From assembly GCA_022821965.1 (NCBI GenBank), contig JAJECN010000023.1:1-64000 (forward strand): a stretch of 64,000 bases of DNA, written 5' to 3'. The translations under genes and the position numbers were made by a program. Shown here piece by piece: positions 1 through 64,000 of this stretch (its first letter is position 1; every line of letters begins with the position of its first letter). The notes beneath the pieces were generated by a model that worked only from the letters and a program-made list of their open reading frames with translations, was not told where the DNA came from and did no database searches. The stretch comes from Candidatus Poribacteria bacterium. GTDB taxonomy: Bacteria; Poribacteria; WGA-4E; WGA-3G.

Positions 1-19
1 AAAAAAAGGGGTATTTCCA

Positions 20-1345
20 ATGTCCATTTTACAACGAGTGCCAGATAAAATGCAAGCCATGCTTGAAACTGTTCCAGATGAGTTCGCCGTCAATACCGGG
101 CTCGTCAAAAGAAAGCGAAAACTGACTGGGAGTGCGCTGACGCAAATCCTCGTCTTCGGGTGGTTTGAAAAGCCAGAGGCGAGTTATCAGCACCTCACTG
201 AAACCGCTGCGACGCTCGGTATACAGGTCAGACGACAAGCTCTTGAGCAACGCCTGACACCTGAAACGGCTGAAATGTTGAAACACACACTTGATGCCAC
301 CATTATAGAAATGCTTGAAGTTGCCGGTCGCCGCGAGGCACTGCCTTTACTTCAGCAGTTTACGGGTGTCTATGTTCAAGATTCGACGTGGATAACACTT
401 CCCGATGAACTCCACGAGACCTGGAAGGGACAACCGAAAAAGAATCATCCCTATAAAGCCGCTTTGAAACTTCATCTCTGCTTTGATGTGCTTACGGGGT
501 GCTTTCAACATTTGCAGTTGACCGATGGCATAACCGCTGATAGCACCGCCGCAAAGGCATCCGATCCACTCCCACAGGGAAGTTTACGCCTCGCAGACCT
601 CGCCTATTTTTCACTTGATGAGTTTGAGAAACTCACTGAAAACGGCATCTACTGGATCTCGCGTTTGAAAGCCAACACTTATCTGTCCGATGAAACCGGT
701 GAACGACTTTCTTTAGAAAAGATGCTCAAGGCAGAAGAAAACACCCATATCCGTAGGCGCATTCGTATCGGGAAAACAAAGCAACTTCAGGGGTATCTCG
801 TCGCTGAAAGACTTCCTGAAGCAGAAGCAAATAAACGCCGACGCTACATCCGATACTGGGCGAAACGAAAATGTCAAACACCCTCAAAAACTCGTCTGCG
901 TCTCGCAGGATGGAATCTCTACATCACCAATATTGAAGAACATCAACTCACACCGAAACAGATAAGTGTCATCGTCGGCATCCGTTGGCAGATTGAACTG
1001 ATGTTTAAGGCGTTCAAAAGTCTCTCAAAACTTCATGTTTCTCGAAGCCAGAAACCCTATCGTATTCTGTCTGAAATCTACGCCAAACTTATCGCACTTC
1101 TGATTCAACATGCCATTATGTTAGCCGCAGGCTACCGACATATACAACAGAGTTTCATGAAAACAGCAAAATATATCGCAGGCTATGCGAGACTGATCAC
1201 ATCGAGTTTTCATCGCTCAAAGACGGCACTTCGTGAAACTTTGAAAATCATAAAACGTTCATTTGAAAAGGGGGGCACTTTCCAGAGAAGCACTGGAAAA
1301 AATACAACCCTTCGCAAACTTGAAGAGGTTACTGATAATCCCTAA
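20..1345 (+). CDS. IS4-family transposase
   Basis: Transposase of the DDE superfamily that moves its own insertion sequence. At 441 residues it is full length. The catalytic acids read as D121 (VYVQDSTW), D193 (LRLADLAYF) and E326. E326 sits in the IS4 signature: R322, three residues, E326, six residues, K333; the usual Tyr before the Arg is replaced. The ATG lies only 19 bases inside the window, so the left inverted repeat and target duplication are outside. The right end should lie in 1346-1458, before the convergent aminotransferase gene, but I could not define it. Family assignment is firm; mobility is not shown. Confidence 0.9.
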   Translation: MSILQRVPDKMQAMLETVPDEFAVNTGLVKRKRKLTGSALTQILVFGWFEKPEASYQHLTETAATLGIQVRRQALEQRLTPETAEMLKHTLDATIIEMLEVAGRREALPLLQQFTGVYVQDSTWITLPDELHETWKGQPKKNHPYKAALKLHLCFDVLTGCFQHLQLTDGITADSTAAKASDPLPQGSLRLADLAYFSLDEFEKLTENGIYWISRLKANTYLSDETGERLSLEKMLKAEENTHIRRRIRIGKTKQLQGYLVAERLPEAEANKRRRYIRYWAKRKCQTPSKTRLRLAGWNLYITNIEEHQLTPKQISVIVGIRWQIELMFKAFKSLSKLHVSRSQKPYRILSEIYAKLIALLIQHAIMLAAGYRHIQQSFMKTAKYIAGYARLITSSFHRSKTALRETLKIIKRSFEKGGTFQRSTGKNTTLRKLEEVTDNP

Positions 1346-1458
1346 ATTGACACCTATAGTGCGGTTTTGCGGCGTACTCACCTGTCCCCTGATAAGCGGG
1401 GTATTTTTACTGGGGTGTTTCCCGCGATCTGCATTCCTAACCGCACCGATATAGAATA

Positions 1459-2604
1459 TTAATCCCCCGCTGCCACATCTGCCGAAGTCACCTGTGCCGC
1501 TCGAATAGCCTCACACAGATAAGTAATCCCTTCAGGAACATCGTCCACATGGCAGTAAGCATACGCGAGGCGAATCGCTTTTACAGGTTCGTTTGCATAA
1601 TGGAAAGCACTCCCGTTACTATAGCCAACCCCTTTCGCCGAAGCGAGTTTCTGTAATTTATTAAGGTCTGTCGTTTCCGGTAAATCTATCCAAAGGAAAA
1701 GTCCACCGCGAGGTCGTGTCCACGTACAGAGGTCGCTGACATGCTTATCAAGTGTTTCTACCACCGCGCGACACTTCGCACCAACAGCAGCATTCGTCCT
1801 CACGAGGTGTGATTCGAGGTGCTCCATGAAGAATTCAGCAACGATTGCACTCGCGAGGGCACTCGTTCCACCATCCCATCGGTTTTGATGGATCTGTCCG
1901 TAATACGGCTGCCTTGCCACAAAATAACCTTGACGAACACCCGCCCCCAAGATTTTGGAGAAAGTCGCAATAAAGATTACCCGATTTGAGGTATCTAACT
2001 TAAAAAGCGCAGCAGGCGTGGGAGTTGATGTGAAGTCAATATCGCCGTAGCAATCGTCTTCAACAATTAATGTCCCATATTCTTCCGCTAAAGCCAACAT
2101 CCGATGTCGGCGTTCAAGCGAGAGAATCGCCCCTGTTGGGTTCTGATGGTTCGATGTCGTATAGATGAGCGACGGTCGGATATTTTTCTGCTTGAGTTCC
2201 TTGAGTTTCGCTTCCAGTGCATCCATGTCCATGCCGTCAATATAATCCATCGGCACGCCAACGATGTTTGCTTTGAAATGGCGCATGATACCGAGGGTTC
2301 CACTGTAAGTGTATTCCTCTGTCAATACCGTGTCGTCGGGGTTGATAAGCGTTCCCAATACCAATTCCAATGCCTGCATAGAGCCGGAGGTAATTGAGAT
2401 GTTATCTATCGGCAGCGAGACACCTTCACGTCGTTCAAACCGCATTGATGCCAGTTCGCGCAAACCCTCATAACCGGATTCGCCCGGATAGTTAACCAGA
2501 TCGCCCCCTAACTTACGGAGTGCCTTTTCGCTCGCCGCAATTAAACCCTCTGTCGGAAATGTATACGGATCCGGACGCCCACCTGTAAAACCAAAGTCTT
2601 TCAT
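1459..2604 (-). CDS. PLP-dependent aminotransferase, class I/II (2-aminoadipate/MocR-type)
   Basis: Fold-type I PLP enzyme of 381 residues that transfers amino groups between an amino acid and a 2-oxo acid. The Schiff-base lysine is K217 in TFSKILGAGVRQGY. The PLP contacts N155-P-T-G and D183/D184-x-Y186 are visible, as is the GSMQALELV helix near residue 74. It lacks the GntR DNA-binding domain of MocR regulators, so it is a free enzyme of the LysN / 2-aminoadipate transaminase type. The ATG has an AAGGAG ribosome site. It is monocistronic and convergent with the transposase. Substrate cannot be told from sequence. Confidence 0.85.
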   Translation of the reverse strand: MKDFGFTGGRPDPYTFPTEGLIAASEKALRKLGGDLVNYPGESGYEGLRELASMRFERREGVSLPIDNISITSGSMQALELVLGTLINPDDTVLTEEYTYSGTLGIMRHFKANIVGVPMDYIDGMDMDALEAKLKELKQKNIRPSLIYTTSNHQNPTGAILSLERRHRMLALAEEYGTLIVEDDCYGDIDFTSTPTPAALFKLDTSNRVIFIATFSKILGAGVRQGYFVARQPYYGQIHQNRWDGGTSALASAIVAEFFMEHLESHLVRTNAAVGAKCRAVVETLDKHVSDLCTWTRPRGGLFLWIDLPETTDLNKLQKLASAKGVGYSNGSAFHYANEPVKAIRLAYAYCHVDDVPEGITYLCEAIRAAQVTSADVAAGD

Positions 2605-2771
2605 AATATGCTCCTTCTTCTACACAAATTCCACATAAGCAAATTATAACAGACTTCTCCAAAAAAAACAACACCGAAAAACCGCTGAATCAAAGGCATT
2701 CAGTTCTTCTGTAGGAGCGATCTCCTGATCGCGATTTATCCCATTCAACCAACAGGAGGAAGTATATTCTA

Positions 2772-2859
2772 ATACCATTTCTGATTGAAATTGTAGCATA
2801 AACTTTTAGTTTGTGCACTCAGGTGCGGTTAATGCGATATAAACTTTTAGAAATGGTAT
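2772..2859. repeat. 88-base MITE-like element with terminal inverted repeats
   Basis: The ends ATACCATTTCT (2772-2782) and AGAAATGGTAT (2849-2859) are perfect 11-base inverted repeats. Inside, ATAAACTTTTAG occurs twice (2798-2809 and 2839-2850). The internal stretch beginning TTGTAGCAT at 2791 resembles 19728-19754, so part of it is dispersed. It carries no coding capacity. It could be a non-autonomous transposon remnant or simply a hairpin repeat. Confidence 0.5.
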
Positions 2860-3194
2860 AATACCATATCTATACGCATTGTGATGGTTAACATATAGTA
2901 TATCTATAATTCACATATTAGTCTTATTTTCTCTCAAAGTTGCTAACGCCTTCGACTTTTATCATCTTAAAGGACGCAATTACCTGTCGGATTCACCACA
3001 GATTCACCACAGAAATTTGACCCATTTAACCGCCCATAAAATTTTCAAAATCGCTTCTCATCCCTTTGGTAGCTTAGATTCTCGGTCAATTTTGAGAAAA
3101 TCGAAAATTCTGTGATTTTCTGTGGGAGCTGATGTGTTGTTGTTTTTTCACCACTGCGTTCATAAAGTGGATCAGGCGTTTTCGGTGTTATCGT

Positions 3195-3224
3195 TTGACA
3201 TCTGTTCCTACGTTGTGCTATACT
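3195..3224 (+). promoter_or_regulatory. sigma-70 type promoter of rimI
   Basis: TTGACA at 3195-3200, an 18-base spacer, and TATACT at 3219-3224, about 68 bases upstream of the rimI ATG. Confidence 0.6.
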
Positions 3225-3291
3225 TTCGCTATCTTTATGGAAGCGAAATAAACTGCGATGCTCTTCAATTTTCCTACATCTATCTACGCAA

Positions 3292-3759
3292 ATGACGACC
3301 CAAAATCTCACGTTTGAACCGATGCGCTTGTGCGACCTACAGAAGGTCCTGGAAATCGAAAATGAGTGCTTTGACAATCCGTGGAGCGAAACCGACTTCA
3401 CATTGTCCCTGAAGCAACCCAAGTCGTACGAACATGTTTACGTCGCACGGCGCGAGAATACCGTCGTTGGCTACATTGTGTTTACCGTTCTCCATGAAGA
3501 AGCACAGGTCCTAAACCTCGCGGTACCGGCTGCCTATCGGCGGCAAGGGATCGGTAGATACCTGCTCGCTTCTGCCTTGGAAACAATACAGGCATACGAT
3601 GGACACGAGGTTTTCTTAGAGGTCGCCGTTAACAATTTACCTGCACAATATCTCTACCGACAATTCGGGTTCCGCATCTGTGGCATCCGAAAAAATTACT
3701 ACGGACGTTATAAAGACGCTTATGTTTTACGAAAAGGAGTAGAAACCGATGCTACTTAA
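3292..3759 (+). CDS. rimI: Ribosomal-protein-alanine N-acetyltransferase RimI
   Basis: GNAT-fold enzyme that acetylates the N-terminal alanine of ribosomal protein bS18 with acetyl-CoA. The 155-residue length is normal for the family. The acetyl-CoA pyrophosphate loop is R83-R-Q-G-I-G88, preceded by the beta strand VLNLAV. The C-terminal stretch from FLEVAVNN to a YLYRQFGF helix and the GIRKNYYG/DAYVLRK tail are typical of RimI. It starts at ATG behind a TTGACA/TATACT promoter. It overlaps the next gene by 11 bases, so the two are likely cotranscribed. Confidence 0.85.
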   Translation: MTTQNLTFEPMRLCDLQKVLEIENECFDNPWSETDFTLSLKQPKSYEHVYVARRENTVVGYIVFTVLHEEAQVLNLAVPAAYRRQGIGRYLLASALETIQAYDGHEVFLEVAVNNLPAQYLYRQFGFRICGIRKNYYGRYKDAYVLRKGVETDAT

Positions 3760-4528
3760 CCTACTAAGCCATGCCTTTTCAGCAACTGCGACGCTATCGC
3801 TCTCAACCCGCCGACAGGAAGCACGGACAGTCGGCAGAAACGGCTGGCGCATCATTGAAGAAGAGGTCAATTGGAACATCTCTGAAACGGCTATCGTTGT
3901 TGTTGATATGTGGAACGAACACTGGTCGTGGGGAGCGACAGAGCGCGTGAACATCATGGCACCTCGGATGAACATCGTGCTTGATCGGGCGAGACAAAGC
4001 GGTGTGCAGATTATCCATGCCCCTTCTGATACGATGGATTTCTACGAAGCGCACCCGGCACGGCGTTCAGTGTTAGACCTGCCGCATGCCGATACACCCC
4101 CCGAACGCGAGATACCCGACCCACCTTTACCCGTTGATGCGTCCGATGGTGGCTCAGATACCGGCGAAACTGATGGCTACAAGGCGTGGCACCGTCAACA
4201 TCCAGCCCTTGAAATTTCTGATACAGATGCCATTAGCGACAACGGACAGGAGGTCTACAACTTATTGAACCACAAGGGTATCAAGAATATCATCTTCATG
4301 GGTGTTCATACGAATATGTGCGTTCTGGGACGTTCTTTCGCGATTAAACAGATGGTGCGCTGGGGCTTCAATGCTGTTCTCACACGCGATCTCACGGATG
4401 CGATGTACAATCCCTTCAAACCGCCTTATGTCAGTCATGAAGAGGGGACTCAGTTAATCATTGAATATATTGAGAAATTCTGGTGTCCCACAATCCTGAG
4501 CGGCGATTTGACGACACCGAAGGGTTAA
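3749..4528 (+). CDS. Cysteine hydrolase, isochorismatase family
   Basis: Alpha/beta hydrolase of the isochorismatase-like superfamily, 259 residues. The family uses an Asp-Lys-Cys triad to cleave amide or vinyl-ether bonds. D53 (AIVVVDMWNEHW) and the nucleophile C191 (GVHTNMCVLGR) are clear; the lysine is not obvious. The roughly 40 residues before the fold are probably real, since GWRIIEEEVNWN leads directly into it. It overlaps rimI by 11 bases and ends before a strong bidirectional terminator. Substrate unknown; rimI as neighbour gives no hint. Confidence 0.8.
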   Translation: MLLNLLSHAFSATATLSLSTRRQEARTVGRNGWRIIEEEVNWNISETAIVVVDMWNEHWSWGATERVNIMAPRMNIVLDRARQSGVQIIHAPSDTMDFYEAHPARRSVLDLPHADTPPEREIPDPPLPVDASDGGSDTGETDGYKAWHRQHPALEISDTDAISDNGQEVYNLLNHKGIKNIIFMGVHTNMCVLGRSFAIKQMVRWGFNAVLTRDLTDAMYNPFKPPYVSHEEGTQLIIEYIEKFWCPTILSGDLTTPKG

Positions 4529-4622
4529 TAGTTGTCAGTTATCGGTTATCGATTTTCAGTGACCAAGAGGCGCGGTTTATTGATAACTCTTGTACCACTA
4601 ACCAAACCGTCCTATATAAAGC

Positions 4623-4658
4623 AAAAGCCCACGGTAATGAGAATACCGCGGGCTTTTT
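4623..4658. terminator. Bidirectional rho-independent terminator
   Basis: Arms AAAAGCCCACGGTA (4623-4636) and TACCGCGGGCTTTT (4644-4657) pair with one G-U type mismatch around a 7-base loop. T-runs follow on both strands. It lies between the convergent hydrolase and malectin-like genes and can serve both. Confidence 0.85.
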
Positions 4659-4675
4659 TAAATTGGGTACGTGTT

Positions 4676-5326
4676 TTATTGACGGTTGCTTTTCAACTCG
4701 CCCCACGTCGATGTGAGTTTCTGCTTCGGATCGACAGCAGTGCTCACAGCAGGTATAACTTCCAAGGCACTGAACATCGCGTTTAGATCGCCTGCGCCGG
4801 TCTCAGCATTTCCAGCGAAATTAAAGTCGAGTGTCCCATCGCTCACTTGAATCCCTGGATAGGTCTTGATGTCAATCTCATGTCTACCCGGTGTAACGTA
4901 GAGCGGTTCAACGTTTTCCTCTTCAATGAAGATATCGAAGCCACGGTTGTTCGGCGACCAGTGCTCACCGACGAGGTAGGTGACATCAAATACGCCGTCA
5001 CCGGTCTTGAACTGATACTTAACAGTGTCAGGGAATCGTGCCCAACTGACAGCGTAGAAGAGGTCCACGTCGTAGCCAGCAGCTTCAGCCTGCGCTTGTG
5101 CATCCGCTGTCAACTCTTTTACCTCAGCAGTGCGAGGTGCCAGTTCAATCCAACCACCCCACGACTGGTCTTCCTGCTGTGCGCCTTTCCAGACGCGTCC
5201 TTTTGAGTCGGTGAAGTCATCTGTCTTGCCGCCCCACACTCGGAATTCCTCTGCTGGTAGCAGCGTCGGTAGTGCGAACATAGCCAGGAAAAACACTATT
5301 GTTAAAACACTAAGTAGTTTCATCAA
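4676..5326 (-). CDS. Secreted malectin-like protein with C-terminal KLTSTWG motif (copy 1)
   Basis: Exported protein of 216 residues. A hydrophobic signal peptide covers residues 1-25 (MMKLLSVLTIVFFLAMFALPTLL, then PAEE). The mature part resembles malectin/NPCBM carbohydrate-binding modules: RVWGG near the start, then FDVTYLVGEHW, RGFDIFIE and a later DGTLDFNFAGN strand. It is about two-thirds identical by eye to the gene upstream at 5342-5995, so the pair is a tandem duplication, probably cotranscribed with 15 bases between them. The last residues, KLTSTWGELKSNRQ, recur in the duplicate and, more loosely, in the LamG protein at 58628. Domain call is inferred from pattern only. Confidence 0.7.
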   Translation of the reverse strand: MMKLLSVLTIVFFLAMFALPTLLPAEEFRVWGGKTDDFTDSKGRVWKGAQQEDQSWGGWIELAPRTAEVKELTADAQAQAEAAGYDVDLFYAVSWARFPDTVKYQFKTGDGVFDVTYLVGEHWSPNNRGFDIFIEEENVEPLYVTPGRHEIDIKTYPGIQVSDGTLDFNFAGNAETGAGDLNAMFSALEVIPAVSTAVDPKQKLTSTWGELKSNRQ

Positions 5327-5341
5327 AGTTGCCTCCTTTTA

Positions 5342-5995
5342 TTATTGATTTTGCCGTTCCGATTTCAACGCACCCCATGTTGATGTGAGTTTCTGCTTCG
5401 GATCAACGGCTAATGCAGGAATCACTTCTATTCCGCTAAACATCGCATTGAGATCGCCTTTGCCAGTTTTCTGGTTGCCAGCAAACTCAAGGCTCATCAC
5501 TTTATCTTTAACCTGAATGCCTTCGTATCGTTTAATATCAATCTCATCTTTGCCCGGTGTTACATAAAGCGGCTCAACAACCTCGCCTTCGATGATGATG
5601 TCAAAACCGCGATTGTTCGGGGACCAGTGTTCCCCGACGAGATAGGTGACATTGAAGGTGCCTTTGCCGGTATTCAGATCCATCTTAACGACATCGGGAA
5701 ACCTTGCCCAACTGACAGCATAGAAGAGCTCCTCATCATACCCTTCTTTCTTCGCCAGTTTTTTGGCATCGTTCGTGAGATTGCGGACTTCTGCTGTGCG
5801 CGGTAGCAATTCAATCCATCCACCCCACGCTTCTTTTTCATTTTGCCCGCCGTGCCAGACACGTCCATCAGAATCTTTGAAATCTTCCGCTTTACCGCCC
5901 CATACCCGAATCTCTTCGGCAGAACTTGCATCATGAATAATGGTTGCTGTAACAAATACAGCAAGCAAAATTACGAAAACTATACCCTGTCGCAT
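5342..5995 (-). CDS. Secreted malectin-like protein with C-terminal KLTSTWG motif (copy 2)
   Basis: Paralogue of the preceding entry, 217 residues, with a signal peptide ending near ASSAEE. The block VTYLVGEHWSPNNRGFDI is identical in both copies, as are FYAVSWARFPD and VEPLYVTPG. The central fold resembles a malectin-like sugar-binding module. The C-terminus VDPKQKLTSTWGALKSERQ matches copy 1 almost exactly after a variable stretch, which suggests a functional tail rather than drift. It is the upstream gene of the pair. The ligand is unknown; attachment to polysaccharide or cell-surface glycan is a reasonable guess. Confidence 0.7.
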   Translation of the reverse strand: MRQGIVFVILLAVFVTATIIHDASSAEEIRVWGGKAEDFKDSDGRVWHGGQNEKEAWGGWIELLPRTAEVRNLTNDAKKLAKKEGYDEELFYAVSWARFPDVVKMDLNTGKGTFNVTYLVGEHWSPNNRGFDIIIEGEVVEPLYVTPGKDEIDIKRYEGIQVKDKVMSLEFAGNQKTGKGDLNAMFSGIEVIPALAVDPKQKLTSTWGALKSERQNQ

Positions 5996-6115
5996 ATTTC
6001 CCCCCTTGTTGTGATAAAAAATACAGACATATTAGACACATTAAAAATAACACATTCGCGACGTAATTTGCAAATCTTTTTTTATACGACTTATGCATCA
6101 AGTCACTGTTCAGAC

Positions 6116-6164
6116 GGGTCTCCGTGCTTGTCCGAACCTGAATACACGCAGAGCACGGAGACCC
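6116..6164. repeat. Perfect 13-base inverted repeat
   Basis: GGGTCTCCGTGCT at 6116-6128 and AGCACGGAGACCC at 6152-6164 flank 23 bases. There is no T-run on either side, so it is not a normal rho-independent terminator. It sits in the 221-base gap between the FG-GAP gene and the malectin-like pair. Confidence 0.7.
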
Positions 6165-6216
6165 TGCGGGACATAGTCAGACAAAAGTAAATTGCGTAAG
6201 TCCTGTTTTATTCACA

Positions 6217-7824
6217 TCACTCGGTGCTCTCAACCACAATAAGCCGTTGATTCACTTTCACATCGGTCAATGTCTGAACAATACCGCTTGGCCACTGAAT
6301 AACAATCTTGTCCACCACTTTGTGGTGTGCAAGCCCGAATTCGACATCAAGACTGTTCTGCGAAAGGTAACTGTCCCCCGCTGTTACCTGTTGAATCTGA
6401 TGCAGGTCGCCTGCGCTCACCTTCACGAGTGCGCCAATACCATCCCGATTGCTCACCGTGCCAACTGTGCGGATTTGAAGCCACTGTTGTCGATTGCCGC
6501 CATCGTTTCGGAGCAGCATCGGTTTCGATCCGCTATTGACAATAAAGATGTCCAAATCACCATCGACATCGTAATCGCCGACGGCTACGCCTCTGCCAAC
6601 GCCGTACGAACCGAATTTCCGCAGCCCTACAGCTTCAGAAATATCAGCGAAGGTGCCATCACCGTTATTTTCAAGGAGGACATCGGGTTGCCCGTGTGCT
6701 TCCCACGAAGCTGGATCAATATGACCTGCTGCAAAAAAAATATCCAAATCACCGTCGTTATCCGCGTCAAATAGGGCGGTGCCCCAACATGTTTTACCGA
6801 GTCCTGCCTCAAAAATACCGCTCTGTGAGGAGACATCAGCAAAGGTCCCATCGCCGTTATTTCTATAGAGGACATTGTTTTCATCCAACCAGTTTGTAAC
6901 AAAGAGGTCTAAATCGCTGTCTATATCGTAATCGCCCCAAGCAACACCCATACCGCTTCGGATATCGCCGGTATGACTCCGTGCGTCTGGACGATTTGTA
7001 TTTGTGAACGTTAGTTCTCCGTCGTTGCGATAGAGAATATTCTGGTCGGTATCGTTGGCAAGATAGAGATCCAGATCGCCATCGGCATCGTAATCTGCTG
7101 CAGCGACCCCAAGTGTCAGATGAAACCCACCATTCACTTTGGCAGCATTTGTAATATCAATGAATCCACCATCTCCCTTGTTTACATAGAGCACGTTTGC
7201 CTGTCCGAAGAAATCGTAAGGGAAAAAAACTTCATCCCCCTGTGGCACTTTGGTATATTCAATATAGTTGCCGATGTAAAGGTCAAGATAGCCGTCGCTA
7301 TCGTAATCGCCCCATGCAATACCAGCACCGAAACCGTTGTCGCCAATGCCTCCAGCACCAGATGAGAAGCGTTTGAAAGTGCCGTCCCCGTTGTTTCGAT
7401 AAAACAGATTCGCCTTATAGTTCGTAACATAAAGATCGGAATCACCGTCGTTGTCGTAATCTGCGAAAGCGCATCCCATGCCCCAACCGGTATCGCCAAC
7501 GCCAGCGGCATCGGTTACATCCGTGAAGGTCCCATCACCGTTATTTCGGTAGAGCGTGTTTTTTGGGAGGACAGCGTCCGCTGCAGGTCGAACTAAGGAA
7601 CCGTTGACAATGTAAAGGTCTAATCTACCGTCGTTATTGTAGTCGCACCACGCTGCACCTGAACCGACGAGTGCAGGCAGTACACGTAAGTCGATACCGC
7701 CAGCGTGCTCAAAATGGATACCTGCCTGTTCGGTGACATCGACAAATTGGATATCAGATGCATGACTATTCAAGGTAAACAAAAGGTTCAAGACGACAAT
7801 GGCTGTTCGTAACCTATTTTGCAT
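6217..7824 (-). CDS. Secreted FG-GAP/VCBS repeat protein with C-terminal ASPIC/UnbV domain
   Basis: Exported beta-propeller protein of 535 residues, of the CRTAC1 type. The N-terminal 23 residues form a signal peptide ending NSHASD. Seven repeats carry a calcium-binding loop of the form D-x-(D/N)-x-D/S-G (DYNNDGRLDLYI, DYDNDGDSDLYV, DYDSDGYLDLYI, DYDADGDLDLYL, DYDIDSDLDLFV, DADNDGDLDIFF, DYDVDGDLDIFI). The last 100 residues form an ASPIC/UnbV domain (GIGALVKVSAGD, QNSLDVEFGLA, IVIQWPSG). Such proteins are extracellular and probably bind other proteins or glycans. It stands alone on the minus strand. Confidence 0.9.
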   Translation of the reverse strand: MQNRLRTAIVVLNLLFTLNSHASDIQFVDVTEQAGIHFEHAGGIDLRVLPALVGSGAAWCDYNNDGRLDLYIVNGSLVRPAADAVLPKNTLYRNNGDGTFTDVTDAAGVGDTGWGMGCAFADYDNDGDSDLYVTNYKANLFYRNNGDGTFKRFSSGAGGIGDNGFGAGIAWGDYDSDGYLDLYIGNYIEYTKVPQGDEVFFPYDFFGQANVLYVNKGDGGFIDITNAAKVNGGFHLTLGVAAADYDADGDLDLYLANDTDQNILYRNDGELTFTNTNRPDARSHTGDIRSGMGVAWGDYDIDSDLDLFVTNWLDENNVLYRNNGDGTFADVSSQSGIFEAGLGKTCWGTALFDADNDGDLDIFFAAGHIDPASWEAHGQPDVLLENNGDGTFADISEAVGLRKFGSYGVGRGVAVGDYDVDGDLDIFIVNSGSKPMLLRNDGGNRQQWLQIRTVGTVSNRDGIGALVKVSAGDLHQIQQVTAGDSYLSQNSLDVEFGLAHHKVVDKIVIQWPSGIVQTLTDVKVNQRLIVVESTE

Positions 7825-8139
7825 TTGGACTCCTCTTTCAGTGTCTCGGTTCGCGTTCTACTGAACATTATACACAAAACCGTAAATCGGATGTGCCTTA
7901 ATTTCAGAGTGCTGCAGTTTTCGGTTTTTTGTCGGTTATACGGACTAAGCCGGGATCGTAGTGTTTGTGCTTGGGTGTTTCTGCGTATTTCTGCGTATTT
8001 CCGCCCCTTCTACAGAGGAGATGAATGGTTCTGGTAGATATGGAGATTTTAGTTGCAATTACACTGAAAATGTGTTAAAATACATAAGTGTTAATGTGGT
8101 TAAAGCCAGTTGTTTAGGTTAGAGGGCTTGCAAGTGGAA
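7825..8139. other. Intergenic region with promoter, no gene seen
   Basis: Divergent spacer of 315 bases between the FG-GAP gene and the HNH-rnpA operon. It contains a short direct repeat, TTCTGCGTAT twice at about 7979-8000, and the operon promoter at 8053-8081. Confidence 0.6.
8053..8081 (+). promoter_or_regulatory. Promoter of the HNH-rnpA-yidD-yidC operon
   Basis: TTGCAA at 8053-8058, a 17-base spacer and TAAAAT at 8076-8081, about 60 bases before the HNH gene. Confidence 0.5.
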
Positions 8140-8646
8140 ATGTCTGTCTTGGTACTCAACGCCAGTTACGAAGCGATCAACGTTTGCAACCTCCGGCGCG
8201 CGATGAAAATGGTTTTCAAAGGCACCGCACAGACTGAAGAAGTCTCTGATGTTGAAATTCATTCGCCGAGTGCTGCGATAAAAGTACCACATGTAATTCG
8301 ATTAGTAAATTACGTTCACGTTCCGCGCAGTGTCGTCAAATTTTCACGAAGGAATGTCCTTGTCCGCGACCAGTATACGTGCCAATACTGTCACTCGGAA
8401 TTCCCGACAGCGCAGCTCACGATCGACCATGTGGTGCCGCTCTCTCGCGGCGGGGAAACAACATGGGAGAACGTCGTGACGGCTTGCAAAAAATGTAATA
8501 ACAAAAAAGGCAGTAAAATGCTTTACGAGGCGCGACTGAAACTGGAACGTCAACCCAAAACACCCTCAATTTTAACCTATCTGCAACTCAACCGTCATTT
8601 TCGCGGGTGCCACCCGTCGTGGAGAAAATATTTGTATATCAACTAA
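8140..8646 (+). CDS. HNH endonuclease family protein
   Basis: Small protein of 168 residues with a C-terminal HNH domain: CQYC, then LTIDHVVPLSRGG, WENVVTAC and CKKCNNKKG, giving four zinc cysteines and the His/Asn catalytic set. The N-terminal half (LVLNASYEAINVCNLRRAM) is typical of stand-alone HNH proteins widespread in bacteria, whose role is unknown. A TTG start 30 bases upstream is possible, but the conserved family start MSVLVLNASYE favours the ATG at 8140. It ends three bases before rnpA, in the slot where rpmH usually sits, so it should be cotranscribed with rnpA. Confidence 0.85.
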   Translation: MSVLVLNASYEAINVCNLRRAMKMVFKGTAQTEEVSDVEIHSPSAAIKVPHVIRLVNYVHVPRSVVKFSRRNVLVRDQYTCQYCHSEFPTAQLTIDHVVPLSRGGETTWENVVTACKKCNNKKGSKMLYEARLKLERQPKTPSILTYLQLNRHFRGCHPSWRKYLYIN

Positions 8647-8649
8647 ATC

Positions 8650-9009
8650 ATGCAAGATCCAAAAAAACTGAAAAAGCGTTGGGAATTCCAACGTGCCTAT
8701 CAGAAGGGCAGTAAGTATTGGAATCGCTACTTTGTGATATACGTGTTCCACACCCACTTCGATAATCTCCGATTGGGAATAACCGTCAGCAAAAAAGTTG
8801 GAAAGAGCGTTCAAAGGAATCGTGTCAAGAGATTAATTCGTGAATCGTTCCGGCAGTTACGCCCGCGGATAAAGGTCGCATACGATATTGTAGTTGTCGG
8901 CAGAAAAGAAGCCTGCCGACTCACGTGTCAGGAAGCAGAAAACGGGTTGTTGAGTCTATTTCGAAAAGCATCTATTTTAAACGATCCAACCCGCGACGGT
9001 ACAGAGTGA
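8650..9009 (+). CDS. rnpA: Ribonuclease P protein component
   Basis: Protein subunit of RNase P, which binds the catalytic RNA and the 5' leader of pre-tRNA. It has 119 residues. The signature Q-R-N-R-V-K-R-L-I-R-E (residues 56-66) is the RNR motif, preceded by LGITVSKKVGKSV, a classic RnpA block. It lies in the conserved order rnpA-yidD-yidC-jag-mnmE, but the ribosomal L34 gene rpmH normally upstream is replaced by the HNH gene. Confidence 0.95.
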   Translation: MQDPKKLKKRWEFQRAYQKGSKYWNRYFVIYVFHTHFDNLRLGITVSKKVGKSVQRNRVKRLIRESFRQLRPRIKVAYDIVVVGRKEACRLTCQEAENGLLSLFRKASILNDPTRDGTE

Positions 9010-9029
9010 AGTAAAAGCGAAAGCATTCA

Positions 9030-9326
9030 ATGAGGAACAGAGGCGTGCCACATTGTAAGCATCACGAAGAAGATATGGATCAGAGTGGAAACCAGCGAGC
9101 ACGTTCTAAGTTGAGTGGGATGGTGGTGTTCACACAATCTATCCGCTTTTATCGACGCTTTATTTCGCCGTTGTTCCCTCCTTCTTGTCGGTTCTACCCG
9201 ACCTGCTCGCAATATGCACTCCAAGCATTAGAACGGTACGGAATACTCAAAGGGTGCTGGTTAACAATTAAAAGACTTTCAAAATGCCACCCCTATCATC
9301 CGGGTGGCTTTGATCCGCTAAAATAG
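9030..9326 (+). CDS. yidD: Membrane protein insertion efficiency factor YidD
   Basis: Small amphipathic protein that assists YidC-dependent membrane insertion. The conserved core is visible: [32 protein letters not shown] and the C-terminal [11 protein letters not shown], with the family cysteines. The 30 residues before [14 protein letters not shown] are not conserved, so translation may start later, for example at the ATG near 9120. It sits between rnpA and yidC as usual. Confidence 0.9.
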
Positions 9327-9389
9327 TGGATACAAACTTTAAAAAATTAATATCTGGGAAACATAAAAAATGAGGAGTGCCTAATTTCG

Positions 9390-11234
9390 ATGGGAGCACG
9401 TTATATTCTTGCATTGGTTCTAATGGTTGCTGTAATAGTTATATGGACCATACTTAGTCCGCATATTTTCAAAAATAGTTTTGGACCCCAACCGAACGAA
9501 CCAACAACTACCGAGACCCCGATAGCAACAAGTCCAAGCGAAAACCCACCCGATGCTGAAACACCATCGGCATCAGATGGAACCGAGGCATCCGTCGACA
9601 CGGATCTCTGGATACCAATTCAGGAAACCCCGGAGGATGCAAAAGTCAACGTCCGGACTGATAACTATAGTATTGTCTTTAACGAAAAGCTTGCAATCGC
9701 CAGAAAGTGGCAATTAAATCATTTTCCAGACCGGTCAGATGTGGATAAACCACCCTTGAACTTAATTCCGGAGAATGCGCTTAGCTGCCTCGCCCTCCGG
9801 TTCGCGAATTCACAGTTGGAGCTCGACGCACTTCGCGCGACATGGAAGGCTGATAAATCTGAAATTGATATTACAAGTGGACAAGGGACTGAGACGCTTA
9901 CTTTCTGGACAACAATCGGAGAAAAACTGCAGGTCATAAAGCAGTTCGCGTTCAATCCTGGGACCTATTTCGTTGACATGACGGTAACCTTCCAAAACGT
10001 CTCTGACGAACCGTTGCTCATGGGTGGGAATGAACCTGCAAATGGATACCAGCTTCAGTGGGGACGAGGTATCAGTGCTGATCTGCTACCACACGAAAGG
10101 AGAAGTGGCAACCGCGGGCGCCATGGTGAAGAGGGAGCGAAAGCTTATATCATTGGGGGCAAACCGAAACGTGAACTCAAGCCAGAGCAAGCCATGGCAC
10201 CAGTTCTCTGGGCAGGCATGGATAGCAAGTACTTCAGTGCACTCATGATACCTGACCAGCAGCTTGGAGCGACCTATAAATTTATAGAGACACCGGAGGC
10301 GAACACCGATATCACTGTTGCCGCGCCAACGCACACAGCCGCCCTCGTGCTTCCGAACTTTGTCCTTGCAGCACAGGGGAAGGAGATGCATACTTTCCGT
10401 CTCTATGTTGGACCGAAGGACGACACGATTCTAAAAGGCATAGAAGCACCGAATGCATCAGAGGACTCGATCCTTAATCTATCCAAAATTATCGACTTTG
10501 GCTTTTTCGGGGTCATTGCATGGGGAATGCTCTGGATATTCAAAGGATTACATGGGGTCTTTGGGAATTACGGTATCTCGATTATCCTGCTGACGGCTTT
10601 GGTGAAAGTCATCTCTTATCCCTTCACTCGTAAAGCACACAAATCTATGAAGGAGATGCAGAAGCTGCAACCGCAGCTTGTGGAGTTGAAGGAGAAATAC
10701 AGAGATGATCCACAGAAACTTAACCGTGCCACAATGCGACTTTACAAGGAGCACGGTGTCAACCCGTTAGGCGGATGCATACCGTGGCTCCCGCAAATCC
10801 CGATTTTTTGGGCACTCTTTGCGCTTCTTGGAAGTGCGGTAGAACTCCGCGGGGCGCCTTTTCTTTTCTGGATTGATGATCTCTCGGCACCTGACACTTT
10901 GGTTGAACTGCCTTTCACGATTCCATTGATTGTTACAGAGATAGATGCCATCCGTCTGCTACCGATAATAAACGGTTTGACAACTTGGCTCCAGCAGAAA
11001 TTTGTTGGCAATATGACACCAACAACCGACAACATGCAAGCGAAATTGATGCAGTTTATGCCTCTAATTTTTATCTTTATCTTCTACAACTGGGCATCCG
11101 GGTTTGTGCTGTATTGGTTATGCAACAATGTATTTACAATAGCACAACAATACTTACAGAATCGAAGCGCGGATGACGAAGATCAAACCGCATCAGTTGA
11201 CACGAAAAGGCGGAATAATCCGAAACAAAAATAG
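9390..11234 (+). CDS. yidC: Membrane protein insertase YidC
   Basis: Oxa1-family insertase of the inner membrane, 614 residues, Gram-negative type. An N-terminal transmembrane helix (ILALVLMVAVIVIWTIL) is followed by a Thr/Pro/Glu-rich linker and a large periplasmic beta domain (about residues 75-345). The C-terminal insertase domain begins at IIDFGFFGVIAWGML and contains GNYGISIILLTALVKVISYP, then NPLGGCIPWLPQIPIFWALF and a final helix pair ending in NNVFTIAQQYLQNR. The tail is lysine/arginine-rich, as needed for ribosome contact. Operon member between yidD and jag. Confidence 0.95.
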   Translation: MGARYILALVLMVAVIVIWTILSPHIFKNSFGPQPNEPTTTETPIATSPSENPPDAETPSASDGTEASVDTDLWIPIQETPEDAKVNVRTDNYSIVFNEKLAIARKWQLNHFPDRSDVDKPPLNLIPENALSCLALRFANSQLELDALRATWKADKSEIDITSGQGTETLTFWTTIGEKLQVIKQFAFNPGTYFVDMTVTFQNVSDEPLLMGGNEPANGYQLQWGRGISADLLPHERRSGNRGRHGEEGAKAYIIGGKPKRELKPEQAMAPVLWAGMDSKYFSALMIPDQQLGATYKFIETPEANTDITVAAPTHTAALVLPNFVLAAQGKEMHTFRLYVGPKDDTILKGIEAPNASEDSILNLSKIIDFGFFGVIAWGMLWIFKGLHGVFGNYGISIILLTALVKVISYPFTRKAHKSMKEMQKLQPQLVELKEKYRDDPQKLNRATMRLYKEHGVNPLGGCIPWLPQIPIFWALFALLGSAVELRGAPFLFWIDDLSAPDTLVELPFTIPLIVTEIDAIRLLPIINGLTTWLQQKFVGNMTPTTDNMQAKLMQFMPLIFIFIFYNWASGFVLYWLCNNVFTIAQQYLQNRSADDEDQTASVDTKRRNNPKQK

Positions 11235-11324
11235 GTCCGATAAACCAGCACTGTATAACAAAGTCTACAGACCGTGTTGACGACTCTATCGCTGGAAACG
11301 ACTATGTAAGGAGGATATTAACCT

Positions 11325-11960
11325 GTGCAACACTACATTGAAACCGAAGGCGATACAGTGGAGGAAGCAATTGAACATGCGCTGAACGAACTTGAGGCAA
11401 CTCGGGAGCAAGTTACAATTGACATCATTAGTGAACCGACGAAAGGGATTTTAAACTTCGGCGCAAAACCGGCGAAAATCCGAGCGACACTCAAGCAAGA
11501 TGTCTCTACCGCACCGGAAACAATCCTAAAGGAGATTCTCAACCGGATGCAGATTGATGCAGAGGTTGAATCGGAATTTGTTGACGGAAGCACACATCTC
11601 AATATCGCCACAGACAGTCCCGCCTTGCTCATCGGAAAACACGGACAGACCCTTGACGCGATTGAACGACTGCTTAATTGTATCATCAATAAAGCTTCGC
11701 TTGTAAAAAAACGAGTTTTTGTTGATACCGAAGGCTACCGAGGACGTCGGGAAGATCGGCTCATTGAAATGGCGCGCCAAGTAGCAGAAAAAGTCAGGTA
11801 TACTGACCGAGAGGTTGTCCTTGCCCCGATGTCCGCCCGTGACCGGCGCGTTATTCATGTTGCCTTGAAGGAGGACGATGTCGTGTCTACTTATAGCCAA
11901 GGTGAAGGCGAGATGCGGCGTGTCGTTGTCACAACGCAACAACCCTATAACCCTAATTGA
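11325..11960 (+). CDS. jag: RNA-binding protein Jag/KhpB
   Basis: Cytoplasmic RNA-binding protein of 211 residues. An N-terminal Jag domain (about 1-50) is followed by a KH domain with LLIGKHGQTLDAIERLLN (about residues 96-113) and an R3H domain with RDRRVIHVALKED near 185. The start is GTG, chosen because AAGGAGG lies at 11308-11314, ten bases upstream. It sits between yidC and mnmE as in many bacteria. Confidence 0.92.
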   Translation: MQHYIETEGDTVEEAIEHALNELEATREQVTIDIISEPTKGILNFGAKPAKIRATLKQDVSTAPETILKEILNRMQIDAEVESEFVDGSTHLNIATDSPALLIGKHGQTLDAIERLLNCIINKASLVKKRVFVDTEGYRGRREDRLIEMARQVAEKVRYTDREVVLAPMSARDRRVIHVALKEDDVVSTYSQGEGEMRRVVVTTQQPYNPN

Positions 11961-12044
11961 ACGCTGGTGTTCAATTTTCCTATACTCCTGGTGCTTTAAC
12001 GGGACATCACTGATATCTCTTGTTTTGTGCGTTGGGTCTAAAAA

Positions 12045-13433
12045 ATGAAATTCCATGATACGATTGCTGCCATCGCGACAGCACGGGGTGAAGCTGGCAT
12101 CGGCATTGTCCGAGTGAGTGGCTCGCTTGCCCTGCCGATTGCCTCTGAATTGTTTCGATCACCGCGCACAGTATCCCTCGCAGAACTACCAACGCATACA
12201 CTTACATACGGACACATTGTGGATGCCACCGCATCCGATGAGGTTATTGATGAAGTCCTACTTGGCATCATGCACGCGCCTAAAACGTATACGGGTGAAG
12301 ACATCGTCGAATTTAACTGCCACGGTGGGATGATGACGCTCACGGCTGTGTTGAATTTGGTAGTGAAGAGCGGTGCACGGATTGCAGAACCGGGGGAGTT
12401 CACAAAACGCGCTTTCCTTAACGGAAGGTTGGACTTGGCACAGGCTGAAGCGGTTGCCGAACTTATCGCCTCAAAGACAGATCTAAGTCGAAAAATCGCT
12501 ATAGAGGGACTCGCTGGGAGACTCTCTGACACCGTAAATCGTCTAAGTGACAGACTGGCAGACTTACTTGCAGAAATCGAGGCATCTATTGACTTTCCTG
12601 AGGAAGACTTGGATTTCATGAAGATAGAGACACAGCTCGAAACCGCACGTGCGGTTCAGTCGGACTTAGTTGCTCTGCTCGAAACTGCCACCGAGGGCAG
12701 GATTATCACGGAAGGGGTCAATGTCGCTATTTTGGGTAAGCCCAACGTCGGAAAATCGAGTCTTCTCAATGCGCTTGTTGGAGCGAAGCGCGCCATCGTC
12801 ACAGATACGCCCGGCACGACACGCGATACAATTGAGGAAGCGGTTAATATCGGCGGCATCCCATTAAAACTCATTGATACTGCTGGTATTCGACAAACAA
12901 CCGACATCGTTGAACAACAGGGTGTTGAACGGAGCAAATCGGTACTCGGTAGGGCAGAATTACTACTGCTGATGTTCGACGCATCGCAACCTTTAAATGA
13001 TGCCGATTTAGATCTTTTACAAACAGCGCAATTGTCTAAGGCAATTCTTATTCTGAACAAGATTGACTTACCGGTTGTGACACCATCAGCCATACTACTT
13101 GCACATTGCCCAAAAAAGCGGGTTGTTGAAACGGCGATTCCAGAGAGTAAAGGGCTTGACAAGCTAAAGGCGGTCGTCTGTGAGGAACTGCTTGGCGGCG
13201 AATCCGTCATCGGCGAATCGCCGATTGTGACAAACGCTCGCCATCAAGAGGCACTCCGCCGTGCTAACGAAGGACTTAATTACACGATAGAGAGCCTCGA
13301 AAACGGTATGCCTCCCGATCTTGTTGCTGTCGATTTGCGAATTAGTTTGGATGGACTCGGTGACATCGTGGGTAAGACAACGACTGAAGACATTCTGGAT
13401 AGGATCTTTTCCCAATTCTGCGTTGGAAAGTGA
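12045..13433 (+). CDS. mnmE: tRNA modification GTPase MnmE
   Basis: GTPase that works with MnmG to install the cmnm5 group on wobble uridine 34 of certain tRNAs. It has 462 residues. The N-terminal folate-binding domain covers about 1-120. The inserted G domain shows GKPNVGKSSLLNAL (P-loop), DTPGTTRD (K-loop/switch) and NKID. The protein ends in the obligatory C-terminal motif FCVGK with its catalytic-site cysteine. The family's HGG and DIVEFNCHGG features are present. Last canonical gene of the rnpA cluster. Confidence 0.96.
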   Translation: MKFHDTIAAIATARGEAGIGIVRVSGSLALPIASELFRSPRTVSLAELPTHTLTYGHIVDATASDEVIDEVLLGIMHAPKTYTGEDIVEFNCHGGMMTLTAVLNLVVKSGARIAEPGEFTKRAFLNGRLDLAQAEAVAELIASKTDLSRKIAIEGLAGRLSDTVNRLSDRLADLLAEIEASIDFPEEDLDFMKIETQLETARAVQSDLVALLETATEGRIITEGVNVAILGKPNVGKSSLLNALVGAKRAIVTDTPGTTRDTIEEAVNIGGIPLKLIDTAGIRQTTDIVEQQGVERSKSVLGRAELLLLMFDASQPLNDADLDLLQTAQLSKAILILNKIDLPVVTPSAILLAHCPKKRVVETAIPESKGLDKLKAVVCEELLGGESVIGESPIVTNARHQEALRRANEGLNYTIESLENGMPPDLVAVDLRISLDGLGDIVGKTTTEDILDRIFSQFCVGK

Positions 13434-13547
13434 TGTCTGTTGAGACGAACGACAAAAGTGGAACTTTTACCGTGATAAGGTGTGTCTATTTTCTGCACGC
13501 GAGCAGAGGGCATTGATTCTGGACACAATATCACAAAGGAGTCAGCC

Positions 13548-13745
13548 GTGTTAGGAGCAAAACAACAGTGGTGCCCTCGCTGCCAAAGGCACGTACAAAC
13601 AGAGCAAAAGCAGTCCTTTGTTGGCAGACAGAAAGAGCTCGTCAGAATTATTATTACCTGCTTCAAGTGTCGTACGACGCTATCAAGCAAAACAACCAGC
13701 GCAGCTGTGCTTGAACAAAACGAAGACGCTTCGACGGAACAGTAG
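13548..13745 (+). CDS. Small zinc-ribbon protein
   Basis: Protein of 65 residues with two CxxC pairs, CPRC and CFKC, about 31 residues apart, forming a probable zinc ribbon. The GTG at 13548 is preferred because AAAGGAG ends six bases before it; the in-frame ATG at 13482 has no ribosome site. No enzymatic domain is visible. It follows mnmE by 114 bases and precedes the thioredoxin-TPR gene. Function unknown. Confidence 0.6.
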   Translation: MLGAKQQWCPRCQRHVQTEQKQSFVGRQKELVRIIITCFKCRTTLSSKTTSAAVLEQNEDASTEQ

Positions 13746-13820
13746 TGCAGATGTGCTAATGACACTCCTGAAATTAATGGAATCGTAAATTAAGACGTTA
13801 CTTAAAAAAGGAGAGAATCT

Positions 13821-14729
13821 ATGTTTAATTCTGTTTTTCGCCGCATTTCACTCGGTGTCTTACTACTGATGGTGGGCACAGTCCCCGCGCTCATTGCGGG
13901 TGAAGGGGTTAAATGGGAAAAATCGCTTGAGGACGGCATGAAAAAAGCCGCGAAGACCGGCAAACCCATTATGCTGGATTTCTACACTGACTGGTGAGGC
14001 TCATGCAGTCGGCTGGATGCCGAAACATTTACGGATGCTCGCATCGTCGAAATGTCCAAAAAATTCGTTACCATCAAGGTCAATCCTGAAGATACCGAAC
14101 ACCCCGAAAATAGAGAAGCCCTTATGCGGTATGAAGTCCGCGGCTATCCGACGATCGTTTTCGCGAGTTCGGACGGTGGCATGATTGCCGAGCACGTAGG
14201 ATTCGCCGGTCCTGATCGCTTCGCACCGGTGATAGAAGCTGCGTTGGAAAAAGAGGAAGCTTTCTCGAAAAAACTCGCCGAACTTGAGAAGAAACCGGAC
14301 GATGCCAAACTTAACGCTCAAGTTGCGCTTACCTATTTAGAGCGGAAGCAGCTTGAAAAGGCGGTCCCGTTCAGCGAGAAAGCATTTGAACATGATCCGA
14401 GGAACAAATCAAAGCTCATCCCAAACGTGCATAACCAGTTGGGAATCGCTTACGCCACAACGCTTGATGCTATGCTTGAAAGTCCTGAAGCCGAGTCATC
14501 GTTTGAAAAAGCGGTCTCTCACTTCAAAACTGTGATAGACAAGTATCCGAAAAGCGATGTCTATGAACACGCCCAGTTTTATCTCGGTGTGACGTACGGC
14601 ATCAAAGGGCATTTTGAAGACGCGATTGCGGTGCTTGAAAAGTTGGCCCATCATACTTCGGATGAAAATATAAAGCGGAGTGCTGAAGCGAGGTTAGAAC
14701 AGGTTAGAGATTTGGCAGGTTCCAAATAA
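13821..14729 (+). CDS. Probable selenoprotein: secreted thioredoxin-fold/TPR protein with UGA at the first redox cysteine (UGSC)
   Basis: Thioredoxin-like periplasmic protein of 302 residues if the in-frame TGA at 13995-13997 (codon 59) is read through. The ATG at 13821 follows an AAAAAAGGAGAGAA ribosome site, and residues 1-26 form a signal peptide. The domain then reads GKPIMLDFYTDW-U59-G-S-C62-SRLDAETF, where homologues have WCxxC, so U59 replaces the attacking cysteine and C62 is the resolving one. The cis-proline loop GYPTIVF follows near residue 117. The C-terminal half from about residue 155 is helical with TPR-like repeats (ALTYLERKQLEKAVPFSEKA, QFYLGVTYGIKGHFEDA). Start-to-stop prediction would cut it to the ATG at 14052. 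Inference: selenocysteine; the alternative is a nonsense mutation. Confidence 0.8.
14009..14023 (+). promoter_or_regulatory. Candidate bacterial SECIS hairpin
   Basis: TCGGC (14009-14013) and GCCGA (14019-14023) form a 5-bp stem with loop TGGAT. The loop begins 16 bases after the UGA and has G as its second base. This fits the known form of bacterial SECIS elements: a short stem just downstream of the UGA with a G among the first loop bases. The stem is short, so this is suggestive only. Confidence 0.45.
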
Positions 14730-14741
14730 CAATCTACGATA

Positions 14742-14764
14742 GGCGCGGTTCCAAACCGCGCCTA
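14742..14764. repeat. Short palindromic repeat (GGCGCGGTT type)
   Basis: Perfect arms AGGCGCGGTT and AACCGCGCCT around a 3-base loop, between convergent genes. The right arm includes the stop codon of the pseudouridine synthase gene. Similar palindromes occur at 15511, 18626, 26765, 33709 and 48330. Confidence 0.7.
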
Positions 14765-15475
14765 CAACGACATCAACTCGGAAATTTCCGCTGGTGTCAG
14801 AAATCGATGCTCTCCAGATGGAAGATTGCCCAACCGCAAACTACCGATTTGGACCCGCTTTAAACGGATTACCGAATATCCTACAGCTTTAAACATCAGA
14901 CGTACCTGCCGTTTTTTCCCTTCATGAATCACTACCTCAAACTTCGTTGACACGTCATCTTTACTTACCTTTAAACGCTTGACCTTTGCCGATGCCGTTT
15001 TTCCACTCGGAATCGTAACACCCTGACGTAACCTTTGAACCGCGTCATCGCGTGGTACTCCCTTCACCCACACGAGATAGGTTTTCTCTATCTCATGGCT
15101 TGGATGTAGCAATCGATAGGCAAAATTGCCATCGTTTGTGAAGAGGAGCAGCCCTTCGGTTTCCAAGTCTAAGCGTCCAACAGGATAGATGGTATCCGGG
15201 AGGTCTGAGACGAGGTCCATGACGGTGAGGCGTCCGCGTTCATCGTGCCGTGTCGTCACGTAACCCGCGGGTTTGTTCAGCATCAGATAGATGTGTTCTA
15301 TCAACGGTTCAACCCGTTTCCCTTCAAATTCAACAACGTCGGTCTCTGTGTCAATCGGATGCCCTGGGACCAGAACAAATTCGCCGTTGACAGTGACAGC
15401 ACCGGCGAGGATACTCTTTTTCACTGCCCGTCGAGAGGCGATTCCTGATGTGGCGATATATTTTTCAAGCCTCAT
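14762..15475 (-). CDS. Pseudouridine synthase, RsuA/RluB/E/F family
   Basis: Isomerises specific rRNA uridines to pseudouridine. It has 237 residues: an N-terminal S4 RNA-binding domain (MRLEKYIATSGIASRRAVKK, about 1-60) and a catalytic domain with the signature GRLDLETEGLLLFTNDG, whose Asp in RLD is the nucleophile, near residue 102. The C-terminal EGKKRQVRLMFKAVGY block is family-typical. RluB is the most likely member given length, but RsuA or RluE cannot be excluded. No clear ribosome site precedes the ATG. Confidence 0.9.
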   Translation of the reverse strand: MRLEKYIATSGIASRRAVKKSILAGAVTVNGEFVLVPGHPIDTETDVVEFEGKRVEPLIEHIYLMLNKPAGYVTTRHDERGRLTVMDLVSDLPDTIYPVGRLDLETEGLLLFTNDGNFAYRLLHPSHEIEKTYLVWVKGVPRDDAVQRLRQGVTIPSGKTASAKVKRLKVSKDDVSTKFEVVIHEGKKRQVRLMFKAVGYSVIRLKRVQIGSLRLGNLPSGEHRFLTPAEISELMSL

Positions 15476-15510
15476 TTTTTGTGTATAAGCCTTATCTACT
15501 AAACACCGCT

Positions 15511-15531
15511 GGCGAGGTTTGAAACTTCGCC
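15511..15531. repeat. Short palindromic repeat (GGCGAGGTT type)
   Basis: GGCGAGGTTT at 15511-15520 and AAACTTCGCC at 15522-15531 pair with one G-U. Same family as the other short palindromes. It lies between the HAD phosphatase and the pseudouridine synthase genes. Confidence 0.6.
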
Positions 15532-15569
15532 AACAAAGAGGTTTGTGCAGGTCTTATCTCCTGCCTTTG

Positions 15570-16211
15570 CTATGGTTCTATTTCCCAGCCCTTTTCCGCC
15601 GCGATACGTCTAAGCTGCCGGTCCGGATTGACGGCAACCGGATGTCCAAACAATTCCAGTTTGTAGGCATCCGTGTGATGGTTGCCGTAGGCGTAAGACC
15701 GGCTCAGATCGAACATGTGTTCTGTTGCGAGGTGTTGGGCGAGTTTCGCTTTGTTTTCCGCGAAAGGGTGTAACCCGACGCGTTGTCCTGTAAACCTGCC
15801 ATCAATCACCTCCAATTCATGCGAAACCATCAGGTCAGTTTGGAAGTGCTCATGAAAGGGTTGAACAAGAAACGACAACGAACCTGACATGAGAACGACT
15901 GTGCGTCCTTCAGTCTGGTGGGCATGTATCAATTCGGAAATGTGGGGTGCTATGGTTGGACGAAGCGTGTCAACGAAGCAGCGTCGTGCAATTTCATGGA
16001 TGTGTTCCTGTTCCAAACCGCGTAGGTAAACTTTGTTAGATTTCGCTATAGGAAGGGACTTAACCTTCAGGAAATTGGAAGTCCACGCAAGCAAATTCGG
16101 TATCGGAATCTCGCCGTGGTTCAACAGATACGCCAGAAAGACCTGCTCTGATGAGAGACGGATAATCGTGCCATCCAGATCGAAGACAGCGCACGTTTTG
16201 GATTCTGTCAT
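15570..16211 (-). CDS. HAD-IB family phosphatase (SerB-like)
   Basis: Haloacid dehalogenase-type hydrolase of 213 residues. Motif I is DLDGTI (D13 and D15 by the family's DxD), motif II VVLMSGSLSFL, and the end shows the YAYGNHHTDAYKLELFGHPVAVNPDRQL pattern of HAD-IB enzymes in the SerB/GPAT-associated group, with H in place of the usual second Asp of motif IV. Its ATG overlaps the pdxJ stop by four bases (ATGA), so the two are translationally coupled. The substrate is probably a small phosphate ester; coupling with pdxJ does not prove a vitamin B6 role. Confidence 0.82.
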   Translation of the reverse strand: MTESKTCAVFDLDGTIIRLSSEQVFLAYLLNHGEIPIPNLLAWTSNFLKVKSLPIAKSNKVYLRGLEQEHIHEIARRCFVDTLRPTIAPHISELIHAHQTEGRTVVLMSGSLSFLVQPFHEHFQTDLMVSHELEVIDGRFTGQRVGLHPFAENKAKLAQHLATEHMFDLSRSYAYGNHHTDAYKLELFGHPVAVNPDRQLRRIAAEKGWEIEP

Positions 16212-16960
16212 GTCGTCTGCTGCCCCAATGCGCGTCGGTACGCTTTAACGGCAGATTCCAATCCTATATAGAGTGCGTCCGCCATCAGATGGTGTCCGAT
16301 AGAGACTTCAAGCAGTCCGGGTAGTTTCTGCATCAGCGGTAGGTTGTCGAGATTCAGATCGTGTCCGGCGTTGATACCAAGCCCTAAATCCATCGCCTTC
16401 ACCGCTGCCTTTTCCAATAACGCGAACTCGCGTTCAATCTCTGTCTCCGTTTCTGCCATGGCGTAAGGTGCAGTATAGAGTTCAATTCTGTCGGCACCAA
16501 TATCACGCGTCATCGCTATCTGCTCGACATCTGTTCCGCTAAACAGACTCACGCGAATGTCCGCATTTTTCAACGCTGCGATGATCGGTTTCAGTGTATC
16601 GCGATCTTTACGGATATCCCAAACGGTATGGCTTGTTATCTCCCCAACTACAACCGGAACGAGCGTGCATTGGGTCGGTTTCGTGCGTAGTACGCTATCA
16701 ATGAGGTCAGGTCTGGGATCGCCTTCAATGTTATATTCAATTTTAGGTGTTTTTTGGATATTGATTTCTGTTAACCGCTCGGCGATGTCCTGCACGTCTG
16801 CGGGTCTGATATGTCGTTCATCTTCACGCGGGTGTACAGTGATACCCTGCGCCCCTGCAGCGATGCAGGTATCAACTGCCGTGAGTACGTCTGGAATATC
16901 ACCGCCTCGTGAATTTCGCAATGTTGCAATTTTGTTTACGTTTACACTTAATGCTATCAT
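16208..16960 (-). CDS. pdxJ: Pyridoxine 5'-phosphate synthase
   Basis: Catalyses ring closure of 1-deoxyxylulose 5-phosphate with 3-amino-2-oxopropyl phosphate, the last step of the DXP-dependent vitamin B6 pathway. It has 250 residues. Family blocks are ALSVNVNKIATLRNSRGG at the start, GITVHPREDERHI (about 40-52), a later RIELYTAPYA and GINAGHDLNLDNLP. A GGAGGG ribosome site lies upstream. It is followed with a 4-base overlap by the HAD phosphatase gene. Confidence 0.95.
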   Translation of the reverse strand: MIALSVNVNKIATLRNSRGGDIPDVLTAVDTCIAAGAQGITVHPREDERHIRPADVQDIAERLTEINIQKTPKIEYNIEGDPRPDLIDSVLRTKPTQCTLVPVVVGEITSHTVWDIRKDRDTLKPIIAALKNADIRVSLFSGTDVEQIAMTRDIGADRIELYTAPYAMAETETEIEREFALLEKAAVKAMDLGLGINAGHDLNLDNLPLMQKLPGLLEVSIGHHLMADALYIGLESAVKAYRRALGQQTT

Positions 16961-17004
16961 TTTCCCTCCATTGGGTGTCGTGTAAATTTTTTACGCTTTT
17001 TGGG

Positions 17005-17160
17005 CTACCATGCTCGTAAGGTTGACTTTTCCGCTAACTCTGCTTTGAAATGTGGGCGCGGTGCCACTGGATCTATTTCAGAAAAGAGACCAATGGATTC
17101 AATCTTTTCCAATTGAAAAGTTGATAATACTGTCTCCAATGTAAAATTGCTATAAGCCAT
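17005..17160 (-). pseudogene. 51-codon frame resembling the N-terminus of a larger protein family
   Basis: The frame begins MAYSNFTLETVLSTFQLEKI and stops after ELAEKSTLRAW. A strong ribosome site, AGGGGGAG, lies about five bases upstream, so it is likely translated. The opening resembles, from memory, the start of a cyanobacterial-type conserved family (M-x-Y-S-D-F-T-L-E), whose members are much longer. It may therefore be a gene remnant cut short by a stop. It lies between gdhA and pdxJ on the same strand. Function unknown. Confidence 0.4.
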
Positions 17161-17185
17161 TTCTACTCCCCCTAACCCTGTTTTT

Positions 17186-18607
17186 TTAAGGGAAAATGCC
17201 CAGCTGCATATAGGATTTTGCGATTCTATGGATAGCATTAATAAATGCAGCCGTTCGACAATCCACATTATCATTTTTACTTCTGTGTTGCATACGCGTC
17301 TCACGCAGCTCCTGATAGGCTCTTATCATCGTATCTTGGAGTCCAGAGTTCACCAAATCTTCCTCATCAGCACCATGTATTGACTGACGTTCATCGTCCG
17401 AAAATTCATAACCTGTTGCTCTCTCAACGGCGTGAAGCATTGCATGTTGAGTGCTATCTTCAAAACGTTTGCCGAGCCGTCCGAGTTGCACATGGGAGAG
17501 GTTCCGAAGCCATTCGAAATAAGAGACGGTGACACCACCGGCGTTGAGATAGGTATCTGGAATAATCATAATCCCGCGTTCTTGGAGGATTTCATCCGCT
17601 TCTGGGGTCGTCGGTCCGTTCGCTGCTTCAGCAACAATCGCGGCTTTGATTCGGGGTGCGTTTTCTGCTGTGAGTTGGTTTTCAAGTGCGGCTGGCACAA
17701 GAATATCGCACGCTAATTCCAAGCCGTCGTTCGGATTTTCAATAAGCGTGGCACCCGGATACCTTCGGATTGATCCGGTTTCCGCGCGATGCATAGCGAC
17801 TTTCTCGACATCAAACCCTTGTGGATCATAGATGCCACCGTTTCGCTCAATAATCCCGATGACGTGTGCATCCGCCTCCATTAGGAACTTAGCAGCATGA
17901 TACCCAACGTTACCGAAACCTTGAATAATGACGCTTTTTCCGTGTAAACCGGGGGATAGCCCAAGCGGTTTCATATCCTCAGCAATACTGCATGCCTCTT
18001 CTAAACCGAAAACGACCCCGCGTCCGGTAGCACCTTTCCGACCATGAATTCCGTCTTGTTCAATCGGCTTGCCTGTTACGCATGCGGTAGCATTAAGTTT
18101 ATCAGGTGCCATTGTGATATAGGTATCAAGAATCCATGCCATCTCAGTCTCACTCGTTCCGAAATCCGGTGCTGGCACGTCTACGCCGGGTCCGATATAG
18201 TTCTTCTGGATCAATTCATAGGTATAACGGCGAGTGATACGCTCCAATTCAGTTTTTGAATATTCGCGTCTATCCAGTTGAATACCACCTTTGGCACCAC
18301 CGAATGGAACATCAACGAGCGCGCACTTGTACGTCATCAGTGCCGCGAGTGCTATTATCTCGTCCTCATTGACGAGTGTGCTGTAGCGGATGCCGCCTTT
18401 CGTAGGGAGGCTGTGATGGCTATGCTCCGCGCGCCATCCGTGGATAGTTTGGATAGTTCCGTCATCCCGCTTTATCGGGAACGTGAAATGGCAGGAGCTG
18501 TTACAAATCTTTATCTGCTCCAACAATCCATGTGGATAATCAGTGAATTGGGCGGCTTTATCAAAATCCCTATTCACTTTCTGGAAAAACGAGAAACTTT
18601 CTGCCAT
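17186..18607 (-). CDS. gdhA: Glutamate dehydrogenase (Glu/Leu/Phe/Val dehydrogenase family)
   Basis: NAD(P)-dependent oxidative deamination of glutamate, or reductive amination of 2-oxoglutarate. It has 473 residues. The substrate domain shows PTKGGIRY (Lys), VDVPFGGAKGGI (Lys) and PAPDFGTSETEMAWI (catalytic Asp). The Rossmann domain has VIIQGFGNVGYHAAKFL. AANGPTTPEAD and ILVPAALENQLT are also family hallmarks. An AGGTTAGAG ribosome site precedes the ATG. Together with glnE at 20420 it makes this part of the window rich in nitrogen assimilation. Cofactor preference is not determined. Confidence 0.93.
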   Translation of the reverse strand: MAESFSFFQKVNRDFDKAAQFTDYPHGLLEQIKICNSSCHFTFPIKRDDGTIQTIHGWRAEHSHHSLPTKGGIRYSTLVNEDEIIALAALMTYKCALVDVPFGGAKGGIQLDRREYSKTELERITRRYTYELIQKNYIGPGVDVPAPDFGTSETEMAWILDTYITMAPDKLNATACVTGKPIEQDGIHGRKGATGRGVVFGLEEACSIAEDMKPLGLSPGLHGKSVIIQGFGNVGYHAAKFLMEADAHVIGIIERNGGIYDPQGFDVEKVAMHRAETGSIRRYPGATLIENPNDGLELACDILVPAALENQLTAENAPRIKAAIVAEAANGPTTPEADEILQERGIMIIPDTYLNAGGVTVSYFEWLRNLSHVQLGRLGKRFEDSTQHAMLHAVERATGYEFSDDERQSIHGADEEDLVNSGLQDTMIRAYQELRETRMQHRSKNDNVDCRTAAFINAIHRIAKSYMQLGIFP

Positions 18608-18625
18608 CGTACTCTAACCTGAATG

Positions 18626-18660
18626 TAGGAACGGGCGAGGCACGGAAACCTCGCCCTACA
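18626..18660. repeat. Short palindromic repeat (GGGCGAGG type)
   Basis: GGGCGAGG at 18633-18640 and CCTCGCCC at 18649-18656 are perfect arms. Outside them TGTAGG and CTACA also pair after a 3-base bulge. It lies between the glutamate dehydrogenase and NHL genes. Confidence 0.65.
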
Positions 18661-18712
18661 ATGCTTTAAATTAAAAATGATACGGTGTAGCGTTCATTCT
18701 GGAAAACCGATG

Positions 18713-19573
18713 CTACCGTTGCCGAATGAATTTTTGGAGTCGTGCGTCCTCTTGAACTTCGCCAACGTATATATCGCCGTGCGAATCCAACCAAATGCCG
18801 TGTGGACATGCCATAAATTCACCGGGGACGGCACTGCCGCGTTCACTGCCCCACTGCGAAACTACCTCACCGTCCAACGTCATAATCGTGATACGTTGGT
18901 CCAGCTCAGCGATATAGACAAAATCCTCTTCATCAATATAAATGGTGTCTGGATGCAACAGATCTCCCCACTCTTCAATGTATTCCCCATCGAGCGTGAA
19001 GAACTGGATCCGGTTGTTCTCTCGGTCAGCGACCATGAGTCTATTACGCGGATCGACTCTGACGCAATGTGGGAGGTCGAATTCACCGGGTCCAGTGCCG
19101 GGCTGTCCCCACGACTTAATCAGCTCACCATCAGGTGAATATTTATGGACACGGGCATTGCCGTACCCATCGGTGATATACATCTCTCCATCGGGTCCAA
19201 GTGCCAAATCTGTTGGTTTATTGAAGGGTTCTCCGTCTGCACCAGGTTCATCGGGTGTACCGAGTGTCATCAGAAGTTCGCCTTCTGTGGTGAACTTCCG
19301 CACGACGTGTGTATCGCGTTCCGTACAATAGATGTTATCGTCGGCATCAATGAAAATTCCGTGTGCGTCCTTGAGAATATCATCACCCCAAGAATCGATG
19401 AAGTTACCGTCCCGATCGAAGACGACCATCGGGTGCTCACTCCGACTATAAACATAGATGCGGTCCTGTGAGTCAACAGCGACGGCGGGCACCCAGCCAA
19501 ATTCCCAACCTTCTGGGAGTGTCCACCAATTTTCTTCCACAGTATATTGATGTGTTCCTTGTCCAAAAGCCAT
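18713..19573 (-). CDS. NHL-repeat beta-propeller protein
   Basis: Six-bladed NHL propeller of 286 residues, resembling peptidyl-alpha-hydroxyglycine lyase and SMP-30-like proteins. Repeats of the form PxxVAVDSQDRIYVYS, IFIDADDNIYCTER, LALGPDGEMYITDGYGNARVHKY, VRVDPRNRLMVADRENNRIQFF and IWLDSHGDIYVGEV are evenly spaced. A longer frame reaches 19840, but the ATG at 19573 has a GGGAG ribosome site and starts the conserved part (MAFGQGTHQYTVEENWW). No signal peptide is seen from this start, so it may be cytoplasmic. Ligand unknown. Confidence 0.85.
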   Translation of the reverse strand: MAFGQGTHQYTVEENWWTLPEGWEFGWVPAVAVDSQDRIYVYSRSEHPMVVFDRDGNFIDSWGDDILKDAHGIFIDADDNIYCTERDTHVVRKFTTEGELLMTLGTPDEPGADGEPFNKPTDLALGPDGEMYITDGYGNARVHKYSPDGELIKSWGQPGTGPGEFDLPHCVRVDPRNRLMVADRENNRIQFFTLDGEYIEEWGDLLHPDTIYIDEEDFVYIAELDQRITIMTLDGEVVSQWGSERGSAVPGEFMACPHGIWLDSHGDIYVGEVQEDARLQKFIRQR

Positions 19574-19727
19574 AAGTTTCTCCCTACTCCTAAAAGAATT
19601 GACATCTATTTTAGCAGGTTTATCGCGATATCTCAAGGAAAATTTCGGGCTTATGTAGGACTCTTTAGTTTTATAGTTTGGGAGATCATTTTCAATAGCC
19701 ACCCTGCTGCCTATACACTGAGAACCC

Positions 19728-19816
19728 TTGTAGCATGGACTGTTAGTCTGTACGTGTATAGGGCGCAAACTAAAAGTTTTGCGGCATATTCGCTCAGATG
19801 CAACGTGCATCACGCT
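19728..19816. repeat. Degenerate inverted pair of dispersed repeats
   Basis: The left part (TTGTAGCATGGACTGTTAGT, 19728-19747) matches the core of the 2772-2859 element with a few changes. The right part (CAAACTAAAAGTTT from 19766) is its reverse-complement form, followed further right by CGCTACAA. Confidence 0.45.
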
Positions 19817-19861
19817 ACAAAAAAGAAAACTAAATGGCACTGGATAGTGCTTCTGCTTTTC

Positions 19862-19890
19862 TTGACATTTTTTTCGGGCTTATGTTATAT
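19862..19890 (+). promoter_or_regulatory. sigma-70 type promoter of the small membrane protein gene
   Basis: TTGACA at 19862-19867, 17-base spacer, TTATAT at 19885-19890. Confidence 0.55.
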
Positions 19891-19982
19891 TCTGAGATAC
19901 TTGGATAAGTATGGGACAAGAGCGTTAGGCGAGACCTCTACCGCATCATTATTTTCTCGAAAACTTTCCAACAGATGAGCAT

Positions 19983-20372
19983 ATGAATATGGAAAACGAA
20001 CGCATCAAAAAGAAAAAACAGGTGTTGAGGAATTTTATGTGGGCAGCGATGTTTCTGCTCACTTTGCTCTTCGCGGCTATGGGAATCCTGTTTTATATGT
20101 TGATTCCTGATCTGCAAATTTCACCTGGAACAGAAAAACTCCTTCTGTTAGTTGCATCAATATTCCTGCTCGCAGCACTTTTCATTTGGGTATTTTGGTA
20201 TAGACTTGCTTTAAAGAAATATAAGAGAGAATATAAGGAAGAACTGGAAATGTTTGAAAAGTCAAAGATATCGATATTCCTTAATAGCCGAGCATTTAAA
20301 GTGCTTCTATTTCTCATGATTCTCTTCGCCGCTGGAATCGGCTGGTATATCGGAGATAGGATTTTCGGTTGA
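19983..20372 (+). CDS. Small integral membrane protein, unknown function
   Basis: Protein of 129 residues with three predicted transmembrane helices: FMWAAMFLLTLLFAAMGILFYM, LLLLVASIFLLAALFIWVFWY and VLLFLMILFAAGIGWYIG. A charged loop (about residues 72-97) of Lys/Glu-rich sequence separates the second and third helices. The N-terminus is strongly basic (RIKKKKQ), which suggests that it faces the cytoplasm. No family recognised. It is monocistronic, behind a TTGACA/TTATAT promoter and convergent with glnE. A second ATG two codons on is an equal candidate start. Confidence 0.6.
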   Translation: MNMENERIKKKKQVLRNFMWAAMFLLTLLFAAMGILFYMLIPDLQISPGTEKLLLLVASIFLLAALFIWVFWYRLALKKYKREYKEELEMFEKSKISIFLNSRAFKVLLFLMILFAAGIGWYIGDRIFG

Positions 20373-20419
20373 ATAATGATGGGTGTGTTTATCAATAGAC
20401 TTAAAAGTATGTTAGAGCC

Positions 20420-23400
20420 TCAATCAACCAGAATCTGGTTAAAGAGTGCACGAGTCGTTTCCGTCCACTTTCCGTAATCTTGCAAAAATGCATCTACGAT
20501 AGATGTTCCCTCAGTTTCTTCATATCCGAGTCGTCGTGCCAACTGTCCCAATTCTGCCCGATTTTTTGGAAGCGCGTCCAAAGCGCGGTCGTGGACGATC
20601 CGCAACGCATTCTCGACGCGGCGAAGGAATAGGTACGCCTCCGACAATCCGTCACGTTGTTCTTTAGTCAGGACCTCGATGTTGTGCAGTCTGTCAATCG
20701 CGAGGGGTGTGTTTTGCACACGCACAGAAGGCTCCTTTCCGCCATGCACCAGTTGAAGCGTTTGGACGGCGAATTCGATATCCACAAGCCCGCCATATCC
20801 CGATTTCACATTGGTAGTAGGTGTCTGCGCTTTGCCACTCCGTCTGCGCCGAGTCGATGTTCTACGAGTCGCTTGTGCCTCCTTCCGTTGGCGTGTATGC
20901 ACAATCTCGGCAATCTCTTCAGACGTTAGAGATGCCTCGTAACAGAAGTCGTGGGCGATTTCCAAAAATTGGTTTCCAAGTTGTTCTGTGTCTCCGACTG
21001 CAACACGTGCGCGCGTTAGTGCCTGACGTTCCCAAACTTCCGCAGCGTTATCGTAGTAATTCTGATACCCCTCCAATGACAGGGCAATCGCGCCACCCGT
21101 CCCGTACGGACGGAGTCGTAGGTCGATTTCATAGATGCCCATTCCGTGATTTCCAGCGAGTCGATTTACGAACTCTAAACCGACAGCAGAAAAATAGTCT
21201 GCATTTGGCATGCCTTGTGTTGTTTCGCCATCTGTTGAATAGACGTACATAACATCTAAGTCTGAACTGAAGTTCAATTCACGCCCGCCAAACTTACCCA
21301 TCGCAACGATTGCGAAAGTGGCGGGTGTCCCATCGGGGGCAAGTGGGGTGCCGTGTGCCTCGCGGAACTCTGCCTCAATTTCTGGATAAATGGCTTGCAG
21401 AATTGCTTCGGCTAAATCAGAGAGTTCTTGCGTTGTGTCGGGCAGTGTGGCGTTCCCAAGAATGTTCCGTAAAGCGATGCGCCAAATCTCGTCGTTCTTA
21501 TATCGCCGCAGCATAGACAGCACCCGTTCCTTCGGTGTCTCCGCAACAATTTGCCGTGCCTCTTCCTGTTTCTCAGTGAGTGTTTTGGAACGTTCTACCA
21601 ACGTAGGGACGGTCAAGAGATCGAAGAGTTCGGGACTTGCGATGAGCATGTCTGCGAGATATAGACTCGTGCCACAGACGCGGGTCAGTGCTTCAAGCGT
21701 TGATGGCTTTTCCGCGAACATTGTGTAGTAACTGCTCCGCGCACCGACTTTGTCTGTAAATGCGGAGAGGTAACGGAGTGCCATATCTGGATTCGGAGAG
21801 TCTCGTAAGACGCTTAGGAGCGTCGGCGCGAGTTGAAAGAAAGTACGTCTGACCCCCGGAGAGAATTGAACGCCGTCACCACCGTTCGCGAGTCGTTTTA
21901 GGAGGCGTTGTGCCTCCCTTACATTTTCAAAACGGAATGTGCTTAAGAAATTCTCGAGCTGCTGTGGGCTCTCTTCGGAAAGCAGAACGGCGATGTCAAG
22001 TCCATCTTCAGATTCAATCGACGTGGCGGTAATTTTCCGAAAAATGGAGCGCACTTGTTCGGTATGTGTCCGGTAATCCGCGCGAAATGTTTCCAGCGCA
22101 TCAGTTTCTGCGGTGTGTTGGTATCCGACGCGTCGGGCGAGTTCGCGTGCTTCGGTCTCCGCCTCTGGAATCGAGTAACGCTGCTGGTCAGCCTCGATTT
22201 GAATGCCGTTCTCAACGGTGCGTAGAAACCGGTAGGCGGTTGAAAGTGCGTTCGCATCCTCTGGGTCGAGAAACGCGTTTTCCTTTAGTGCCGCGAGCGT
22301 TTCCAAACTATTGTGCGAACACAACGATTTTCGCTTGGCACCGTGAATCATCTGGAGACATTGCACGGTGAATTCAATATCACGAATGCCACCGGGCCCG
22401 AGTTTCACATGCCTTTCGAGACTGGTATTTTCACTGATGAGTCGTTCTTCTATTCGCGCTTTGGTGCGCCGAATGTCCGCCTTAATCTCGGTGAGCGTTA
22501 CGCCATCTAAGTAGCGCTGATACACAAACGGCTGAATCATGCGCATGAATTCATCGCCAAATTCCATATCCCCTGCAACCGGGCGCGCTTTGATTAAAGC
22601 CTGACGCTCCCATAAATCGCCCCAACCCTCATAGTAGCTTTCGTAACTCTCCATAGAACGGATAATAACGCCAGCACTGCTTTCAGGACGCAAACGGATG
22701 TCAACCCGAAAGACGTAACCCTCCGGCGTTATTTCACTCATCGCCTTGATGATGAATTCACAGAGACGTGAGAAATATTCGCTATTGTCGGTCCCGGTAT
22801 CCGTGCGTGCATCATCTGAATAGACAAAAATGAGGTCGATATCGGAGCTGAAGTTGAGTTCATAGCCGCCGAGTTTCCCCATCCCGATGATGGCGAAACG
22901 ACACGCGGAATCGCCGTCTTCGTTGAGAGGGGTGCCGAACTTCGGTTGCATGATCTGGTCGCGTCCAATCTCATAGCAGTGTTGCAACGCTGCTTCTGCT
23001 AAATTGCTCAACTCCAATGTCGTTGTAGCGACATCGGCAGTTTTAAGCAGGTCGCGCAGTCCGATGCGGAGCGTCTCGCGCCGTTTGTATCGCCGCAAGA
23101 TGCGAAGTTTCTGCTCGACCGAAGCGAACCGCGATATTGATTGCTTAAGTTCCTGATACATCGTCTCGGAAGTCTTCTGCTGTTCCATCACATCTTCATC
23201 AATGATGTCATGGAAGTATTCAGGCGTGCGAATCAAGATCTCGGACAGGTAGTTGGAGGCACCGAAACAAAAGATAACGGGACGTATAAGAGACTGGGTA
23301 TCTCGCAACAATTGATAGAGCCATCTGCGGTTAAATATGGCTTGTGCAAAGCGTGAAAAACGACTTAAGGCAGCTTCAGGGTTGGGTGTGTCCATGGCGG

Positions 23401-23587
23401 CTTCCAGCAACGGGATGATAATCTCTGAAAAGCACGCTTGCGTGTCTGCCTCGTCGGTTATGAGTGCTTGTAGACTTGGCAATATAGATTCACTGTCTAC
23501 GCCACCGGCTCTATTGGCAACGTCCGATAAAATCCGATGAATTTCTTCTTTCTGATCTTGTGGGAGCGACAATTCTGTGTAATTCAT
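20420..23587 (-). CDS. glnE: Bifunctional glutamine synthetase adenylyltransferase/deadenylyltransferase
   Basis: Controls glutamine synthetase by adding or removing AMP on a tyrosine. It has 1055 residues. Two homologous nucleotidyltransferase domains show the signature G(M)GK(L/F)GG-ELNFSSD-D: one near residue 239 (GMGKLGGYELNFSSDIDLIFVYSDD), the deadenylylation half, and one near 766 (AMGKFGGRELNFSSDLDVMYVYSTD), the adenylylation half. Each is followed by a helical GlnE-type domain (GPGGIRDIEFTVQ, and YGGLVDIEFAVQ). The ATG at 23587 has a GGAGGAG ribosome site and is preferred over one 36 bases upstream. It shares its function with nitrogen regulation; gdhA is nearby. Confidence 0.95.
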   Translation of the reverse strand: MNYTELSLPQDQKEEIHRILSDVANRAGGVDSESILPSLQALITDEADTQACFSEIIIPLLEAAMDTPNPEAALSRFSRFAQAIFNRRWLYQLLRDTQSLIRPVIFCFGASNYLSEILIRTPEYFHDIIDEDVMEQQKTSETMYQELKQSISRFASVEQKLRILRRYKRRETLRIGLRDLLKTADVATTTLELSNLAEAALQHCYEIGRDQIMQPKFGTPLNEDGDSACRFAIIGMGKLGGYELNFSSDIDLIFVYSDDARTDTGTDNSEYFSRLCEFIIKAMSEITPEGYVFRVDIRLRPESSAGVIIRSMESYESYYEGWGDLWERQALIKARPVAGDMEFGDEFMRMIQPFVYQRYLDGVTLTEIKADIRRTKARIEERLISENTSLERHVKLGPGGIRDIEFTVQCLQMIHGAKRKSLCSHNSLETLAALKENAFLDPEDANALSTAYRFLRTVENGIQIEADQQRYSIPEAETEARELARRVGYQHTAETDALETFRADYRTHTEQVRSIFRKITATSIESEDGLDIAVLLSEESPQQLENFLSTFRFENVREAQRLLKRLANGGDGVQFSPGVRRTFFQLAPTLLSVLRDSPNPDMALRYLSAFTDKVGARSSYYTMFAEKPSTLEALTRVCGTSLYLADMLIASPELFDLLTVPTLVERSKTLTEKQEEARQIVAETPKERVLSMLRRYKNDEIWRIALRNILGNATLPDTTQELSDLAEAILQAIYPEIEAEFREAHGTPLAPDGTPATFAIVAMGKFGGRELNFSSDLDVMYVYSTDGETTQGMPNADYFSAVGLEFVNRLAGNHGMGIYEIDLRLRPYGTGGAIALSLEGYQNYYDNAAEVWERQALTRARVAVGDTEQLGNQFLEIAHDFCYEASLTSEEIAEIVHTRQRKEAQATRRTSTRRRRSGKAQTPTTNVKSGYGGLVDIEFAVQTLQLVHGGKEPSVRVQNTPLAIDRLHNIEVLTKEQRDGLSEAYLFLRRVENALRIVHDRALDALPKNRAELGQLARRLGYEETEGTSIVDAFLQDYGKWTETTRALFNQILVD

Positions 23588-23681
23588 TAATCTTTCTCCT
23601 CCATAAGCAACACTACACTTCATGCTATTTTAGCACGATTTTTGCCTTCATTGCAAACCAATTTTCCGAATAAAATCCTGC

Positions 23682-23710
23682 TTGCTATTAACGCCGCGCT
23701 GTGCTAATAT
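23682..23710 (+). promoter_or_regulatory. Promoter of the sugar isomerase gene
   Basis: TTGCTA at 23682-23687, 17-base spacer, TAATAT at 23705-23710, about 31 bases before the ATG at 23742. Confidence 0.45.
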
Positions 23711-23741
23711 ATCGCAAAAGTTTCAAAGGAGATACACGACT

Positions 23742-24614
23742 ATGTTTAAACTCGGTGTTATCAACGACGAAGTTTCACAAGACTTCGCCACCGTTGTCAA
23801 TTTTGTGAAGGACTTCAATCTACACTCCATCGAAATTCGCTCGGTCTGGGACAAACTTCCGCATGAACTTACCGATGACGACATTGACGAGATGAAACGC
23901 CTCCTCGATGGCACTGATATTGAGATTATCGGCGTTGCATCCCCGTTCTTTAAGTGCGATATGGACAACGCCACAGAACGAAAAGAGCATCTCGGTATAC
24001 TGGAAGGATGCATCCGAACGGCAAAGGCGTTTGACACCAATCTCATCCGAACCTTCGTCTTTTGGGATACCGGCGAGACAGAGGAACGGTGGGACGAGAT
24101 TATCGCTTCTTACGATGAACCTCGCAGAATGATAGACGGCGAAGGTATTGTGCTCGGCATGGAAAACGAATCTACCACTTCGCTCCGCACTGCCAAACTC
24201 ACAGCAGAATTTATCGAACAGATTGATTCTCCGAATATCCGCGGCATCTGGGATCCTGCCAATGAGGCACACGCAAAGGGTGGCGAAACCCCGTATCCCG
24301 ATGCATACAACCGCATGAAATCGACGATGATCCACGCACATCTCAAGGATGCAGGTCCAAATCCCGATACAGGCGAAATAGAATCTGTTCCGGTTGGCGA
24401 TGGTATTATTGATTGGCAAGGGCAGCTGCAAGCCCTCATTGATGACGGATACGATGGACATCTCTGTCTTGAAACGCATTGGCGACCCTCGCTGAAAATT
24501 GACGAAGCCATCCTCAACCGTCCAGCAGGCCAGGCGTTTTCTGAAGCCGGTGAGGAAGCCTCTCGTATCTGTATCCAAAACTTATTGGCGATGATTGAGA
24601 ACTTAAACCAGTAG
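23742..24614 (+). CDS. Sugar phosphate isomerase/epimerase (AP endonuclease 2-like TIM barrel)
   Basis: TIM-barrel enzyme of 290 residues in the xylose isomerase-like superfamily. Metal-site motifs are seen in order: LHSIEIRSVW near residue 26, VLGMENESTTS near 142, GIWDPANEA near 168, IHAHLKDAG near 199 and GHLCLETHW near 240; E, D, H, H and E of these probably bind the metal. The ATG at 23742 follows AAAGGAGA; an earlier in-frame start lacks one. It is followed by an enolase-superfamily gene, and the pair probably handles a sugar acid or related carbohydrate. The exact substrate is open. Confidence 0.85.
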   Translation: MFKLGVINDEVSQDFATVVNFVKDFNLHSIEIRSVWDKLPHELTDDDIDEMKRLLDGTDIEIIGVASPFFKCDMDNATERKEHLGILEGCIRTAKAFDTNLIRTFVFWDTGETEERWDEIIASYDEPRRMIDGEGIVLGMENESTTSLRTAKLTAEFIEQIDSPNIRGIWDPANEAHAKGGETPYPDAYNRMKSTMIHAHLKDAGPNPDTGEIESVPVGDGIIDWQGQLQALIDDGYDGHLCLETHWRPSLKIDEAILNRPAGQAFSEAGEEASRICIQNLLAMIENLNQ

Positions 24615-24709
24615 TCCGTAATGAAATGGTTCTCACTGCGAAGCAGGATTTAAGGAACGCCCGTGAAATAGTAATTTCACCTTGTTTAACCGCAAGGAAA
24701 ATTTAAAAA

Positions 24710-25795
24710 ATGAAAATTAAAGCAGTTCGTACATCTCTTTACGATATCCCACCCCAAGTGGAGCGCGTTGATGCCATCCAAACCTTTGTCTCTATGGAAT
24801 TCCCCTTCATTGAGATTGAAGACGCAGATGGGGTCGTAGGCACTGGGTTTTCCTATACCATCGGCAAAGGTGGAGAAGCGATTAAACAGATTATGGATGC
24901 CTACCTCACGCCCATCCTCCTTGAAGAGGATGCCTCCAACATTGACCGAATATGGAACCGGATGTGGATGGACACACACTGGGTCGGCAGAGGTGGCATC
25001 GTCACTTTAGGCATGGCGGCGGTGGACATTGCACTCTGGGACCTCATGGCAAAGCGCGCCGAATTGCCGCTCTATCAGCTCCTCGGTGGTGCGAGACCTG
25101 CTGTTCCCGTCTACAACACGGATGGTGGTTGGCTACATCTTTCTGAAGATGAACTTGTCAGGCAGTCTGTGGAATTTGTGGAGCAAGGTTTCAAGGGTAT
25201 CAAGATTAAAGTGGGACGCGATAGCCTTCACGAAGACGTGGAACGCATCTTTGCCGTCAGGAAGGCAATCGGGCAGGAACCCTACCTCATGATCGATGCC
25301 AATATGAAGTGGAACGCCCGCGAAGCGATTCAACTTGCATGTCGTGTTGAGGAAGCGGGTCTCTTCTGGTTTGAGGAACCGATCGAAGCGGATGATGTGG
25401 ATAGCCACGTGGACTTGCGAGAGAAAACGACGATTCCGATCGCTGTTGGCGAGACGATTTACAATAAATATGTCTTTAAGGAATACATCGCACAGGGCGC
25501 GGCGGACATCCTTCAGCCAGATGCTGTCCGTGTCGGTGGTATATCTGAATGGATGAAGGTTGCACATACCGCAGAATGTTTCGGACTCTCGGTCTCTCCG
25601 CATTTTTTGATGGATTTACACGTGCATCTCTCTGCGGCGGTGCCGCACTCGCTTTTTGTGGAATATATTCCGTCGCTGGATCCAGTACTTGATGACACCT
25701 TGCAGCTCAAGGATGGACACTTTTCGCCACCTGAACGTCCGGGACACGGTATTCTGTTCAATAAGGAGAAACTCGCGCCCTATCAAATTTTTTAA
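24710..25795 (+). CDS. Mandelate racemase/muconate lactonizing enzyme family protein
   Basis: Enolase-superfamily dehydratase or epimerase of 361 residues. An N-terminal capping domain (about 1-120) precedes a barrel with GIKIKVGRD (the KxK catalytic motif, near residue 163), LMIDANMKW (metal Asp, near 194), FWFEEPIEADD (metal Glu, near 220), PIAVGET (metal Glu, near 245) and the later SPHFLMDLHVHL with a catalytic His. These residues fit sugar-acid dehydratases such as galactonate or mannonate types, but subtype is not decided. The pairing with the upstream TIM-barrel isomerase supports a sugar catabolic role. Upstream AAGGA serves as ribosome site. Confidence 0.88.
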   Translation: MKIKAVRTSLYDIPPQVERVDAIQTFVSMEFPFIEIEDADGVVGTGFSYTIGKGGEAIKQIMDAYLTPILLEEDASNIDRIWNRMWMDTHWVGRGGIVTLGMAAVDIALWDLMAKRAELPLYQLLGGARPAVPVYNTDGGWLHLSEDELVRQSVEFVEQGFKGIKIKVGRDSLHEDVERIFAVRKAIGQEPYLMIDANMKWNAREAIQLACRVEEAGLFWFEEPIEADDVDSHVDLREKTTIPIAVGETIYNKYVFKEYIAQGAADILQPDAVRVGGISEWMKVAHTAECFGLSVSPHFLMDLHVHLSAAVPHSLFVEYIPSLDPVLDDTLQLKDGHFSPPERPGHGILFNKEKLAPYQIF

Positions 25796-26041
25796 TTTTA
25801 CCTTGTGGTTCGGTCAGGCGGGTTTGGGTGTTGACGTGCCTTTCCGTATATCTGGGGGAAACGCCCAAGCAAAAACCCCTTCATTTCATTACGGGCTGCG
25901 GTTTTGATGGCATGAATGCCCTGGATTTGCTATGATTAGATTAACAAAGACGGCAGCCTGCAACAACGGCGCAGGCGGATATGATATGAACCCTTTGATA
26001 AACCAACCATCTCATTTAACGCCTTGCGAATAATTAAAAAT

Positions 26042-26752
26042 ATGAAACTTGAAAACCGTATCGCGATTATCACAGGCGGCGGACGCGGGATCGGTCGCTC
26101 AACCGCCTTAGCGTTTGCCAAAGAAGGCGCAGACATCGTTCTCGCTGCACGAACCGACACCGAGATAACCGCTGTCGCCGAAGAAGTGGAACAACTCGGC
26201 AGACGTGCACTCGCTATCAAAACCGATATCCAACTAAAGACAGATGTTGATGCCATGGTTGCCCAAACGCTTGACACCTTCGGCAAGGTGGACATCCTTG
26301 TTAACAACGCAGGCGTAGCGATCCACAACCCGATTCCAAAGATTCGGGAAGAGGACTGGGACCTGACAATGGCAGTCAATCTCAAGGGTGTATTTCTCGG
26401 GACGCAAGCCGTTTTCAGCCACATGTGTGAGCAGAAATATGGACATATCGTCAATGTCTCCTCGGTTTCCGGCAAATTTGGCCATGTCAACGGTGGTGCG
26501 TATTGTGCCTCTAAATTCGCAGTTGTCGGTTTCACTGAGACAACGAATAATGAGGGTAGACCGCACGGCGTGAAAGCCTCGGTTGTTTGTCCAGGTCCTG
26601 TAGACACCAAGATGCGTCGCGATAACCATCCAGATGATGTGATTGAACATCTCACACTTCCAGAGGATGTCGCGGATCTCATCCTATTTCTGGTGACACA
26701 GCCACCGCGCGCGCATACGCTCGAAACTGTTATCCGAACGCCGCTGATGTAA
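26042..26752 (+). CDS. Short-chain dehydrogenase/reductase (SDR)
   Basis: Classical NAD(P)-dependent SDR of 236 residues. TGGGRGIGRST near residue 12 binds the cofactor, NNAGVAIHNP is the NNAG motif, and the catalytic Ser-Tyr-Lys set is visible in NVSSVSGKFG then GGAYCASKF. The C-terminal VCPGPVDTKMRRD is a typical substrate-side stretch. It starts at the ATG at 26042; a TTG six codons upstream is possible. No strong ribosome site is visible. Substrate unknown; the 246 bases before it carry no gene that I recognise. Confidence 0.87.
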   Translation: MKLENRIAIITGGGRGIGRSTALAFAKEGADIVLAARTDTEITAVAEEVEQLGRRALAIKTDIQLKTDVDAMVAQTLDTFGKVDILVNNAGVAIHNPIPKIREEDWDLTMAVNLKGVFLGTQAVFSHMCEQKYGHIVNVSSVSGKFGHVNGGAYCASKFAVVGFTETTNNEGRPHGVKASVVCPGPVDTKMRRDNHPDDVIEHLTLPEDVADLILFLVTQPPRAHTLETVIRTPLM

Positions 26753-26764
26753 TTTCAAATCCAA

Positions 26765-26781
26765 TGCGGTTCCAAACCGCA
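26765..26781. repeat. Short palindromic repeat (TGCGGTT type)
   Basis: TGCGGTT and AACCGCA around CCA, followed by CCTACC. Same family as the palindrome at 14742-14764. It lies between the SDR and tatD genes. Confidence 0.6.
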
Positions 26782-26803
26782 CCTACCGGGGTTAGAGGTC
26801 GGA

Positions 26804-27565
26804 ATGTTTATTGATTCGCATGCGCACATTCAACTCTCCCAATTCAATCAAGATCGCGAAGCAGTGCTAAAGCGCGCGGAAGAAGCTGATGTTTCCAACA
26901 TCCTCGTCATAGGGTTTGATATGGAGACAAGTCTCGGTGCTGTAGAATTGGCGGAAAAGCATACACACATCTATGCCACCGCTGGGATGCATCCGCATGA
27001 TGCCAAAGATCTGACCCCCGATGTGCTGAAAACCTTTCGCGAACTCGCCACACATCCGAAAGTGCTTGCGCTCGGTGAAATGGGATTGGATTACTATCGC
27101 AACCTCTCGCCGCGTCTGCTACAAAAAGAGGCATTTGAAAAGCAGTTGGACCTCGCTGAAGAGATGCAAATGCCCATTATCATTCACAACCGGGATGCCT
27201 ATACGGATATCCTGCCAATCTTAGAAGCGCGGCCGGGAAAAATCCGGGGCGTGCTGCACTGCTTTACCGGTGATGTAGAGTTGATGCATAGAAGCCTCGC
27301 CATCGGATTCCATATCGGCATCGGTGGAATTGTGACTTATCCAAATGCCAAAGATATCCAAGCTGTCGCGACGGAAGTACCTGAAGGCCGATTGCTGATA
27401 GAAACCGATTGCCCGTGGCTCGCTCCACAGTTCCGTCGCGGCAAACGGAATGAACCGGCTTATGTCCGCGCTGTGGCGGAAAAGATTGCGAACCTCCGTG
27501 GTGCTTCTATAGAGGCAATCGGCGAGGTAACGACAGAAAATTTTCAAAAACTTTTTGCATGTTAA
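26804..27565 (+). CDS. tatD: TatD-family metal-dependent hydrolase
   Basis: TIM-barrel metallohydrolase of 253 residues that acts as a DNase or exonuclease in cells. The metal ligands appear as SHAHIQL (H-x-H, residues 4-7), GEMGLDYY (Glu near 90), IIIHNRDA (His near 128), VLHCFTG (His near 153) and IETDCPWL (Asp near 205). MHPHDA and AGMHPHD are also typical. Length is normal. TatD is a cytoplasmic enzyme and its common gene name is misleading for protein export. Confidence 0.93.
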   Translation: MFIDSHAHIQLSQFNQDREAVLKRAEEADVSNILVIGFDMETSLGAVELAEKHTHIYATAGMHPHDAKDLTPDVLKTFRELATHPKVLALGEMGLDYYRNLSPRLLQKEAFEKQLDLAEEMQMPIIIHNRDAYTDILPILEARPGKIRGVLHCFTGDVELMHRSLAIGFHIGIGGIVTYPNAKDIQAVATEVPEGRLLIETDCPWLAPQFRRGKRNEPAYVRAVAEKIANLRGASIEAIGEVTTENFQKLFAC

Positions 27566-27601
27566 TGCAAGACTATGTTTTCTACTTCTGAGAGAATCAT
27601 T

Positions 27602-28414
27602 ATGGAACGAAGTAACCTGTTATTGGTCGCAATGTCCAGATTACTCAAAACGGCTCCCATCCTTTGTTTACTGCTTTGTTGTCTTCCGCTGACGACGTTT
27701 TTCGGTTGTGCGATAGGGGGTACCTTTGAGATGGTAGGATTCGTGAAGGGTATGACAACGCAACTTGAGGAACGAGAAGCGTTTTTGGTGGAATTGGCAG
27801 AAAAACCTCTAACAGAAAACCAAGAAAAACTCCTCACCGAACTTCTTCACGAAGAAGAGAGTTTGGATGCTGTTTTGTCGAGTCAGGCATATTTGACTTA
27901 TCTTGAAGCGCAAGTCGGCACAGCTCACAGAGATTATCCGACGTATCTTGCCGCAGTTCCTACCACTGAACAGAAATCAGTTACCACGTTCGCACTTAAA
28001 GAGATTCTTCCGCCAGAGGCAACGGATGAGCAGATCCAAATTTGCATAGATTTCTATTTCCAATTTCGTGAACTGATTGTGAAGGAACCGGACATTACCG
28101 CTGACTCAAAGAGAATGGGAGAATTCATAGAGATCCACTTGGCTGAGCCGCTAATGGAGACGTATTCATCAGAGATACCGTCTTCTGAAATGATTAAGCT
28201 GATGAAAATAAGCTCGGTGCCAGGTGCTATGGCTGTGGTGGATATGGATGTATTTCATAAAATCTGGTTTGAGCAGCTGGAAGTTTACGGTTCTCGGGAA
28301 GGACTTCTGCGCTGTGCTATCTTGACCCCTGATGAATTTGCTCTCATGCGTTCGTTTTTTAAGGATACTGCTGCCCTTGAAAAATGGATTAAACTACCAC
28401 CGGAACAAAAGTGA
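27602..28414 (+). CDS. Exported protein of unknown function
   Basis: Protein of 270 residues with a strongly hydrophobic N-terminal region (TAPILCLLLCCLPLTTFFGC) after two basic patches. It could be a signal peptide or lipoprotein signal; the Cys in TTFFGCAIGG is a poor lipobox because of its Phe at -3. The rest is acidic and mostly helical, with no recognised domain; EREAFLVELAEKPLTENQEK may be a short coiled coil. Start is ambiguous between the ATG at 27575, without a ribosome site, and 27602 with weak GAGAG. It ends ten bases before the permease gene. Confidence 0.55.
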   Translation: MERSNLLLVAMSRLLKTAPILCLLLCCLPLTTFFGCAIGGTFEMVGFVKGMTTQLEEREAFLVELAEKPLTENQEKLLTELLHEEESLDAVLSSQAYLTYLEAQVGTAHRDYPTYLAAVPTTEQKSVTTFALKEILPPEATDEQIQICIDFYFQFRELIVKEPDITADSKRMGEFIEIHLAEPLMETYSSEIPSSEMIKLMKISSVPGAMAVVDMDVFHKIWFEQLEVYGSREGLLRCAILTPDEFALMRSFFKDTAALEKWIKLPPEQK

Positions 28415-28423
28415 TTCCTGAAG

Positions 28424-29539
28424 ATGGAACGTCTTAATCTCCGTATGTATGCAATGGTGCTTGCGCTTGTCTGTGTCTGGGTGATTTTCACACTGCTGAC
28501 CGGCGGCACCTTCCTTAGCACTCGGAATCTATCTAACCTTTCCCGCCAAGCCGCGGTCACAGCCATCCTCGCTGTTGGTATGACGCTCGTCATCGTCTCT
28601 GCCAACATTGATTTGTCTGTCGGTTACGGTGCTGGGCTGCTCGGTGCTATCGGTGCGATTGTGCACGTCTGGTGGGGGCAACCGATTGTTGTGACACTCC
28701 TTGCCGTTATCTGTATCGGTATCCTGATGGGGCTGATGCAAGGGTATCTCGTGGCGTATCAGCGAATCCCGGCGTTCATCGTCACACTGGGTGGATTTTT
28801 AGTTTATCGCGGTTTGATGTTAGCCTTTACGAAAGGCGAGACCATCCTTCTTCCAGACAATTGGCTTAAAGCAATTGGCAACGCTTATCTCTCACCGACA
28901 CTTGGATGGATCCTCATGATTGCTGGACTGGGCATCAGCGGCTACGGTTTTTATCGGCAGCGCGCTGCACGAATAAAATACGGCACAGAACAAACCTCTC
29001 TCTATATATTCATATTGAAAGTAGCCGGAATATCGGCATTAATTGTGGCGTTCATCGCCGTGATGAATGCCCATAAAGGGATTCCGTTTCCGGTATGTAT
29101 CCTGTTCGGGTTGGCATTTGTGTTTCATTTCATTGCAAACCGCACCCGTTTCGGACGTTATGTGTATGCAGTCGGTGGGAACGCTGAAGCGGCGTACCTC
29201 TCCGGTGTCAACGTGCGCAGTGTTACATTGCGAGTGTTTGCAACAATGGGTGCCTTGATGGCAGTTGCTGGTGTTGTGATGACAGCGCGCGTTGGAAGTG
29301 CCAGTCCGGAAGCCGGACGATTGCTGGAGTTAGATGCCATCGCCGCGTGTGTCATCGGTGGTGCCAGTTTAATGGGTGGACGTGGGAGTATCTTCGGGGC
29401 AATTCTGGGTGCGTTCGTGATGGAGAGCCTCAATAACGGCATGAGCATGGCAAACATGGATGCCTCGTGGCAGGATATAATCAAAGGGATTGTGCTTGTT
29501 GCAGCAGTGGGGTTCGACATGGCATCCCGGCGGCGATGA
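28424..29539 (+). CDS. ABC transporter permease of the ribose/xylose (RbsC/XylH) family
   Basis: Inner-membrane permease of 371 residues for a monosaccharide importer. Family blocks are LSRQAAVTAILAVGMTLVIVSANIDLSVG, PAFIVTLGGFLVYRG and the cytoplasmic EAA-like stretch NRTRFGRYVYAVGGNAEAAYLSGVNV, followed by GGASLMGGRGSIFGAILGAFVMESLNNGM. About ten transmembrane helices are predicted. No ATPase or solute-binding gene is adjacent, so the partners are encoded elsewhere or this copy is orphaned. The last hydrophobic stretch and MASRRR end are normal. Confidence 0.9.
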   Translation: MERLNLRMYAMVLALVCVWVIFTLLTGGTFLSTRNLSNLSRQAAVTAILAVGMTLVIVSANIDLSVGYGAGLLGAIGAIVHVWWGQPIVVTLLAVICIGILMGLMQGYLVAYQRIPAFIVTLGGFLVYRGLMLAFTKGETILLPDNWLKAIGNAYLSPTLGWILMIAGLGISGYGFYRQRAARIKYGTEQTSLYIFILKVAGISALIVAFIAVMNAHKGIPFPVCILFGLAFVFHFIANRTRFGRYVYAVGGNAEAAYLSGVNVRSVTLRVFATMGALMAVAGVVMTARVGSASPEAGRLLELDAIAACVIGGASLMGGRGSIFGAILGAFVMESLNNGMSMANMDASWQDIIKGIVLVAAVGFDMASRRR

Positions 29540-29649
29540 AGGTTCTCTTTATAAGTATCACTCACCGAATTCCGCGATTCAGAAAAAATTTAAACCCTTT
29601 TCCCAAATATTTCCCTCTTTATAACCGAAATCTTATTGGGGATTTGTCT

Positions 29650-32600
29650 ATGCAATACGATTCATCAACGTACACAGACCTGACAGATGAAGAACTCATT
29701 CGGCTCGTGCAATCGGGGGATGAGGAAGCATTTGCGCAACTCGCAGCCCGTTATAGCTCGAGAATTTGGCAATTGGTCGTCTGGAACTCCCGCCAAGTCC
29801 GCGATGCTGAAGAGATCTTTCAGGACATTTGGGTGGCAGTCTGGGAAAACATCGGTGGTCTCCGAGAGGTCAGCAGTTTCGGTGCATGGCTTTGGAAGAT
29901 AGCCTATACTACCTGCAGAAGATACTATACCCGCAACACGCGTGCGGGGGGTGAAATCCTTCAGAGTGCGGAGCAGCTGGCTGAAACTATTGATCGGAAT
30001 GCGAATGCTCGTTTTCGAGAGACGGAACTTCGCGCAGCTGTAGCGGAGGCAGTGTATGACCTTCCTGAGAAAGTGCGTACTGTCGCAGTGCTGTATTACT
30101 TAGAGATGTGGACCATCAAAGAGATTGCGGAGGAGATCGGTCTGGCAGTTGGCACCGTCAAGACGAGGCTCAGAGAGATTCGGACACTCCTGCGTAAGGA
30201 ATTTGGTGTCGAAGAGGTTAAGAGGGAAACAACTATGACGCAGAAAAAAGAGGTATCCAAGTCGTCGCGGAACATCATTAAGGTCTTCGGTGTGGGCGAC
30301 GCGGGTGGCAACGCCATCAAACGGATGATTGCGGCCGGTTTGAAAGAAATTGAATTGAAAGAAATTGGATTTTATGCTGTAAATACAGATTTGGAAGCAC
30401 TCCGCACATGTGACGGGGCGACACAAGTGCAAATCGGTGCTGAAATCACGCAGGGACTTGGCGCAGATGCGAATCCAGAGGTAGGCAGAGGGGCGGCTGA
30501 AGAGGATTTGGAAACGCTTAATACCGTCGTTGCGGATGCGCGTCTGGTTTTCGTTACTGCTGGCATGGGTGGCGGGACAGGGACGGGTGCAGCACCTTTG
30601 ATTGCATCCCTCGCCCGGGAGCAGGGGGCTTTAACGATAGGCGTTGCAACAAGCCCGTTCGATTTTGAGGGGCAACGCCGCGCCGAGCAAGCGGAATACG
30701 GACTTCAGGAACTCCGAAACAACACTGATGCTGTTATAGTGATCCCAAATCAGCGGCTCCTTGATACCGTGGATGCGGAACCCTCAACGAGCGAAGCGTT
30801 CCGCATGAGCGATGAAACCTTAGTACTTTCTATTAAAACTGTCGCTGATATTATTGTGGAGTCGGGCGAGATTAATGTTGACTTTGCCGATATAGAGAGC
30901 ATCATGAAGGATGCTGGCACGGTGTTGATGGGTGTAGGGCAAGCATCGGGTGAAAACCGGGCGCGAATCGCTATGCAAAACGCTATGACCTCACCACTGC
31001 TGGATGGCAAGCGAATTGGCGGTGCAACCGGAATAATTGTCCAAATCAGTGCCCCACCAGACTTCATGATGAATGAGTTAGATGCATCGATGAATGTGCT
31101 CCAAGAAGAGGCATTCGACGCGCAAATTATCTTTGGACTGGTCTATCGGGACAACGATCCTGAACCTGATGACACGGTTATCGTCACTATCCTTGCAAAT
31201 GGGATTGAACCACAGCGTGGATCGACCACTCCACTCTCGACTCAGAAGAACGATACCTCTCCCGGAGGTGGTACTTACGTTCCATCCACAACCGGTTCCG
31301 AATTTGTTCATCTACACAACCATAGCGAGTACAGCATGCTTGATGGTGCGTGCCGTATTCCTGATATGGTGGATTGGGCAGTCGAAAATAGCGTCCCTGC
31401 TGTCGCGCTCACTGACCACGGCAATATGTTCGGAGCATGGGAACTCTACAACAAAGCAACAGAGGCTGGGGTTAACCCGATCATCGGTTGTGAGGTGTAT
31501 GTCGCACACGGGAGCCGAAAGACACGTGAGCAGGAACAGGGTGGTCCCTATCATCTCACACTACTTGCTGAGGATGTAACCGGCTATAGAAATCTCTCGG
31601 AATTGGTATCACTCGGATACACCGAAGGGTTCAATCGCAAGCCGCGTATTGATATGGAAATCCTGCGCGAATACCGGGACGGGATTATCGCGCTGACGGG
31701 GTGTATACAAGGTCAGGTGCCACGGCTCCTCTGTGAAAATCGGCGTGAGGAAGCGATTCAGAATCTCAAAACACTCATGGAGATAATGGGGCAACGGAAC
31801 CTCTACGTTGAGTTGCAAAATCATTACATCGACAAGGAACTTGAGGCATATCCGGTGATGGTTGCGTTGGCGAAAGAGTTCAATCTCCCGCTCGTCGGCA
31901 CAAACGATTGCCACTACCTCCGAAAATCAGACCACGGAATGCACGATGTCCTCCTCTGTATTCAGACGAAGAAAACCGTCAATGACCAAGAACGGCTCCG
32001 CTATGACAACCACTTTTACTTTAAAGACGTTGATGAAATGCGAGAGGCACTGAAGGATTACCCACCGGAGGCGATCAGCAACACGCTTGAAATTGCGAAT
32101 CGGTGCAACCTTGAACTCGACGATCAACGCGACCCGATGCCGAAATATAAGGTTCCTGAAGGGTACACACACGACAGTTATCTTCAGGAACTGTGCTACC
32201 AAGGCTTACGCGAGAAATATGGCGAACTTTCTGAACCTGTTCGACAGCGGATTGATTACGAGTTGAAGATTATCGGACAAGGAGATCACGCCAACTATTT
32301 CCTGATTGTTGGGGATTATGTCAACTATGCCCAGAAACAGGGATACCCGATTACAGCGCGCGGCTCTGCTGCGGGGAGTCTTGTACTGCATGCACTTGAT
32401 GTGGTTGGTTTCAATCCGATGGATCACGGTTGTCTGTTTGAACGGTTTTTAAATCTCGAACGTATTGATCGACCCGATATCTTTATTGATTTCGCCGACC
32501 GCGCCCGTGAACATGTGGTTGCGTATTTAACGAAAAAATATGGCGCGGATTCCGTCAGTAAAGTCGCCACCTTTGCTACTTTGGGTGCGAAAGCGGCTAT

Positions 32601-33702
32601 CAAAGATGTCGGACGTGCACTTGAGGTACCTCTTGAAGATGTCGAAAAGTTGACCGAACTTATTCCGTCCATTCCCGGTATAACACTTGATGAAGTTTTG
32701 GCACGGGTGCCAGAATTTCAGACACTTGCGGAGCTCCCTGAAAATCGGGAGTTGATTGGGATTAGCAAAGCAGTGGAAGGCATGAAACGGCACGTTTCCT
32801 GTCACGCCTCTGGAATCGCGATTTCAGACGGTCCCCTGACAAATTACGTTCCACTCTTCAAGGATAGACACGATCAAGTGGCAACGCAGTTTGAAGGGAA
32901 GAGTGTTGAAAATATTGGCATTGTCAAGTTTGATTCTCTCGGTTTACGGAGTCTTAGCGAAATACACGATTGTCTTCAGATGATTGAGGCGAACCACGGT
33001 GTTAAGCTTAAACTGGAAGAGATTCCTTTTGACGATAAAGAGACCTACACACTTGTTAGCAACGGACTTATTGCCGGTTTATTCCAGTTGGAAGGTTCCG
33101 CTGGTATGTATCGGGTGGTTACCCAACTCAAGCCGGATAACTTTGAGGAGTTTTCCGCTATTCCAGCACTCTATCGTCCGGGTCCGATAGAAAACGGTGA
33201 CATGCAACAGTACATAGATTGGAAGAACGGATTGCAGCCCATAGAATATGTACACCCTTCGCTTGAGGGTGTGCTTAAAAGCACTTATGGGGTCTGTATC
33301 TACCAAGAACAGGTGATGCAAATCGCACACGATATAGCAGGCTTTACCCTCGGTGAAGCGGATGTCCTCCGCAATGCAATGGGCAGGAAGGACGAGGTGC
33401 TGATTGCCGCACAGCGTAAGAAATTCATTGAGGGCGCGGTGAAAAAGCGGAATCTCACTAAAAGCGAGGCTGAAGAGATGTTTGATTGGCTTACGTTGGT
33501 TGGTCGCTATGCCTTTAATAAGTCGCATGCTGTCGCTTACTCGATGTTGGCGTACCGCATGGCGTATCTGAAAACACACTATCCAAGTGAATTCATGGCA
33601 GCCATGATGATCGGGGAGGCAGGCGATTCAGCGAAAATCGTCCACTACCGAGAGGAGTGTGGGAAACTCTCTGATTTCTTGGGGGTAGAAGTCAATGTAT
33701 AG
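29650..33702 (+). CDS. Chimeric protein: ECF sigma factor, FtsZ and truncated DNA polymerase III alpha in one frame
   Basis: Single open frame of 1350 residues. Residues 1-190 form an ECF sigma-70 factor (region 2 LAARYSSRIWQLVVWNSRQV and DAEEIFQDIWVAVWE, region 4 LPEKVRTVAVLYYLEMWTIKEIAEEIG). Residues 196-519 are a complete FtsZ: GVGDAGGNAIKRM, NTDLEAL, tubulin signature GGGTGTG (307-313), synergy loop NVDFAD (409-414). After a Ser/Thr-rich linker, DnaE starts at residue 551 with PHP motif EFVHLHNHSEYS, fingers ARGSAAGSLV, palm PDIFIDF (942-948) and KFDSLGLR (1093-1100). It stops where DnaE normally continues to its HhH, OB and clamp/tau-binding parts. Palm F945 replaces the Asp equivalent to E. 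coli D401; D947 and D1095 remain. M196 (30235) may be an old FtsZ start. Function unknown; assembly artefact must be excluded. Confidence 0.85.
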   Translation: MQYDSSTYTDLTDEELIRLVQSGDEEAFAQLAARYSSRIWQLVVWNSRQVRDAEEIFQDIWVAVWENIGGLREVSSFGAWLWKIAYTTCRRYYTRNTRAGGEILQSAEQLAETIDRNANARFRETELRAAVAEAVYDLPEKVRTVAVLYYLEMWTIKEIAEEIGLAVGTVKTRLREIRTLLRKEFGVEEVKRETTMTQKKEVSKSSRNIIKVFGVGDAGGNAIKRMIAAGLKEIELKEIGFYAVNTDLEALRTCDGATQVQIGAEITQGLGADANPEVGRGAAEEDLETLNTVVADARLVFVTAGMGGGTGTGAAPLIASLAREQGALTIGVATSPFDFEGQRRAEQAEYGLQELRNNTDAVIVIPNQRLLDTVDAEPSTSEAFRMSDETLVLSIKTVADIIVESGEINVDFADIESIMKDAGTVLMGVGQASGENRARIAMQNAMTSPLLDGKRIGGATGIIVQISAPPDFMMNELDASMNVLQEEAFDAQIIFGLVYRDNDPEPDDTVIVTILANGIEPQRGSTTPLSTQKNDTSPGGGTYVPSTTGSEFVHLHNHSEYSMLDGACRIPDMVDWAVENSVPAVALTDHGNMFGAWELYNKATEAGVNPIIGCEVYVAHGSRKTREQEQGGPYHLTLLAEDVTGYRNLSELVSLGYTEGFNRKPRIDMEILREYRDGIIALTGCIQGQVPRLLCENRREEAIQNLKTLMEIMGQRNLYVELQNHYIDKELEAYPVMVALAKEFNLPLVGTNDCHYLRKSDHGMHDVLLCIQTKKTVNDQERLRYDNHFYFKDVDEMREALKDYPPEAISNTLEIANRCNLELDDQRDPMPKYKVPEGYTHDSYLQELCYQGLREKYGELSEPVRQRIDYELKIIGQGDHANYFLIVGDYVNYAQKQGYPITARGSAAGSLVLHALDVVGFNPMDHGCLFERFLNLERIDRPDIFIDFADRAREHVVAYLTKKYGADSVSKVATFATLGAKAAIKDVGRALEVPLEDVEKLTELIPSIPGITLDEVLARVPEFQTLAELPENRELIGISKAVEGMKRHVSCHASGIAISDGPLTNYVPLFKDRHDQVATQFEGKSVENIGIVKFDSLGLRSLSEIHDCLQMIEANHGVKLKLEEIPFDDKETYTLVSNGLIAGLFQLEGSAGMYRVVTQLKPDNFEEFSAIPALYRPGPIENGDMQQYIDWKNGLQPIEYVHPSLEGVLKSTYGVCIYQEQVMQIAHDIAGFTLGEADVLRNAMGRKDEVLIAAQRKKFIEGAVKKRNLTKSEAEEMFDWLTLVGRYAFNKSHAVAYSMLAYRMAYLKTHYPSEFMAAMMIGEAGDSAKIVHYREECGKLSDFLGVEVNV

Positions 33703-33708
33703 TGTTAC

Positions 33709-33725
33709 GAGGTTAGGAAACCTCG
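33709..33725. repeat. Short palindromic repeat (CGAGGTT type) just after the chimeric frame
   Basis: CGAGGTT (33709-33715) and AACCTCG (33719-33725) begin six bases after the stop codon of the chimeric gene. The sequence matches the dispersed palindrome family. The DnaE similarity stops here. Confidence 0.6.
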
Positions 33726-33882
33726 CCAGCGAGTGGGTATCGTTGTTTTTCGGAAAATAATCTTGATTGGTGCTGATTTACGTGGTATTATAATTATCAA
33801 AACTTGCACATAATTACCTTGGCTCGACTTAGTTCAATCCATACAACCTTGTGTGAAGGATTCGCACAATTTGGTGCTATCT

Positions 33883-34074
33883 ATGAAGACGCAAAAATAC
33901 ATTTACTGGCAAGATGAAGACCTATTTCTCGGATACCTTGAGGAATACCCTGATTATTGGACGCAGGGTGAAACAATAGCGGCACTTGAGGAAAATTTGC
34001 TTGACATTTACGCTGAACTCACGAGCGGTGCTATTCCGTGTGTCCGGAAAGTTGCGGAACTACAGATCGCATGA
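33883..34074 (+). CDS. hicB: HicB-like antitoxin
   Basis: Antitoxin of a type II HicAB module, 63 residues from the ATG at 33883 (a GTG 30 bases upstream is also in frame). The sequence MKTQKYIYWQDEDLFLGYLEEYPDYWTQGETIAALEENLLDIY is the partial RNase H-like HicB fold, and the short tail lacks a ribbon-helix-helix DNA-binding domain. The order is antitoxin first, the reverse of canonical hicA-hicB. Its stop overlaps the next ATG by four bases. Confidence 0.75.
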   Translation: MKTQKYIYWQDEDLFLGYLEEYPDYWTQGETIAALEENLLDIYAELTSGAIPCVRKVAELQIA

Positions 34075-34247
34075 AAAGACGGGACCTGATTCGTGAATTA
34101 AAGAAGATCGGGTGTGTACTCATACGCCACGGCGCGAAACATGATTGGTATCAGAATCCAAGCACACGTGTTTCTCAACCGGTTCCGCGCCATAGAGAAC
34201 TGAAAGAACCTTTGGCGAAACACATTCTCAAGATGCTTAGGGATTAA
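34071..34247 (+). CDS. hicA: HicA-like mRNA interferase toxin
   Basis: Toxin of 58 residues with the double-stranded RNA-binding-like HicA fold: MKRRDLIRELKKIGCVLIRHGAKHDWYQ, then PVPRHRELKEPLAKHILKML. The His after RHGAK is the expected catalytic residue. The ATG overlaps the HicB stop (ATGA), so translation is coupled and antitoxin is made first. The toxin ends three bases before the convergent solute-binding gene. Activity not shown. Confidence 0.82.
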   Translation: MKRRDLIRELKKIGCVLIRHGAKHDWYQNPSTRVSQPVPRHRELKEPLAKHILKMLRD

Positions 34248-34249
34248 GT

Positions 34250-35611
34250 TTATTTTGCCAAATCCCGCGCCTCTTTGAACTTGTCCTTAGCGAACTGTCC
34301 CCACTCCTTTCTTTTCTCGTTGCGGACTGTGGGATCTTTCCAAGCACTAACTGCCATCTCCATCGCCTCTTCTTCGGTTATTGGCATCTTCGTTAAAGCT
34401 GCAATTGCTGCATCGCGCTTTGCTGGGTCTTTACACTTTTGAATCGCTTTCCACGCGTTGACAAGATCCTTGTGAGAATCGATAATCAAAACGCCGAAGA
34501 GGCCATTAACAATATCCCATCGGGTGCTGCCTGTATCTGAGTTGTATAGAAACAGATTCCCTGCTGTACTGAATGGGTTTGGGACGATGCATCTTTCTCC
34601 CAATTCATCGTAGAGTGCAGGCAGCACGCTCGCGCGGTTCAAACCACCCTTCCATTCAGGTCCCTCTGGATCGGTATCGCGGAGCATCCAGAGTTTCTGA
34701 GCATCTTCCGATAAAACGAATTCAAGAAACTTTTGCGCGACGGGTAAGTTCGGCGCGCCTTTGAGAATTGCAATTGGATCGGCAGTGATAACCGTGCCAT
34801 CGGCTGGAACAATATATTTGATCTTGTCGGCTCCAACAACAGCAATTTGGCCGTAGGCGTAAAAATCAATTGCAAGTCCATAAATAGCTTGTCCAGCGAC
34901 AACATCTGTTGGAATAGCGTTAGCACCGGCGGAGAAGCCTCGAACATTCGCGCCGATTTTCGTCAAGAGTGAGAACCCTTCTTCCCATCCAAGGGTTTGA
35001 AGGATGATCTCATAGACCATGTGTGCGGAACCGCTTTCTCTCGGATCTGCTGCACCAATTCTACCGAGCAACGCCAAATCTCCCAAATCCTGCCATGCTG
35101 AGGCTTTCGGGAGTTGTAGCATTTCACGCAGCTGCTCATTGTACATGATACCGAAGCTGGATAACGCTGCGCCATACCACCGATGTTCGGCATCATAGAG
35201 CGGAATCCCTTGAAACGATTGGGTCATCTGCTCAAGTTGCGCTTCGGGTAGTTTGTAGGCGTGTAACCATCCATTATTTGAGAGGCGGAGGTAGTTGTCA
35301 GTACCGCCACCGAAGAAAATGTCAATATTGATGCCTTCCGGCACCCGTTTAAATTCCGATTCGATGAATCGATAGTTAGAAGAGGTTCCTCCGACATCTC
35401 GCCAATCAGTTTTGACGGTTCTGCCGGTCTGTTCTTCGTACCACTTCTCGAAATTTTTACCAAATTCTGCCTCAATACCCTCCGGATGCGGGGAGATAAT
35501 GATGAGTTCATCTTGGGCAAACACGACAGCGGGCAGTGCCAGAAAACATAACACAATTCCCCATGTTGCAATACATGCACCGCAACGTCTTAGGGATTTT
35601 AAATAAGACAT
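34250..35611 (-). CDS. Periplasmic solute-binding protein of an ABC transporter
   Basis: Secreted binding protein of 453 residues, class II-like extracellular solute-binding fold (Fe3+, thiamine, spermidine or sugar group). Signal peptide covers about residues 1-32 (LCFLALPAVVFAQD). Family features: ELIIISPHPEG at the mature start, FGIMYNEQLRE, the AADPRESGSAHMVYE stretch and FLEFVLSEDAQKL. The length is greater than usual because of a helical C-terminal extension (CKDPAKRDAAIAAL onward). A good AAGGAGA ribosome site precedes it. No permease or ATPase gene is adjacent. Confidence 0.85.
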   Translation of the reverse strand: MSYLKSLRRCGACIATWGIVLCFLALPAVVFAQDELIIISPHPEGIEAEFGKNFEKWYEEQTGRTVKTDWRDVGGTSSNYRFIESEFKRVPEGINIDIFFGGGTDNYLRLSNNGWLHAYKLPEAQLEQMTQSFQGIPLYDAEHRWYGAALSSFGIMYNEQLREMLQLPKASAWQDLGDLALLGRIGAADPRESGSAHMVYEIILQTLGWEEGFSLLTKIGANVRGFSAGANAIPTDVVAGQAIYGLAIDFYAYGQIAVVGADKIKYIVPADGTVITADPIAILKGAPNLPVAQKFLEFVLSEDAQKLWMLRDTDPEGPEWKGGLNRASVLPALYDELGERCIVPNPFSTAGNLFLYNSDTGSTRWDIVNGLFGVLIIDSHKDLVNAWKAIQKCKDPAKRDAAIAALTKMPITEEEAMEMAVSAWKDPTVRNEKRKEWGQFAKDKFKEARDLAK

Positions 35612-35662
35612 GTTTTTAATTCTCCTTCTTTCATACGTCTGGGAATACTGAAAGACTTACAG

Positions 35663-36628
35663 TTATGGTGAAAATGTCGGTTGTTGGTCGAGGATATAAT
35701 TAATCGGGTTCACCCATTCCTCTTTTTTCGTGTCATAAACACCGTAGTGGAGATGCGAACCGGTGCTGCGTCCTGTGTTTCCAACGTAGCCGATAATCGT
35801 GCCGCGCATCACTTTGTCTCCAACTTTGAGGTTCTCCGCGTAACCTTGCAAATGCGCGTATAATGTTTTGAACTGGTCTCCTTCGTGGGTGATCTCGATT
35901 GTCTTTCCAAAATAACCTCTCGTTTCGATTGTCACTACTGTTCCATCAGCTGCAGCGACAACAGGAACGCCAGCACGGGTTTTGATGTCCAATCCTTGGT
36001 GAAATTCGCGCTTCTTCGTCAACGGGTGGGTCCGCCATCCAAACGGGGAGGAATACCAAAAATCGAATTTCTCCCCATTTTCCTGTTGAAGCTTCACTGG
36101 CAGAATGGAAGGGTATCCGTCAATTTGTTTTTCGGACGTGCTGGTATAGTTGTAGAGGGGTAGAATTTCTTCTTTCAAGATGCGAGGCGTTAGCGATTTC
36201 TGCATCTCGTCCTCATGAGTTGCGGCATCGGTAGTCGCTTCGGCATTTTCCTGTAGGTCAGCAGTTTGCTCCTCAGTTCCTTCGGATCCCCAAGGAGGAT
36301 TTCCGCCACCTTGCCCAAAAATCCCCAGAGCCTCTTGAATCGTTTTTGCCATGTGGCGAATATCTTTCATCTCCTCATTGATGATAGCGAGTTCCGATTC
36401 AATTTGTAGTTTTGCCTGCCTCAATTGTTGGATTTCCTCCTGATTTGCTTGTAGTTTCTCTTCAGCATTGATGCTTTGTCGTTGTTGGAAGAGTCCGTAA
36501 CCTATTCCACCAATCGCTGCGAGGCATACAATAAAAACGACGAGACAAAGAAAAAATACGCGCCCGCGACCAATCGTATGCTGGCGAACTGAATTTCCAC
36601 GAGATGACATAAGGATAATCGTGTACAT
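35663..36628 (-). CDS. M23-family peptidoglycan endopeptidase with coiled coil
   Basis: Membrane-anchored protein of 321 residues. One N-terminal transmembrane helix (VFFLCLVVFIVCLAAIGGIGYGL), then a periplasmic coiled coil (EEKLQANQEEIQQLRQAKLQIESELAIINEEM), a Gly/Glu-rich linker, and a C-terminal LytM domain. The zinc motif is seen in FHQGLDI (H-x3-D), and HLHYGVY carries the HxH pair. The arrangement resembles EnvC/NlpD activators or MepM-type hydrolases. The ribosome site AAAGGAGGT is near-perfect. Together with FtsZ-containing genes nearby, a cell-wall role is likely, but substrate bond is unknown. Confidence 0.9.
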   Translation of the reverse strand: MYTIILMSSRGNSVRQHTIGRGRVFFLCLVVFIVCLAAIGGIGYGLFQQRQSINAEEKLQANQEEIQQLRQAKLQIESELAIINEEMKDIRHMAKTIQEALGIFGQGGGNPPWGSEGTEEQTADLQENAEATTDAATHEDEMQKSLTPRILKEEILPLYNYTSTSEKQIDGYPSILPVKLQQENGEKFDFWYSSPFGWRTHPLTKKREFHQGLDIKTRAGVPVVAAADGTVVTIETRGYFGKTIEITHEGDQFKTLYAHLQGYAENLKVGDKVMRGTIIGYVGNTGRSTGSHLHYGVYDTKKEEWVNPINYILDQQPTFSP

Positions 36629-36768
36629 CCAATAAGACCTCCTTTGTAGTCTAAAGGTTTCTGAGGTATGCTAAAGTTATAATACCCAGATTAACAGTAA
36701 TCAGTGTTGTTTTTCCTATGGCTCATACGGGCGCCCTATTTTCGAGTGTTGGAAATATTCGGACTGCT

Positions 36769-36903
36769 TTACAGACGTGAAACAATCGCTGGCATTTTCC
36801 AAACAAGGATGATGATACCGCCAAGTAGAATGAGATACCATACAATCAGTACCCGGATGCGCGTTCTTTTGAAAATACGAGGACGAGGGCGTTTCAACTT
36901 CAT
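36769..36903 (-). CDS. 44-residue single-pass membrane protein
   Basis: Small frame of 44 codons: MKLKRPRPRIFKRTRIRVLI then a hydrophobic segment (VWYLILLGGIIILVW) and KMPAIVSRL. The strongly basic N-terminus and one helix indicate a membrane protein with the N-terminus inside. It starts 22 bases after the stop of the CBS-domain gene on the same strand, behind an AGAGAA-like ribosome site. It may be cotranscribed with that gene. No family recognised, and short frames can be chance. Confidence 0.45.
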   Translation of the reverse strand: MKLKRPRPRIFKRTRIRVLIVWYLILLGGIIILVWKMPAIVSRL

Positions 36904-36925
36904 GAGTTCTCTTTCTGTTTCTTCC

Positions 36926-37885
36926 TTATCGTCTTGTTCTTCTGGCAGGCTTTTTCAAAGCTCGAATCTGAGAGATGCCGTACTTAAAGGTTTCGTCTAT
37001 ATTAAATTCAAAATCTTCATATTCAACCTTCTCACCTTTTTGTGGCAATCGTCCGAGCAACATAAGGATAAAGCCGCCGAGGGTATCACACCGGTCTGAA
37101 GGGATTTGGGTCCCTAATGTTTTGTTGACATCAACAATTAACACGCGGGCATCAATGCGCCAGTCGTCTTTTCCGAGTTCTTCGATATGAGCGGTAGTTC
37201 GTTTGGGATTCGCCTTGATATCGCCTATGACCCGCTCTAAAACATCTATCAATTCTACGGCTCCAATACAACTTCCGTGCTCGTTAACCACAATCGCATA
37301 CGGTATCTCGGATTGCCGTAGGTCATCTAATAAATCCATGGCAGACTTCAAGGCAGGGACATAGTACACATCTCTGACAAATGGTGCTAAACCCTTCTCA
37401 TCTGGCTCACTTGTGAGCACCTCCATGCCATCAACTATGCCGAGCAGCCAATCAACGCGCTTCTCATAGATAGGGATGTAGCGATGGTTGGAAGTGCGAC
37501 AGAGATTGAGAACTTCAGAGGGCAGTGATTCTATTGTCAGTGGAACCATTTCTGACAATGGAGTCATCACTTCTTGTGCTGTTAGTGCTTTCAAGTTGAG
37601 AATTGCGCGTAAGAGTCGTGCCTCGTATTCGGGAAATACCTCAATATTCTCTAAGAGTAACCTCCCAAGTTGTCCGCGAGATAGAGTTGTCTTTCGTCCT
37701 AATTTTCTGAAAGGCCCCTTTTTCTCAGACGTATCTTCCTTTTCCTCGTAGACAACAAGTGCCTCAGGTTTAGCCAGTGCCACTTTCGTGCCACGTTGCT
37801 CTCTAACGACAGGCATGTGGCCGCTTTCCTCTTCTGGGGTATCTTTGGTAATCTCGTCCATAGTGATGACAGTATAGCCCTCCAT
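36926..37885 (-). CDS. CorC/HlyC-type CBS-domain protein (no membrane domain)
   Basis: Cytoplasmic protein of 319 residues with a tandem CBS pair (LTAQEVMTPLSEMVPLT, about residue 100, and a second at NHRYIPIYEKRVDWLLGIVDGMEVL) and a C-terminal CorC/HlyC domain (GGFILMLLGRLPQKGEKVEYEDFEF). Members of this family often regulate metal ion efflux. The N-terminal DUF21 transmembrane domain of CorB/HlyC relatives is absent. The first 70 residues are acidic and unconserved. A later ATG at 37861 is possible. A 44-residue membrane protein gene follows. Confidence 0.82.
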   Translation of the reverse strand: MEGYTVITMDEITKDTPEEESGHMPVVREQRGTKVALAKPEALVVYEEKEDTSEKKGPFRKLGRKTTLSRGQLGRLLLENIEVFPEYEARLLRAILNLKALTAQEVMTPLSEMVPLTIESLPSEVLNLCRTSNHRYIPIYEKRVDWLLGIVDGMEVLTSEPDEKGLAPFVRDVYYVPALKSAMDLLDDLRQSEIPYAIVVNEHGSCIGAVELIDVLERVIGDIKANPKRTTAHIEELGKDDWRIDARVLIVDVNKTLGTQIPSDRCDTLGGFILMLLGRLPQKGEKVEYEDFEFNIDETFKYGISQIRALKKPARRTRR

Positions 37886-37984
37886 AAGATTTGAAATTTC
37901 CGCTCAGTTTTTGAATGCTAAGGTTATTTCGTTCTCTCCCTATAAGGGCAAGCATCTGTGAACATTTGCCTGCTGCACTGAAGA

Positions 37985-38806
37985 CTATGTTTGGGCAACA
38001 AGCGTCAGTTCTGTTTTACCACCAAGTCCAGCAACAACTGGAAATGTTTTCTCGCCCGGCTTTCCGTCTCTCGGTACATATCGAACCTTCGGCGAGAAGT
38101 AGGCATACAACGCCGTATTCCGAGGGTTAGGGGTCGTATTCGGACCGGAGCCGTGTACCATCAGACTATGGAAGAATAGAGCACTTCCCGCAGAAAGTGG
38201 GACATCCATCTGTTGTTCCGCGACCTCTTTCTTGTCGGTGAGTTCAGCATCCTGCTCCCGCGCAATGTGTCCCCAAGACTGCATTCCCCACAAGTGGCTT
38301 CTCGGGATTACCTTGAAACAGCCGTTTTCTGGTGTCGCATCGTTGAGTGCGATGCTCACGGTAACGAGGTTCGGCGGTTCCATGGGCCAATATGCTGAGT
38401 CTTGATGTAGCCCATGCGAAGACCCGTGGAATGCTGGTTTGAACATCAGTGTGCTTCTAAAGAGTAACAGGTCTTCTTCACCAATGAGTTCTTGAACGAC
38501 CTCAATCAAGTTCGGATGCTGTGCAAGGTCCCGAAAGACTTCGGAGTACTGACGCGTATTTTCTGCTTTCCGGAGCACCGGCAACCTATCTCCTTGTGTT
38601 TCGTCTTTTGCATAGGGTTCACGTTGCACGTGCCGACGTGCGGTTTCTGCTTGCTCTTTTTCTATGTCGGGCTCCTGCCCTGCAGCAAACTGGTGCAAAC
38701 GATGGATCTCCGCTTGGCATGTTTCAATCTCTGCTGCCGATAATAGGTTCTCAACAACGAGATAGCCTTCCTTTTCAAAAAATGCTTTTCGCTCCTTCAA
38801 ATCCAT
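37985..38806 (-). CDS. Phytanoyl-CoA dioxygenase (PhyH) family protein
   Basis: Fe(II)/2-oxoglutarate-dependent dioxygenase of 273 residues from the ATG at 38806. It has the double-stranded beta-helix metal site: HQD in SHGLHQDSAYW (H-x-D) and the distal His in SLMVHGSGPNTTPNPRN, with the Arg of NPRNTALYAY as 2-oxoglutarate anchor. The ribosome site GGAGG lies six bases before this ATG; the ATG 12 bases upstream is less likely. It begins one base after the Nramp-like gene stop, so the two are cotranscribed. The substrate is unknown. Confidence 0.88.
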   Translation of the reverse strand: MDLKERKAFFEKEGYLVVENLLSAAEIETCQAEIHRLHQFAAGQEPDIEKEQAETARRHVQREPYAKDETQGDRLPVLRKAENTRQYSEVFRDLAQHPNLIEVVQELIGEEDLLLFRSTLMFKPAFHGSSHGLHQDSAYWPMEPPNLVTVSIALNDATPENGCFKVIPRSHLWGMQSWGHIAREQDAELTDKKEVAEQQMDVPLSAGSALFFHSLMVHGSGPNTTPNPRNTALYAYFSPKVRYVPRDGKPGEKTFPVVAGLGGKTELTLVAQT

Positions 38807-38807
38807 T

Positions 38808-40238
38808 TTAGCCTCCAATCAATTGTTTGGCTTCCCAGATGATACTTGAAATCGCGAATCCGATATAGACGCATGAAGCGATTATCATCATGAAGGTAGA
38901 AAGCCTTTTCGGTTTTGCGAAGTCAGGTAGAAAACGGTAGTTCATGTAAAGCGTAAGCGGCACGTAAATCGCCATAGCGAAACCGCCCATGTATGCCGCA
39001 TTAAAGAGAAACCCTAATTCACTGACGTTTAACTGCTCCATCACGAAGGTTATGACGCACCCGCCAACGATCCAGATACCTGCGATAAGGAGATACCACC
39101 AATTCAAATCCCGATTTTGAGCACCTTGGAAATTGGTATAAATAATATCAGAAATGGAACGCGATACACCGTCAACAAGTGCGAGTTGTGTTCCGAAAAG
39201 TGTCGCGACACCAACCAATAAAAAAATCTTTTGTCCCGCCACACCCCAGATTTCACCTAATATCTGTGCTTCATCGTAGATAAGTCTGCCTTGCTCAGGG
39301 ACAATTCCGTTTGGGTGTAAAACTGCAAGTGCCCCAAAAATAAAGAGCAAAATCGTAAGCGTGTTGAGTGCCCAAAAGAAGAGCATCTGGTCGCGTTTGA
39401 CATATTGCCACCACTCAGTGAAGCGTTTGCGATTTTCCTCTGTTACTTCAAAGAGAAAGCCTGTTGCAGGCACTTTCTCACTTCTGCCGCGAAGCGGATT
39501 CTGTAGCCCTGGCAATTGCGCCCCCATACCGATGTTTTTGTCGCGTAGATAGAACGTGTAAAAAAGATTTGCTGTCCCTCCAGCACCCGCGAAGACTAAT
39601 GCAATAAACAGTTGTTTCACGGACATCCCCGGTTCTTTGTAACCCACGTTTATCAAACCTGCACCGAGTTCTTTCCATGTATCCATCGAGCCGACCATGA
39701 TTGCAACTAAAATTAATCCAATGGTTACGATAGCGACTAACACTTCAACCGTGTTTTCGACAGATTGGTAGATCATTTTCGGTCCGAATAGGATGAGCGC
39801 GACCGCTGCGAACGTCACTATTGTCCAAAAGGTATCGGAACCCCAACCACCGGGTCCAAGCACAAGTGCTTTGAGGGCAAGTCCCGATGTCCGTGCCCAC
39901 CCCGGTGCTATCCAACCCACTACTGTGAGTAGAATGAACAAGGGTGCGAAGCCTCGCCAGATACGGCTGTACCCCGTATACACCGTTTCACCCGTTGCGA
40001 TCGTCCAGCGGCCGACTTCAAAGTTAATCCAAAGTTGGAGGAATACACCGAGGACAGCCGCCCAAATCATGCTTCCACCATATTCCGCAACGATGCGGGG
40101 CCAAATCACACTCTCACCTGCCCCAATCGACAACCCAACCAAGATAGCACCGGGTCCCGCAATTTTCCAAAAAGGTAACTGTTTTTCTGGTAATTCGACG
40201 ACTTTGAAATCGTCCAGCGGTTGATAAATTTTGGACAT
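38808..40238 (-). CDS. Nramp-related transporter without canonical metal-binding motifs
   Basis: Membrane protein of 476 residues with about eleven helices in the Nramp/LeuT fold. The helix 1 motif in metal transporters is DPGN, but here it reads GLSIGAGESV. The helix 6 motif MPH is also absent; the region reads VFAGAGGTANLFYTFYLRDKN. It probably carries something other than Mn2+/Fe2+ or uses different ligands. The gene has a GGAGGA ribosome site. It runs directly into the PhyH gene, so this could be an uptake system for a substrate of that dioxygenase. Inference only. Confidence 0.8.
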   Translation of the reverse strand: MSKIYQPLDDFKVVELPEKQLPFWKIAGPGAILVGLSIGAGESVIWPRIVAEYGGSMIWAAVLGVFLQLWINFEVGRWTIATGETVYTGYSRIWRGFAPLFILLTVVGWIAPGWARTSGLALKALVLGPGGWGSDTFWTIVTFAAVALILFGPKMIYQSVENTVEVLVAIVTIGLILVAIMVGSMDTWKELGAGLINVGYKEPGMSVKQLFIALVFAGAGGTANLFYTFYLRDKNIGMGAQLPGLQNPLRGRSEKVPATGFLFEVTEENRKRFTEWWQYVKRDQMLFFWALNTLTILLFIFGALAVLHPNGIVPEQGRLIYDEAQILGEIWGVAGQKIFLLVGVATLFGTQLALVDGVSRSISDIIYTNFQGAQNRDLNWWYLLIAGIWIVGGCVITFVMEQLNVSELGFLFNAAYMGGFAMAIYVPLTLYMNYRFLPDFAKPKRLSTFMMIIASCVYIGFAISSIIWEAKQLIGG

Positions 40239-40269
40239 GTGTCTTCCTCCGGTGCGTATGGTGTAATGC

Positions 40270-43218
40270 TTATATCATCGCTTCGCGTAACACCTCGATT
40301 GGATGCTTTGGTTGCACACCCGTTCCGTGTTCAAGTTGATGTCTACAAGAAAACCCAGCAGCACTAAGTGTGAAACTGTCCGGCGGTTTTTCACGGACAG
40401 CTCCGAAAAGCCGCAATTCGCCGATCTTCATGGACAGGTCGTAGTGAGCCTTTTCATATCCGAACGCTCCTGCCATCCCGCAACAACTCGAATCGATCAC
40501 TGTGACATTATGTTCTGCTGGTAAACTTAGCATTTTCACAGTCGGTTGGATACCGACGAGTGCCCGCTGATGGCAGTGTCCGTGCAGCAAGATGTCCCGC
40601 GGTTCTGCCGAAAATTCCGGCAGCAGTTTGTCTTCCTTTGTTAGTTGTGTAAAAAATTCTTCAAACGAATAGGTTGCCTCAGCAACGCGTTTCGCGTCAG
40701 CGGTCCCGATTAGCTCAACGTAATCGTCGGTAAGGGTAGAGGTACAACTCGGTTCGCATCCAACGATTGGAATTCCTTCATTAGCATAGTCCCGAAGCGC
40801 GTCAACGTTGTAAAGCGCGTTCTCAATGGCTCGGTCGAGCATTCCCTCTGATATGAGAGGACGTCCGCAACATCGCTTCTCAGGGAGCAACACCTCAAAG
40901 CCGCACGCTTCGAGCAGCTCCACTGCGGCTTTACCGATAGCCGGTTCACTGTAATTCATAAAGGTATCGGCAAAGAGTACAACCTTCTTATCTGATGTTC
41001 GTCGGAAATTACGCTTTCGGAACCACTGTTCATAGGTAGGACGTACGAAGGTTGGCATATCCCGCCGCCGGTCAACACCGACTAATTTCTCAGCGATCCA
41101 TTTGGAAAATCCATTGTTGACTGCCCAGTTAGAAAGAGGCGAAAACATTGAACCTAAAGGCGCGAGTGTGCCGATTTCACCGAACAACCGACGATGCAAG
41201 GGCAAGCCGTTTGCTTTATGATAGTGCGCGAGTACCTCGTATTTAATCTTCGCCATATCTACATTCGACGGGCACTCTGCCTTGCATGCTTTACATCCGA
41301 GGCACAAATCCAGGACTTCCTGAAGCCGCTCACTTGTGAGTTCGGTGTGTGGTAACGCCCCTGAAATAATAGAACGCAACGCGTTCGCGCGCCCACGTGT
41401 TGAGTGTTCCTCTTCGCGTGTGCCAATGAAGGATGGACACATCGTGCCAGTCAACGTCTTTCGACACGCACCGACACCGTTACACATTTCAATTGCTCTA
41501 CCGAATCCATCTTGACTGGAAAAATCGAAGTAGGTGTCAATTTTAATGGTGTTATAGTCTGTTCCAAAGCGGAGGTTTTCTGTCATCGGTGGGGCATCAA
41601 CGATTTTACCCGGGTTCATGATACCGGCTGGGTCAAACGCCTTTTTGACTTCGGTGAGTGCCTGATATATCTGCGGACCGAACATGCTCTCTATCCACTC
41701 ACTACGAACAAGCCCGTCGCCGTGTTCCCCACTCATCGCACCGTCCAATTCCATGAGCAGATCCCGGACTTCACGAGCGATATCGTGCATCTTTTGAATA
41801 TCAGTCTCGGATTTGAGGTTGACAATTGGGCGGTTGTGTAAGAGTCCAACGCTTGCATGCGCGTAGTAGGCGGCGGTGGTATCGTGTGCCGTAACAATCT
41901 CGTCAAATCGACGAACATATTCTGGCAGGTTTTCTATAGGGACAGCGGCATCTTCAACGAAACCTACCGGTTTGGCATCACCTTTCATACCCATCAACAA
42001 GCCAAGTCCGGCTTTCCGAGTCTCCCAGACGCGTGCTTTTTCTTCAGCCGTGAAACATCGCACGAACGCATAACCGAAACCTGTACGTCTCAATGTCTCT
42101 TCAAGTTTATCCAGGTGCGCCTCCAATTCCGCTTCGGTCTCGCCGTAAAATTCAACCGCGAGTAGTGCATCTGGTTCACCCTGTATGAAGGTGGTAAGCC
42201 GTGAAAATTCTAACGAATCTCGCGCCATATTAAGGATTGTCTTGTCTATGAGTTCTACAGCGGTGGGATTGCACTCTAAGATAGGTTGCATCGCTTCCAT
42301 AGAGGCAATGAGCGATTTGAAATGAACGACACACAGAGCCGTCAATTTGGGAATCGGAACGAGATTTATTGTTGCCTCAAGAGTCGTTGCGAGTGTTCCT
42401 TCGGAGCCAACAAGGATTTTCGTCAGGCTAAACGGATGATTTTCATCGCATCCATCGCGGCGATACGGGGTAACTTCTTTTGAACCGGCGTTCCGGATAA
42501 ACTCATCAAGGTTGTAACCTGCGACACGGCGTAAGATGCGTGGATAGCGTTTACGAATCTCTGTTTCGTTATCTGTACATATACGACAAAGTTCGCGATA
42601 GATGTTTGCCTCTAACGTGTCTCTTTGTTTTTTGGTCTCTAATTCTTCAAGCGAGATAGGCGAGGCGGTGATTTCATCAGCATTGGAGAGCACTAAGTCA
42701 AGTGCCATGACATGGTCGATAGTTTTGCCGTAAATGAGTGAATGCGAACCAGCGGAGTTATTTCCGATGGTGCCACCGACGTTTGCTCGACTGCTGGTGG
42801 CGACATCAGGGGCGTACATCAAGCCGTGTGGTTTCAACTTATGGTTCAACTCATCTAAGACAATGCCGGGCTGTACACGTGCCCAACGCTCAGCAACATT
42901 CACCTCAAGCAGTTGGTTCATGTATTTGGACATGTCTATCACGATTGCCTCACCGACACTCTGTCCTGCGAGGCTCGTGCCGCCGCCACGTGGAAGGATC
43001 GGGACGTTACGTTCTGACGCGATTTGCACTGTCTTAATAACGTCCTGACTGTCTTGCGGAATTACAACACCTATCGGTTGGACTTGGTAGAGGCTCGCGT
43101 CTGTGCTATAGAGTGCCTTAGAATACAGGTCAAAGCGCACCTCTCCTGCAAGATTATCTGATAATTGCTGTTCAAGTTCCGGTTCAGAAGTGTTCATATT
43201 TGCTATCCGAGAAACCAT
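40270..43218 (-). CDS. FAD-linked oxidase / Fe-S oxidoreductase fusion (GlcD-GlcF type)
   Basis: Flavoprotein of 982 residues joining two enzymes. The N-terminal part is a FAD_binding_4 oxidase with VPILPRGGGTSLAGQSVG (near residue 75) and a FAD-oxidase C-terminal domain with ANGEHGDGLVR-like GAMSGEHGDGL. The C-terminal part has 4Fe-4S motifs (CNGVGACRKTLTGTMCP, then CLGCKACKAECPSNVDM) and two CCG heterodisulfide-reductase-like domains (GCEPSC, SSCCGMAGAFGYEKAHYD). Such fusions oxidise 2-hydroxy acids such as D-lactate or glycolate and feed electrons into the respiratory chain. Substrate not determined. Start may be the second Met eight codons in. Confidence 0.9.
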   Translation of the reverse strand: MVSRIANMNTSEPELEQQLSDNLAGEVRFDLYSKALYSTDASLYQVQPIGVVIPQDSQDVIKTVQIASERNVPILPRGGGTSLAGQSVGEAIVIDMSKYMNQLLEVNVAERWARVQPGIVLDELNHKLKPHGLMYAPDVATSSRANVGGTIGNNSAGSHSLIYGKTIDHVMALDLVLSNADEITASPISLEELETKKQRDTLEANIYRELCRICTDNETEIRKRYPRILRRVAGYNLDEFIRNAGSKEVTPYRRDGCDENHPFSLTKILVGSEGTLATTLEATINLVPIPKLTALCVVHFKSLIASMEAMQPILECNPTAVELIDKTILNMARDSLEFSRLTTFIQGEPDALLAVEFYGETEAELEAHLDKLEETLRRTGFGYAFVRCFTAEEKARVWETRKAGLGLLMGMKGDAKPVGFVEDAAVPIENLPEYVRRFDEIVTAHDTTAAYYAHASVGLLHNRPIVNLKSETDIQKMHDIAREVRDLLMELDGAMSGEHGDGLVRSEWIESMFGPQIYQALTEVKKAFDPAGIMNPGKIVDAPPMTENLRFGTDYNTIKIDTYFDFSSQDGFGRAIEMCNGVGACRKTLTGTMCPSFIGTREEEHSTRGRANALRSIISGALPHTELTSERLQEVLDLCLGCKACKAECPSNVDMAKIKYEVLAHYHKANGLPLHRRLFGEIGTLAPLGSMFSPLSNWAVNNGFSKWIAEKLVGVDRRRDMPTFVRPTYEQWFRKRNFRRTSDKKVVLFADTFMNYSEPAIGKAAVELLEACGFEVLLPEKRCCGRPLISEGMLDRAIENALYNVDALRDYANEGIPIVGCEPSCTSTLTDDYVELIGTADAKRVAEATYSFEEFFTQLTKEDKLLPEFSAEPRDILLHGHCHQRALVGIQPTVKMLSLPAEHNVTVIDSSCCGMAGAFGYEKAHYDLSMKIGELRLFGAVREKPPDSFTLSAAGFSCRHQLEHGTGVQPKHPIEVLREAMI

Positions 43219-43261
43219 AGGTGTCGCGAGGAATTCTCGCTGTCACTGGGAATTAAAAAAT

Positions 43262-43290
43262 TTGACATTCCTATCTGTGTAAGGTATAAT
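43262..43290 (+). promoter_or_regulatory. sigma-70 promoter of tRNA-Leu
   Basis: Perfect TTGACA (43262-43267), 17-base spacer, perfect TATAAT (43285-43290), 13 bases before the tRNA. Confidence 0.9.
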
Positions 43291-43302
43291 TAATCACGTA
43301 AT

Positions 43303-43384
43303 GCCCCCGTGGTGGAATTTGGTATACACAGCAGGTTGAGGGCTTGTGCCTAACGGCATACTGGTTCGAGTCCAGTCGGGGGCA
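43303..43384 (+). tRNA. tRNA-Leu (anticodon GAG)
   Basis: 82-base tRNA gene with a 7-bp acceptor stem GCCCCCG/CGGGGGC, anticodon loop TTGAGGG giving GAG, a long variable arm as in class II tRNAs, and T-loop GGTTCGAGTCC. Discriminator A at 43384. CCA is not encoded. Decodes CUY leucine codons. Confidence 0.95.
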
Positions 43385-43415
43385 TCTTTCTTTTATAAGG
43401 TCTTCAAACACCACT

Positions 43416-44567
43416 CTACGAAGCCTCTTCAAGCAATTCCTGATATACCTGATACGTCTGTTCCGCAATTGTCTCCCACGTAAAATCTTTAATGCGAGCA
43501 AACCCACGCTCGACCAGATTGTTCCGCAGAGATACATCGTGCGTGATGCGATATATCTGTTCTGCTAAAGCGTCCATATCGCCTTCAGGAAAAACAAGTC
43601 CCGCGTCCCTAATTACGTGTGGAATTTCACCAGAATCCGAACCGATAACGGGTACTTCGCACGCCATTCCCTCAATAAGGACCCTACCGAAGAATTCAAC
43701 CCATCCTGCTGTCGTTCGGGACGGTAGGACGAGTGTGTCCATACAGTTAATATAGGCGGCTACCTCTTCAGGAGGCACCGCATCTATCCACACAATCTGT
43801 TCAGCAATTCCGAGGGTTTCAGCAGTTTTTTGAAAACCCGGTTTATCTTCACCTTGTCCGACGATTAAGAGTCTATATGGACGGGTTGCATCGTGATTTA
43901 CGAGGTGCGCTACAGCCTCAAGAAGTGTGTCTATTCCTTTCATCTGAAGCAGCCTACCGACATAACCGATGACGTAGCAATCATTGAGTCGCAATGAATT
44001 TTTCAATTCACGGACATCCATCTTATAGAAATGGCGCACGTCAACCCCATTTGGAAACGGTGTCTGTTGTCCAGTGTATCCTCGCTCAGTTAGAATTTCG
44101 CCAGCATTGGTGCTCAGTGGAAAAGCTCTATCTGTTTCTCGAAAGACCCAGCGTTCGATCCAGACAGGTAGAGCACCAAATCGCTGTTTGCTTGGTATAC
44201 TGAGTGACGTGCGAAAAATAAAACGGCTCCTCGGACAATACTTCCGTTTCAACCAAACCGTCTGTAACGCGTTGAGGCTCCATGCTTCCTCTTCGAGGTG
44301 GATGATATCGGGTTGGAAATCCTTGAAATGGGACTTCACGCCTCGGCGATAGTAGAAACGGCTACCATACCCTGAGAATCGGATTGGACAGGGAAATTCT
44401 TCACACGGCGTGTCCAATTCCGGTTCAAAAACAATATGCTGAAAACTTTCATACCAACGCGCAGGCATCACGACCCGCAGCGTGACATCCGGACGCTCCG
44501 CGATGAGTGCGAACTTTCGTCGGTACGGTTTCATGATATAAGAATGAGAAAGGACTAAGACACGCAC
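43416..44567 (-). CDS. Glycosyltransferase family 4 protein
   Basis: GT-B fold glycosyltransferase of 383 residues. The C-terminal half carries the retaining GT4 features: IGYVGRLLQMKGIDTLLEA (nucleotide-sugar loop), GQGEDKPGF, and VEFFGRVLIEGMACEVPVIGSDSGEIPHVI with the E-x7-E motif. Starts at GTG. It probably transfers a sugar during cell-surface polysaccharide synthesis. No polymer genes are nearby. Confidence 0.9.
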   Translation of the reverse strand: MRVLVLSHSYIMKPYRRKFALIAERPDVTLRVVMPARWYESFQHIVFEPELDTPCEEFPCPIRFSGYGSRFYYRRGVKSHFKDFQPDIIHLEEEAWSLNALQTVWLKRKYCPRSRFIFRTSLSIPSKQRFGALPVWIERWVFRETDRAFPLSTNAGEILTERGYTGQQTPFPNGVDVRHFYKMDVRELKNSLRLNDCYVIGYVGRLLQMKGIDTLLEAVAHLVNHDATRPYRLLIVGQGEDKPGFQKTAETLGIAEQIVWIDAVPPEEVAAYINCMDTLVLPSRTTAGWVEFFGRVLIEGMACEVPVIGSDSGEIPHVIRDAGLVFPEGDMDALAEQIYRITHDVSLRNNLVERGFARIKDFTWETIAEQTYQVYQELLEEAS

Positions 44568-44618
44568 AGGTGTTAGTTATCTTTATTTTACTCAGAACGT
44601 CCAAAGTTTGATGCTTTA

Positions 44619-45011
44619 CTACACCTCAGAGTCGTCTTCTCTTTGCTCGGAAGGTGCTACATTCGGTGCCTCACTCTGCGCTGTAAAGGCGATTTCATCA
44701 TCAGTGTCTGTATCTGTTGCGCTTTCATTTGATGCAGCGAGGACATCCATCAAGCTTTCAAGTCGTTCCCGAACATCTGCTCGTTCTTGGGAAGTGGTTG
44801 ACCGTTCTAAGTCGAGTTCCCCCTCAAGATCACTATTGCGGTTTTCAAGTTCTTGAATCTGGGCATCGCGCTGTAGTACATCACTGTTAAGCCTTGCAAT
44901 TTCAGCCTCAAGATCCAATTTCTCTGCTCTCAACTGTTGAACAGTTGAAATCGCAAGTTCTACATGCTCCTCAAGAAGCGATACAATACTTTGTTCAAAC
45001 GATTCAGACAT
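44619..45011 (-). CDS. Coiled-coil protein, ZapB-like
   Basis: Cytoplasmic protein of 130 residues. Residues about 8-90 form one long coiled coil with heptads, rich in Leu/Glu/Arg (LLEEHVELAISTVQQLRAEKL through QELENRNSDLEGELD). The C-terminal tail from about residue 95 is acidic and disordered. The arrangement resembles cell-division factor ZapB or similar coiled-coil spacers, but no family is certain. It lies between the glycosylase and glycosyltransferase genes. Function unknown. Confidence 0.6.
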   Translation of the reverse strand: MSESFEQSIVSLLEEHVELAISTVQQLRAEKLDLEAEIARLNSDVLQRDAQIQELENRNSDLEGELDLERSTTSQERADVRERLESLMDVLAASNESATDTDTDDEIAFTAQSEAPNVAPSEQREDDSEV

Positions 45012-45038
45012 GCTAATTCCTCCAAGATGGTTTGTTTA

Positions 45039-45959
45039 TTAATTCAGGGCGGATTTGCCATTCTCTATCGCAGTAGGAACATCTGCTTTGATGAGCGACA
45101 AATGCTCGGCATCTGCCCAATCTGGATATTCATGAACATAGTGAAAAAGGTACTGCTGGGCGTACCCGACGCCCTCTCCGAAATAGGTGTGTGCAAAGTC
45201 GCGTATCTCATGATGTGTGGCACGCCGACGCAGATAAAGGGTCTCAAAGATCCGCTTTATCCAGACATCAATAGGCAACGCCTCAAGATGTCCAAGTGAG
45301 AACAAACAGATACAATCGGCTACTTTTTCGCCAATACCGTTCCGACGCATTAATTCACGTTTTGCCTCAGGATATGGCATTTGCTTCACCGACGCAAGTG
45401 CAAGTTCGCCGCTAACAACGGCTCGTGCAGCGTCTCGAAGGTAGCTTGCTCGGTAGCCGGTACCACATGCAAGGAGTTCATCTTCTGTTGTTGTTGCAAG
45501 GGCATCCGGAGTTGGAAAGCTGTAATCTACGTAACGTGCAAGCGTTAGTCGTTCACCAAAACGTTCAGAAAGTCGGCGGATAATCCCACGAATCCGAGGG
45601 ACATTGTTGTTCTGGGACAAAATGAAAGATGCCACCGTTTCCCAGAGTTCTTGGTTCAGAATGCGCATCCCCCAAAGTTTTTCAATTGCCCGATGCATAT
45701 AGGCATCATTGTCAACTTCGGCGAGGATCTTCGGAACGTCCCGACCAATGTCAAGATAGTGTCGGAGAAATGGCACAAAGGTAGTCTCGTCTTCGGTGGC
45801 AGAACTCTCAACACATAAGGTTGTCCCTATTTGACAAATTTTGAGGATGCGTCCCCCCACGACCCCGTGGTAGGCATCGTCTATCCGGGTCCATCGAAAT
45901 GACTGTCCCGATTCTAAGGTATATTTCAAACTAAAATCCGTTGCGTTCCGAATCTGCAT
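45039..45959 (-). CDS. ogg: 8-oxoguanine DNA glycosylase (OGG1-like HhH-GPD)
   Basis: Base-excision repair glycosylase/AP lyase of 306 residues from the ATG at 45959; a TTG five codons upstream is weaker. An OGG-type N-terminal domain (TLESGQSFRWTRIDDAYHGVV) precedes HhH-GPD: RNGIGEKVADCICLFSLGHLEALPIDVWIKRI. The Lys in GEKVADC is the Schiff-base residue and the Asp in PIDVW the catalytic carboxylate, as in human OGG1. Probably removes 8-oxoguanine. Monocistronic on the minus strand. Confidence 0.87.
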   Translation of the reverse strand: MQIRNATDFSLKYTLESGQSFRWTRIDDAYHGVVGGRILKICQIGTTLCVESSATEDETTFVPFLRHYLDIGRDVPKILAEVDNDAYMHRAIEKLWGMRILNQELWETVASFILSQNNNVPRIRGIIRRLSERFGERLTLARYVDYSFPTPDALATTTEDELLACGTGYRASYLRDAARAVVSGELALASVKQMPYPEAKRELMRRNGIGEKVADCICLFSLGHLEALPIDVWIKRIFETLYLRRRATHHEIRDFAHTYFGEGVGYAQQYLFHYVHEYPDWADAEHLSLIKADVPTAIENGKSALN

Positions 45960-46126
45960 TGTATGTCTTGCCAAGTTTCAATGAGGGTTTGCAAGCGACA
46001 CCCTTGATTTTTGCTAATTAGTATATAGTATATTTGAAAAATTAGCAAATTTTTATTATCCATGCTTCAAAATCCGTTTCCGGTAGACTTTATCACGCTT
46101 CACCACAAAAATTAGTGCTTGTGCCT

Positions 46127-46155
46127 TTGACATTTACCCTGTTTGCATGTATAAT
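46127..46155 (+). promoter_or_regulatory. sigma-70 promoter of the PpiC-domain gene
   Basis: TTGACA (46127-46132), 17-base spacer, TATAAT (46150-46155): consensus match at both boxes. Confidence 0.85.
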
Positions 46156-46223
46156 ATTAATAATCTCTTCATATATGAAAGTCTGTTGGTTAATAGAAAC
46201 AAAACAGGAGATACCTTTTAAAC

Positions 46224-48188
46224 ATGATTATCTTTCTACGCGAAAAATTTATTGCGCAGCTCTTTATGTGGGTAATCGCCATTGTGTTTTTGGTAGGAAC
46301 CGTGTTCCTCTACAGCAACACGCGCGGTGGAGGTGAAGGTCCCGAGGGGGAAGTCGTTCTCAGGATTAATAACACAGAAGTCAAGCGCGGAGAGTTTGAA
46401 AACGCTGTTGCCAATGCCATGGAATCTCAAAAACGAAGCCAACAGCGGTTCGGTCCAGCACCAGACTTGGAGCAAACGCAGAAAAATGTAATTGATCGTT
46501 GGGTACAACAAACGATTCTCGGAAGTGTAGATATCGGTTATACCGAGATAGAGCGCTATATCCGAAGTGATGCAACACGGGTCAACCAGTACAACCTTTA
46601 TCAACAATACGGAGCGGTAGACTTATATACAGAAAATGTTCGTTTGCAACTTAGTTCCGCTGCACTTCGAGACAGTATTCAAGCACTTGAGTTAGTAACT
46701 GATGCTGAAGCCGAACAAGCATATCGACTTGAGTCAGATAAGGCGAAAGTCAAGTTTATTGAATTTAGGCATGGTGATTATACCCCGACAGTTGAAGTTG
46801 ACGAGGCGGAAGCGGAAGCATACTTCGAGAAAAACCGGGAAAACTACAAAACAGAAGAACAGATAAATGTAAAGTTTATCAAAGTGAATCCTGCTGATTT
46901 TGTTTTAGGTGAAGAGGTTAGGGCATATTACGAGGAAAATCAAGCGGAATTTACAACGTTAGAGGCGGTCAAAGCACGCCATATCTTAAAAAAGTTCCCT
47001 GACAATCCAACCGATTTACAAAAGACGGAAACCAAACATGCTGCAGAGGAACTACTTGAAACCATCAATGCTGAACTCGCTGTAGGTGCCGATTTCGCCG
47101 AGCTTGCGAAAACGCATTCGGAAGGTCCTTCCAGCGTACAGGGAGGTGCCTTGAGAGGTAGAAACCCGAAACTTCCACCCGGGGACTACTTCACGCGTGG
47201 CGAAATGGTGCAGCCCTTTGAAGAAGCGGCTTTTGATACACTGGAACCGGGGGAAGTCAGCGGCTTGGTTGAAACGGATTTTGGGTATCACATCATTAAA
47301 TTGGAAGAGAAAAAGGCACCAGAGGTCCAACCTTTCGCTCAGGTTCAATACGATATCGAGCAAAGGCTTGTTCAAGTCAACGGTGTTGACGAGGCGAAAA
47401 GGATCGCGGACGACCTTTTGTTTGAGATTGAGGTTGAGGACTATGATGCGGCACTCGCACTTGAGAGTTATAAGGATCTTTCACTCACTGCTTTAGAAAC
47501 TGGACTCTTCAGTCGGGATGCCACAACTATTCCGCAGATTGGTGCGAGGTGGGGATTTCAAGGGTTAATCGAGGAATTCTTTGATACAGAAGTGAACGTG
47601 ATAAAGGTGATTGGTGCGAAAAAGTCAAATGGGGAACAGGTAGAGGCTTATTTCGTTGCTAAGGTCCTTGAGAAAAAGCCAGCAGCTATCCCACTCTTCT
47701 CAGAAATCAAAGCGGAGGTTATTGAGGATCTGAAAGTCGAAAAGGCGAAGGCATTTGCTTTTACGGATGCACAAAACCTTTTCAACCAAAAGGCTGATGT
47801 TTCATCATTGGACGCTTTGCTTGAGAAGTATAAAACGCCCGAAGGATTAGCGGCAGATCGACTTTCTGTTCAAGAAAGCAATCTGTTTGCGTTGAGTCCA
47901 AGCAGTGACTACATCGCCGGTGTGGGAAATTCAGCGGAAGTCATGTTCGCGGCATTTCGTTTGAAGGTGGATGACATCGGAGGTCCCTTCAAGGGTAACA
48001 ATACAGTCTACATCATTCAACTTGTTGAGCGTGAGGAACCGAATGTTGAAATGTTTGAATCTGATCCAGCTGAGAAAGCACGACACCGTCAAGCACTCAT
48101 TCAAGCGAAAAAACGAGAAGCATATTTGAATTGGTTCGCTGCCCGCAAAAAGGAGAGCGAACTCTGGATACATTCAGACTATCGTTAG
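46224..48188 (+). CDS. PpiC-type peptidyl-prolyl isomerase, PpiD/SurA-like chaperone
   Basis: Membrane-anchored periplasmic folding factor of 654 residues. One N-terminal helix (FMWVIAIVFLVGTVFLYS) anchors it. A SurA-like N-terminal domain (VLRINNTEVKRGEFENAVANAM, QWTQQT-like helices) follows. One parvulin domain is clear at about residues 249-355 (VKARHILKKF, GADFAELAKTHSEGPSSVQGGAL, PFEEAAFDTLEPGEVSGLVETDFGYHIIKL). The rest is helical. It helps outer-membrane or secreted proteins fold. A ribosome site (CAGGAG) is present. Compare PpiD, which has the same anchor and larger size. Confidence 0.88.
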   Translation: MIIFLREKFIAQLFMWVIAIVFLVGTVFLYSNTRGGGEGPEGEVVLRINNTEVKRGEFENAVANAMESQKRSQQRFGPAPDLEQTQKNVIDRWVQQTILGSVDIGYTEIERYIRSDATRVNQYNLYQQYGAVDLYTENVRLQLSSAALRDSIQALELVTDAEAEQAYRLESDKAKVKFIEFRHGDYTPTVEVDEAEAEAYFEKNRENYKTEEQINVKFIKVNPADFVLGEEVRAYYEENQAEFTTLEAVKARHILKKFPDNPTDLQKTETKHAAEELLETINAELAVGADFAELAKTHSEGPSSVQGGALRGRNPKLPPGDYFTRGEMVQPFEEAAFDTLEPGEVSGLVETDFGYHIIKLEEKKAPEVQPFAQVQYDIEQRLVQVNGVDEAKRIADDLLFEIEVEDYDAALALESYKDLSLTALETGLFSRDATTIPQIGARWGFQGLIEEFFDTEVNVIKVIGAKKSNGEQVEAYFVAKVLEKKPAAIPLFSEIKAEVIEDLKVEKAKAFAFTDAQNLFNQKADVSSLDALLEKYKTPEGLAADRLSVQESNLFALSPSSDYIAGVGNSAEVMFAAFRLKVDDIGGPFKGNNTVYIIQLVEREEPNVEMFESDPAEKARHRQALIQAKKREAYLNWFAARKKESELWIHSDYR

Positions 48189-48329
48189 ACGTTCTGGTGT
48201 TTTATCCGTTTTGAATGTTGGGTAGGTTTGTAGTCGTGCGATTTATCGTACTGCCTTGCAGTGAGAACAATGGGCAATGAATTGCCCTACTACAAACAGG
48301 ATTGGAATTGGTTTTCCTGTGAAATAGAT

Positions 48330-48357
48330 AGGCGAGGGTTTCCAACCTCGCCTTTTT
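48330..48357. terminator. Rho-independent terminator, palindromic repeat family
   Basis: AGGCGAGGGTT (48330-48340) and AACCTCGCCT (48344-48353) form a stem with one extra G, followed by TTTTTT. It lies between the convergent PpiC and sulfatase genes. A smaller palindrome, GGGCAA/TTGCCC, occurs at 48272-48287. Confidence 0.75.
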
Positions 48358-48387
48358 TCTGAAGATTCTATTCAATCCAGCCTCACG

Positions 48388-49833
48388 TTACAAGTAAGGG
48401 TAGGTGGTGTCGGGTTGGTAGTTCGGCAGCAAGGCATCATGTTTTTGCCCGACTATGAGATTTGTGCCATCGGTGAAGCCTTCGGGACGGTCGCGGAGAA
48501 ACTCGATCAAACGATTCCGCCAAGGGGTTAGGAGAGTTTCGGATCCGCTCAGGCTTGCAAGGTCGTGTGTTTCGTGTGGGTCGTCTTGAAGATTGAAAAG
48601 ATGCTCCTGACCGGTTTGAGAGTACCACACATACTTGTGATGTCCATCGGTCACATAGTGGTTACCGTGGTTATAATCGTAACAACCGGAGTGCTCGCCA
48701 TGCAGACAGTCTCGCACTTGATCGGTATCCCCGCGCATAATTGGCAGCAAACTTTTACCGGTACAGGTGCTGGGTATCTCGATCCCCGCTGCATCCAGAA
48801 TAGTGGGCATGATGTCCTGCAGACCAACAGGACTTTGGCAAACGGATTCTTTCGGATATCCCCATTTTGCCGGTGCCCGTATCAGAAAGGGTACTCGTGC
48901 CGAGGCTTCGTATGGCCATGTTTTGCGGTATAAGTTGTGATCGCCCAGCATTTCACCGTGGTCGGAAGTAAAAACAATCAGGCAATCGTTCAAACCACCC
49001 ATGGATTGGATCAGGCGACCGATCTGATCGTCAATAAAATTAATCATCCCGTAATAAGCCGCACGCGCACAGTGCATATCATGTTCGTCGAGACAGATTT
49101 CCCAAGCGTTTGGATCCAATCCCTTCTGAGCTCCCTCGAATTTGGGTGCCCAGTCACCGACCACTGGTGGAGGAAGATCTCGGTGGATGTAACGTTGGTA
49201 ATAGTGAACCGGTGGCGTTAGCGGTGGATGTGGATCTATGAAGGAAACGTTGAGAAAAAAAGGCACCGTTGGGTCACGTTTTCGTAGAAAATTGAGGGTG
49301 CGGTCGATACACCAGAAGGTGTGCATCTGTTCTTCGGGTAAATGGTGGGGACGACCAACCCATCCATTGGCGGAAACACCGTGTGCCACACCTGGATGAG
49401 CGTCATTGCGGTTGTGGTATTGCTTTAACCAGTCAACGTAGTCGTTGTTATCTCCTCGGGTGGCATCAGCCAATTGCAGATGGTCGAAACCGTACCGTTT
49501 ACGCGGTGGGTTCAGATGCAGCTTGCCGATCATCTCGGTTTGATAACCGGCTGCGGACAATTCACCTGCCAGAGTGTGGGGCGGATTCCACTGCGCTCCT
49601 CTAAATCCAATGCCACCATTGGCGGCTGGTGCGGTGCCGGTCATCAAGCTGCGCCGAGCTGGAATACAACTCGGACATTCGGCGTATCCACGGCGAAAAT
49701 GTGTGCCGGTGCGTCCGATCCAATCCAAATTTGGTGTCTGTAAACAGTCGGGACCGTCAGGGTCCAAACCCAAGCAGTCGCCGCGTTGTTGATCTGTCGT
49801 GATTAAAAGGATGTTGGGACGGGTATCAGACAT
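48388..49833 (-). CDS. Type I sulfatase
   Basis: Alkaline-phosphatase-superfamily sulfatase of 481 residues. The formylglycine site is CIPARRSLMTG with C56-x-P-x-R60, the CxPxR motif that FGE converts. NILLITTDQQRGD binds metal, FLNVSFIDPHPPLTPP and IVFTSDHGEMLGDH are further family blocks. There is no signal peptide, so it may be cytoplasmic or exported by an unseen route. Such enzymes remove sulfate esters from polysaccharides or steroids. No maturase is adjacent. The tail ends NYQPDTTYPYL. Confidence 0.9.
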   Translation of the reverse strand: MSDTRPNILLITTDQQRGDCLGLDPDGPDCLQTPNLDWIGRTGTHFRRGYAECPSCIPARRSLMTGTAPAANGGIGFRGAQWNPPHTLAGELSAAGYQTEMIGKLHLNPPRKRYGFDHLQLADATRGDNNDYVDWLKQYHNRNDAHPGVAHGVSANGWVGRPHHLPEEQMHTFWCIDRTLNFLRKRDPTVPFFLNVSFIDPHPPLTPPVHYYQRYIHRDLPPPVVGDWAPKFEGAQKGLDPNAWEICLDEHDMHCARAAYYGMINFIDDQIGRLIQSMGGLNDCLIVFTSDHGEMLGDHNLYRKTWPYEASARVPFLIRAPAKWGYPKESVCQSPVGLQDIMPTILDAAGIEIPSTCTGKSLLPIMRGDTDQVRDCLHGEHSGCYDYNHGNHYVTDGHHKYVWYSQTGQEHLFNLQDDPHETHDLASLSGSETLLTPWRNRLIEFLRDRPEGFTDGTNLIVGQKHDALLPNYQPDTTYPYL

Positions 49834-49898
49834 TTCAAACTCTATGCGGGAACCTTAACCTTAGTGATTCAGTAATTTATCGGGTTGAAAGTTTTGAA

Positions 49899-50966
49899 TT
49901 AATTGAGGCATTCATAGAAGAAGTTGCGACGTTTGGGAATATATCCGAGTTCTGCTATAGTACGCTCAATTTCCTCAATCGGCATGCAGTAGACCGTTCC
50001 AGCTTTACTGACAACATTCTCCTCAATCATCGTGCCGCCCATGTCATTCGCACCGAACTTAAGCGACAGTTGTCCGATCTTCGGACCTTGGGTTACCCAT
50101 GAGGATTGAAAGTTATCGAAGTTGTCCAGGAACAGTCGCGAGATAGCGAGCGTTTTGAGGTACTCAAAGCTTCCTGCCGGAGGTATATGATCCATACGGG
50201 TGTTAGCAGGTTGTAGAGACCAACAGATGAACGCCGTAAATCCGCCTGTTTCATCTTGCAAATCGCGCAGTCTGACGAGGTGCTCAACGCGTTCGGCGTA
50301 ACTTTCTACATGTCCATACATCATCGTTGCACTTGACTTGAGTCCGACAAGATGTCCCTGACGCATGACTTCTAACCATTCGTCGGCAGTGCACTTTTTA
50401 GGACTAATTTCATTGCGTGCATGTTCAGTGAGGATCTCGGCACCGCCCCCGGGAATTGAATCAAGCCCGGCATCTCGTAAGCGGATAAGCATCTCTCGCA
50501 ACGACATACGGTTTATTTTAGCGAACCAATCCAATTCTGGTGGGGAAAACCCGTGAATGTGGATGGGGTAATTTGCTTTAATCCAACGGAGGAGGTCTTC
50601 GTACCAATCGAGTTTGAGTTTTGGGTGTAGACCTCCCTGCATTAGAATCAACTCACCGCCAAGATCGAGCGTTTCTTGTATTTTTCTGCCCAGTTCTTCC
50701 CGTTCCATAACATAAGCATCGGGATCCTGACGATGGCGGTAAAAAGCACAGAAATCGCAGTCAACATAACACCAATTGGTGTAATTGATATTTCGATCAA
50801 CAATATAAGTGACGTAGCCTTCGGGGTGTTTCCGTTGTCGAACGACATCTGCAGCGTGTCCCAAGGCAAGTAGATCGTGGCTCTTGAAAAGCGTCAGACA
50901 GTCGTCAAAGTCTAACCGTTCTCCCGCAACGGATTTTTCGAGGATAGGTTGGATATTTGTATCCAT
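49899..50966 (-). CDS. mqnC: Cyclic dehypoxanthinyl futalosine synthase
   Basis: Radical SAM enzyme of 355 residues that cyclises dehypoxanthine futalosine in the futalosine route to menaquinone. The Fe-S triad C66-x3-C70-x2-C73 lies in NWCYVDCDFCAF. Other blocks are HIHGFSPPEL, GGGAEILTEHARNEISPKK and the FGANDMGGTMIEENVVSKAG motif typical of MqnC rather than CofH. An AAGGA ribosome site precedes it. No other mqn genes are in the window. Confidence 0.93.
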   Translation of the reverse strand: MDTNIQPILEKSVAGERLDFDDCLTLFKSHDLLALGHAADVVRQRKHPEGYVTYIVDRNINYTNWCYVDCDFCAFYRHRQDPDAYVMEREELGRKIQETLDLGGELILMQGGLHPKLKLDWYEDLLRWIKANYPIHIHGFSPPELDWFAKINRMSLREMLIRLRDAGLDSIPGGGAEILTEHARNEISPKKCTADEWLEVMRQGHLVGLKSSATMMYGHVESYAERVEHLVRLRDLQDETGGFTAFICWSLQPANTRMDHIPPAGSFEYLKTLAISRLFLDNFDNFQSSWVTQGPKIGQLSLKFGANDMGGTMIEENVVSKAGTVYCMPIEEIERTIAELGYIPKRRNFFYECLN

Positions 50967-51085
50967 TTACAAGTTTCCTTAGGAGTTTGTCTAAAACGGG
51001 CATCAATTTAATGTTCCAATTTTAACACGTTAAAATTTGTTTGTCAACTTTTCCGTTATTTTGTCAATTTTTCTCTTATTTTAAT

Positions 51086-51113
51086 TTGACTTTTGAAGAA
51101 AATTAAGTATAAT
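51086..51113 (+). promoter_or_regulatory. sigma-70 promoter of rpoZ
   Basis: TTGACT (51086-51091), 16-base spacer, TATAAT (51108-51113), within very AT-rich sequence. Confidence 0.75.
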
Positions 51114-51168
51114 TATAATACTTTCAGTCTGCACCTGTATCACCTGTATTTTAATGAGGAGAACTAAA

Positions 51169-51513
51169 ATGAGTGAAGTGATTTACAATGAAGACTTAGT
51201 AAAACAGGTATCAAATAAATACCTCGCAGTAAACGTTGCCGCGAAACGCGCGAGAGATATAAATGCAAACGGCTTGCCTGTCGCACCGGCAAACGCTTCG
51301 GACAAAAAGAAAAAACCGGTTGCCATTGCGACCCAAGAATTGATCGATGGTAAACTCCAATTTGAAAAAAGCGAAGCCAAAGCTCCTGTTCCGAATACAC
51401 CTTCAATTTTCACCGACCCACAGGACTCAGACGATGGGAGTGATATATTCGACGAAGAACTCCTTGCACGCGAACAAGATACTGATGCAGAGGAGCGCGA
51501 AGAAGGGCTTTAG
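51169..51513 (+). CDS. rpoZ: RNA polymerase omega subunit
   Basis: Omega assists assembly of the beta' subunit. The conserved core is NKYLAVNVAAKRARDINANG (residues 17-36) and KPVAIATQELIDGKL. At 114 residues it is longer than usual, owing to an acidic tail of about 50 residues (DPQDSDDGSDIFDEELLAREQDTDAEE). The ATG at 51169 follows GAGGA; the upstream in-frame ATG at 51154 is part of that ribosome site. It lies just before the tRNA cluster. Confidence 0.85.
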   Translation: MSEVIYNEDLVKQVSNKYLAVNVAAKRARDINANGLPVAPANASDKKKKPVAIATQELIDGKLQFEKSEAKAPVPNTPSIFTDPQDSDDGSDIFDEELLAREQDTDAEEREEGL

Positions 51514-51576
51514 ATCCCGCTAACGGCGAAAATTGTTTCTCTCCGAACAACCTCTTGCCAAAAAATCGAAAATCAC

Positions 51577-51605
51577 TTGACAATCTCCAATAAAGTGAGT
51601 ATAAT
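51577..51605 (+). promoter_or_regulatory. sigma-70 promoter of the tRNA-rpmG-secE cluster
   Basis: Perfect TTGACA (51577-51582), 17-base spacer and perfect TATAAT (51600-51605), 12 bases before tRNA-Thr. Confidence 0.92.
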
Positions 51606-51616
51606 TAAAAAGTGCT

Positions 51617-51688
51617 GCTGACGTGGCTCAATGGTAGAGCAAGTGATTTGTAATCACTAGGTTGGAGGTTCGATTCCTCTCGTCAGCT
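51617..51688 (+). tRNA. tRNA-Thr (anticodon TGT)
   Basis: 72 bases. Acceptor GCTGACG/CGTCAGC, anticodon loop TTTGTAA with TGT, T-loop GGTTCGATTCC. Discriminator T. CCA not encoded. Confidence 0.95.
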
Positions 51689-51697
51689 TTTTATCAT

Positions 51698-51779
51698 GGG
51701 GGTATGCTAGAGCGGTCAAATAGGGCAGACTGTAAATCTGTTGGCTATGCCTACGGTGGTTCGAATCCATCTGCCCCCA
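51698..51779 (+). tRNA. tRNA-Tyr (anticodon GTA)
   Basis: 82 bases with a long variable arm, as expected for bacterial tRNA-Tyr. Acceptor GGGGGTA/TGCCCCC with one T-G pair; anticodon stem GCAGA/TCTGT with loop CTGTAAA (GTA). Discriminator A, no CCA. Confidence 0.95.
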
Positions 51780-51901
51780 TCAATTTTTACACGAAGGTAA
51801 TGTTTAGCGGGGTTTGGTTGGACGCTTGATCTACGGCACAGCTTGCAGATTTCCCATAAAGTGTTTTGCTATAGATTTCAGGTCACCATCCTTCGTATTG
51901 T

Positions 51902-51974
51902 GCGGGAGTAGCTCAGCTGGTAGAGCATTGGCCTTCCAAGCCATGTGTCGCGGGTTCAAATCCCGTCTCCCGCT
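51902..51974 (+). tRNA. tRNA-Gly (anticodon TCC)
   Basis: 73 bases. Acceptor GCGGGAG/CTCCCGC, anticodon loop CTTCCAA (TCC), T-arm CGGGTTCAAATCCCG. Discriminator T, no CCA. The 122 bases before it after tRNA-Tyr hold no gene that I can see. Confidence 0.95.
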
Positions 51975-51995
51975 TGGTGTTATTTTTTCATTTTT

Positions 51996-52068
<73 letters not shown>

Positions 52069-52095
52069 CCACCTATCGAAAGTAGAGTGTTTATT

Positions 52096-52248
52096 ATGCC
52101 CAGAGACATTGTAACATTAGCATGCGATGTATGCAGTCAGCGGAATTATGTAACGACTCGGAACCGCCGAACGAACCAATCTCGGTATGAACGGAAGAAA
52201 TACTGTCGGTTCTGTCGGAAGCACACGCCCCATAAGGAAACGCGATAA
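52096..52248 (+). CDS. rpmG: 50S ribosomal protein L33
   Basis: Small zinc-ribbon ribosomal protein of 50 residues: MPRDIVTLACDVCSQRNYVTTRNRR, then CRFCRKHTPHKET. Two CxxC pairs (ACDVC, CRFC) mark a zinc-bound (C+) form. It lies between tRNA-Thr and tRNA-Trp, where tuf often lies in other bacteria. The start at 52096 is preferred; 52027 would run across the tRNA end. Confidence 0.93.
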   Translation: MPRDIVTLACDVCSQRNYVTTRNRRTNQSRYERKKYCRFCRKHTPHKETR

Positions 52249-52322
52249 CTTTTTGAGTAGATGACGCGGACAACATCGGACTAACCGTCAAACGGATGTG
52301 TCGTTTGCTACAAAAATCTTGC

Positions 52323-52396
52323 AGGCCAGTAGCTCCAACGGCTAGAGCGTCGGTCTCCAAAACCGAATGTTGGGGGTTCGAATCCCTCCTGGCCTG
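52323..52396 (+). tRNA. tRNA-Trp (anticodon CCA)
   Basis: 74 bases. Acceptor AGGCCAG/CTGGCCT, anticodon loop CTCCAAA (CCA), T-arm GGGGGTTCGAATCCC. Discriminator G, CCA not encoded. Followed 12 bases later by secE, the conserved order trnW-secE-nusG. Confidence 0.95.
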
Positions 52397-52408
52397 CCTT
52401 TTAATCTT

Positions 52409-52831
52409 ATGATAGCTCGTTTTAAAAACTATATTCAGGGAATTACTCAGGAATGGCAGCGGGTGTCTAAACCGGACGCGAAAGAGGTTCAAGGAAGCAC
52501 GATTACCGTCATAGTTGCTTCTGCCCTGTTAGGTCTTTTCATCGGGATAGTTGATGGTAACCCTGCTTTCCCAAGATGGGGAAACCCGTTAGGTTGGGTC
52601 TTTCTGGTAATCCTCCCGGTTGCTGTTTTTTTTATTGTAAGAAGTTGGGAAAACCAGCCGCAAAGCAGTAGAGAAAGTGAACTGAGCGATGGTAATGACG
52701 GAAGCCGGAAAATATTCGCAGCAGCGATAGCGTGTATTCCGTTAATTGCTGTCGTTGTAAGCCAGTACGTCTTGGATAGCCCGCTTGAGGGTTTCGGTAT
52801 GGCTTTCCTCAGAGCACTCTTTATACGTTAA
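52409..52831 (+). CDS. secE: Preprotein translocase subunit SecE, enlarged
   Basis: SecE is the small clamp subunit of SecYEG. The N-terminal amphipathic part fits (IQGITQEWQRVSKPDAKEVQGSTITVIVASALLG). At 140 residues it is about twice the usual length and has three helices instead of one: TVIVASALLGLFIGIV, WVFLVILPVAVFFIVRS and IFAAAIACIPLIAVVVSQYVLD. The last segment (YVLDSPLEGFGMAFLRALF) resembles a SecE end, so the middle may be an insertion. The gene order trnW-secE-nusG-rplK supports the call. The ATG used is at 52409. Confidence 0.8.
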   Translation: MIARFKNYIQGITQEWQRVSKPDAKEVQGSTITVIVASALLGLFIGIVDGNPAFPRWGNPLGWVFLVILPVAVFFIVRSWENQPQSSRESELSDGNDGSRKIFAAAIACIPLIAVVVSQYVLDSPLEGFGMAFLRALFIR

Positions 52832-52849
52832 CGGCAATGTGACACATTA

Positions 52850-53428
52850 ATGAATGAGAATATGGATGGATATTGGTACGTTGTTCAGATATACACCGGG
52901 CATGAGAAGAAGGTTAAGCTTAACCTCGACAACATGATTGCGAGGGAAGAGTTACAGGACGAAATTTTGCAGGTTAATGTCCCGGAAACCGAAGTGGTAG
53001 AGGTTAAAGATAGCCAGCGAAAGGTTAGCGTTCGCCCCTCTTATCCAGGGTATGTTCTTGTCAATACCACCCATGAGCTCGGTCCACACGTTGACAGTCC
53101 GATTGGTCAGAGAAGTTGGGCTCTCATACAGGAAACACCGGGGGTTATGAACTTCTTGGGTCCTACTTCACATCCATCCCCGCTGAGTTCTGCTGATGTT
53201 GAAGCAATGCTCCAGATGTCGACTGAGGAAGAGGAAGCCCCACCAGTGCCGGCGATGGAATACGAGATCGGTGACAAAGTCAAGGTGATAAACGGTCCGT
53301 TTAGCGGATTCCCCGGCGAGATTGAGGAAATTGACATGGAACACCAACGATTACGCCTCAGCATTTCGCTTTTTGGGCGCTCTACCTCTGTTGATTTGGG
53401 CTTACTTGAAGTCGAGGAACTTAATTAG
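52850..53428 (+). CDS. nusG: Transcription termination/antitermination factor NusG
   Basis: Binds RNA polymerase and links it to Rho or to ribosomes. It has 192 residues. The NGN domain includes WYVVQIYTGHEKKVKLNLDNM and RPSYPGYVLVN. The KOW domain reads YEIGDKVKVINGPFSGFPGEIEEIDMEHQRLRLSISLFGRSTSVDL. Between them is an acidic stretch (MSTEEEEAPP). Operon member between secE and rplK. Confidence 0.95.
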   Translation: MNENMDGYWYVVQIYTGHEKKVKLNLDNMIAREELQDEILQVNVPETEVVEVKDSQRKVSVRPSYPGYVLVNTTHELGPHVDSPIGQRSWALIQETPGVMNFLGPTSHPSPLSSADVEAMLQMSTEEEEAPPVPAMEYEIGDKVKVINGPFSGFPGEIEEIDMEHQRLRLSISLFGRSTSVDLGLLEVEELN

Positions 53429-53465
53429 ATTTAGATGGCGTTAAAAATAAAAGTAGGGAAAAATA

Positions 53466-53888
53466 ATGGCAAAAAAAGTAGCAGGTGAAGTTAAACTCCA
53501 GTTGGTATCCGGCCAGGCAACACCGCAACCGCCTGTCGGTCCGAGTCTCGCGCCTTATATGATTAATCTACAGGAGTTTATCAAATCGTTTAATGCTCAG
53601 ACGCAACATCAAACCGGAATGGTGGTGACAACCATTGTCACTTGTTATAGCGATCGGTCATTTACCTTTGCGGTAAAATCGCCACCCGCTGCAATCTTAC
53701 TCAAATCCGCGGCAAAGATCGCCAAAGGTTCAGGCGAACCTAACCGAAATAAGGTTGCCACCGTCACAATGGATCAGATTCGCGAGATCGCGCAGACGAA
53801 ATTGCCCGACTTAAATACGACAGACTTAGATGCAGCAATGCGAATGGTGGAAGGGACCGCTCGTAGTATGGGGCTGACAATTGATTAG
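53466..53888 (+). CDS. rplK: 50S ribosomal protein L11
   Basis: GTPase-centre protein of the large subunit, 140 residues. Hallmarks: [20 protein letters not shown] with the PPVGP motif, [27 protein letters not shown] and the C-terminal [27 protein letters not shown] typical AGGGAA ribosome site precedes the ATG. Confidence 0.97.
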
Positions 53889-53983
53889 TGAAATTCGCTT
53901 GTTCGACGAAGAGGGACAACATCGTCGGCATAAGGATACTTACTTTGAAACGGGGCTATAGATATACGCCCATGGAGAACAAG

Positions 53984-54682
53984 ATGGCGAAAAGAGGAAA
54001 GCGATACCGCGGCATTAGGGAGCAGGTAGATAGGCTCCAACTTTATACAGTAGATGAGGCAGTCTCACTCGTCAAGAATACGGGTGGTGCTAAGTTTGAT
54101 GAGACTGTGGATTTGGCATCACGTCTCGGTATAGATGCTCGACAGGCAGATCAGAATATCCGAGGCACCGTTGCACTGCCACATGGAACAGGGAAGTCTG
54201 CCCGTGTTGTTGTCTTTGCCCAAGGTGATCTCGCGCGGCAAGCCGAAGAAGCCGGAGCAGATTTCGTCGGAACAGATGACCTTGTCGATAAAATCGTAGA
54301 TGGTTGGCTTGAATTTGACGCGACAATCGCGACACCGGACCTGATGCGCAGTATCATGCCGAAACTCGGACGGGTTCTTGGACCACGCGGTTTAATGCCG
54401 AATGCCAAGGCAGGCACCGTCACAACGGATCTTTCCGAAACCATTCAGAGTATCAAAGCTGGGCAAATCGAATACCGAGTGGAACGCTCTTCTGGTATCG
54501 TTCATGTCCCGATCGGCAAAGTCTCGTTTGAGGAAGAAAGCCTTAAACAGAACCTTGATGCAGTGATGAGCGCACTCGTTGCCGCCCGCCCCTCTTCGGT
54601 GAAGGGCAGGTATATTCGAAGCGTTGCTATCTCAGCGACAATGGGTGTCAGCGTTCGTATAGATCCGCAGCAATTTGTATAA
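53984..54682 (+). CDS. rplA: 50S ribosomal protein L1
   Basis: Stalk-base protein of 232 residues. Blocks: VSLVKNTGGAKFDETVDLASRLGID, RGTVALPHGTGKS, the later LGRVLGPRGLMPNAKAGTV and VMSALVAARPSSVKGRYIRSVAISATMG. The ATG at 53984 has GGAG six bases upstream and gives the normal length; the longer frame from 53888 overlaps rplK by one base and adds 32 non-conserved residues. L1 represses its own operon in many bacteria. Confidence 0.96.
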   Translation: MAKRGKRYRGIREQVDRLQLYTVDEAVSLVKNTGGAKFDETVDLASRLGIDARQADQNIRGTVALPHGTGKSARVVVFAQGDLARQAEEAGADFVGTDDLVDKIVDGWLEFDATIATPDLMRSIMPKLGRVLGPRGLMPNAKAGTVTTDLSETIQSIKAGQIEYRVERSSGIVHVPIGKVSFEEESLKQNLDAVMSALVAARPSSVKGRYIRSVAISATMGVSVRIDPQQFV

Positions 54683-54850
54683 TCTACACGGGATACGATA
54701 TAGAAATAGCCTTCACAGTTGAATAGAGTCGTAGAATGTAGGTGCTATGGGCTTAATTTTGCCTACCGAGGCTTGAATGGATAGAAACAAGGGCGCGGTT
54801 GAAGCGTACACAAAATCTTGCCGCCCACTGTTTACTTCTCCTTAATGTGA

Positions 54851-54875
54851 GCCTCCAGGTGCCTGGGGGCTTTTT
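54851..54875 (+). terminator. Attenuator-like hairpin in the rplJ leader
   Basis: GCCTCCAG/CTGGGGGC with a 4-base loop, followed by TTTTT, lies in the 286-base region between rplA and rplJ. That region is where the L10-L7/L12 complex binds its own mRNA in many bacteria (the ribosomal L10 leader). The upstream sequence 54760-54840 probably forms the binding hairpins, but I did not fold it. Confidence 0.7.
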
Positions 54876-54968
54876 GCACGCAATCGTATACCCAATTGAC
54901 AGTTTTATGGAAAAACCGAGGCAATGTGCCGCGGTCAACATACAACCCATATAGAAAGGAATTGGAAC

Positions 54969-55535
54969 ATGCCGAATGAGGCGAATGTTCATCAAACAGA
55001 GCAAATTCGCGAGATTTTCGACAGTGCTGATGTTGTTCTGCTAACGGACTTTCAGGGGCTTACCGTTGCGGAAATTAGCGAGCTGCGCAATCAGCTCCGA
55101 GCAGCAGGTGTCCGTTATAAAGTCTGTAAGAACACATTAGTAAACGTCGTTGCCCAAGAGAGAGGTATTGAAGGGTTGGCACCTTATCTCAAAGGAAATA
55201 CAGCCCTTGCTACTGGCACAGATCCCGCAGCATCCTCAAAAATCTTGCTTGAATTTGGCGAAGAACACGAAAATTTTAAGATCAAAGGCGGGATTCTTGG
55301 AACCCAGGTAATTGACGCTGCCGGTGTTGAATCACTCCAAGATATGCCGTCCCGGGAAGTCCTAATTGGCAAGACCGTCGGTCTCATCAGTGCACCGCTT
55401 ACCGGGCTTGTCCGGACTCTCAATCAGGGTTCACCTGTTACGGGCATGGTGAACGTACTCAGTGGAACAATACGTCAAGTAACCTCTGTGCTCACACAGG
55501 TTGCTGACCAAAAGAAAGAGGCGGAAAACGCCTAA
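54969..55535 (+). CDS. rplJ: 50S ribosomal protein L10
   Basis: Stalk protein that anchors L7/L12 dimers, 188 residues. Blocks: FDSADVVLLTDFQGLTVAEISELRNQLRAAGVRYKVCKNTLV and LKGNTALATGTDPAASSKILLEF; C-terminal helical tail with LNQGSPVTGMVNVLSGT. Start at 54969 behind AAAGGA. A leader with attenuator hairpin precedes it. Confidence 0.96.
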   Translation: MPNEANVHQTEQIREIFDSADVVLLTDFQGLTVAEISELRNQLRAAGVRYKVCKNTLVNVVAQERGIEGLAPYLKGNTALATGTDPAASSKILLEFGEEHENFKIKGGILGTQVIDAAGVESLQDMPSREVLIGKTVGLISAPLTGLVRTLNQGSPVTGMVNVLSGTIRQVTSVLTQVADQKKEAENA

Positions 55536-55665
55536 ATCAAAGCGCGTATTGCGCATATACTAAATATTGTGGGGAAAGTCGGTTACTATGATTTAACCCC
55601 GCAGGGCTTGATCAGAAAACTTCTAATCAAGTTAATTTGGTGCTACTTATAGAAAGGATACAAAC

Positions 55666-56061
55666 ATGGCCGCAGATTTAGAGAAAATGATTGATGAGAT
55701 TAGCAATATGACCGTTCTGGAACTTTCCGAATTGGTCAAAGCGTTAGAGGATAAATTCGGTGTAAGCGCGTCAGCTGCACCGGCTGTCGCTGTGGCAGGT
55801 GTAGCAGCACCCGTCGGCGCGGAAGAGGAAGCCGCCCCCGAGGAAGAGAAAACGGAATTTGACGTTCAACTCAAAGACTTTGGTTCCAAGAAGATTCCGG
55901 TCATCAAAGAGGTTCGCGCTATCACCGGACTCGGCTTGAAGGAAGCGAAAGAAAAGGTTGAATCCGCACCTGTCGCCATTCAAGAAGGGGTCTCTAAAGA
56001 GGATGCCGAGAAGACAAAAGAGCAGCTTGAAGCTCTCGGTGCCGAAGTTGAAATCGTATAG
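55666..56061 (+). CDS. rplL: 50S ribosomal protein L7/L12
   Basis: Factor-recruiting stalk protein, 131 residues. N-terminal dimerisation domain ([30 protein letters not shown]), an Ala/Glu hinge, and the C-terminal domain with [39 protein letters not shown]. An AGAAAGGA ribosome site precedes it. It is the last gene of the operon; rpoB does not follow. Confidence 0.97.
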
Positions 56062-56116
56062 GTGGAAGTACACCGCCTTACAACATAGACTGCGCGCTTA
56101 ACCGCACGCGGCAGGT

Positions 56117-56193
56117 AAACCCATTATGGTTCTTGATTATAGCGATGCACGAACTCATCGCTCTACAGCGGACTGTAATGGGTTTTCGTTTTT
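56117..56193 (+). terminator. Terminator of the ribosomal stalk operon
   Basis: Arms AAACCCATTA (56117-56126) and TAATGGGTTT (56176-56185) enclose a second hairpin, GCGATG/CATCGC (56142-56161), and a CGTTTTTT run follows. It closes the operon after rplL. Confidence 0.75.
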
Positions 56194-56273
56194 TCCGTAA
56201 AGAAATAATCCCCAGAAGTGCAGATACAGTTTGATTAAAACCTAATCTGCTGGAAAATACCAACGTATTACCT

Positions 56274-57116
56274 ATGTTCAGCATCGTTGATGTCTTTTAT
56301 CTTGTTTTCAGCCAACTCGCTGTTGGCGGGTTTATTCTCCTTCTCATAGTTCCAAAAGATTTGGTCTGTGCCAATTTTTATCGCTTGATGGGAAGTATCT
56401 ACTTGCTTGTAGGTGGCTTATCGCGTTGTGCGAACCTTGCTCTCTATCAACAACCTGTCACATTTCGCAATTTTTTCGGATTCTGGCAGAACTTAGAATC
56501 CATTTCTGTGATCTGTTTCTTTCTGGTCGTCCTTTTCTACACACTGAGCTGGTGGTTCAAAACACCATTGGTCACGCAACTTCTTTTCTTTAGTGGAACA
56601 ATTTGTGGTGTAGCATGGATCGTCTTGAGTGCACAGCGTTATCTTCAAGTTGTTCAACTCCCCGGCGAAATGTTTCTGTTGCCACTTCAATTCTTAACGG
56701 CAGCTGTGTTACTGGGTGCCGTCCACAGCGGGATGTGGTTTGGACATTGGTATCTCGTGATGCCTGATTTGCCAGTGACATATCTGAAACGTTTTAATGC
56801 TGTATTGCTCTATACCCTTTTAAGTATGACACTGCTCCTCTGTCTGAACCTCTTTTTGAGACAGCGATCCACAGAGGTCGTTCCTTTTAACCTTTTCTAT
56901 CAGATCATTTTCAGTATGCGGATGCTGATTGGCATCGGGGGAACACTGTTTCTCTATTTTATCACATGGGATTGCTTGCGTCCTAAATCGGTTGCCCGCG
57001 ATGTCCTTGGCGCGACGCGAGCTGCAACCGGTTTTCTTTTTATTGCCATTATAACAGTATTTCTGGGTGAGTTTTGCAGTCGATTGTTGCTTCTGGAAAT
57101 GCGATTCATTTTTTAA
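56274..57116 (+). CDS. Polytopic membrane protein of unknown function
   Basis: Integral membrane protein of 280 residues with about eight predicted helices (examples LAVGGFILLLIVPKDL, ISVICFFLVVLFYTLSWW, GTICGVAWIVLSAQR, FLTAAVLLGAVHSGMWFGHWY, NAVLLYTLLSMTLLLCLNLFL). A histidine-rich loop, SGMWFGHWYLVMPDLPVTYLKRF, is a possible metal or haem ligand region. I did not recognise a family with certainty. It follows the rplL terminator and no clear ribosome site is seen. Confidence 0.65.
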   Translation: MFSIVDVFYLVFSQLAVGGFILLLIVPKDLVCANFYRLMGSIYLLVGGLSRCANLALYQQPVTFRNFFGFWQNLESISVICFFLVVLFYTLSWWFKTPLVTQLLFFSGTICGVAWIVLSAQRYLQVVQLPGEMFLLPLQFLTAAVLLGAVHSGMWFGHWYLVMPDLPVTYLKRFNAVLLYTLLSMTLLLCLNLFLRQRSTEVVPFNLFYQIIFSMRMLIGIGGTLFLYFITWDCLRPKSVARDVLGATRAATGFLFIAIITVFLGEFCSRLLLLEMRFIF

Positions 57117-57136
57117 TTTTTTGGAATCGAATTTCG

Positions 57137-57166
57137 TTGTAATTTAAATTTCAGATATGTTAAAAT
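57137..57166 (+). promoter_or_regulatory. Candidate promoter of the dehydrogenase gene
   Basis: TTGTAA (57137-57142), 18-base spacer, TAAAAT (57161-57166), 35 bases before the ATG. Confidence 0.45.
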
Positions 57167-57200
57167 GACTATATTCATTAAAAACTTGAGGAGGCACATA

Positions 57201-58271
57201 ATGAAATCCCAAATTTTCTACGAACCCGAATCAATGAGCCTTGAAGACCGACCCGTACCGGCAGCTGGGGACAACGACTTGTTGGTCCACGTCCGTTCGG
57301 TAGGCATCTGTGGTTCGGATGTCGCGTACTATTTCGGTAATAGTTCACTCGAAACAGATGATGGGAAAGGACCCCTTATTCTTGGGCACGAGTTCACTGG
57401 TGAAGTCGTCGAAGTTGGTAGTGAAGCAGGATCAACAGGTGGATTTAAGGTGGGCGACCGGGTTGTGGTCAATCCCGTTCAATCAAACCCCGATTCTTTC
57501 TGGAGCAAGAAGGGATTGTCCAACTTGTGTCCAGAGAAACGCGTCTTAGGCGTAGGTGTTGACGGTGGTTTTGCGGAATATGCAGTTTCTGATTATCGCT
57601 GGACGGTCAAACTACCCGATAACGTCACATACGACCAAGGAGCACTAACAGAACCTCTGGCATGTGGACTTTATGCTGTCAATAATCTCAACGCTGAAGA
57701 AGGACAAACTGCCGTTGTCTTCGGACCGGGACCTATTGGTCTAATGATGGTACAAGTTCTAAAGAGCCGCGGTTTGAAAAATGTCTTGCTCGTTGGAACC
57801 CGCGACTACCGCTTGGATTGCGGTAAGGAACTCGGAGCAGATGTCGTCGTCAATGTCAGCGATACGAACTCCCCGCACTATGTTGAAGACCTTGGTGCAG
57901 CAATTCAGGAACTCAATAATGGTGAATTGGCAGACCGCGCAATTACCGCTACCAGCTCGCTTGACGCAATTCACACGGCACTGGAAGTTACAGGCAGACA
58001 CGCGACCGTTGTTATCTTTGGACTTCCTGGCGATACGGATGTGATGGAGGTTCCTATCCTTGATACTATTCTCATGGATAAAACTATCAGGTTCTCTTGG
58101 CTTGCTCCCGATACGTGGGAAGAGGCTGTTCAGCTGATTTCGAGTGGCGATGTCAATATGGACAAAATCATCAGCCATGAGTTTTCACTTGAATCGCTTG
58201 TCGAAGGGATAACCAAGGTTCGCAACCGCGAAGACGGTTGTACCAAGGGTTTGATAAAAGTCTCCGCCTAA
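57201..58271 (+). CDS. Zinc-type alcohol dehydrogenase (threonine/sorbitol dehydrogenase-like)
   Basis: Medium-chain dehydrogenase of 356 residues. The catalytic zinc Cys is in VGICGSDVAYYFG, the His-Glu pair in GHEFTGEVVEVG, and the Rossmann motif in VVFGPGPIGLMMVQVLKSRG. The four-cysteine structural-zinc lobe of horse-type enzymes is missing here (SNLCPEKRVLGVG holds only one cysteine). The start at 57201 follows GAGGAGG. It likely oxidises a polyol or amino-alcohol. It runs into the next gene with 12 bases between. Confidence 0.9.
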   Translation: MKSQIFYEPESMSLEDRPVPAAGDNDLLVHVRSVGICGSDVAYYFGNSSLETDDGKGPLILGHEFTGEVVEVGSEAGSTGGFKVGDRVVVNPVQSNPDSFWSKKGLSNLCPEKRVLGVGVDGGFAEYAVSDYRWTVKLPDNVTYDQGALTEPLACGLYAVNNLNAEEGQTAVVFGPGPIGLMMVQVLKSRGLKNVLLVGTRDYRLDCGKELGADVVVNVSDTNSPHYVEDLGAAIQELNNGELADRAITATSSLDAIHTALEVTGRHATVVIFGLPGDTDVMEVPILDTILMDKTIRFSWLAPDTWEEAVQLISSGDVNMDKIISHEFSLESLVEGITKVRNREDGCTKGLIKVSA

Positions 58272-58283
58272 CCGGTAAATAAT

Positions 58284-58631
58284 ATGGGCATCCCATTTTT
58301 TATTCTTTTTGCCCTTTCAATCGCTTTTCTATCACTTGGGATAACTGGGTGGGGTGGCTTCGTCTCGGTGGAATGGCCTCAACAGGATTCACCCGATGCA
58401 AGCAGCGACAACACCGTGGCTGTCACCCCTTACCTGAGTTTTCAACCTAATTATTGGGCGGTCGCACAGTGCGGCATAGGGTTTCTATTGTTTTTAGCGA
58501 GTCTCTATTTTATGGGCTTTTTCCTCTATCTTGAAGAGCGAGAAAGCGGTAGGATAATGAAGAACGTTAAAAGTTTCGCCAAACTACGACAGTTTATAGA
58601 ACGACATCAGAAGGGGGACACTTCAGAATGA
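58284..58631 (+). CDS. Small membrane protein, two helices
   Basis: Protein of 115 residues with helices at about 5-28 (FFILFALSIAFLSLGITGWGGF) and 60-80 (AQCGIGFLLFLASLYFMGFFLYL), and a basic C-terminal region. The ATG is 12 bases after the dehydrogenase stop, and its own stop overlaps the next ATG by four bases, so it sits between two genes in one operon. No family recognised. Confidence 0.6.
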   Translation: MGIPFFILFALSIAFLSLGITGWGGFVSVEWPQQDSPDASSDNTVAVTPYLSFQPNYWAVAQCGIGFLLFLASLYFMGFFLYLEERESGRIMKNVKSFAKLRQFIERHQKGDTSE

Positions 58632-59476
58632 ATTCTCTCATAAGATTTTTCGTTAGTAAACCGAAGCGGGACCGGATGCTGATAGGCATCGGATTGCTGT
58701 TTGGCACGGTATGCTGTTTTACGACAGCCGATGCCAAAATCGACCCAGAGACAGTTGCCGGAATCTGGCTTTTCGATGAGGGGACTGGGAAGACCGCTAA
58801 GGATTTATCCGGAAATGGAAACGATGGCGAACTCAAGGAAGGCGCGAAATGGGAAGATGGACAATTCGGACAGGCAGTTATATTTGATGGGAAAGATGAT
58901 TACGTTGAAATTGCTCCTTCACCGTTGTTCAATCCGGAGGGGTTCACTGTCACCTTCTGGATGCATCCGACGGCTGTTGGAGGCAACAACCCGGCAGGTA
59001 AAGGCTCAGCCACCCTTGTCATTGCGAACGGGAACCCTGGAGACGGTGGTGGAGCAAATTGGTGGTTTGAGTTCTGGAATGGCGGTAACTTTGAATTCAA
59101 AAGTTGTCAAGCGGGTTGTGCTGCTGCGACCACACCGGTAAACAAACCGAATGAATGGTATTTTATCGCTGGTATCTACAACGGCACTGAGTATGAACTC
59201 TATATTGATGCTACATTTAAGTCGAAAGGACCGAACAAGGTCGGCGCACCGGAAAAGGGACTCCTTATTGGTAGTGGATTGTGTCCGGCAGGTCATGGAT
59301 GTGACGGTGGCTATTTCAAAGGCATCATTGACGATGTGGCAATGTTTGGTGCTATCTTGAGTGAAGCGGACCTAAAAACGCTTATGGAAGAAGGTGTGGG
59401 CAAAGTACTCGGTGTTGCGCCAGTAGAACCCACAGGCAAATTAACAACGACGTGGGGCAATTTGAAACGGCGTTAA
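58628..59476 (+). CDS. Secreted LamG (concanavalin A-like) protein with C-terminal KLTTTWG motif
   Basis: Exported protein of 282 residues. A signal peptide ends near TTADA-K (residue 36). The mature part is a LamG/ConA-like beta sandwich typical of extracellular proteins: ELKEGAKWEDGQFGQAVIFDGKDDYVEI, FTVTFWMHPTAVGG, GIIDDVAMFGAILSEADLKTLMEEG. The cysteine pair CQAGCAAATT may be a disulphide. The last residues are GKLTTTWGNLKRR, almost the tail of the two malectin-like proteins at 4676 and 5342. Coupled by ATGA to the small membrane protein. Confidence 0.85.
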   Translation: MNSLIRFFVSKPKRDRMLIGIGLLFGTVCCFTTADAKIDPETVAGIWLFDEGTGKTAKDLSGNGNDGELKEGAKWEDGQFGQAVIFDGKDDYVEIAPSPLFNPEGFTVTFWMHPTAVGGNNPAGKGSATLVIANGNPGDGGGANWWFEFWNGGNFEFKSCQAGCAAATTPVNKPNEWYFIAGIYNGTEYELYIDATFKSKGPNKVGAPEKGLLIGSGLCPAGHGCDGGYFKGIIDDVAMFGAILSEADLKTLMEEGVGKVLGVAPVEPTGKLTTTWGNLKRR

Positions 59477-59495
59477 AGCGTCAAGTCCCGTCAAC

Positions 59496-60575
59496 ATGGA
59501 ACGACGATTGAAAAACGATTTACTTCTTCGCGCAGCGAAATGTCTGCCGGTAGAGCGTGTGCCCGTGTGGATGATGCGACAGGCAGGCAGGTCAGATCCC
59601 CTTTATCGGCAGATTCGACGAGAGCTTAACCTTCCATTGGAACGACTCTTTCGGACGTGTCCCGCACCGATATCGCAGACCGATGTCGAATCGGCAGTCA
59701 AGATTTCACTGCTGCCCAAACGCATCGGTGTCGATGCCATCATTGTTTACAAAGATATTCTCACCCCACTCGCCCCTATGGGCGCGCATTTCCGGTTTAA
59801 TCCCGGTCCTATTTTAAGTTCACCCATCCGGACGCAAGCACAAGTCGCTGCACTTCAACCTGTTGATGACCCACCCACACAATTAGCGTTCACCGGAAAA
59901 GTCATTCGAGAGCTACGTGAAACCTTGAATGAGGAGTTACCGCTCATCGGTTTTGCTGGGGCACCTTTGACGCTCGCCTTCTTCCTTATTGTAGGGGAGA
60001 GTCCCATCAAGCATGGCGGAGGGATGTCGGAAAAAGCAACTCCTGTCTTCCAAATGATAGAAGAGGCACCGGAGCTCCTACATCTCTTGTTAGACAAATT
60101 AACAGAGATGACAATTAATTACTTGAATTATCAAATCGGCGAAGGGGTTCAAATAGTGCAACTCTTTGAATCTATTGCGGAGGTCTTGCCCAGGAGAATT
60201 TATGAAGCGTTCGCATTTCCTTACCATCAACGTATTTTTGCCGAACTCAATTCAGAGACACCCAACATTCTTTTCACAAAGGAGTGCAATTATCTGGATT
60301 TAATGCATCGGAGCGGGGCAGATGTCTTAAGTGTGGGAAAGTGTGTAGACCTTGGCAAAGCCAAAGCCGAAATAAATGGCACTGTCGCTTTCCAAGGGAA
60401 TGTTGATAACGATATCCTCCGGGATGGAACCCTTGATGACATCACGGCAGCGGTCGATGCCTGCTTAAAACGGGGTGGGAAAACTGGGCATATTTTGAAT
60501 TTGAGTCACGGGTTGCATAGAGACACTCCTTTTGAAAACGTCAAACATTTCGTAAATATCGCAAAAAGACTGTAG
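59496..60575 (+). CDS. hemE: Uroporphyrinogen decarboxylase
   Basis: Converts uroporphyrinogen III to coproporphyrinogen III, in haem biosynthesis. It has 359 residues. The signature VPVWMMRQAGRSD keeps both Arg residues of the pyrrole site; the usual Tyr after GR is Ser here. GVDAIIVYKDILTPLAPMGA carries the catalytic Asp. LIGFAGAPLTLAFFLI, and the later GNVDNDILRDGT and HILNLSHGLHRDTP, are typical. First gene of the haem cluster. Confidence 0.95.
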   Translation: MERRLKNDLLLRAAKCLPVERVPVWMMRQAGRSDPLYRQIRRELNLPLERLFRTCPAPISQTDVESAVKISLLPKRIGVDAIIVYKDILTPLAPMGAHFRFNPGPILSSPIRTQAQVAALQPVDDPPTQLAFTGKVIRELRETLNEELPLIGFAGAPLTLAFFLIVGESPIKHGGGMSEKATPVFQMIEEAPELLHLLLDKLTEMTINYLNYQIGEGVQIVQLFESIAEVLPRRIYEAFAFPYHQRIFAELNSETPNILFTKECNYLDLMHRSGADVLSVGKCVDLGKAKAEINGTVAFQGNVDNDILRDGTLDDITAAVDACLKRGGKTGHILNLSHGLHRDTPFENVKHFVNIAKRL

Positions 60576-60583
60576 GGAAATTA

Positions 60584-62041
60584 ATGAAAAACATTCCGGA
60601 AAACCCGTTTGCTCCACGACAATATGGACAACTCGTTAAAGTAACGGAACGGGTATATCTCTTTCGCAATATCGTCAACTCTTCTATTATTATTGGGGAT
60701 AAAGGGGTTGCAGTAATTGATACACAAGTGAACCAAATGATGGCACGACGACTGCGTAAGGCGATTCAAACGATCACAGATAAACCGATCTTATACGCAA
60801 TTAACACCCACTATCACTGGGACCATACCAATGGAAACGTTATTTTTCATGAAGCTGGCGCAACCGTCGTTGCCCGCGAGATGACAAAAGACTTTATGGT
60901 GAACAGATCGCCGCGTCAAGAAGCGTTCCTTCGTTCCCGGGGTTTTACGCTCGGGGATCCGCCTTTCCTTCCGCAGCAGATCTTCACTGACGAAACCGAA
61001 TTGGATTTGGGGAATCAACCTTTGCACCTCGTTCATTTAGGCAAGGCGGAAACAGATGATGCCACTGCCATTAGGATTCCAGCGGAGGATTGCATCGTTT
61101 CCGGCGACACCGTCATGACAGGAAGTTTTCCGATCTTCGGTCAACCTGTGATGAACGAAGGTCTCATGGCAAACCACGATTGGATTAATACAATTAAAGA
61201 ACTCCGTACATACGCGCCGAAATCCGTTCTGCCGGGCCACGGTCCCTTGGCACGTGATGCCGAGATTGATCTATTGCTTGAGATTGAGACCTATTTTTTA
61301 ACGGAGGTCCGAAAACGTGTTGAACAAGAGATGTCCTTAGCCACACTACTTGCTGAGATGGAAGCCAATCTACCTGACTGGATTCAAAATATCGCTGAGG
61401 TTTGGGGAACCCCTCGTTATGCGATTTTAAGGGTATATCGTGGGTTAATCGACGATCCGGAGCCGGGCTGGCAACACTTGAAACCTTCAGTTATCCCAAC
61501 TGCAGATCCCATAGACCTTCGCCAACGGACTCACAAACTCAAAGACTTTGAAGCGTATTGTGAAACTGCTGAAGAGGTTGCAGAAGGCAACGATTTCGGC
61601 TTAGCTATCGCTATTTTGAAGACCACAACACAGAAATATCCCAATTTGCCTAATGCGTGGACGGCGTATGCAAGTCTGCTCACACAGGCCTCCCGCGTCG
61701 TGTCAAGTGTGCTTGAAAAGGGTGATTTCTTTGCTGAAGCTAAAAAAGCAATTGACACGGCACTCGAATTGGATCCGGATTATGCGCCCGCGCATCTTTT
61801 GCGTGGGTATAACCACATACTCTCTGCCTACCGTAACGGCGATGACCCGAAGGCAGGATTGGAGTCTGTTTACAAAGCCCTCGTTATTGGAATTCAGGGC
61901 ACGCAACTTGCACAAGCATATTTTTGTATCGGACTCGCACACCGGGCAAACGGGAACGAGACATTGGCACGTGAAGCCTTTGCGAAGGCGATCGCTGCTG
62001 ACGCAAGGTATATGCCGGCGCAGTTGGCTAACATGGCATAG
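60584..62041 (+). CDS. Metallo-beta-lactamase fold protein with TPR tail
   Basis: Protein of 485 residues. The N-terminal 230 residues are an MBL fold with NTHYHWDHTNGN (HxHxDH metal site), the later SGDTVMTG (Asp ligand) and PGHGP. The last 180 residues contain TPR-like helices (LPNAWTAYASLLTQASRVV, ALELDPDYAPAHLLRGYNHILS, AQAYFCIGLAHRANGNETLAREAFAKAIAAD). No signal peptide. It lies nine bases after hemE and 15 before hemH, so it is probably cotranscribed with them. Hydrolase substrate unknown; a haem role is inference from position. Confidence 0.8.
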   Translation: MKNIPENPFAPRQYGQLVKVTERVYLFRNIVNSSIIIGDKGVAVIDTQVNQMMARRLRKAIQTITDKPILYAINTHYHWDHTNGNVIFHEAGATVVAREMTKDFMVNRSPRQEAFLRSRGFTLGDPPFLPQQIFTDETELDLGNQPLHLVHLGKAETDDATAIRIPAEDCIVSGDTVMTGSFPIFGQPVMNEGLMANHDWINTIKELRTYAPKSVLPGHGPLARDAEIDLLLEIETYFLTEVRKRVEQEMSLATLLAEMEANLPDWIQNIAEVWGTPRYAILRVYRGLIDDPEPGWQHLKPSVIPTADPIDLRQRTHKLKDFEAYCETAEEVAEGNDFGLAIAILKTTTQKYPNLPNAWTAYASLLTQASRVVSSVLEKGDFFAEAKKAIDTALELDPDYAPAHLLRGYNHILSAYRNGDDPKAGLESVYKALVIGIQGTQLAQAYFCIGLAHRANGNETLAREAFAKAIAADARYMPAQLANMA

Positions 62042-62056
62042 GAGAAAAATAAAAAA

Positions 62057-63007
62057 ATGAAATACGATAGTGTTTTATTGGTTGCATTTGGCGGTCCGAC
62101 ACCGGGCTGCTGTCAAAAATACGATAACGATGCGTGTCCTGGTGAAGCCTACTGCTTTGTTGAAGGTATCGCTGGAACAGCAGCATCTCAAAAAAAACGT
62201 GTAGAAGACATCTCAACCCATTACGTAAAATTGGGTGGATTTTCGCCCTTCAATGAATTGACTTTCAAACAAGCCGCCGCATTAGAAGAGGCATTGCGTG
62301 TAGGTAATCTGCCGCTTCCTGTCTATGCCGGATTCAGACATTGGAATCCCTACTTAAAGGAAGTCATCGCAGAGATGGCACAGAAAGGACACCGTAAAAT
62401 ACTCGGTATTATCATGGCACCACACCAATCTCAATTCAGTTGGGAGTGGTATCAACAGGCAGTGAAAAAAGGAATTGAGGCAGTTGATGGTGAAAAACCA
62501 ACTATTGACTATCTTGACCCCTGGTATACATGTAAAGGTTATATTGATGCCATCGCTGAGATTATCAAAACGGCGTGTAGTGACAAGTTAGAACATGCCG
62601 AACTTGTTTTCACAGCACACGCGATTCCGCAGTCAGCAGCGGATAACTCACCGTACACACAACAGCTTGAAGATACCAGCAGAGCGGTCGCTCAGAAGAT
62701 CGGAAAAACACAGTTCGGTTTGGCATACCAAAGCGAGGTAGAAAACAGCCCTATACCGTGGACGCAGCCCGATATCAACGACTGGCTTAAAGCCCGAAAA
62801 AAGGATGGTGTTGATACCGTTGTCGCCTCGCCTATCGGTTTCCTCTGTGACCATGTTGAAGTACTCTATGACTTAGACATAGAAGCGACTGAAACGGCGG
62901 AGGCGTGCGGCATTGATTTTACTCGGGCGGGAACAGTCGGTGCCCATCCGAAATTTATCGGCATGTTAGCAGACTTCGTATGTGAAAAATCTGCGGAATC
63001 AGAGTGA
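62057..63007 (+). CDS. hemH: Ferrochelatase with cysteine-rich N-terminal segment
   Basis: Inserts Fe2+ into protoporphyrin or coproporphyrin. It has 316 residues. Family features: LLVAFGGP at the start, KLGGFSPFN (about 58-66), the catalytic H188 in FTAHAIPQ and E268 in GFLCDHVEVLYDLDIEA. In the segment after FGGP, where other ferrochelatases have a short helix, it holds C18, C19, C27 and C33 in CCQKYDNDACPGEAYC. These could ligate a metal or Fe-S cluster. An AGGAG ribosome site precedes it. Coproporphyrin versus protoporphyrin specificity not decided. Confidence 0.93.
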   Translation: MKYDSVLLVAFGGPTPGCCQKYDNDACPGEAYCFVEGIAGTAASQKKRVEDISTHYVKLGGFSPFNELTFKQAAALEEALRVGNLPLPVYAGFRHWNPYLKEVIAEMAQKGHRKILGIIMAPHQSQFSWEWYQQAVKKGIEAVDGEKPTIDYLDPWYTCKGYIDAIAEIIKTACSDKLEHAELVFTAHAIPQSAADNSPYTQQLEDTSRAVAQKIGKTQFGLAYQSEVENSPIPWTQPDINDWLKARKKDGVDTVVASPIGFLCDHVEVLYDLDIEATETAEACGIDFTRAGTVGAHPKFIGMLADFVCEKSAESE

Positions 63008-63106
63008 AGAGCGAACGGACTCGTTTGATTGTGATGCGCTTGTCCTCTTGTTCATGCTGGATAGGGGTTGAAAGTTTTAAATGACGAATCTGGATTGAGA
63101 GTTCTC

Positions 63107-64000
63107 ATGTCGAAAAACTCAGTTAGAAAGCGTGCCATTGTTATCGGAGGCGGCATCACGGGGTTAACTGCTTGCTATCGCTTGCAACGCGAGGCAGCAC
63201 AACGCGATATTCCGCTTGACCTTACACTCCTTGAAGCAAGTGAGCGTGTCGGCGGCGTTATTCAAACTGAACACCGCGACGGTTTTCTCATTGAGCACGG
63301 CCCCGATGCATTTATTTCAACAAAACCGTCGGCGAAGGCTCTGTGTGAAGAACTAGGTATCGCAGATCAACTCATCGGTACTAATCCAAAGGTCCGCCGG
63401 AGTTTTGTCATCCGCAATGGAATGTTGCATCCTGTCCCGGAAGGTTTTTATATGATGGCACCGGGTTCTTTCATGCCGTTTCTAAAAAGTCCACTTTTTA
63501 GTTGGCACGGTAAACTCCGAATAGCATTTGATCTCTTTATTCCACGTAGGGAAAGAGATACGGATGAAGCCGTAGCACATTTCGTCAGGCGGCGCCTCGG
63601 CACCGAAGCCTTCACACGGATGGCACAACCTATGATAGGAGGCATTTACACCTCGGATGCCGAAAATTTAAGTCTCAAGGCGACTTTTCCAAGATTCTTA
63701 GAGATGGAGAAAACGCACGGGAGCATCATCAAGGCACTACGCGCACAAAAAAAGCAGGCAGCCGAAACCAGCCGAGACACGAGTGGACCGCGCTATAGCC
63801 TCTTTCTCTCTTTTAAATCTGGAATGCAGACCCTGGTTGATAAACTTACTGAAGCCGTATCCGACAGTATTAGGTTAAGTGCCAGCGTAGAACATATTCA
63901 ACGAGCACCTGACGATAACGGGTGGATCGTTTCCCTTGCCAATGGGGGAACACTAAATTCAGAACTCCTCTGCATTGCCCTTCCAACACCACAAACGGGA
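63107..64000 (+). CDS. hemG: Protoporphyrinogen/coproporphyrinogen oxidase, cut by window end
   Basis: FAD enzyme of the HemY/CgoX type; 298 codons are present and the gene continues beyond 64000. The dinucleotide-binding motif is VIGGGITGLTACYRL (residues 12-26). LLEASERVGGVIQTEH and DGFLIEHGPDAFIS are FAD-contact blocks, and MAQPMIGGIYTSDAENLSLKATFPRF is conserved in HemY. The ATG at 63107 is used. Last of hemE-MBL-hemH-hemG, which completes haem synthesis. Confidence 0.92.
   Translation, partial: MSKNSVRKRAIVIGGGITGLTACYRLQREAAQRDIPLDLTLLEASERVGGVIQTEHRDGFLIEHGPDAFISTKPSAKALCEELGIADQLIGTNPKVRRSFVIRNGMLHPVPEGFYMMAPGSFMPFLKSPLFSWHGKLRIAFDLFIPRRERDTDEAVAHFVRRRLGTEAFTRMAQPMIGGIYTSDAENLSLKATFPRFLEMEKTHGSIIKALRAQKKQAAETSRDTSGPRYSLFLSFKSGMQTLVDKLTEAVSDSIRLSASVEHIQRAPDDNGWIVSLANGGTLNSELLCIALPTPQTG

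Follow-up and report, generated by a model that had tools for sequence, protein, structure and literature searches.

The type IX secretion system handles Sec-exported proteins of many kinds that carry a C-terminal signal, and its type A C-terminal domain (CTD; TIGR04183, Por_Secre_tail) is an Ig-like β-sandwich of ~70–80 residues, or of ~45–55 in short forms. The type IX signal needs basic residues at its extreme end and has a conserved Lys in its last strand (PMC11285876), the last 22 residues of Hbp35 have been reported to be its targeting signal (PMC11969387, PMC11285876), and the "short" CTDs of Prevotella intermedia comprise 43–55 residues with motifs B, D, and E (PMC11969387). In type B CTDs, five motifs are conserved, and the cognate PorP/SprF shuttles are often encoded next door (PMC12618676). 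The PEP-CTERM/exosortase, GlyGly-CTERM/rhombosortase, and LPXTG/sortase motifs precede a transmembrane helix and a basic cluster, and the β-signal of outer-membrane barrels has an aromatic residue near the C-terminus. For Poribacteria, a single-cell study described "potential" TIGR04183 domains in proteins of the phylum and found none of the Por structural genes (PMC3909097, Kamke et al. 2014), and type IX secretion is mentioned only for Bacteroidetes/Flavobacterium in PMC7313196 and PMC13052501.

We analysed a stretch of 64,000 nucleotides of poribacterial DNA, referred to here as the window. The initial annotation had claimed that three secreted proteins of the window, two of them malectin-like and one a LamG protein, share a C-terminal motif. 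This motif was confirmed when the translations were re-read. The three C-termini follow the pattern V-x-P-x-x-K-L-[AT]-T-T-W-G-x-[LI]-K, with a few residues after it. In each of them V(D/E)P precedes the tail, the tail ends the protein, and the N-terminus contains a hydrophobic, signal-peptide-like stretch. The C-terminus of the LamG protein reads APVEPTGKLTTTWGNLKRR (translation). The features are as follows.

4676..5326, minus strand: tailed exported protein of 216 aa, fold unknown (translation; the listed start is TTG and the second codon is ATG)
4679..4738, minus strand: C-terminal tail AVDPKQKLTSTWGELKSNRQ of the 4676 protein (translation; strict pattern match at 4691-4708)
5249..5326 (approximate end), minus strand: signal-peptide-like N-terminus of the 4676 protein (hydrophobicity scan)
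5342..5995, minus strand: tailed exported protein of 217 aa, fold unknown (translation)
5345..5410, minus strand: C-terminal tail AVDPKQKLTSTWGALKSERQNQ of the 5342 protein (translation; strict pattern match at 5363-5380)
5918..5995 (approximate end), minus strand: signal-peptide-like N-terminus of the 5342 protein (hydrophobicity scan)
58628..59476, plus strand: tailed exported LamG protein of 282 aa (PF13385 (Laminin_G_3) match, E 2.3e-19)
58628..58735 (approximate end), plus strand: signal-peptide-like N-terminus of the LamG protein (hydrophobicity scan; model-predicted helix 14-30)
59420..59473, plus strand: C-terminal tail PVEPTGKLTTTWGNLKRR of the LamG protein (translation; strict pattern match at 59450-59467)

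The 4676 and 5342 proteins are paralogues with 65% identity, and neither was detected as LamG. Relatives of the 5342 protein were present in 46 of the 81 genomes of the phylum, and the tail was retained in all 51 orthologue and paralogue frames of the pair. No support was found for the description of these two proteins as malectin-like. A Pfam search of both gave no match, the best PDB sequence match for the family was an unrelated enzyme at a non-significant E of 0.028, and the structure model of the family reached a pLDDT of only 36, which is too poor for fold assignment. The LamG protein was modelled with AlphaFold2 at a core pLDDT of 92–98. Residues 268–272 of this model, which form the linker, fell below 50, and the tail (51–68) appeared as a weak, low-confidence short helix apart from the core. 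As a separate observation, FG-GAP/UnbV-ASPIC type proteins adjoin tailed genes in four loci (window 6217-7824, L033, L046, and L071).

The abundance and position of the motif were determined in the source genome (5.69 Mb). The TWGx(hydrophobic)K pattern matched the DNA 94 times genome-wide versus 2 times for a reversed-pattern control. We counted open frames of ≥50 aa in the surroundings of nearly all 94 matches; among 90 such frames with TWGxxK, the motif lay 1–10 residues before the stop in 85 and more than 200 residues away in 5. On a position-specific score, strict tails reached ≥21.9 and internal segments of 909 proteins reached −1.5 at most. At least 46 further frames in the fetched stretches had relaxed cores (TWA, IWG, TWS, and SWG) on this score. 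The 337 genes of 20 random 20-kb stretches included 11 with a tail, none of the scores fell between 0 and 12, and extrapolation from this small sample gives ~150 tailed proteins per genome. The score was trained on tails of the same genome to which it was applied; the random-sample count and the leave-one-out scan given below are partly protected from this training bias and are not independent of it. A chance origin of the motif is ruled out by the excess over the reversed control, the C-terminal position, and the scores of tails relative to internal segments. Two tailed genes are interrupted, either by a frameshift or by a stop codon in frame (L055:8300-9414 and L103:9064-9849).

The conserved unit of the tail is 17 residues long. 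Its consensus is [LF]-[AP]-V-[EDS]-[PA]-x-x-K-L-[AT]-T-T-W-G-x-[LI]-K-x(1-11)-stop, with a broader core of [LF]-x-V-x-[PA]-x-x-K-L-[AT]-T-[TIL]-W-[GAS]-x-[LIV]-K, and 1–11 residues, mostly 2–4, follow the core in 135 tailed genes. In a leave-one-out scan (threshold 10; null maximum up to 11.6 with K skipped), W and K were each present in 256 of 257 frames, and Arg never replaced Lys. The corresponding values for the frames that had not been selected by the strict pattern were 70/71 for W and 70/71 for K. Position +2 of the tail was G, A, or S, and T once. The T0 codons were mixed (ACA 29, ACG 27, ACT 25, and ACC 4). Codon choice is free at conserved positions, which indicates that selection acts on the peptide. 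An alignment of 49 LamG sequences had four invariant columns, of which three were T, W, and K of the tail and one belonged to the LamG domain. The tail is a module that can be detached from its carrier, sits at the very C-terminus, is conserved as protein sequence, and occurs on exported proteins with several different folds.

We compared the tailed genes with the other genes for signs of export. Of 135 tailed genes, 129 had an N-terminal hydrophobic stretch, versus 305 of 954 others, and later transmembrane segments were present in 2 of 135 versus 172 of 954. These signal-peptide assignments were made by a hydrophobicity heuristic with longest-frame starts and without a trained predictor. Among the six tailed genes that lacked the stretch, three are cut by the end of the sequence stretch, one is the 3′ part of a frameshifted gene, and two have a doubtful start codon. 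In the random sample of stretches, the tail occurred on 10 of 58 signal-peptide-like proteins without later transmembrane segments. The families found among 85 tailed proteins, whose counts may overlap, were Laminin_G_3 (42), PD40 β-propeller (11), 3keto-disac_hyd (11), CBM9_1 (2), and F5_F8_type_C (2), and NPCBM was represented by one tailed protein with a relaxed core. A feature of LamG proteins only is ruled out by the other families among the 85.

The tail occurs throughout the phylum. Matches were found in 84 of 84 Poribacteria genomes (5,838 in total, median 73, versus 264 reversed-control matches), and 79 genomes of another phylum were at background (225 matches versus 172 for the control). 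A scan of 84,980 named species gave at least 114 matching stretches; 77 of the 80 examined were titled Poribacteria, and the motif was C-terminal in all 87 frames of ≥50 aa. In the four most distant phylum members tested, a C-terminal tail was present at 19 of 20 places, and the tail is therefore probably as old as the phylum. The initial annotation had stated that its reading would be refuted by absence of the motif from other secreted proteins of the phylum or by the same tail on cytosolic proteins. Neither was the case: the motif is phylum-wide, and no clearly cytosolic carrier was found among the 135 tailed genes. Its claim that unrelated folds have the same tail also held for LamG, propeller, CBM, and unclassified proteins, apart from the malectin-like part.

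Three stretches carried titles outside the phylum. A sponge MAG titled Pseudomonadota (L128) has two full tails on one contig; this contig is likely misplaced, because the 1.9 Mb of the MAG contain only four pattern matches. A sequence titled Deltaproteobacteria (L154) has a full tail (score 44.9) in a short frame that is broken just after an esterase. The tails of L128 and L154 may represent misplaced contigs or spread beyond the phylum. The match in L177 scored 4.5, is chance-like, and does not resemble a tail. Within the phylum, one 91% complete member (G009) has only 4 pattern matches; loss or change of the tail is possible there, and this genome could be useful for finding the tail receptor by loss.

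Tails were also found on phage contigs. The strict KLxTTWGxxK pattern matched three IMG/VR contigs, and all three matches were C-terminal tails. A wider pattern gave 46 stretches, and 49 loci were scored together, one contig being included twice. Five distinct phage contigs had full-scoring tails (≥28); the others had a low score, mostly in short frames, or none. The tailed LamG proteins of phages are located as follows.

L339:12770-13696: phage tailed LamG protein
L341:5498-6421: phage tailed LamG protein
L343:5983-6906: phage tailed LamG protein

On L339 and L341, the tailed LamG protein (307–308 aa) lies beside T4-type replication genes. Both contigs encode a family B polymerase and a DnaB-like helicase, and L339 also encodes the clamp, the clamp loader, and UvsX. 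Relatives retaining the tail are present on L340, an end fragment, and on L343, a 67-kb contig. The tail of the presumed host is kept on a secreted lectin-like protein of the phage, and the phages therefore provide independent evidence that the tail has a function. The phage LamG protein may be located at the surface, for example as a superinfection blocker, in a host that is itself inferred.

We compared the tail with the known C-terminal signals. Like the type A CTD, it is found at the C-terminus of Sec-exported proteins of many kinds and has a conserved basic residue near its end; unlike this domain, it consists of ~17–25 residues and contains no β-sandwich. TIGR04183 matched none of the 85 tailed proteins at E ≤ 0.01. 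Type IX substrates are expected to have an N-terminal Sec-like stretch and to be encoded in a genome with SprA/PorV/PorU-like genes, and the tailed proteins meet both points. The tail shares with PEP-CTERM, GlyGly-CTERM, and LPXTG a short C-terminal motif, exported carriers, and tens of copies per genome; in contrast to them, it is followed by only 1–11 residues and no membrane helix. These three families were absent from the NCBIfam matches of the 85 tailed proteins, and sortase PF04203 was detected in 0 of 81 genomes by a search that detected it in 3 of 14 control genomes. Identity with a known CTERM family is not supported, as no NCBIfam match to one was found among the 85 proteins. Type B CTDs provide a precedent for one translocon that serves several classes of C-terminal signal through different shuttles, but no shuttle is paired with the poribacterial tail. 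The β-signal likewise places an aromatic residue near the C-terminus of an exported protein, but the cargo of the tail consists of LamG, propeller, and CBM proteins rather than barrels. A literature search with the motif strings returned no relevant paper. The initial claim that no such signal has been named held, since no named signal matches the tail, and as far as the literature searched shows, the tail is likely to represent an undescribed class of C-terminal signal.

Genes resembling those of the type IX system were identified in the phylum. SprA (TIGR04189) matches were present in 81 of 81 genomes and exceeded the cut-off only in G006; the SprA-like score in the source genome was 146.6 versus the curated cut-off of 200. 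Pfam SprA_N was over its cut-off in 2 of the 3 proteins tested and just below it in the source-genome protein. Peptidase C25 was present in 80 of 81 genomes. In the source genome, a PorU-like protein of 2,076 aa matched NF033707 (E 1e-116, 390.9 bits, below the cut-off of 420) and PDB 6za2 (PorU; E 1.4e-34), and the gene directly after it encodes a PorV-family barrel (NF033709, 101.6, over the cut-off of 90). This PorU-like and PorV-family pair was scored in the source genome only. The divergent SprA/Sov-like gene and the PorU-like and PorV-family pair of the source genome C42 lie in the following two loci.

L058:9914-16639: locus with type IX-like genes
L320:6674-14072: locus with type IX-like genes

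The source genome also contains 18 PorV/PorQ-family matches, some of which are parts of one gene. One or two PorV-family genes are expected for a simple type IX system, and 18 is many more. Proteins with TIGR04183 domains over the cut-off numbered 58 in this genome; these are other, larger proteins, and none of the matches is at the place of the tail. The TIGR04183-type ends read YPNPFNPETW...RKMLIRK and form a second class of C-terminal signal beside the short tail. A type IX-like translocon and sortase are likely to be present in Poribacteria, the SprA-like and PorU-like proteins of the source genome being below threshold.

A link between this machinery and the tail is hypothetical. Of 21 SprA-like loci, only 3, all in the genus of the window, have a tailed gene next to the SprA-like gene. 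Only a few PorV-family genes lay near tailed genes; in 3 of 15, the nearest strict tail was <3.5 kb away, as judged from a subset of 34 of the 94 strict matches. No enzyme was enriched among the neighbours of tailed genes (242 neighbour slots). Without a match to any type IX CTD model, the tail is linked to type IX by co-occurrence only, and this co-occurrence carries little information because all members of the phylum have both the tail and the machinery. A co-occurring processing enzyme had been suggested as a further check of the tag; the PorU-type C25 peptidase, found in all but one of the 81 genomes, is a candidate with no specific link to the tail.

The proposal of a sorting, anchoring, or maturation tag is supported as a general reading, and the choice among the three is an inference. 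On balance, we favour, by a modest margin, a reading in which this short, linear C-terminal peptide is a signal that sorts proteins exported by Sec; this reading has no experiment behind it, and no receptor has been identified. The tailed proteins would first be exported by Sec. A periplasmic or outer-membrane receptor would then bind the free tail through its Trp and Lys, and the bound protein would be placed on or beyond the outer membrane. The SprA translocon, PorV-family shuttles, and the PorU/C25 sortase are the best candidates for the receptor or route. The type IX-like machinery would read two signals, namely, a folded CTD of ~75 residues on big proteins and a short peptide on small ones. 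We lean slightly against type IX-like machinery being the route, which is suggested by co-occurrence alone. A bolder reading is possible, in which Poribacteria possess a type IX-like system, far from that of Bacteroidota, that reads both the folded domain and a new 17-residue peptide through its invariant Trp and Lys, the peptide being carried by ~150 proteins per genome that are small and mostly carbohydrate-binding. T4-like phages infecting these bacteria would hijack the peptide to put a LamG protein on the host surface. Both the route and the host are inferred in this bolder reading.

Four other explanations were considered. The one that survives best, and that remains possible, is that the tail is a docking peptide. 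As a short linear motif, it would bind a scaffold protein common to its carriers, at the surface or in the periplasm, and would anchor or assemble lectin-like proteins in one layer without a role in transport. The detached, flexible tail of the LamG model, the invariant W and K in free surroundings, the mainly carbohydrate-binding cargo, and the many copies per genome are in favour of this explanation. However, no scaffold protein was found, and the strict distance of 1–11 residues from the stop fits end-specific recognition by export or processing machinery better than it fits an internal docking motif. It is unlikely that the invariant Lys is a covalent attachment point, either to peptidoglycan or, via an isopeptide bond, to a surface polymer. 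The Lys is indeed nearly invariant and never Arg (256/257 frames), and Braun's lipoprotein, which is linked to peptidoglycan through its C-terminal Lys, offers a comparison. Unlike in Braun's lipoprotein, however, the Lys of the tail is never the last residue (1–11 follow), sortase PF04203 is absent from all 81 genomes, and the invariant W would require a separate explanation.

We consider it very improbable that the tail belongs to the folds as a structural element or is an end inherited within one expanded LamG family. Half of the tailed proteins are LamG proteins with extensive paralogy, which agrees with this explanation, but β-propellers, CBM9, NPCBM, and unclassified proteins end in the same tail, the tail is detached in the LamG model, and its T, W, and K are invariant as against one residue of the LamG domain in the 49-member alignment. 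The explanation that the conserved element is DNA, such as a site for recombination or integration at the ends of genes, could draw on the 76 of 242 neighbour slots in which tailed genes adjoin other tailed genes, but it is practically excluded, because synonymous third codon positions vary freely, and the tails keep one frame with respect to the stop codon.

Bacteria rely on C-terminal sorting signals to define how their surface is built, and Poribacteria are abundant uncultured sponge symbionts in which the export of lectin-like proteins is poorly understood. The PorU-, PorV-, and SprA-like genes reopen the published view of the phylum as one with type IX sorting domains and without type IX structural genes. 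The tail provides a handle for metaproteomics, and as a short peptide, it can be tested as an export tag. If the sorting reading is true, a tag on ~150 proteins per genome would be a direct list of the proteins that share one destination.

Follow-up and report, generated by a model that had tools for sequence, protein, structure and literature searches.

Results

An in-frame TGA at the active site of a thioredoxin-like gene

In the genome of a Candidatus Poribacteria bacterium, a thioredoxin-like gene is crossed by an in-frame TGA, which raises the question of whether translation ends there or whether the codon is read as selenocysteine (Sec). The gene lies in a window of 64,000 nucleotides, the whole stretch of DNA analysed here (positions 1 to 64,000 of contig JAJECN010000023.1, assembly GCA_022821965.1). 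From the ATG at 13821 the frame runs through 58 sense codons to a TGA as codon 59 (13995-13997), then through 243 further sense codons to a TAA at 14727-14729, and on recount we found the first-pass annotation exact in this respect. Stop-free stretches of 243 codons were obtained in 0 of 20,000 cases in a Markov-1 simulation. A mechanical ORF listing of the locus yields 14052-14729 alone, as had been anticipated for standard gene calling. The TGA stands in the context DFYTDW-U-GSC-SRLDA, at the first Cys of the thioredoxin CxxC motif; this placement, also proposed earlier, is borne out by Pfam thioredoxin and TPR matches that share one register across the TGA. The parts of the locus are the following.

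13482..13745, + strand: conserved neighbouring ORF of 87 aa with a zinc-ribbon-like CPRC...CFKC pattern
13810..13815, + strand: probable ribosome-binding site GGAGAG, 5 nt 5' of the ATG, read from the sequence
13821..14729, + strand: full Sec-thioredoxin-TPR coding sequence, 302 residues including Sec, then TAA
13821..13898, + strand: signal-peptide-like N-terminal segment MFNSVFRRISLGVLLLMVGTVPALIA, with a putative cleavage site
13914..14240, + strand: thioredoxin-like domain, about residues 32-140 (Pfam PF13899/PF13098, AlphaFold model)
13995..13997, + strand: Sec codon TGA, first (attacking) position of UxxC, assigned from orthologue conservation
14004..14006, + strand: C62, resolving cysteine of UxxC, invariant among 49 aligned orthologues
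14010..14022, + strand: SECIS candidate (synonymous constraint, compensatory change, fold)
14052..14054, + strand: ATG of the naive gene call, a start that is not conserved
14148-14150, + strand: P110 of the cis-Pro-type motif GYPT, invariant among the aligned orthologues
14283..14717, + strand: TPR-type helical C-terminal domain, about residues 155-299 (Pfam TPR matches, AlphaFold model)

The gene order yidC-jag-mnmE-87 aa ORF-Sec-thioredoxin gene-rluB is found genus-wide and partly in order-level relatives. The 87-aa ORF between mnmE and the Sec-thioredoxin gene had no Pfam match, and it occupies the same upstream place in nearly all relatives for which the flank is available.

Sec machinery and the meaning of UGA in the genome

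The first-pass annotation had named selA, selB, selC and selD as the genes to look for, and all four are present in this genome. We found a tRNA-Sec with anticodon TCA (78.1 bits) directly adjoining selB, which scored 349 bits and covered profile positions 1-579 of 581, together with selA (600 bits) and selD (359 bits), the latter carrying one in-frame TGA of its own. A weaker match to the selD profile (G000:C53:7754-8479, L021; 98.9 bits, below the cut-off of 125) contains no stop and is probably a related kinase-family protein. At the same time, UGA is a normal stop here, as rnpA, jag, mnmE and pdxJ in the window terminate with TGA.

By a strict cut-off, selA was detected in 50 of 59 relatives. 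Five relatives (G004, G012, G030, G034 and G049) have the orthologue and a selD match with selA unmatched; four of these genomes are 81-90% complete and G030 is 96% complete. Conversely, G051 and G055 have neither selA nor selD nor the Sec-thioredoxin gene. The source MAG is 95% complete with 3.9% contamination; in closed single-contig relatives such as G005, selA, selD and the Sec-thioredoxin gene share one contig, which excludes contamination as the origin of the association.

We used selD as an internal control and observed the UGA in every one of the 54 genomes that gave a match. The 31 copies that were read (L020, L128-L157) show a covarying 4-bp stem (GCUC/GAGC, GAUC/GAUC, AGUC/GGAC and GGUC/GACC) with a 5-nt loop and the same 16-nt spacing as the element described below.

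Conservation of the TGA across the phylum

An orthologue carrying a single in-frame TGA was present in 73 of the 85 genomes covered by a phylum-wide profile search, in addition to five second copies, all in one genus; a contig end truncates the second copy in G008, which was left out of judgement. Base-by-base reading of this codon covered 52 orthologues, a scope narrower than the 73 genomes, and in all 52, which come from many genera and whose identity falls to 27-29%, the Sec codon is TGA. Relative to the window protein, identity averages 63% before the TGA and 59% after it. Since both halves and the TGA are conserved in these 52 orthologues, chance or sequencing error is an untenable explanation for the codon.

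The same profile search returned no Cys orthologue among the 85 genomes, the remaining matches being DsbD-like paralogues. Close relatives with TGC or TGT, or a frameshift, at this place had been named as evidence that would speak against Sec, and neither was found within the phylum. The sole Cys version that we observed is a distant Chthonomonadaceae homologue in which TGC follows the same DFYTDW residues. This Cys-containing homologue aligns at the UGA, and the Pfam thioredoxin and DsbD profiles also run through this position. Among relatives the motif takes the forms UGFC, UGAC, UGWC, UPSC, USWC, UGVC and others; given these varied middle residues, the conserved motif is UxxC and UGSC is not invariant.

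In G076, a genome of the same family that is 95% complete, we found a DsbD-like match only and no Sec-thioredoxin-TPR orthologue, a possible case of loss.

A conserved SECIS candidate downstream of the UGA

A bacterial-type SECIS candidate, CGGC[UGGAU]GCCG, begins 12 nt 3' of the UGA. Its arms are CGGC (14010-14013) and GCCG (14019-14022), its loop is UGGAU (14014-14018), the UGA-to-loop distance is 16 nt, and in the window sequence one additional U-A pair (14009/14023) can form. The bSECIS model asks for a stem of 4-16 bp, a loop of 3-9 nt with a G within its first two positions, a UGA-to-loop spacing of 16-37 nt and a minimum free energy no higher than -7.5 kcal/mol (PMC13188914). The candidate falls within all of these limits, with a stem of 4-5 bp, 5 nt in the loop, G as the second loop base, 16 nt of spacing and an energy of -8.2 to -9.7 kcal/mol in segments of 22-42 nt.

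The stem-loop is also visible in the way the coding sequence has been constrained. The codons at +5 to +9 downstream of the UGA (Arg-Leu-Asp-Ala-Glu) show the strongest synonymous constraint of 111 five-codon windows, with a diversity ratio of 0.11 compared with a gene mean of 0.70. Within them, Leu is encoded by CTG in 51 of 51 sequences, whereas all six Leu codons are freely used elsewhere in the gene, and Arg is encoded by CGG in 43 of 44. Furthermore, the second stem pair is A-U instead of G-C in seven orthologues, in which Arg CGG has become Gln CAG together with a change of Ala GCC to GCT. This number of double changes was equalled in 0 of 500 shuffles, and the G-C to A-U change occurs at three separate points of the protein tree (L027/L030/L031, L035/L040 and L046).

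Imperfect stems also occur: there is an A-C mismatch in L080 and a poor stem in L086, and some order-level relatives no longer form the outermost pair. Over the 76 nt that follow the UGA, the folding energy was no better than that of shuffled sequences (z 0.26), and a scan of the locus with Rfam matched no family. The probability of the stem was 0.10 within 13960-14060 versus 0.79 when the RNA was taken from 13995 on, so that RNA 5' of the UGA can compete with it if free.

Alternative readings of the TGA

That the TGA is a mutated or miscalled Cys codon, in a pseudogene or by sequencing error, could be argued from the imperfection of the MAG (95% complete, 3.9% contamination). However, the same TGA was present in every orthologue inspected, one in-frame TGA per orthologue recurs over 73 independently assembled genomes, closed ones included, and conservation persists on both of its sides, which refutes this reading and leaves it a vanishingly small probability. 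Standard ORF calling leads instead to two genes, a 58-residue peptide and a separate protein from ATG 14052. Such a protein would be left without the active site and half of the thioredoxin fold, and conserved thioredoxin residues are encoded between the TGA and 14052. Moreover, the ATG corresponds to a Leu codon in 47 of the 52 orthologues, which means that an independent start at this point is not kept; initiation at 14052 was rejected for this reason, and we see next to no chance that two genes lie here. Several genes of this genome carry in-frame UGAs, as would be expected if UGA had been reassigned to, or suppressed with, a standard amino acid (Trp, Gly or Cys) without any use of selenium. 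Yet conserved genes end in UGA here, the window yielded a single tRNA-Trp, with anticodon CCA, the in-frame UGAs that were read fall on known redox Cys positions or on the Sec position of SelD, and a complete Sec system and a SECIS candidate are present, which makes reassignment very improbable.

Sequence comparison thus identifies the locus, almost certainly, as a selenoprotein gene whose UGA is read as Sec; its product would be an exported oxidoreductase of the thioredoxin type. The first-pass annotation had favoured a selenoprotein, and this is now supported by the Sec genes, by the lack of a Cys or frameshifted relative in the phylum and, beyond what it had described, by the conserved SECIS candidate.

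Fold and predicted function of the protein

The protein belongs to the thioredoxin-like superfamily by profile scores above the curated cut-offs (Thioredoxin_7, PF13899, 58.4 bits, and Thioredoxin_2, PF13098, 54.8 bits, both against a cut-off of 27), by its thioredoxin fold and by the invariant cis-Pro P110. In the AlphaFold model (mean pLDDT 91.3, pTM 0.84), a canonical thioredoxin fold is followed by a helical TPR tail. Residue 59, which is Cys in the model, stands at the start of the active-site helix, the C-terminal TPR region is all-helical with pLDDT mostly above 90, and residues 1-26 are disordered. The hydrophobic N-terminus is retained in all orthologues, and its signal-like character points to a periplasmic location. 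Among solved structures, those closest to the protein are DsbD C-terminal domains and a Bacteroides disulfide isomerase. Based on the fold, these structures and the invariant C62 and P110, we propose that the protein is an extracytoplasmic thiol-disulfide oxidoreductase acting via Sec59 and Cys62. In the best reading of sequence and model, the product would be an exported Sec enzyme that works like the C-terminal domain of DsbD.

Comparative evidence suggests that SelB-tRNA-Sec, recruited to the stem-loop at 14010-14022, would read the UGA at 13995-13997 as selenocysteine, and that the N-terminal signal peptide would export the product. Outside the cytoplasm the protein would then act as a thioredoxin-type thiol-disulfide oxidoreductase, in which Sec59 may attack a substrate disulfide or an oxidised substrate and Cys62 may resolve the mixed selenylsulfide. 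Re-reduction would most plausibly be provided by the genome's own Cys-type DsbD-like protein (C9:324211, 617 aa), and the most likely role of the TPR tail is the docking of partner or client proteins.

The same selenoprotein could also be chiefly an extracytoplasmic chaperone-redox protein, an analogue of CnoX/YbbN whose TPR part binds clients while Sec reduces them. The thioredoxin-TPR architecture fits this proposal, and E. coli YbbN (CnoX) ranked first in Foldseek over nearly the whole length (297 alignment columns), but the full-length TM-score was just 0.29-0.30. Moreover, the DsbD C-terminal domain and 2kuc are better supported by sequence and by single-domain matches, and YbbN is cytoplasmic whereas the protein described here has a signal-like N-terminus. 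We regard a chiefly chaperone-like role as rather unlikely, and an oxidoreductase like the DsbD C-terminal domain stays the preferred function.

Comparison with known families

Sec-containing thioredoxins and thiol:disulfide interchange proteins are already known (PMC1794560, PMC13188914). The poribacterial protein resembles them (PF13098/PF00085; PMC1794560 and Table 1 of PMC13188914) in its thioredoxin fold, in Sec at the first position of UxxC, in a bSECIS shortly downstream and in the presence of selA, selB, selC and selD; it differs by its C-terminal TPR fusion and by a UGA in every phylum orthologue found. The DsbD C-terminal (gamma) domain is the best single-domain match in both structure and sequence, and the poribacterial protein would share its extracytoplasmic redox role. 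In contrast to this domain, the poribacterial protein is separate and predicted to be exported, has Sec for Cys and a TPR tail, and lacks a membrane domain. CnoX/YbbN likewise has a thioredoxin domain followed by a TPR-type helical tail, but it is cytoplasmic and without Sec, and its sequence and domain orientation differ.

No NCBIfam model scored above its own cut-off for the Sec-thioredoxin-TPR protein. The best score came from TsoB (NF045694, a rhodanese/DsbD-like selenoprotein), over its C-terminal DsbD-like thioredoxin part alone and with 90.2 bits against a cut-off of 805; the poribacterial protein has no rhodanese or membrane part, and we did not assign it to TsoB. The UGSC motif emphasised in the first-pass annotation does occur in the window protein, but its relatives carry other UxxC forms. 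The protein has nothing more than these four letters in common with the UGSC selenoprotein family (NF041046), and membership was rejected, with no match at E 0.01. We also discarded DsbD-like matches with a TGA in G044, G043 and G040 and thioredoxin matches with a TGA in G050 and G054, because their TGA is an ordinary terminal stop and their active site is CxxC, and they are therefore not selenoproteins.

Further candidate selenoproteins of the genome

At least nine further candidate Sec-UGA codons were found in eight genes of the genome, SelD included. Two adjacent genes encode thioredoxins, predicted to be exported, with UGA at the first CxxC position (L091; G000:C9, about 33349-33678 and 34815-35162), and the pair occurs across the genus. 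The thioredoxin at 34815 starts with a dockerin domain, and, by sequence, its neighbour at 33349 begins with dockerin-like repeats. After the UGA of the former, a stem covaries genus-wide (GGCG/CGCC, GGUG/CACC and GGAG/CUCC). In addition, five AhpC/TSA- (peroxiredoxin-) or TlpA-like genes (L178-L182; G000 C12, C6, C62 and C17) carry six in-frame UGAs at redox positions, in the motifs UTxxxC (twice in one protein), UPFC, UGTC, UPNS and UGC; one of these genes has two UGAs in two fused peroxiredoxin domains.

Discussion

These results provide an evidence-backed selenoprotein family for Poribacteria, for which we found no report of selenoproteins in the open-access literature searched; the selenoprotein review PMC13188914 makes no mention of this phylum. 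The Sec-thioredoxin-TPR architecture is unusual, and Sec is present in every orthologue found. Standard annotation would shorten the protein to a form without its active site. As no reversion to Cys was seen across many genera, the family is a good case for studying what fixes Sec in a thioredoxin.

More speculatively, the protein could be an exported chaperedoxin-like selenoprotein, a Sec-thioredoxin with a TPR tail for client binding, that is Sec-only across the whole order and acts as redox hub for an extracytoplasmic selenoproteome of unusual size in sponge-associated bacteria. We hold this view tentatively and think it improbable on balance. If true, that selenoproteome would include the dockerin-linked Sec-thioredoxins and the double-Sec peroxiredoxin, in a sponge setting where selenoproteins would be expected to be rare if oxic. 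Taken with SelD, the dockerin-thioredoxins and the peroxiredoxin-like genes suggest, from their sequences, that a large share of poribacterial selenium may go into exported redox enzymes, a suggestion that would be testable in sponge metaproteomes.
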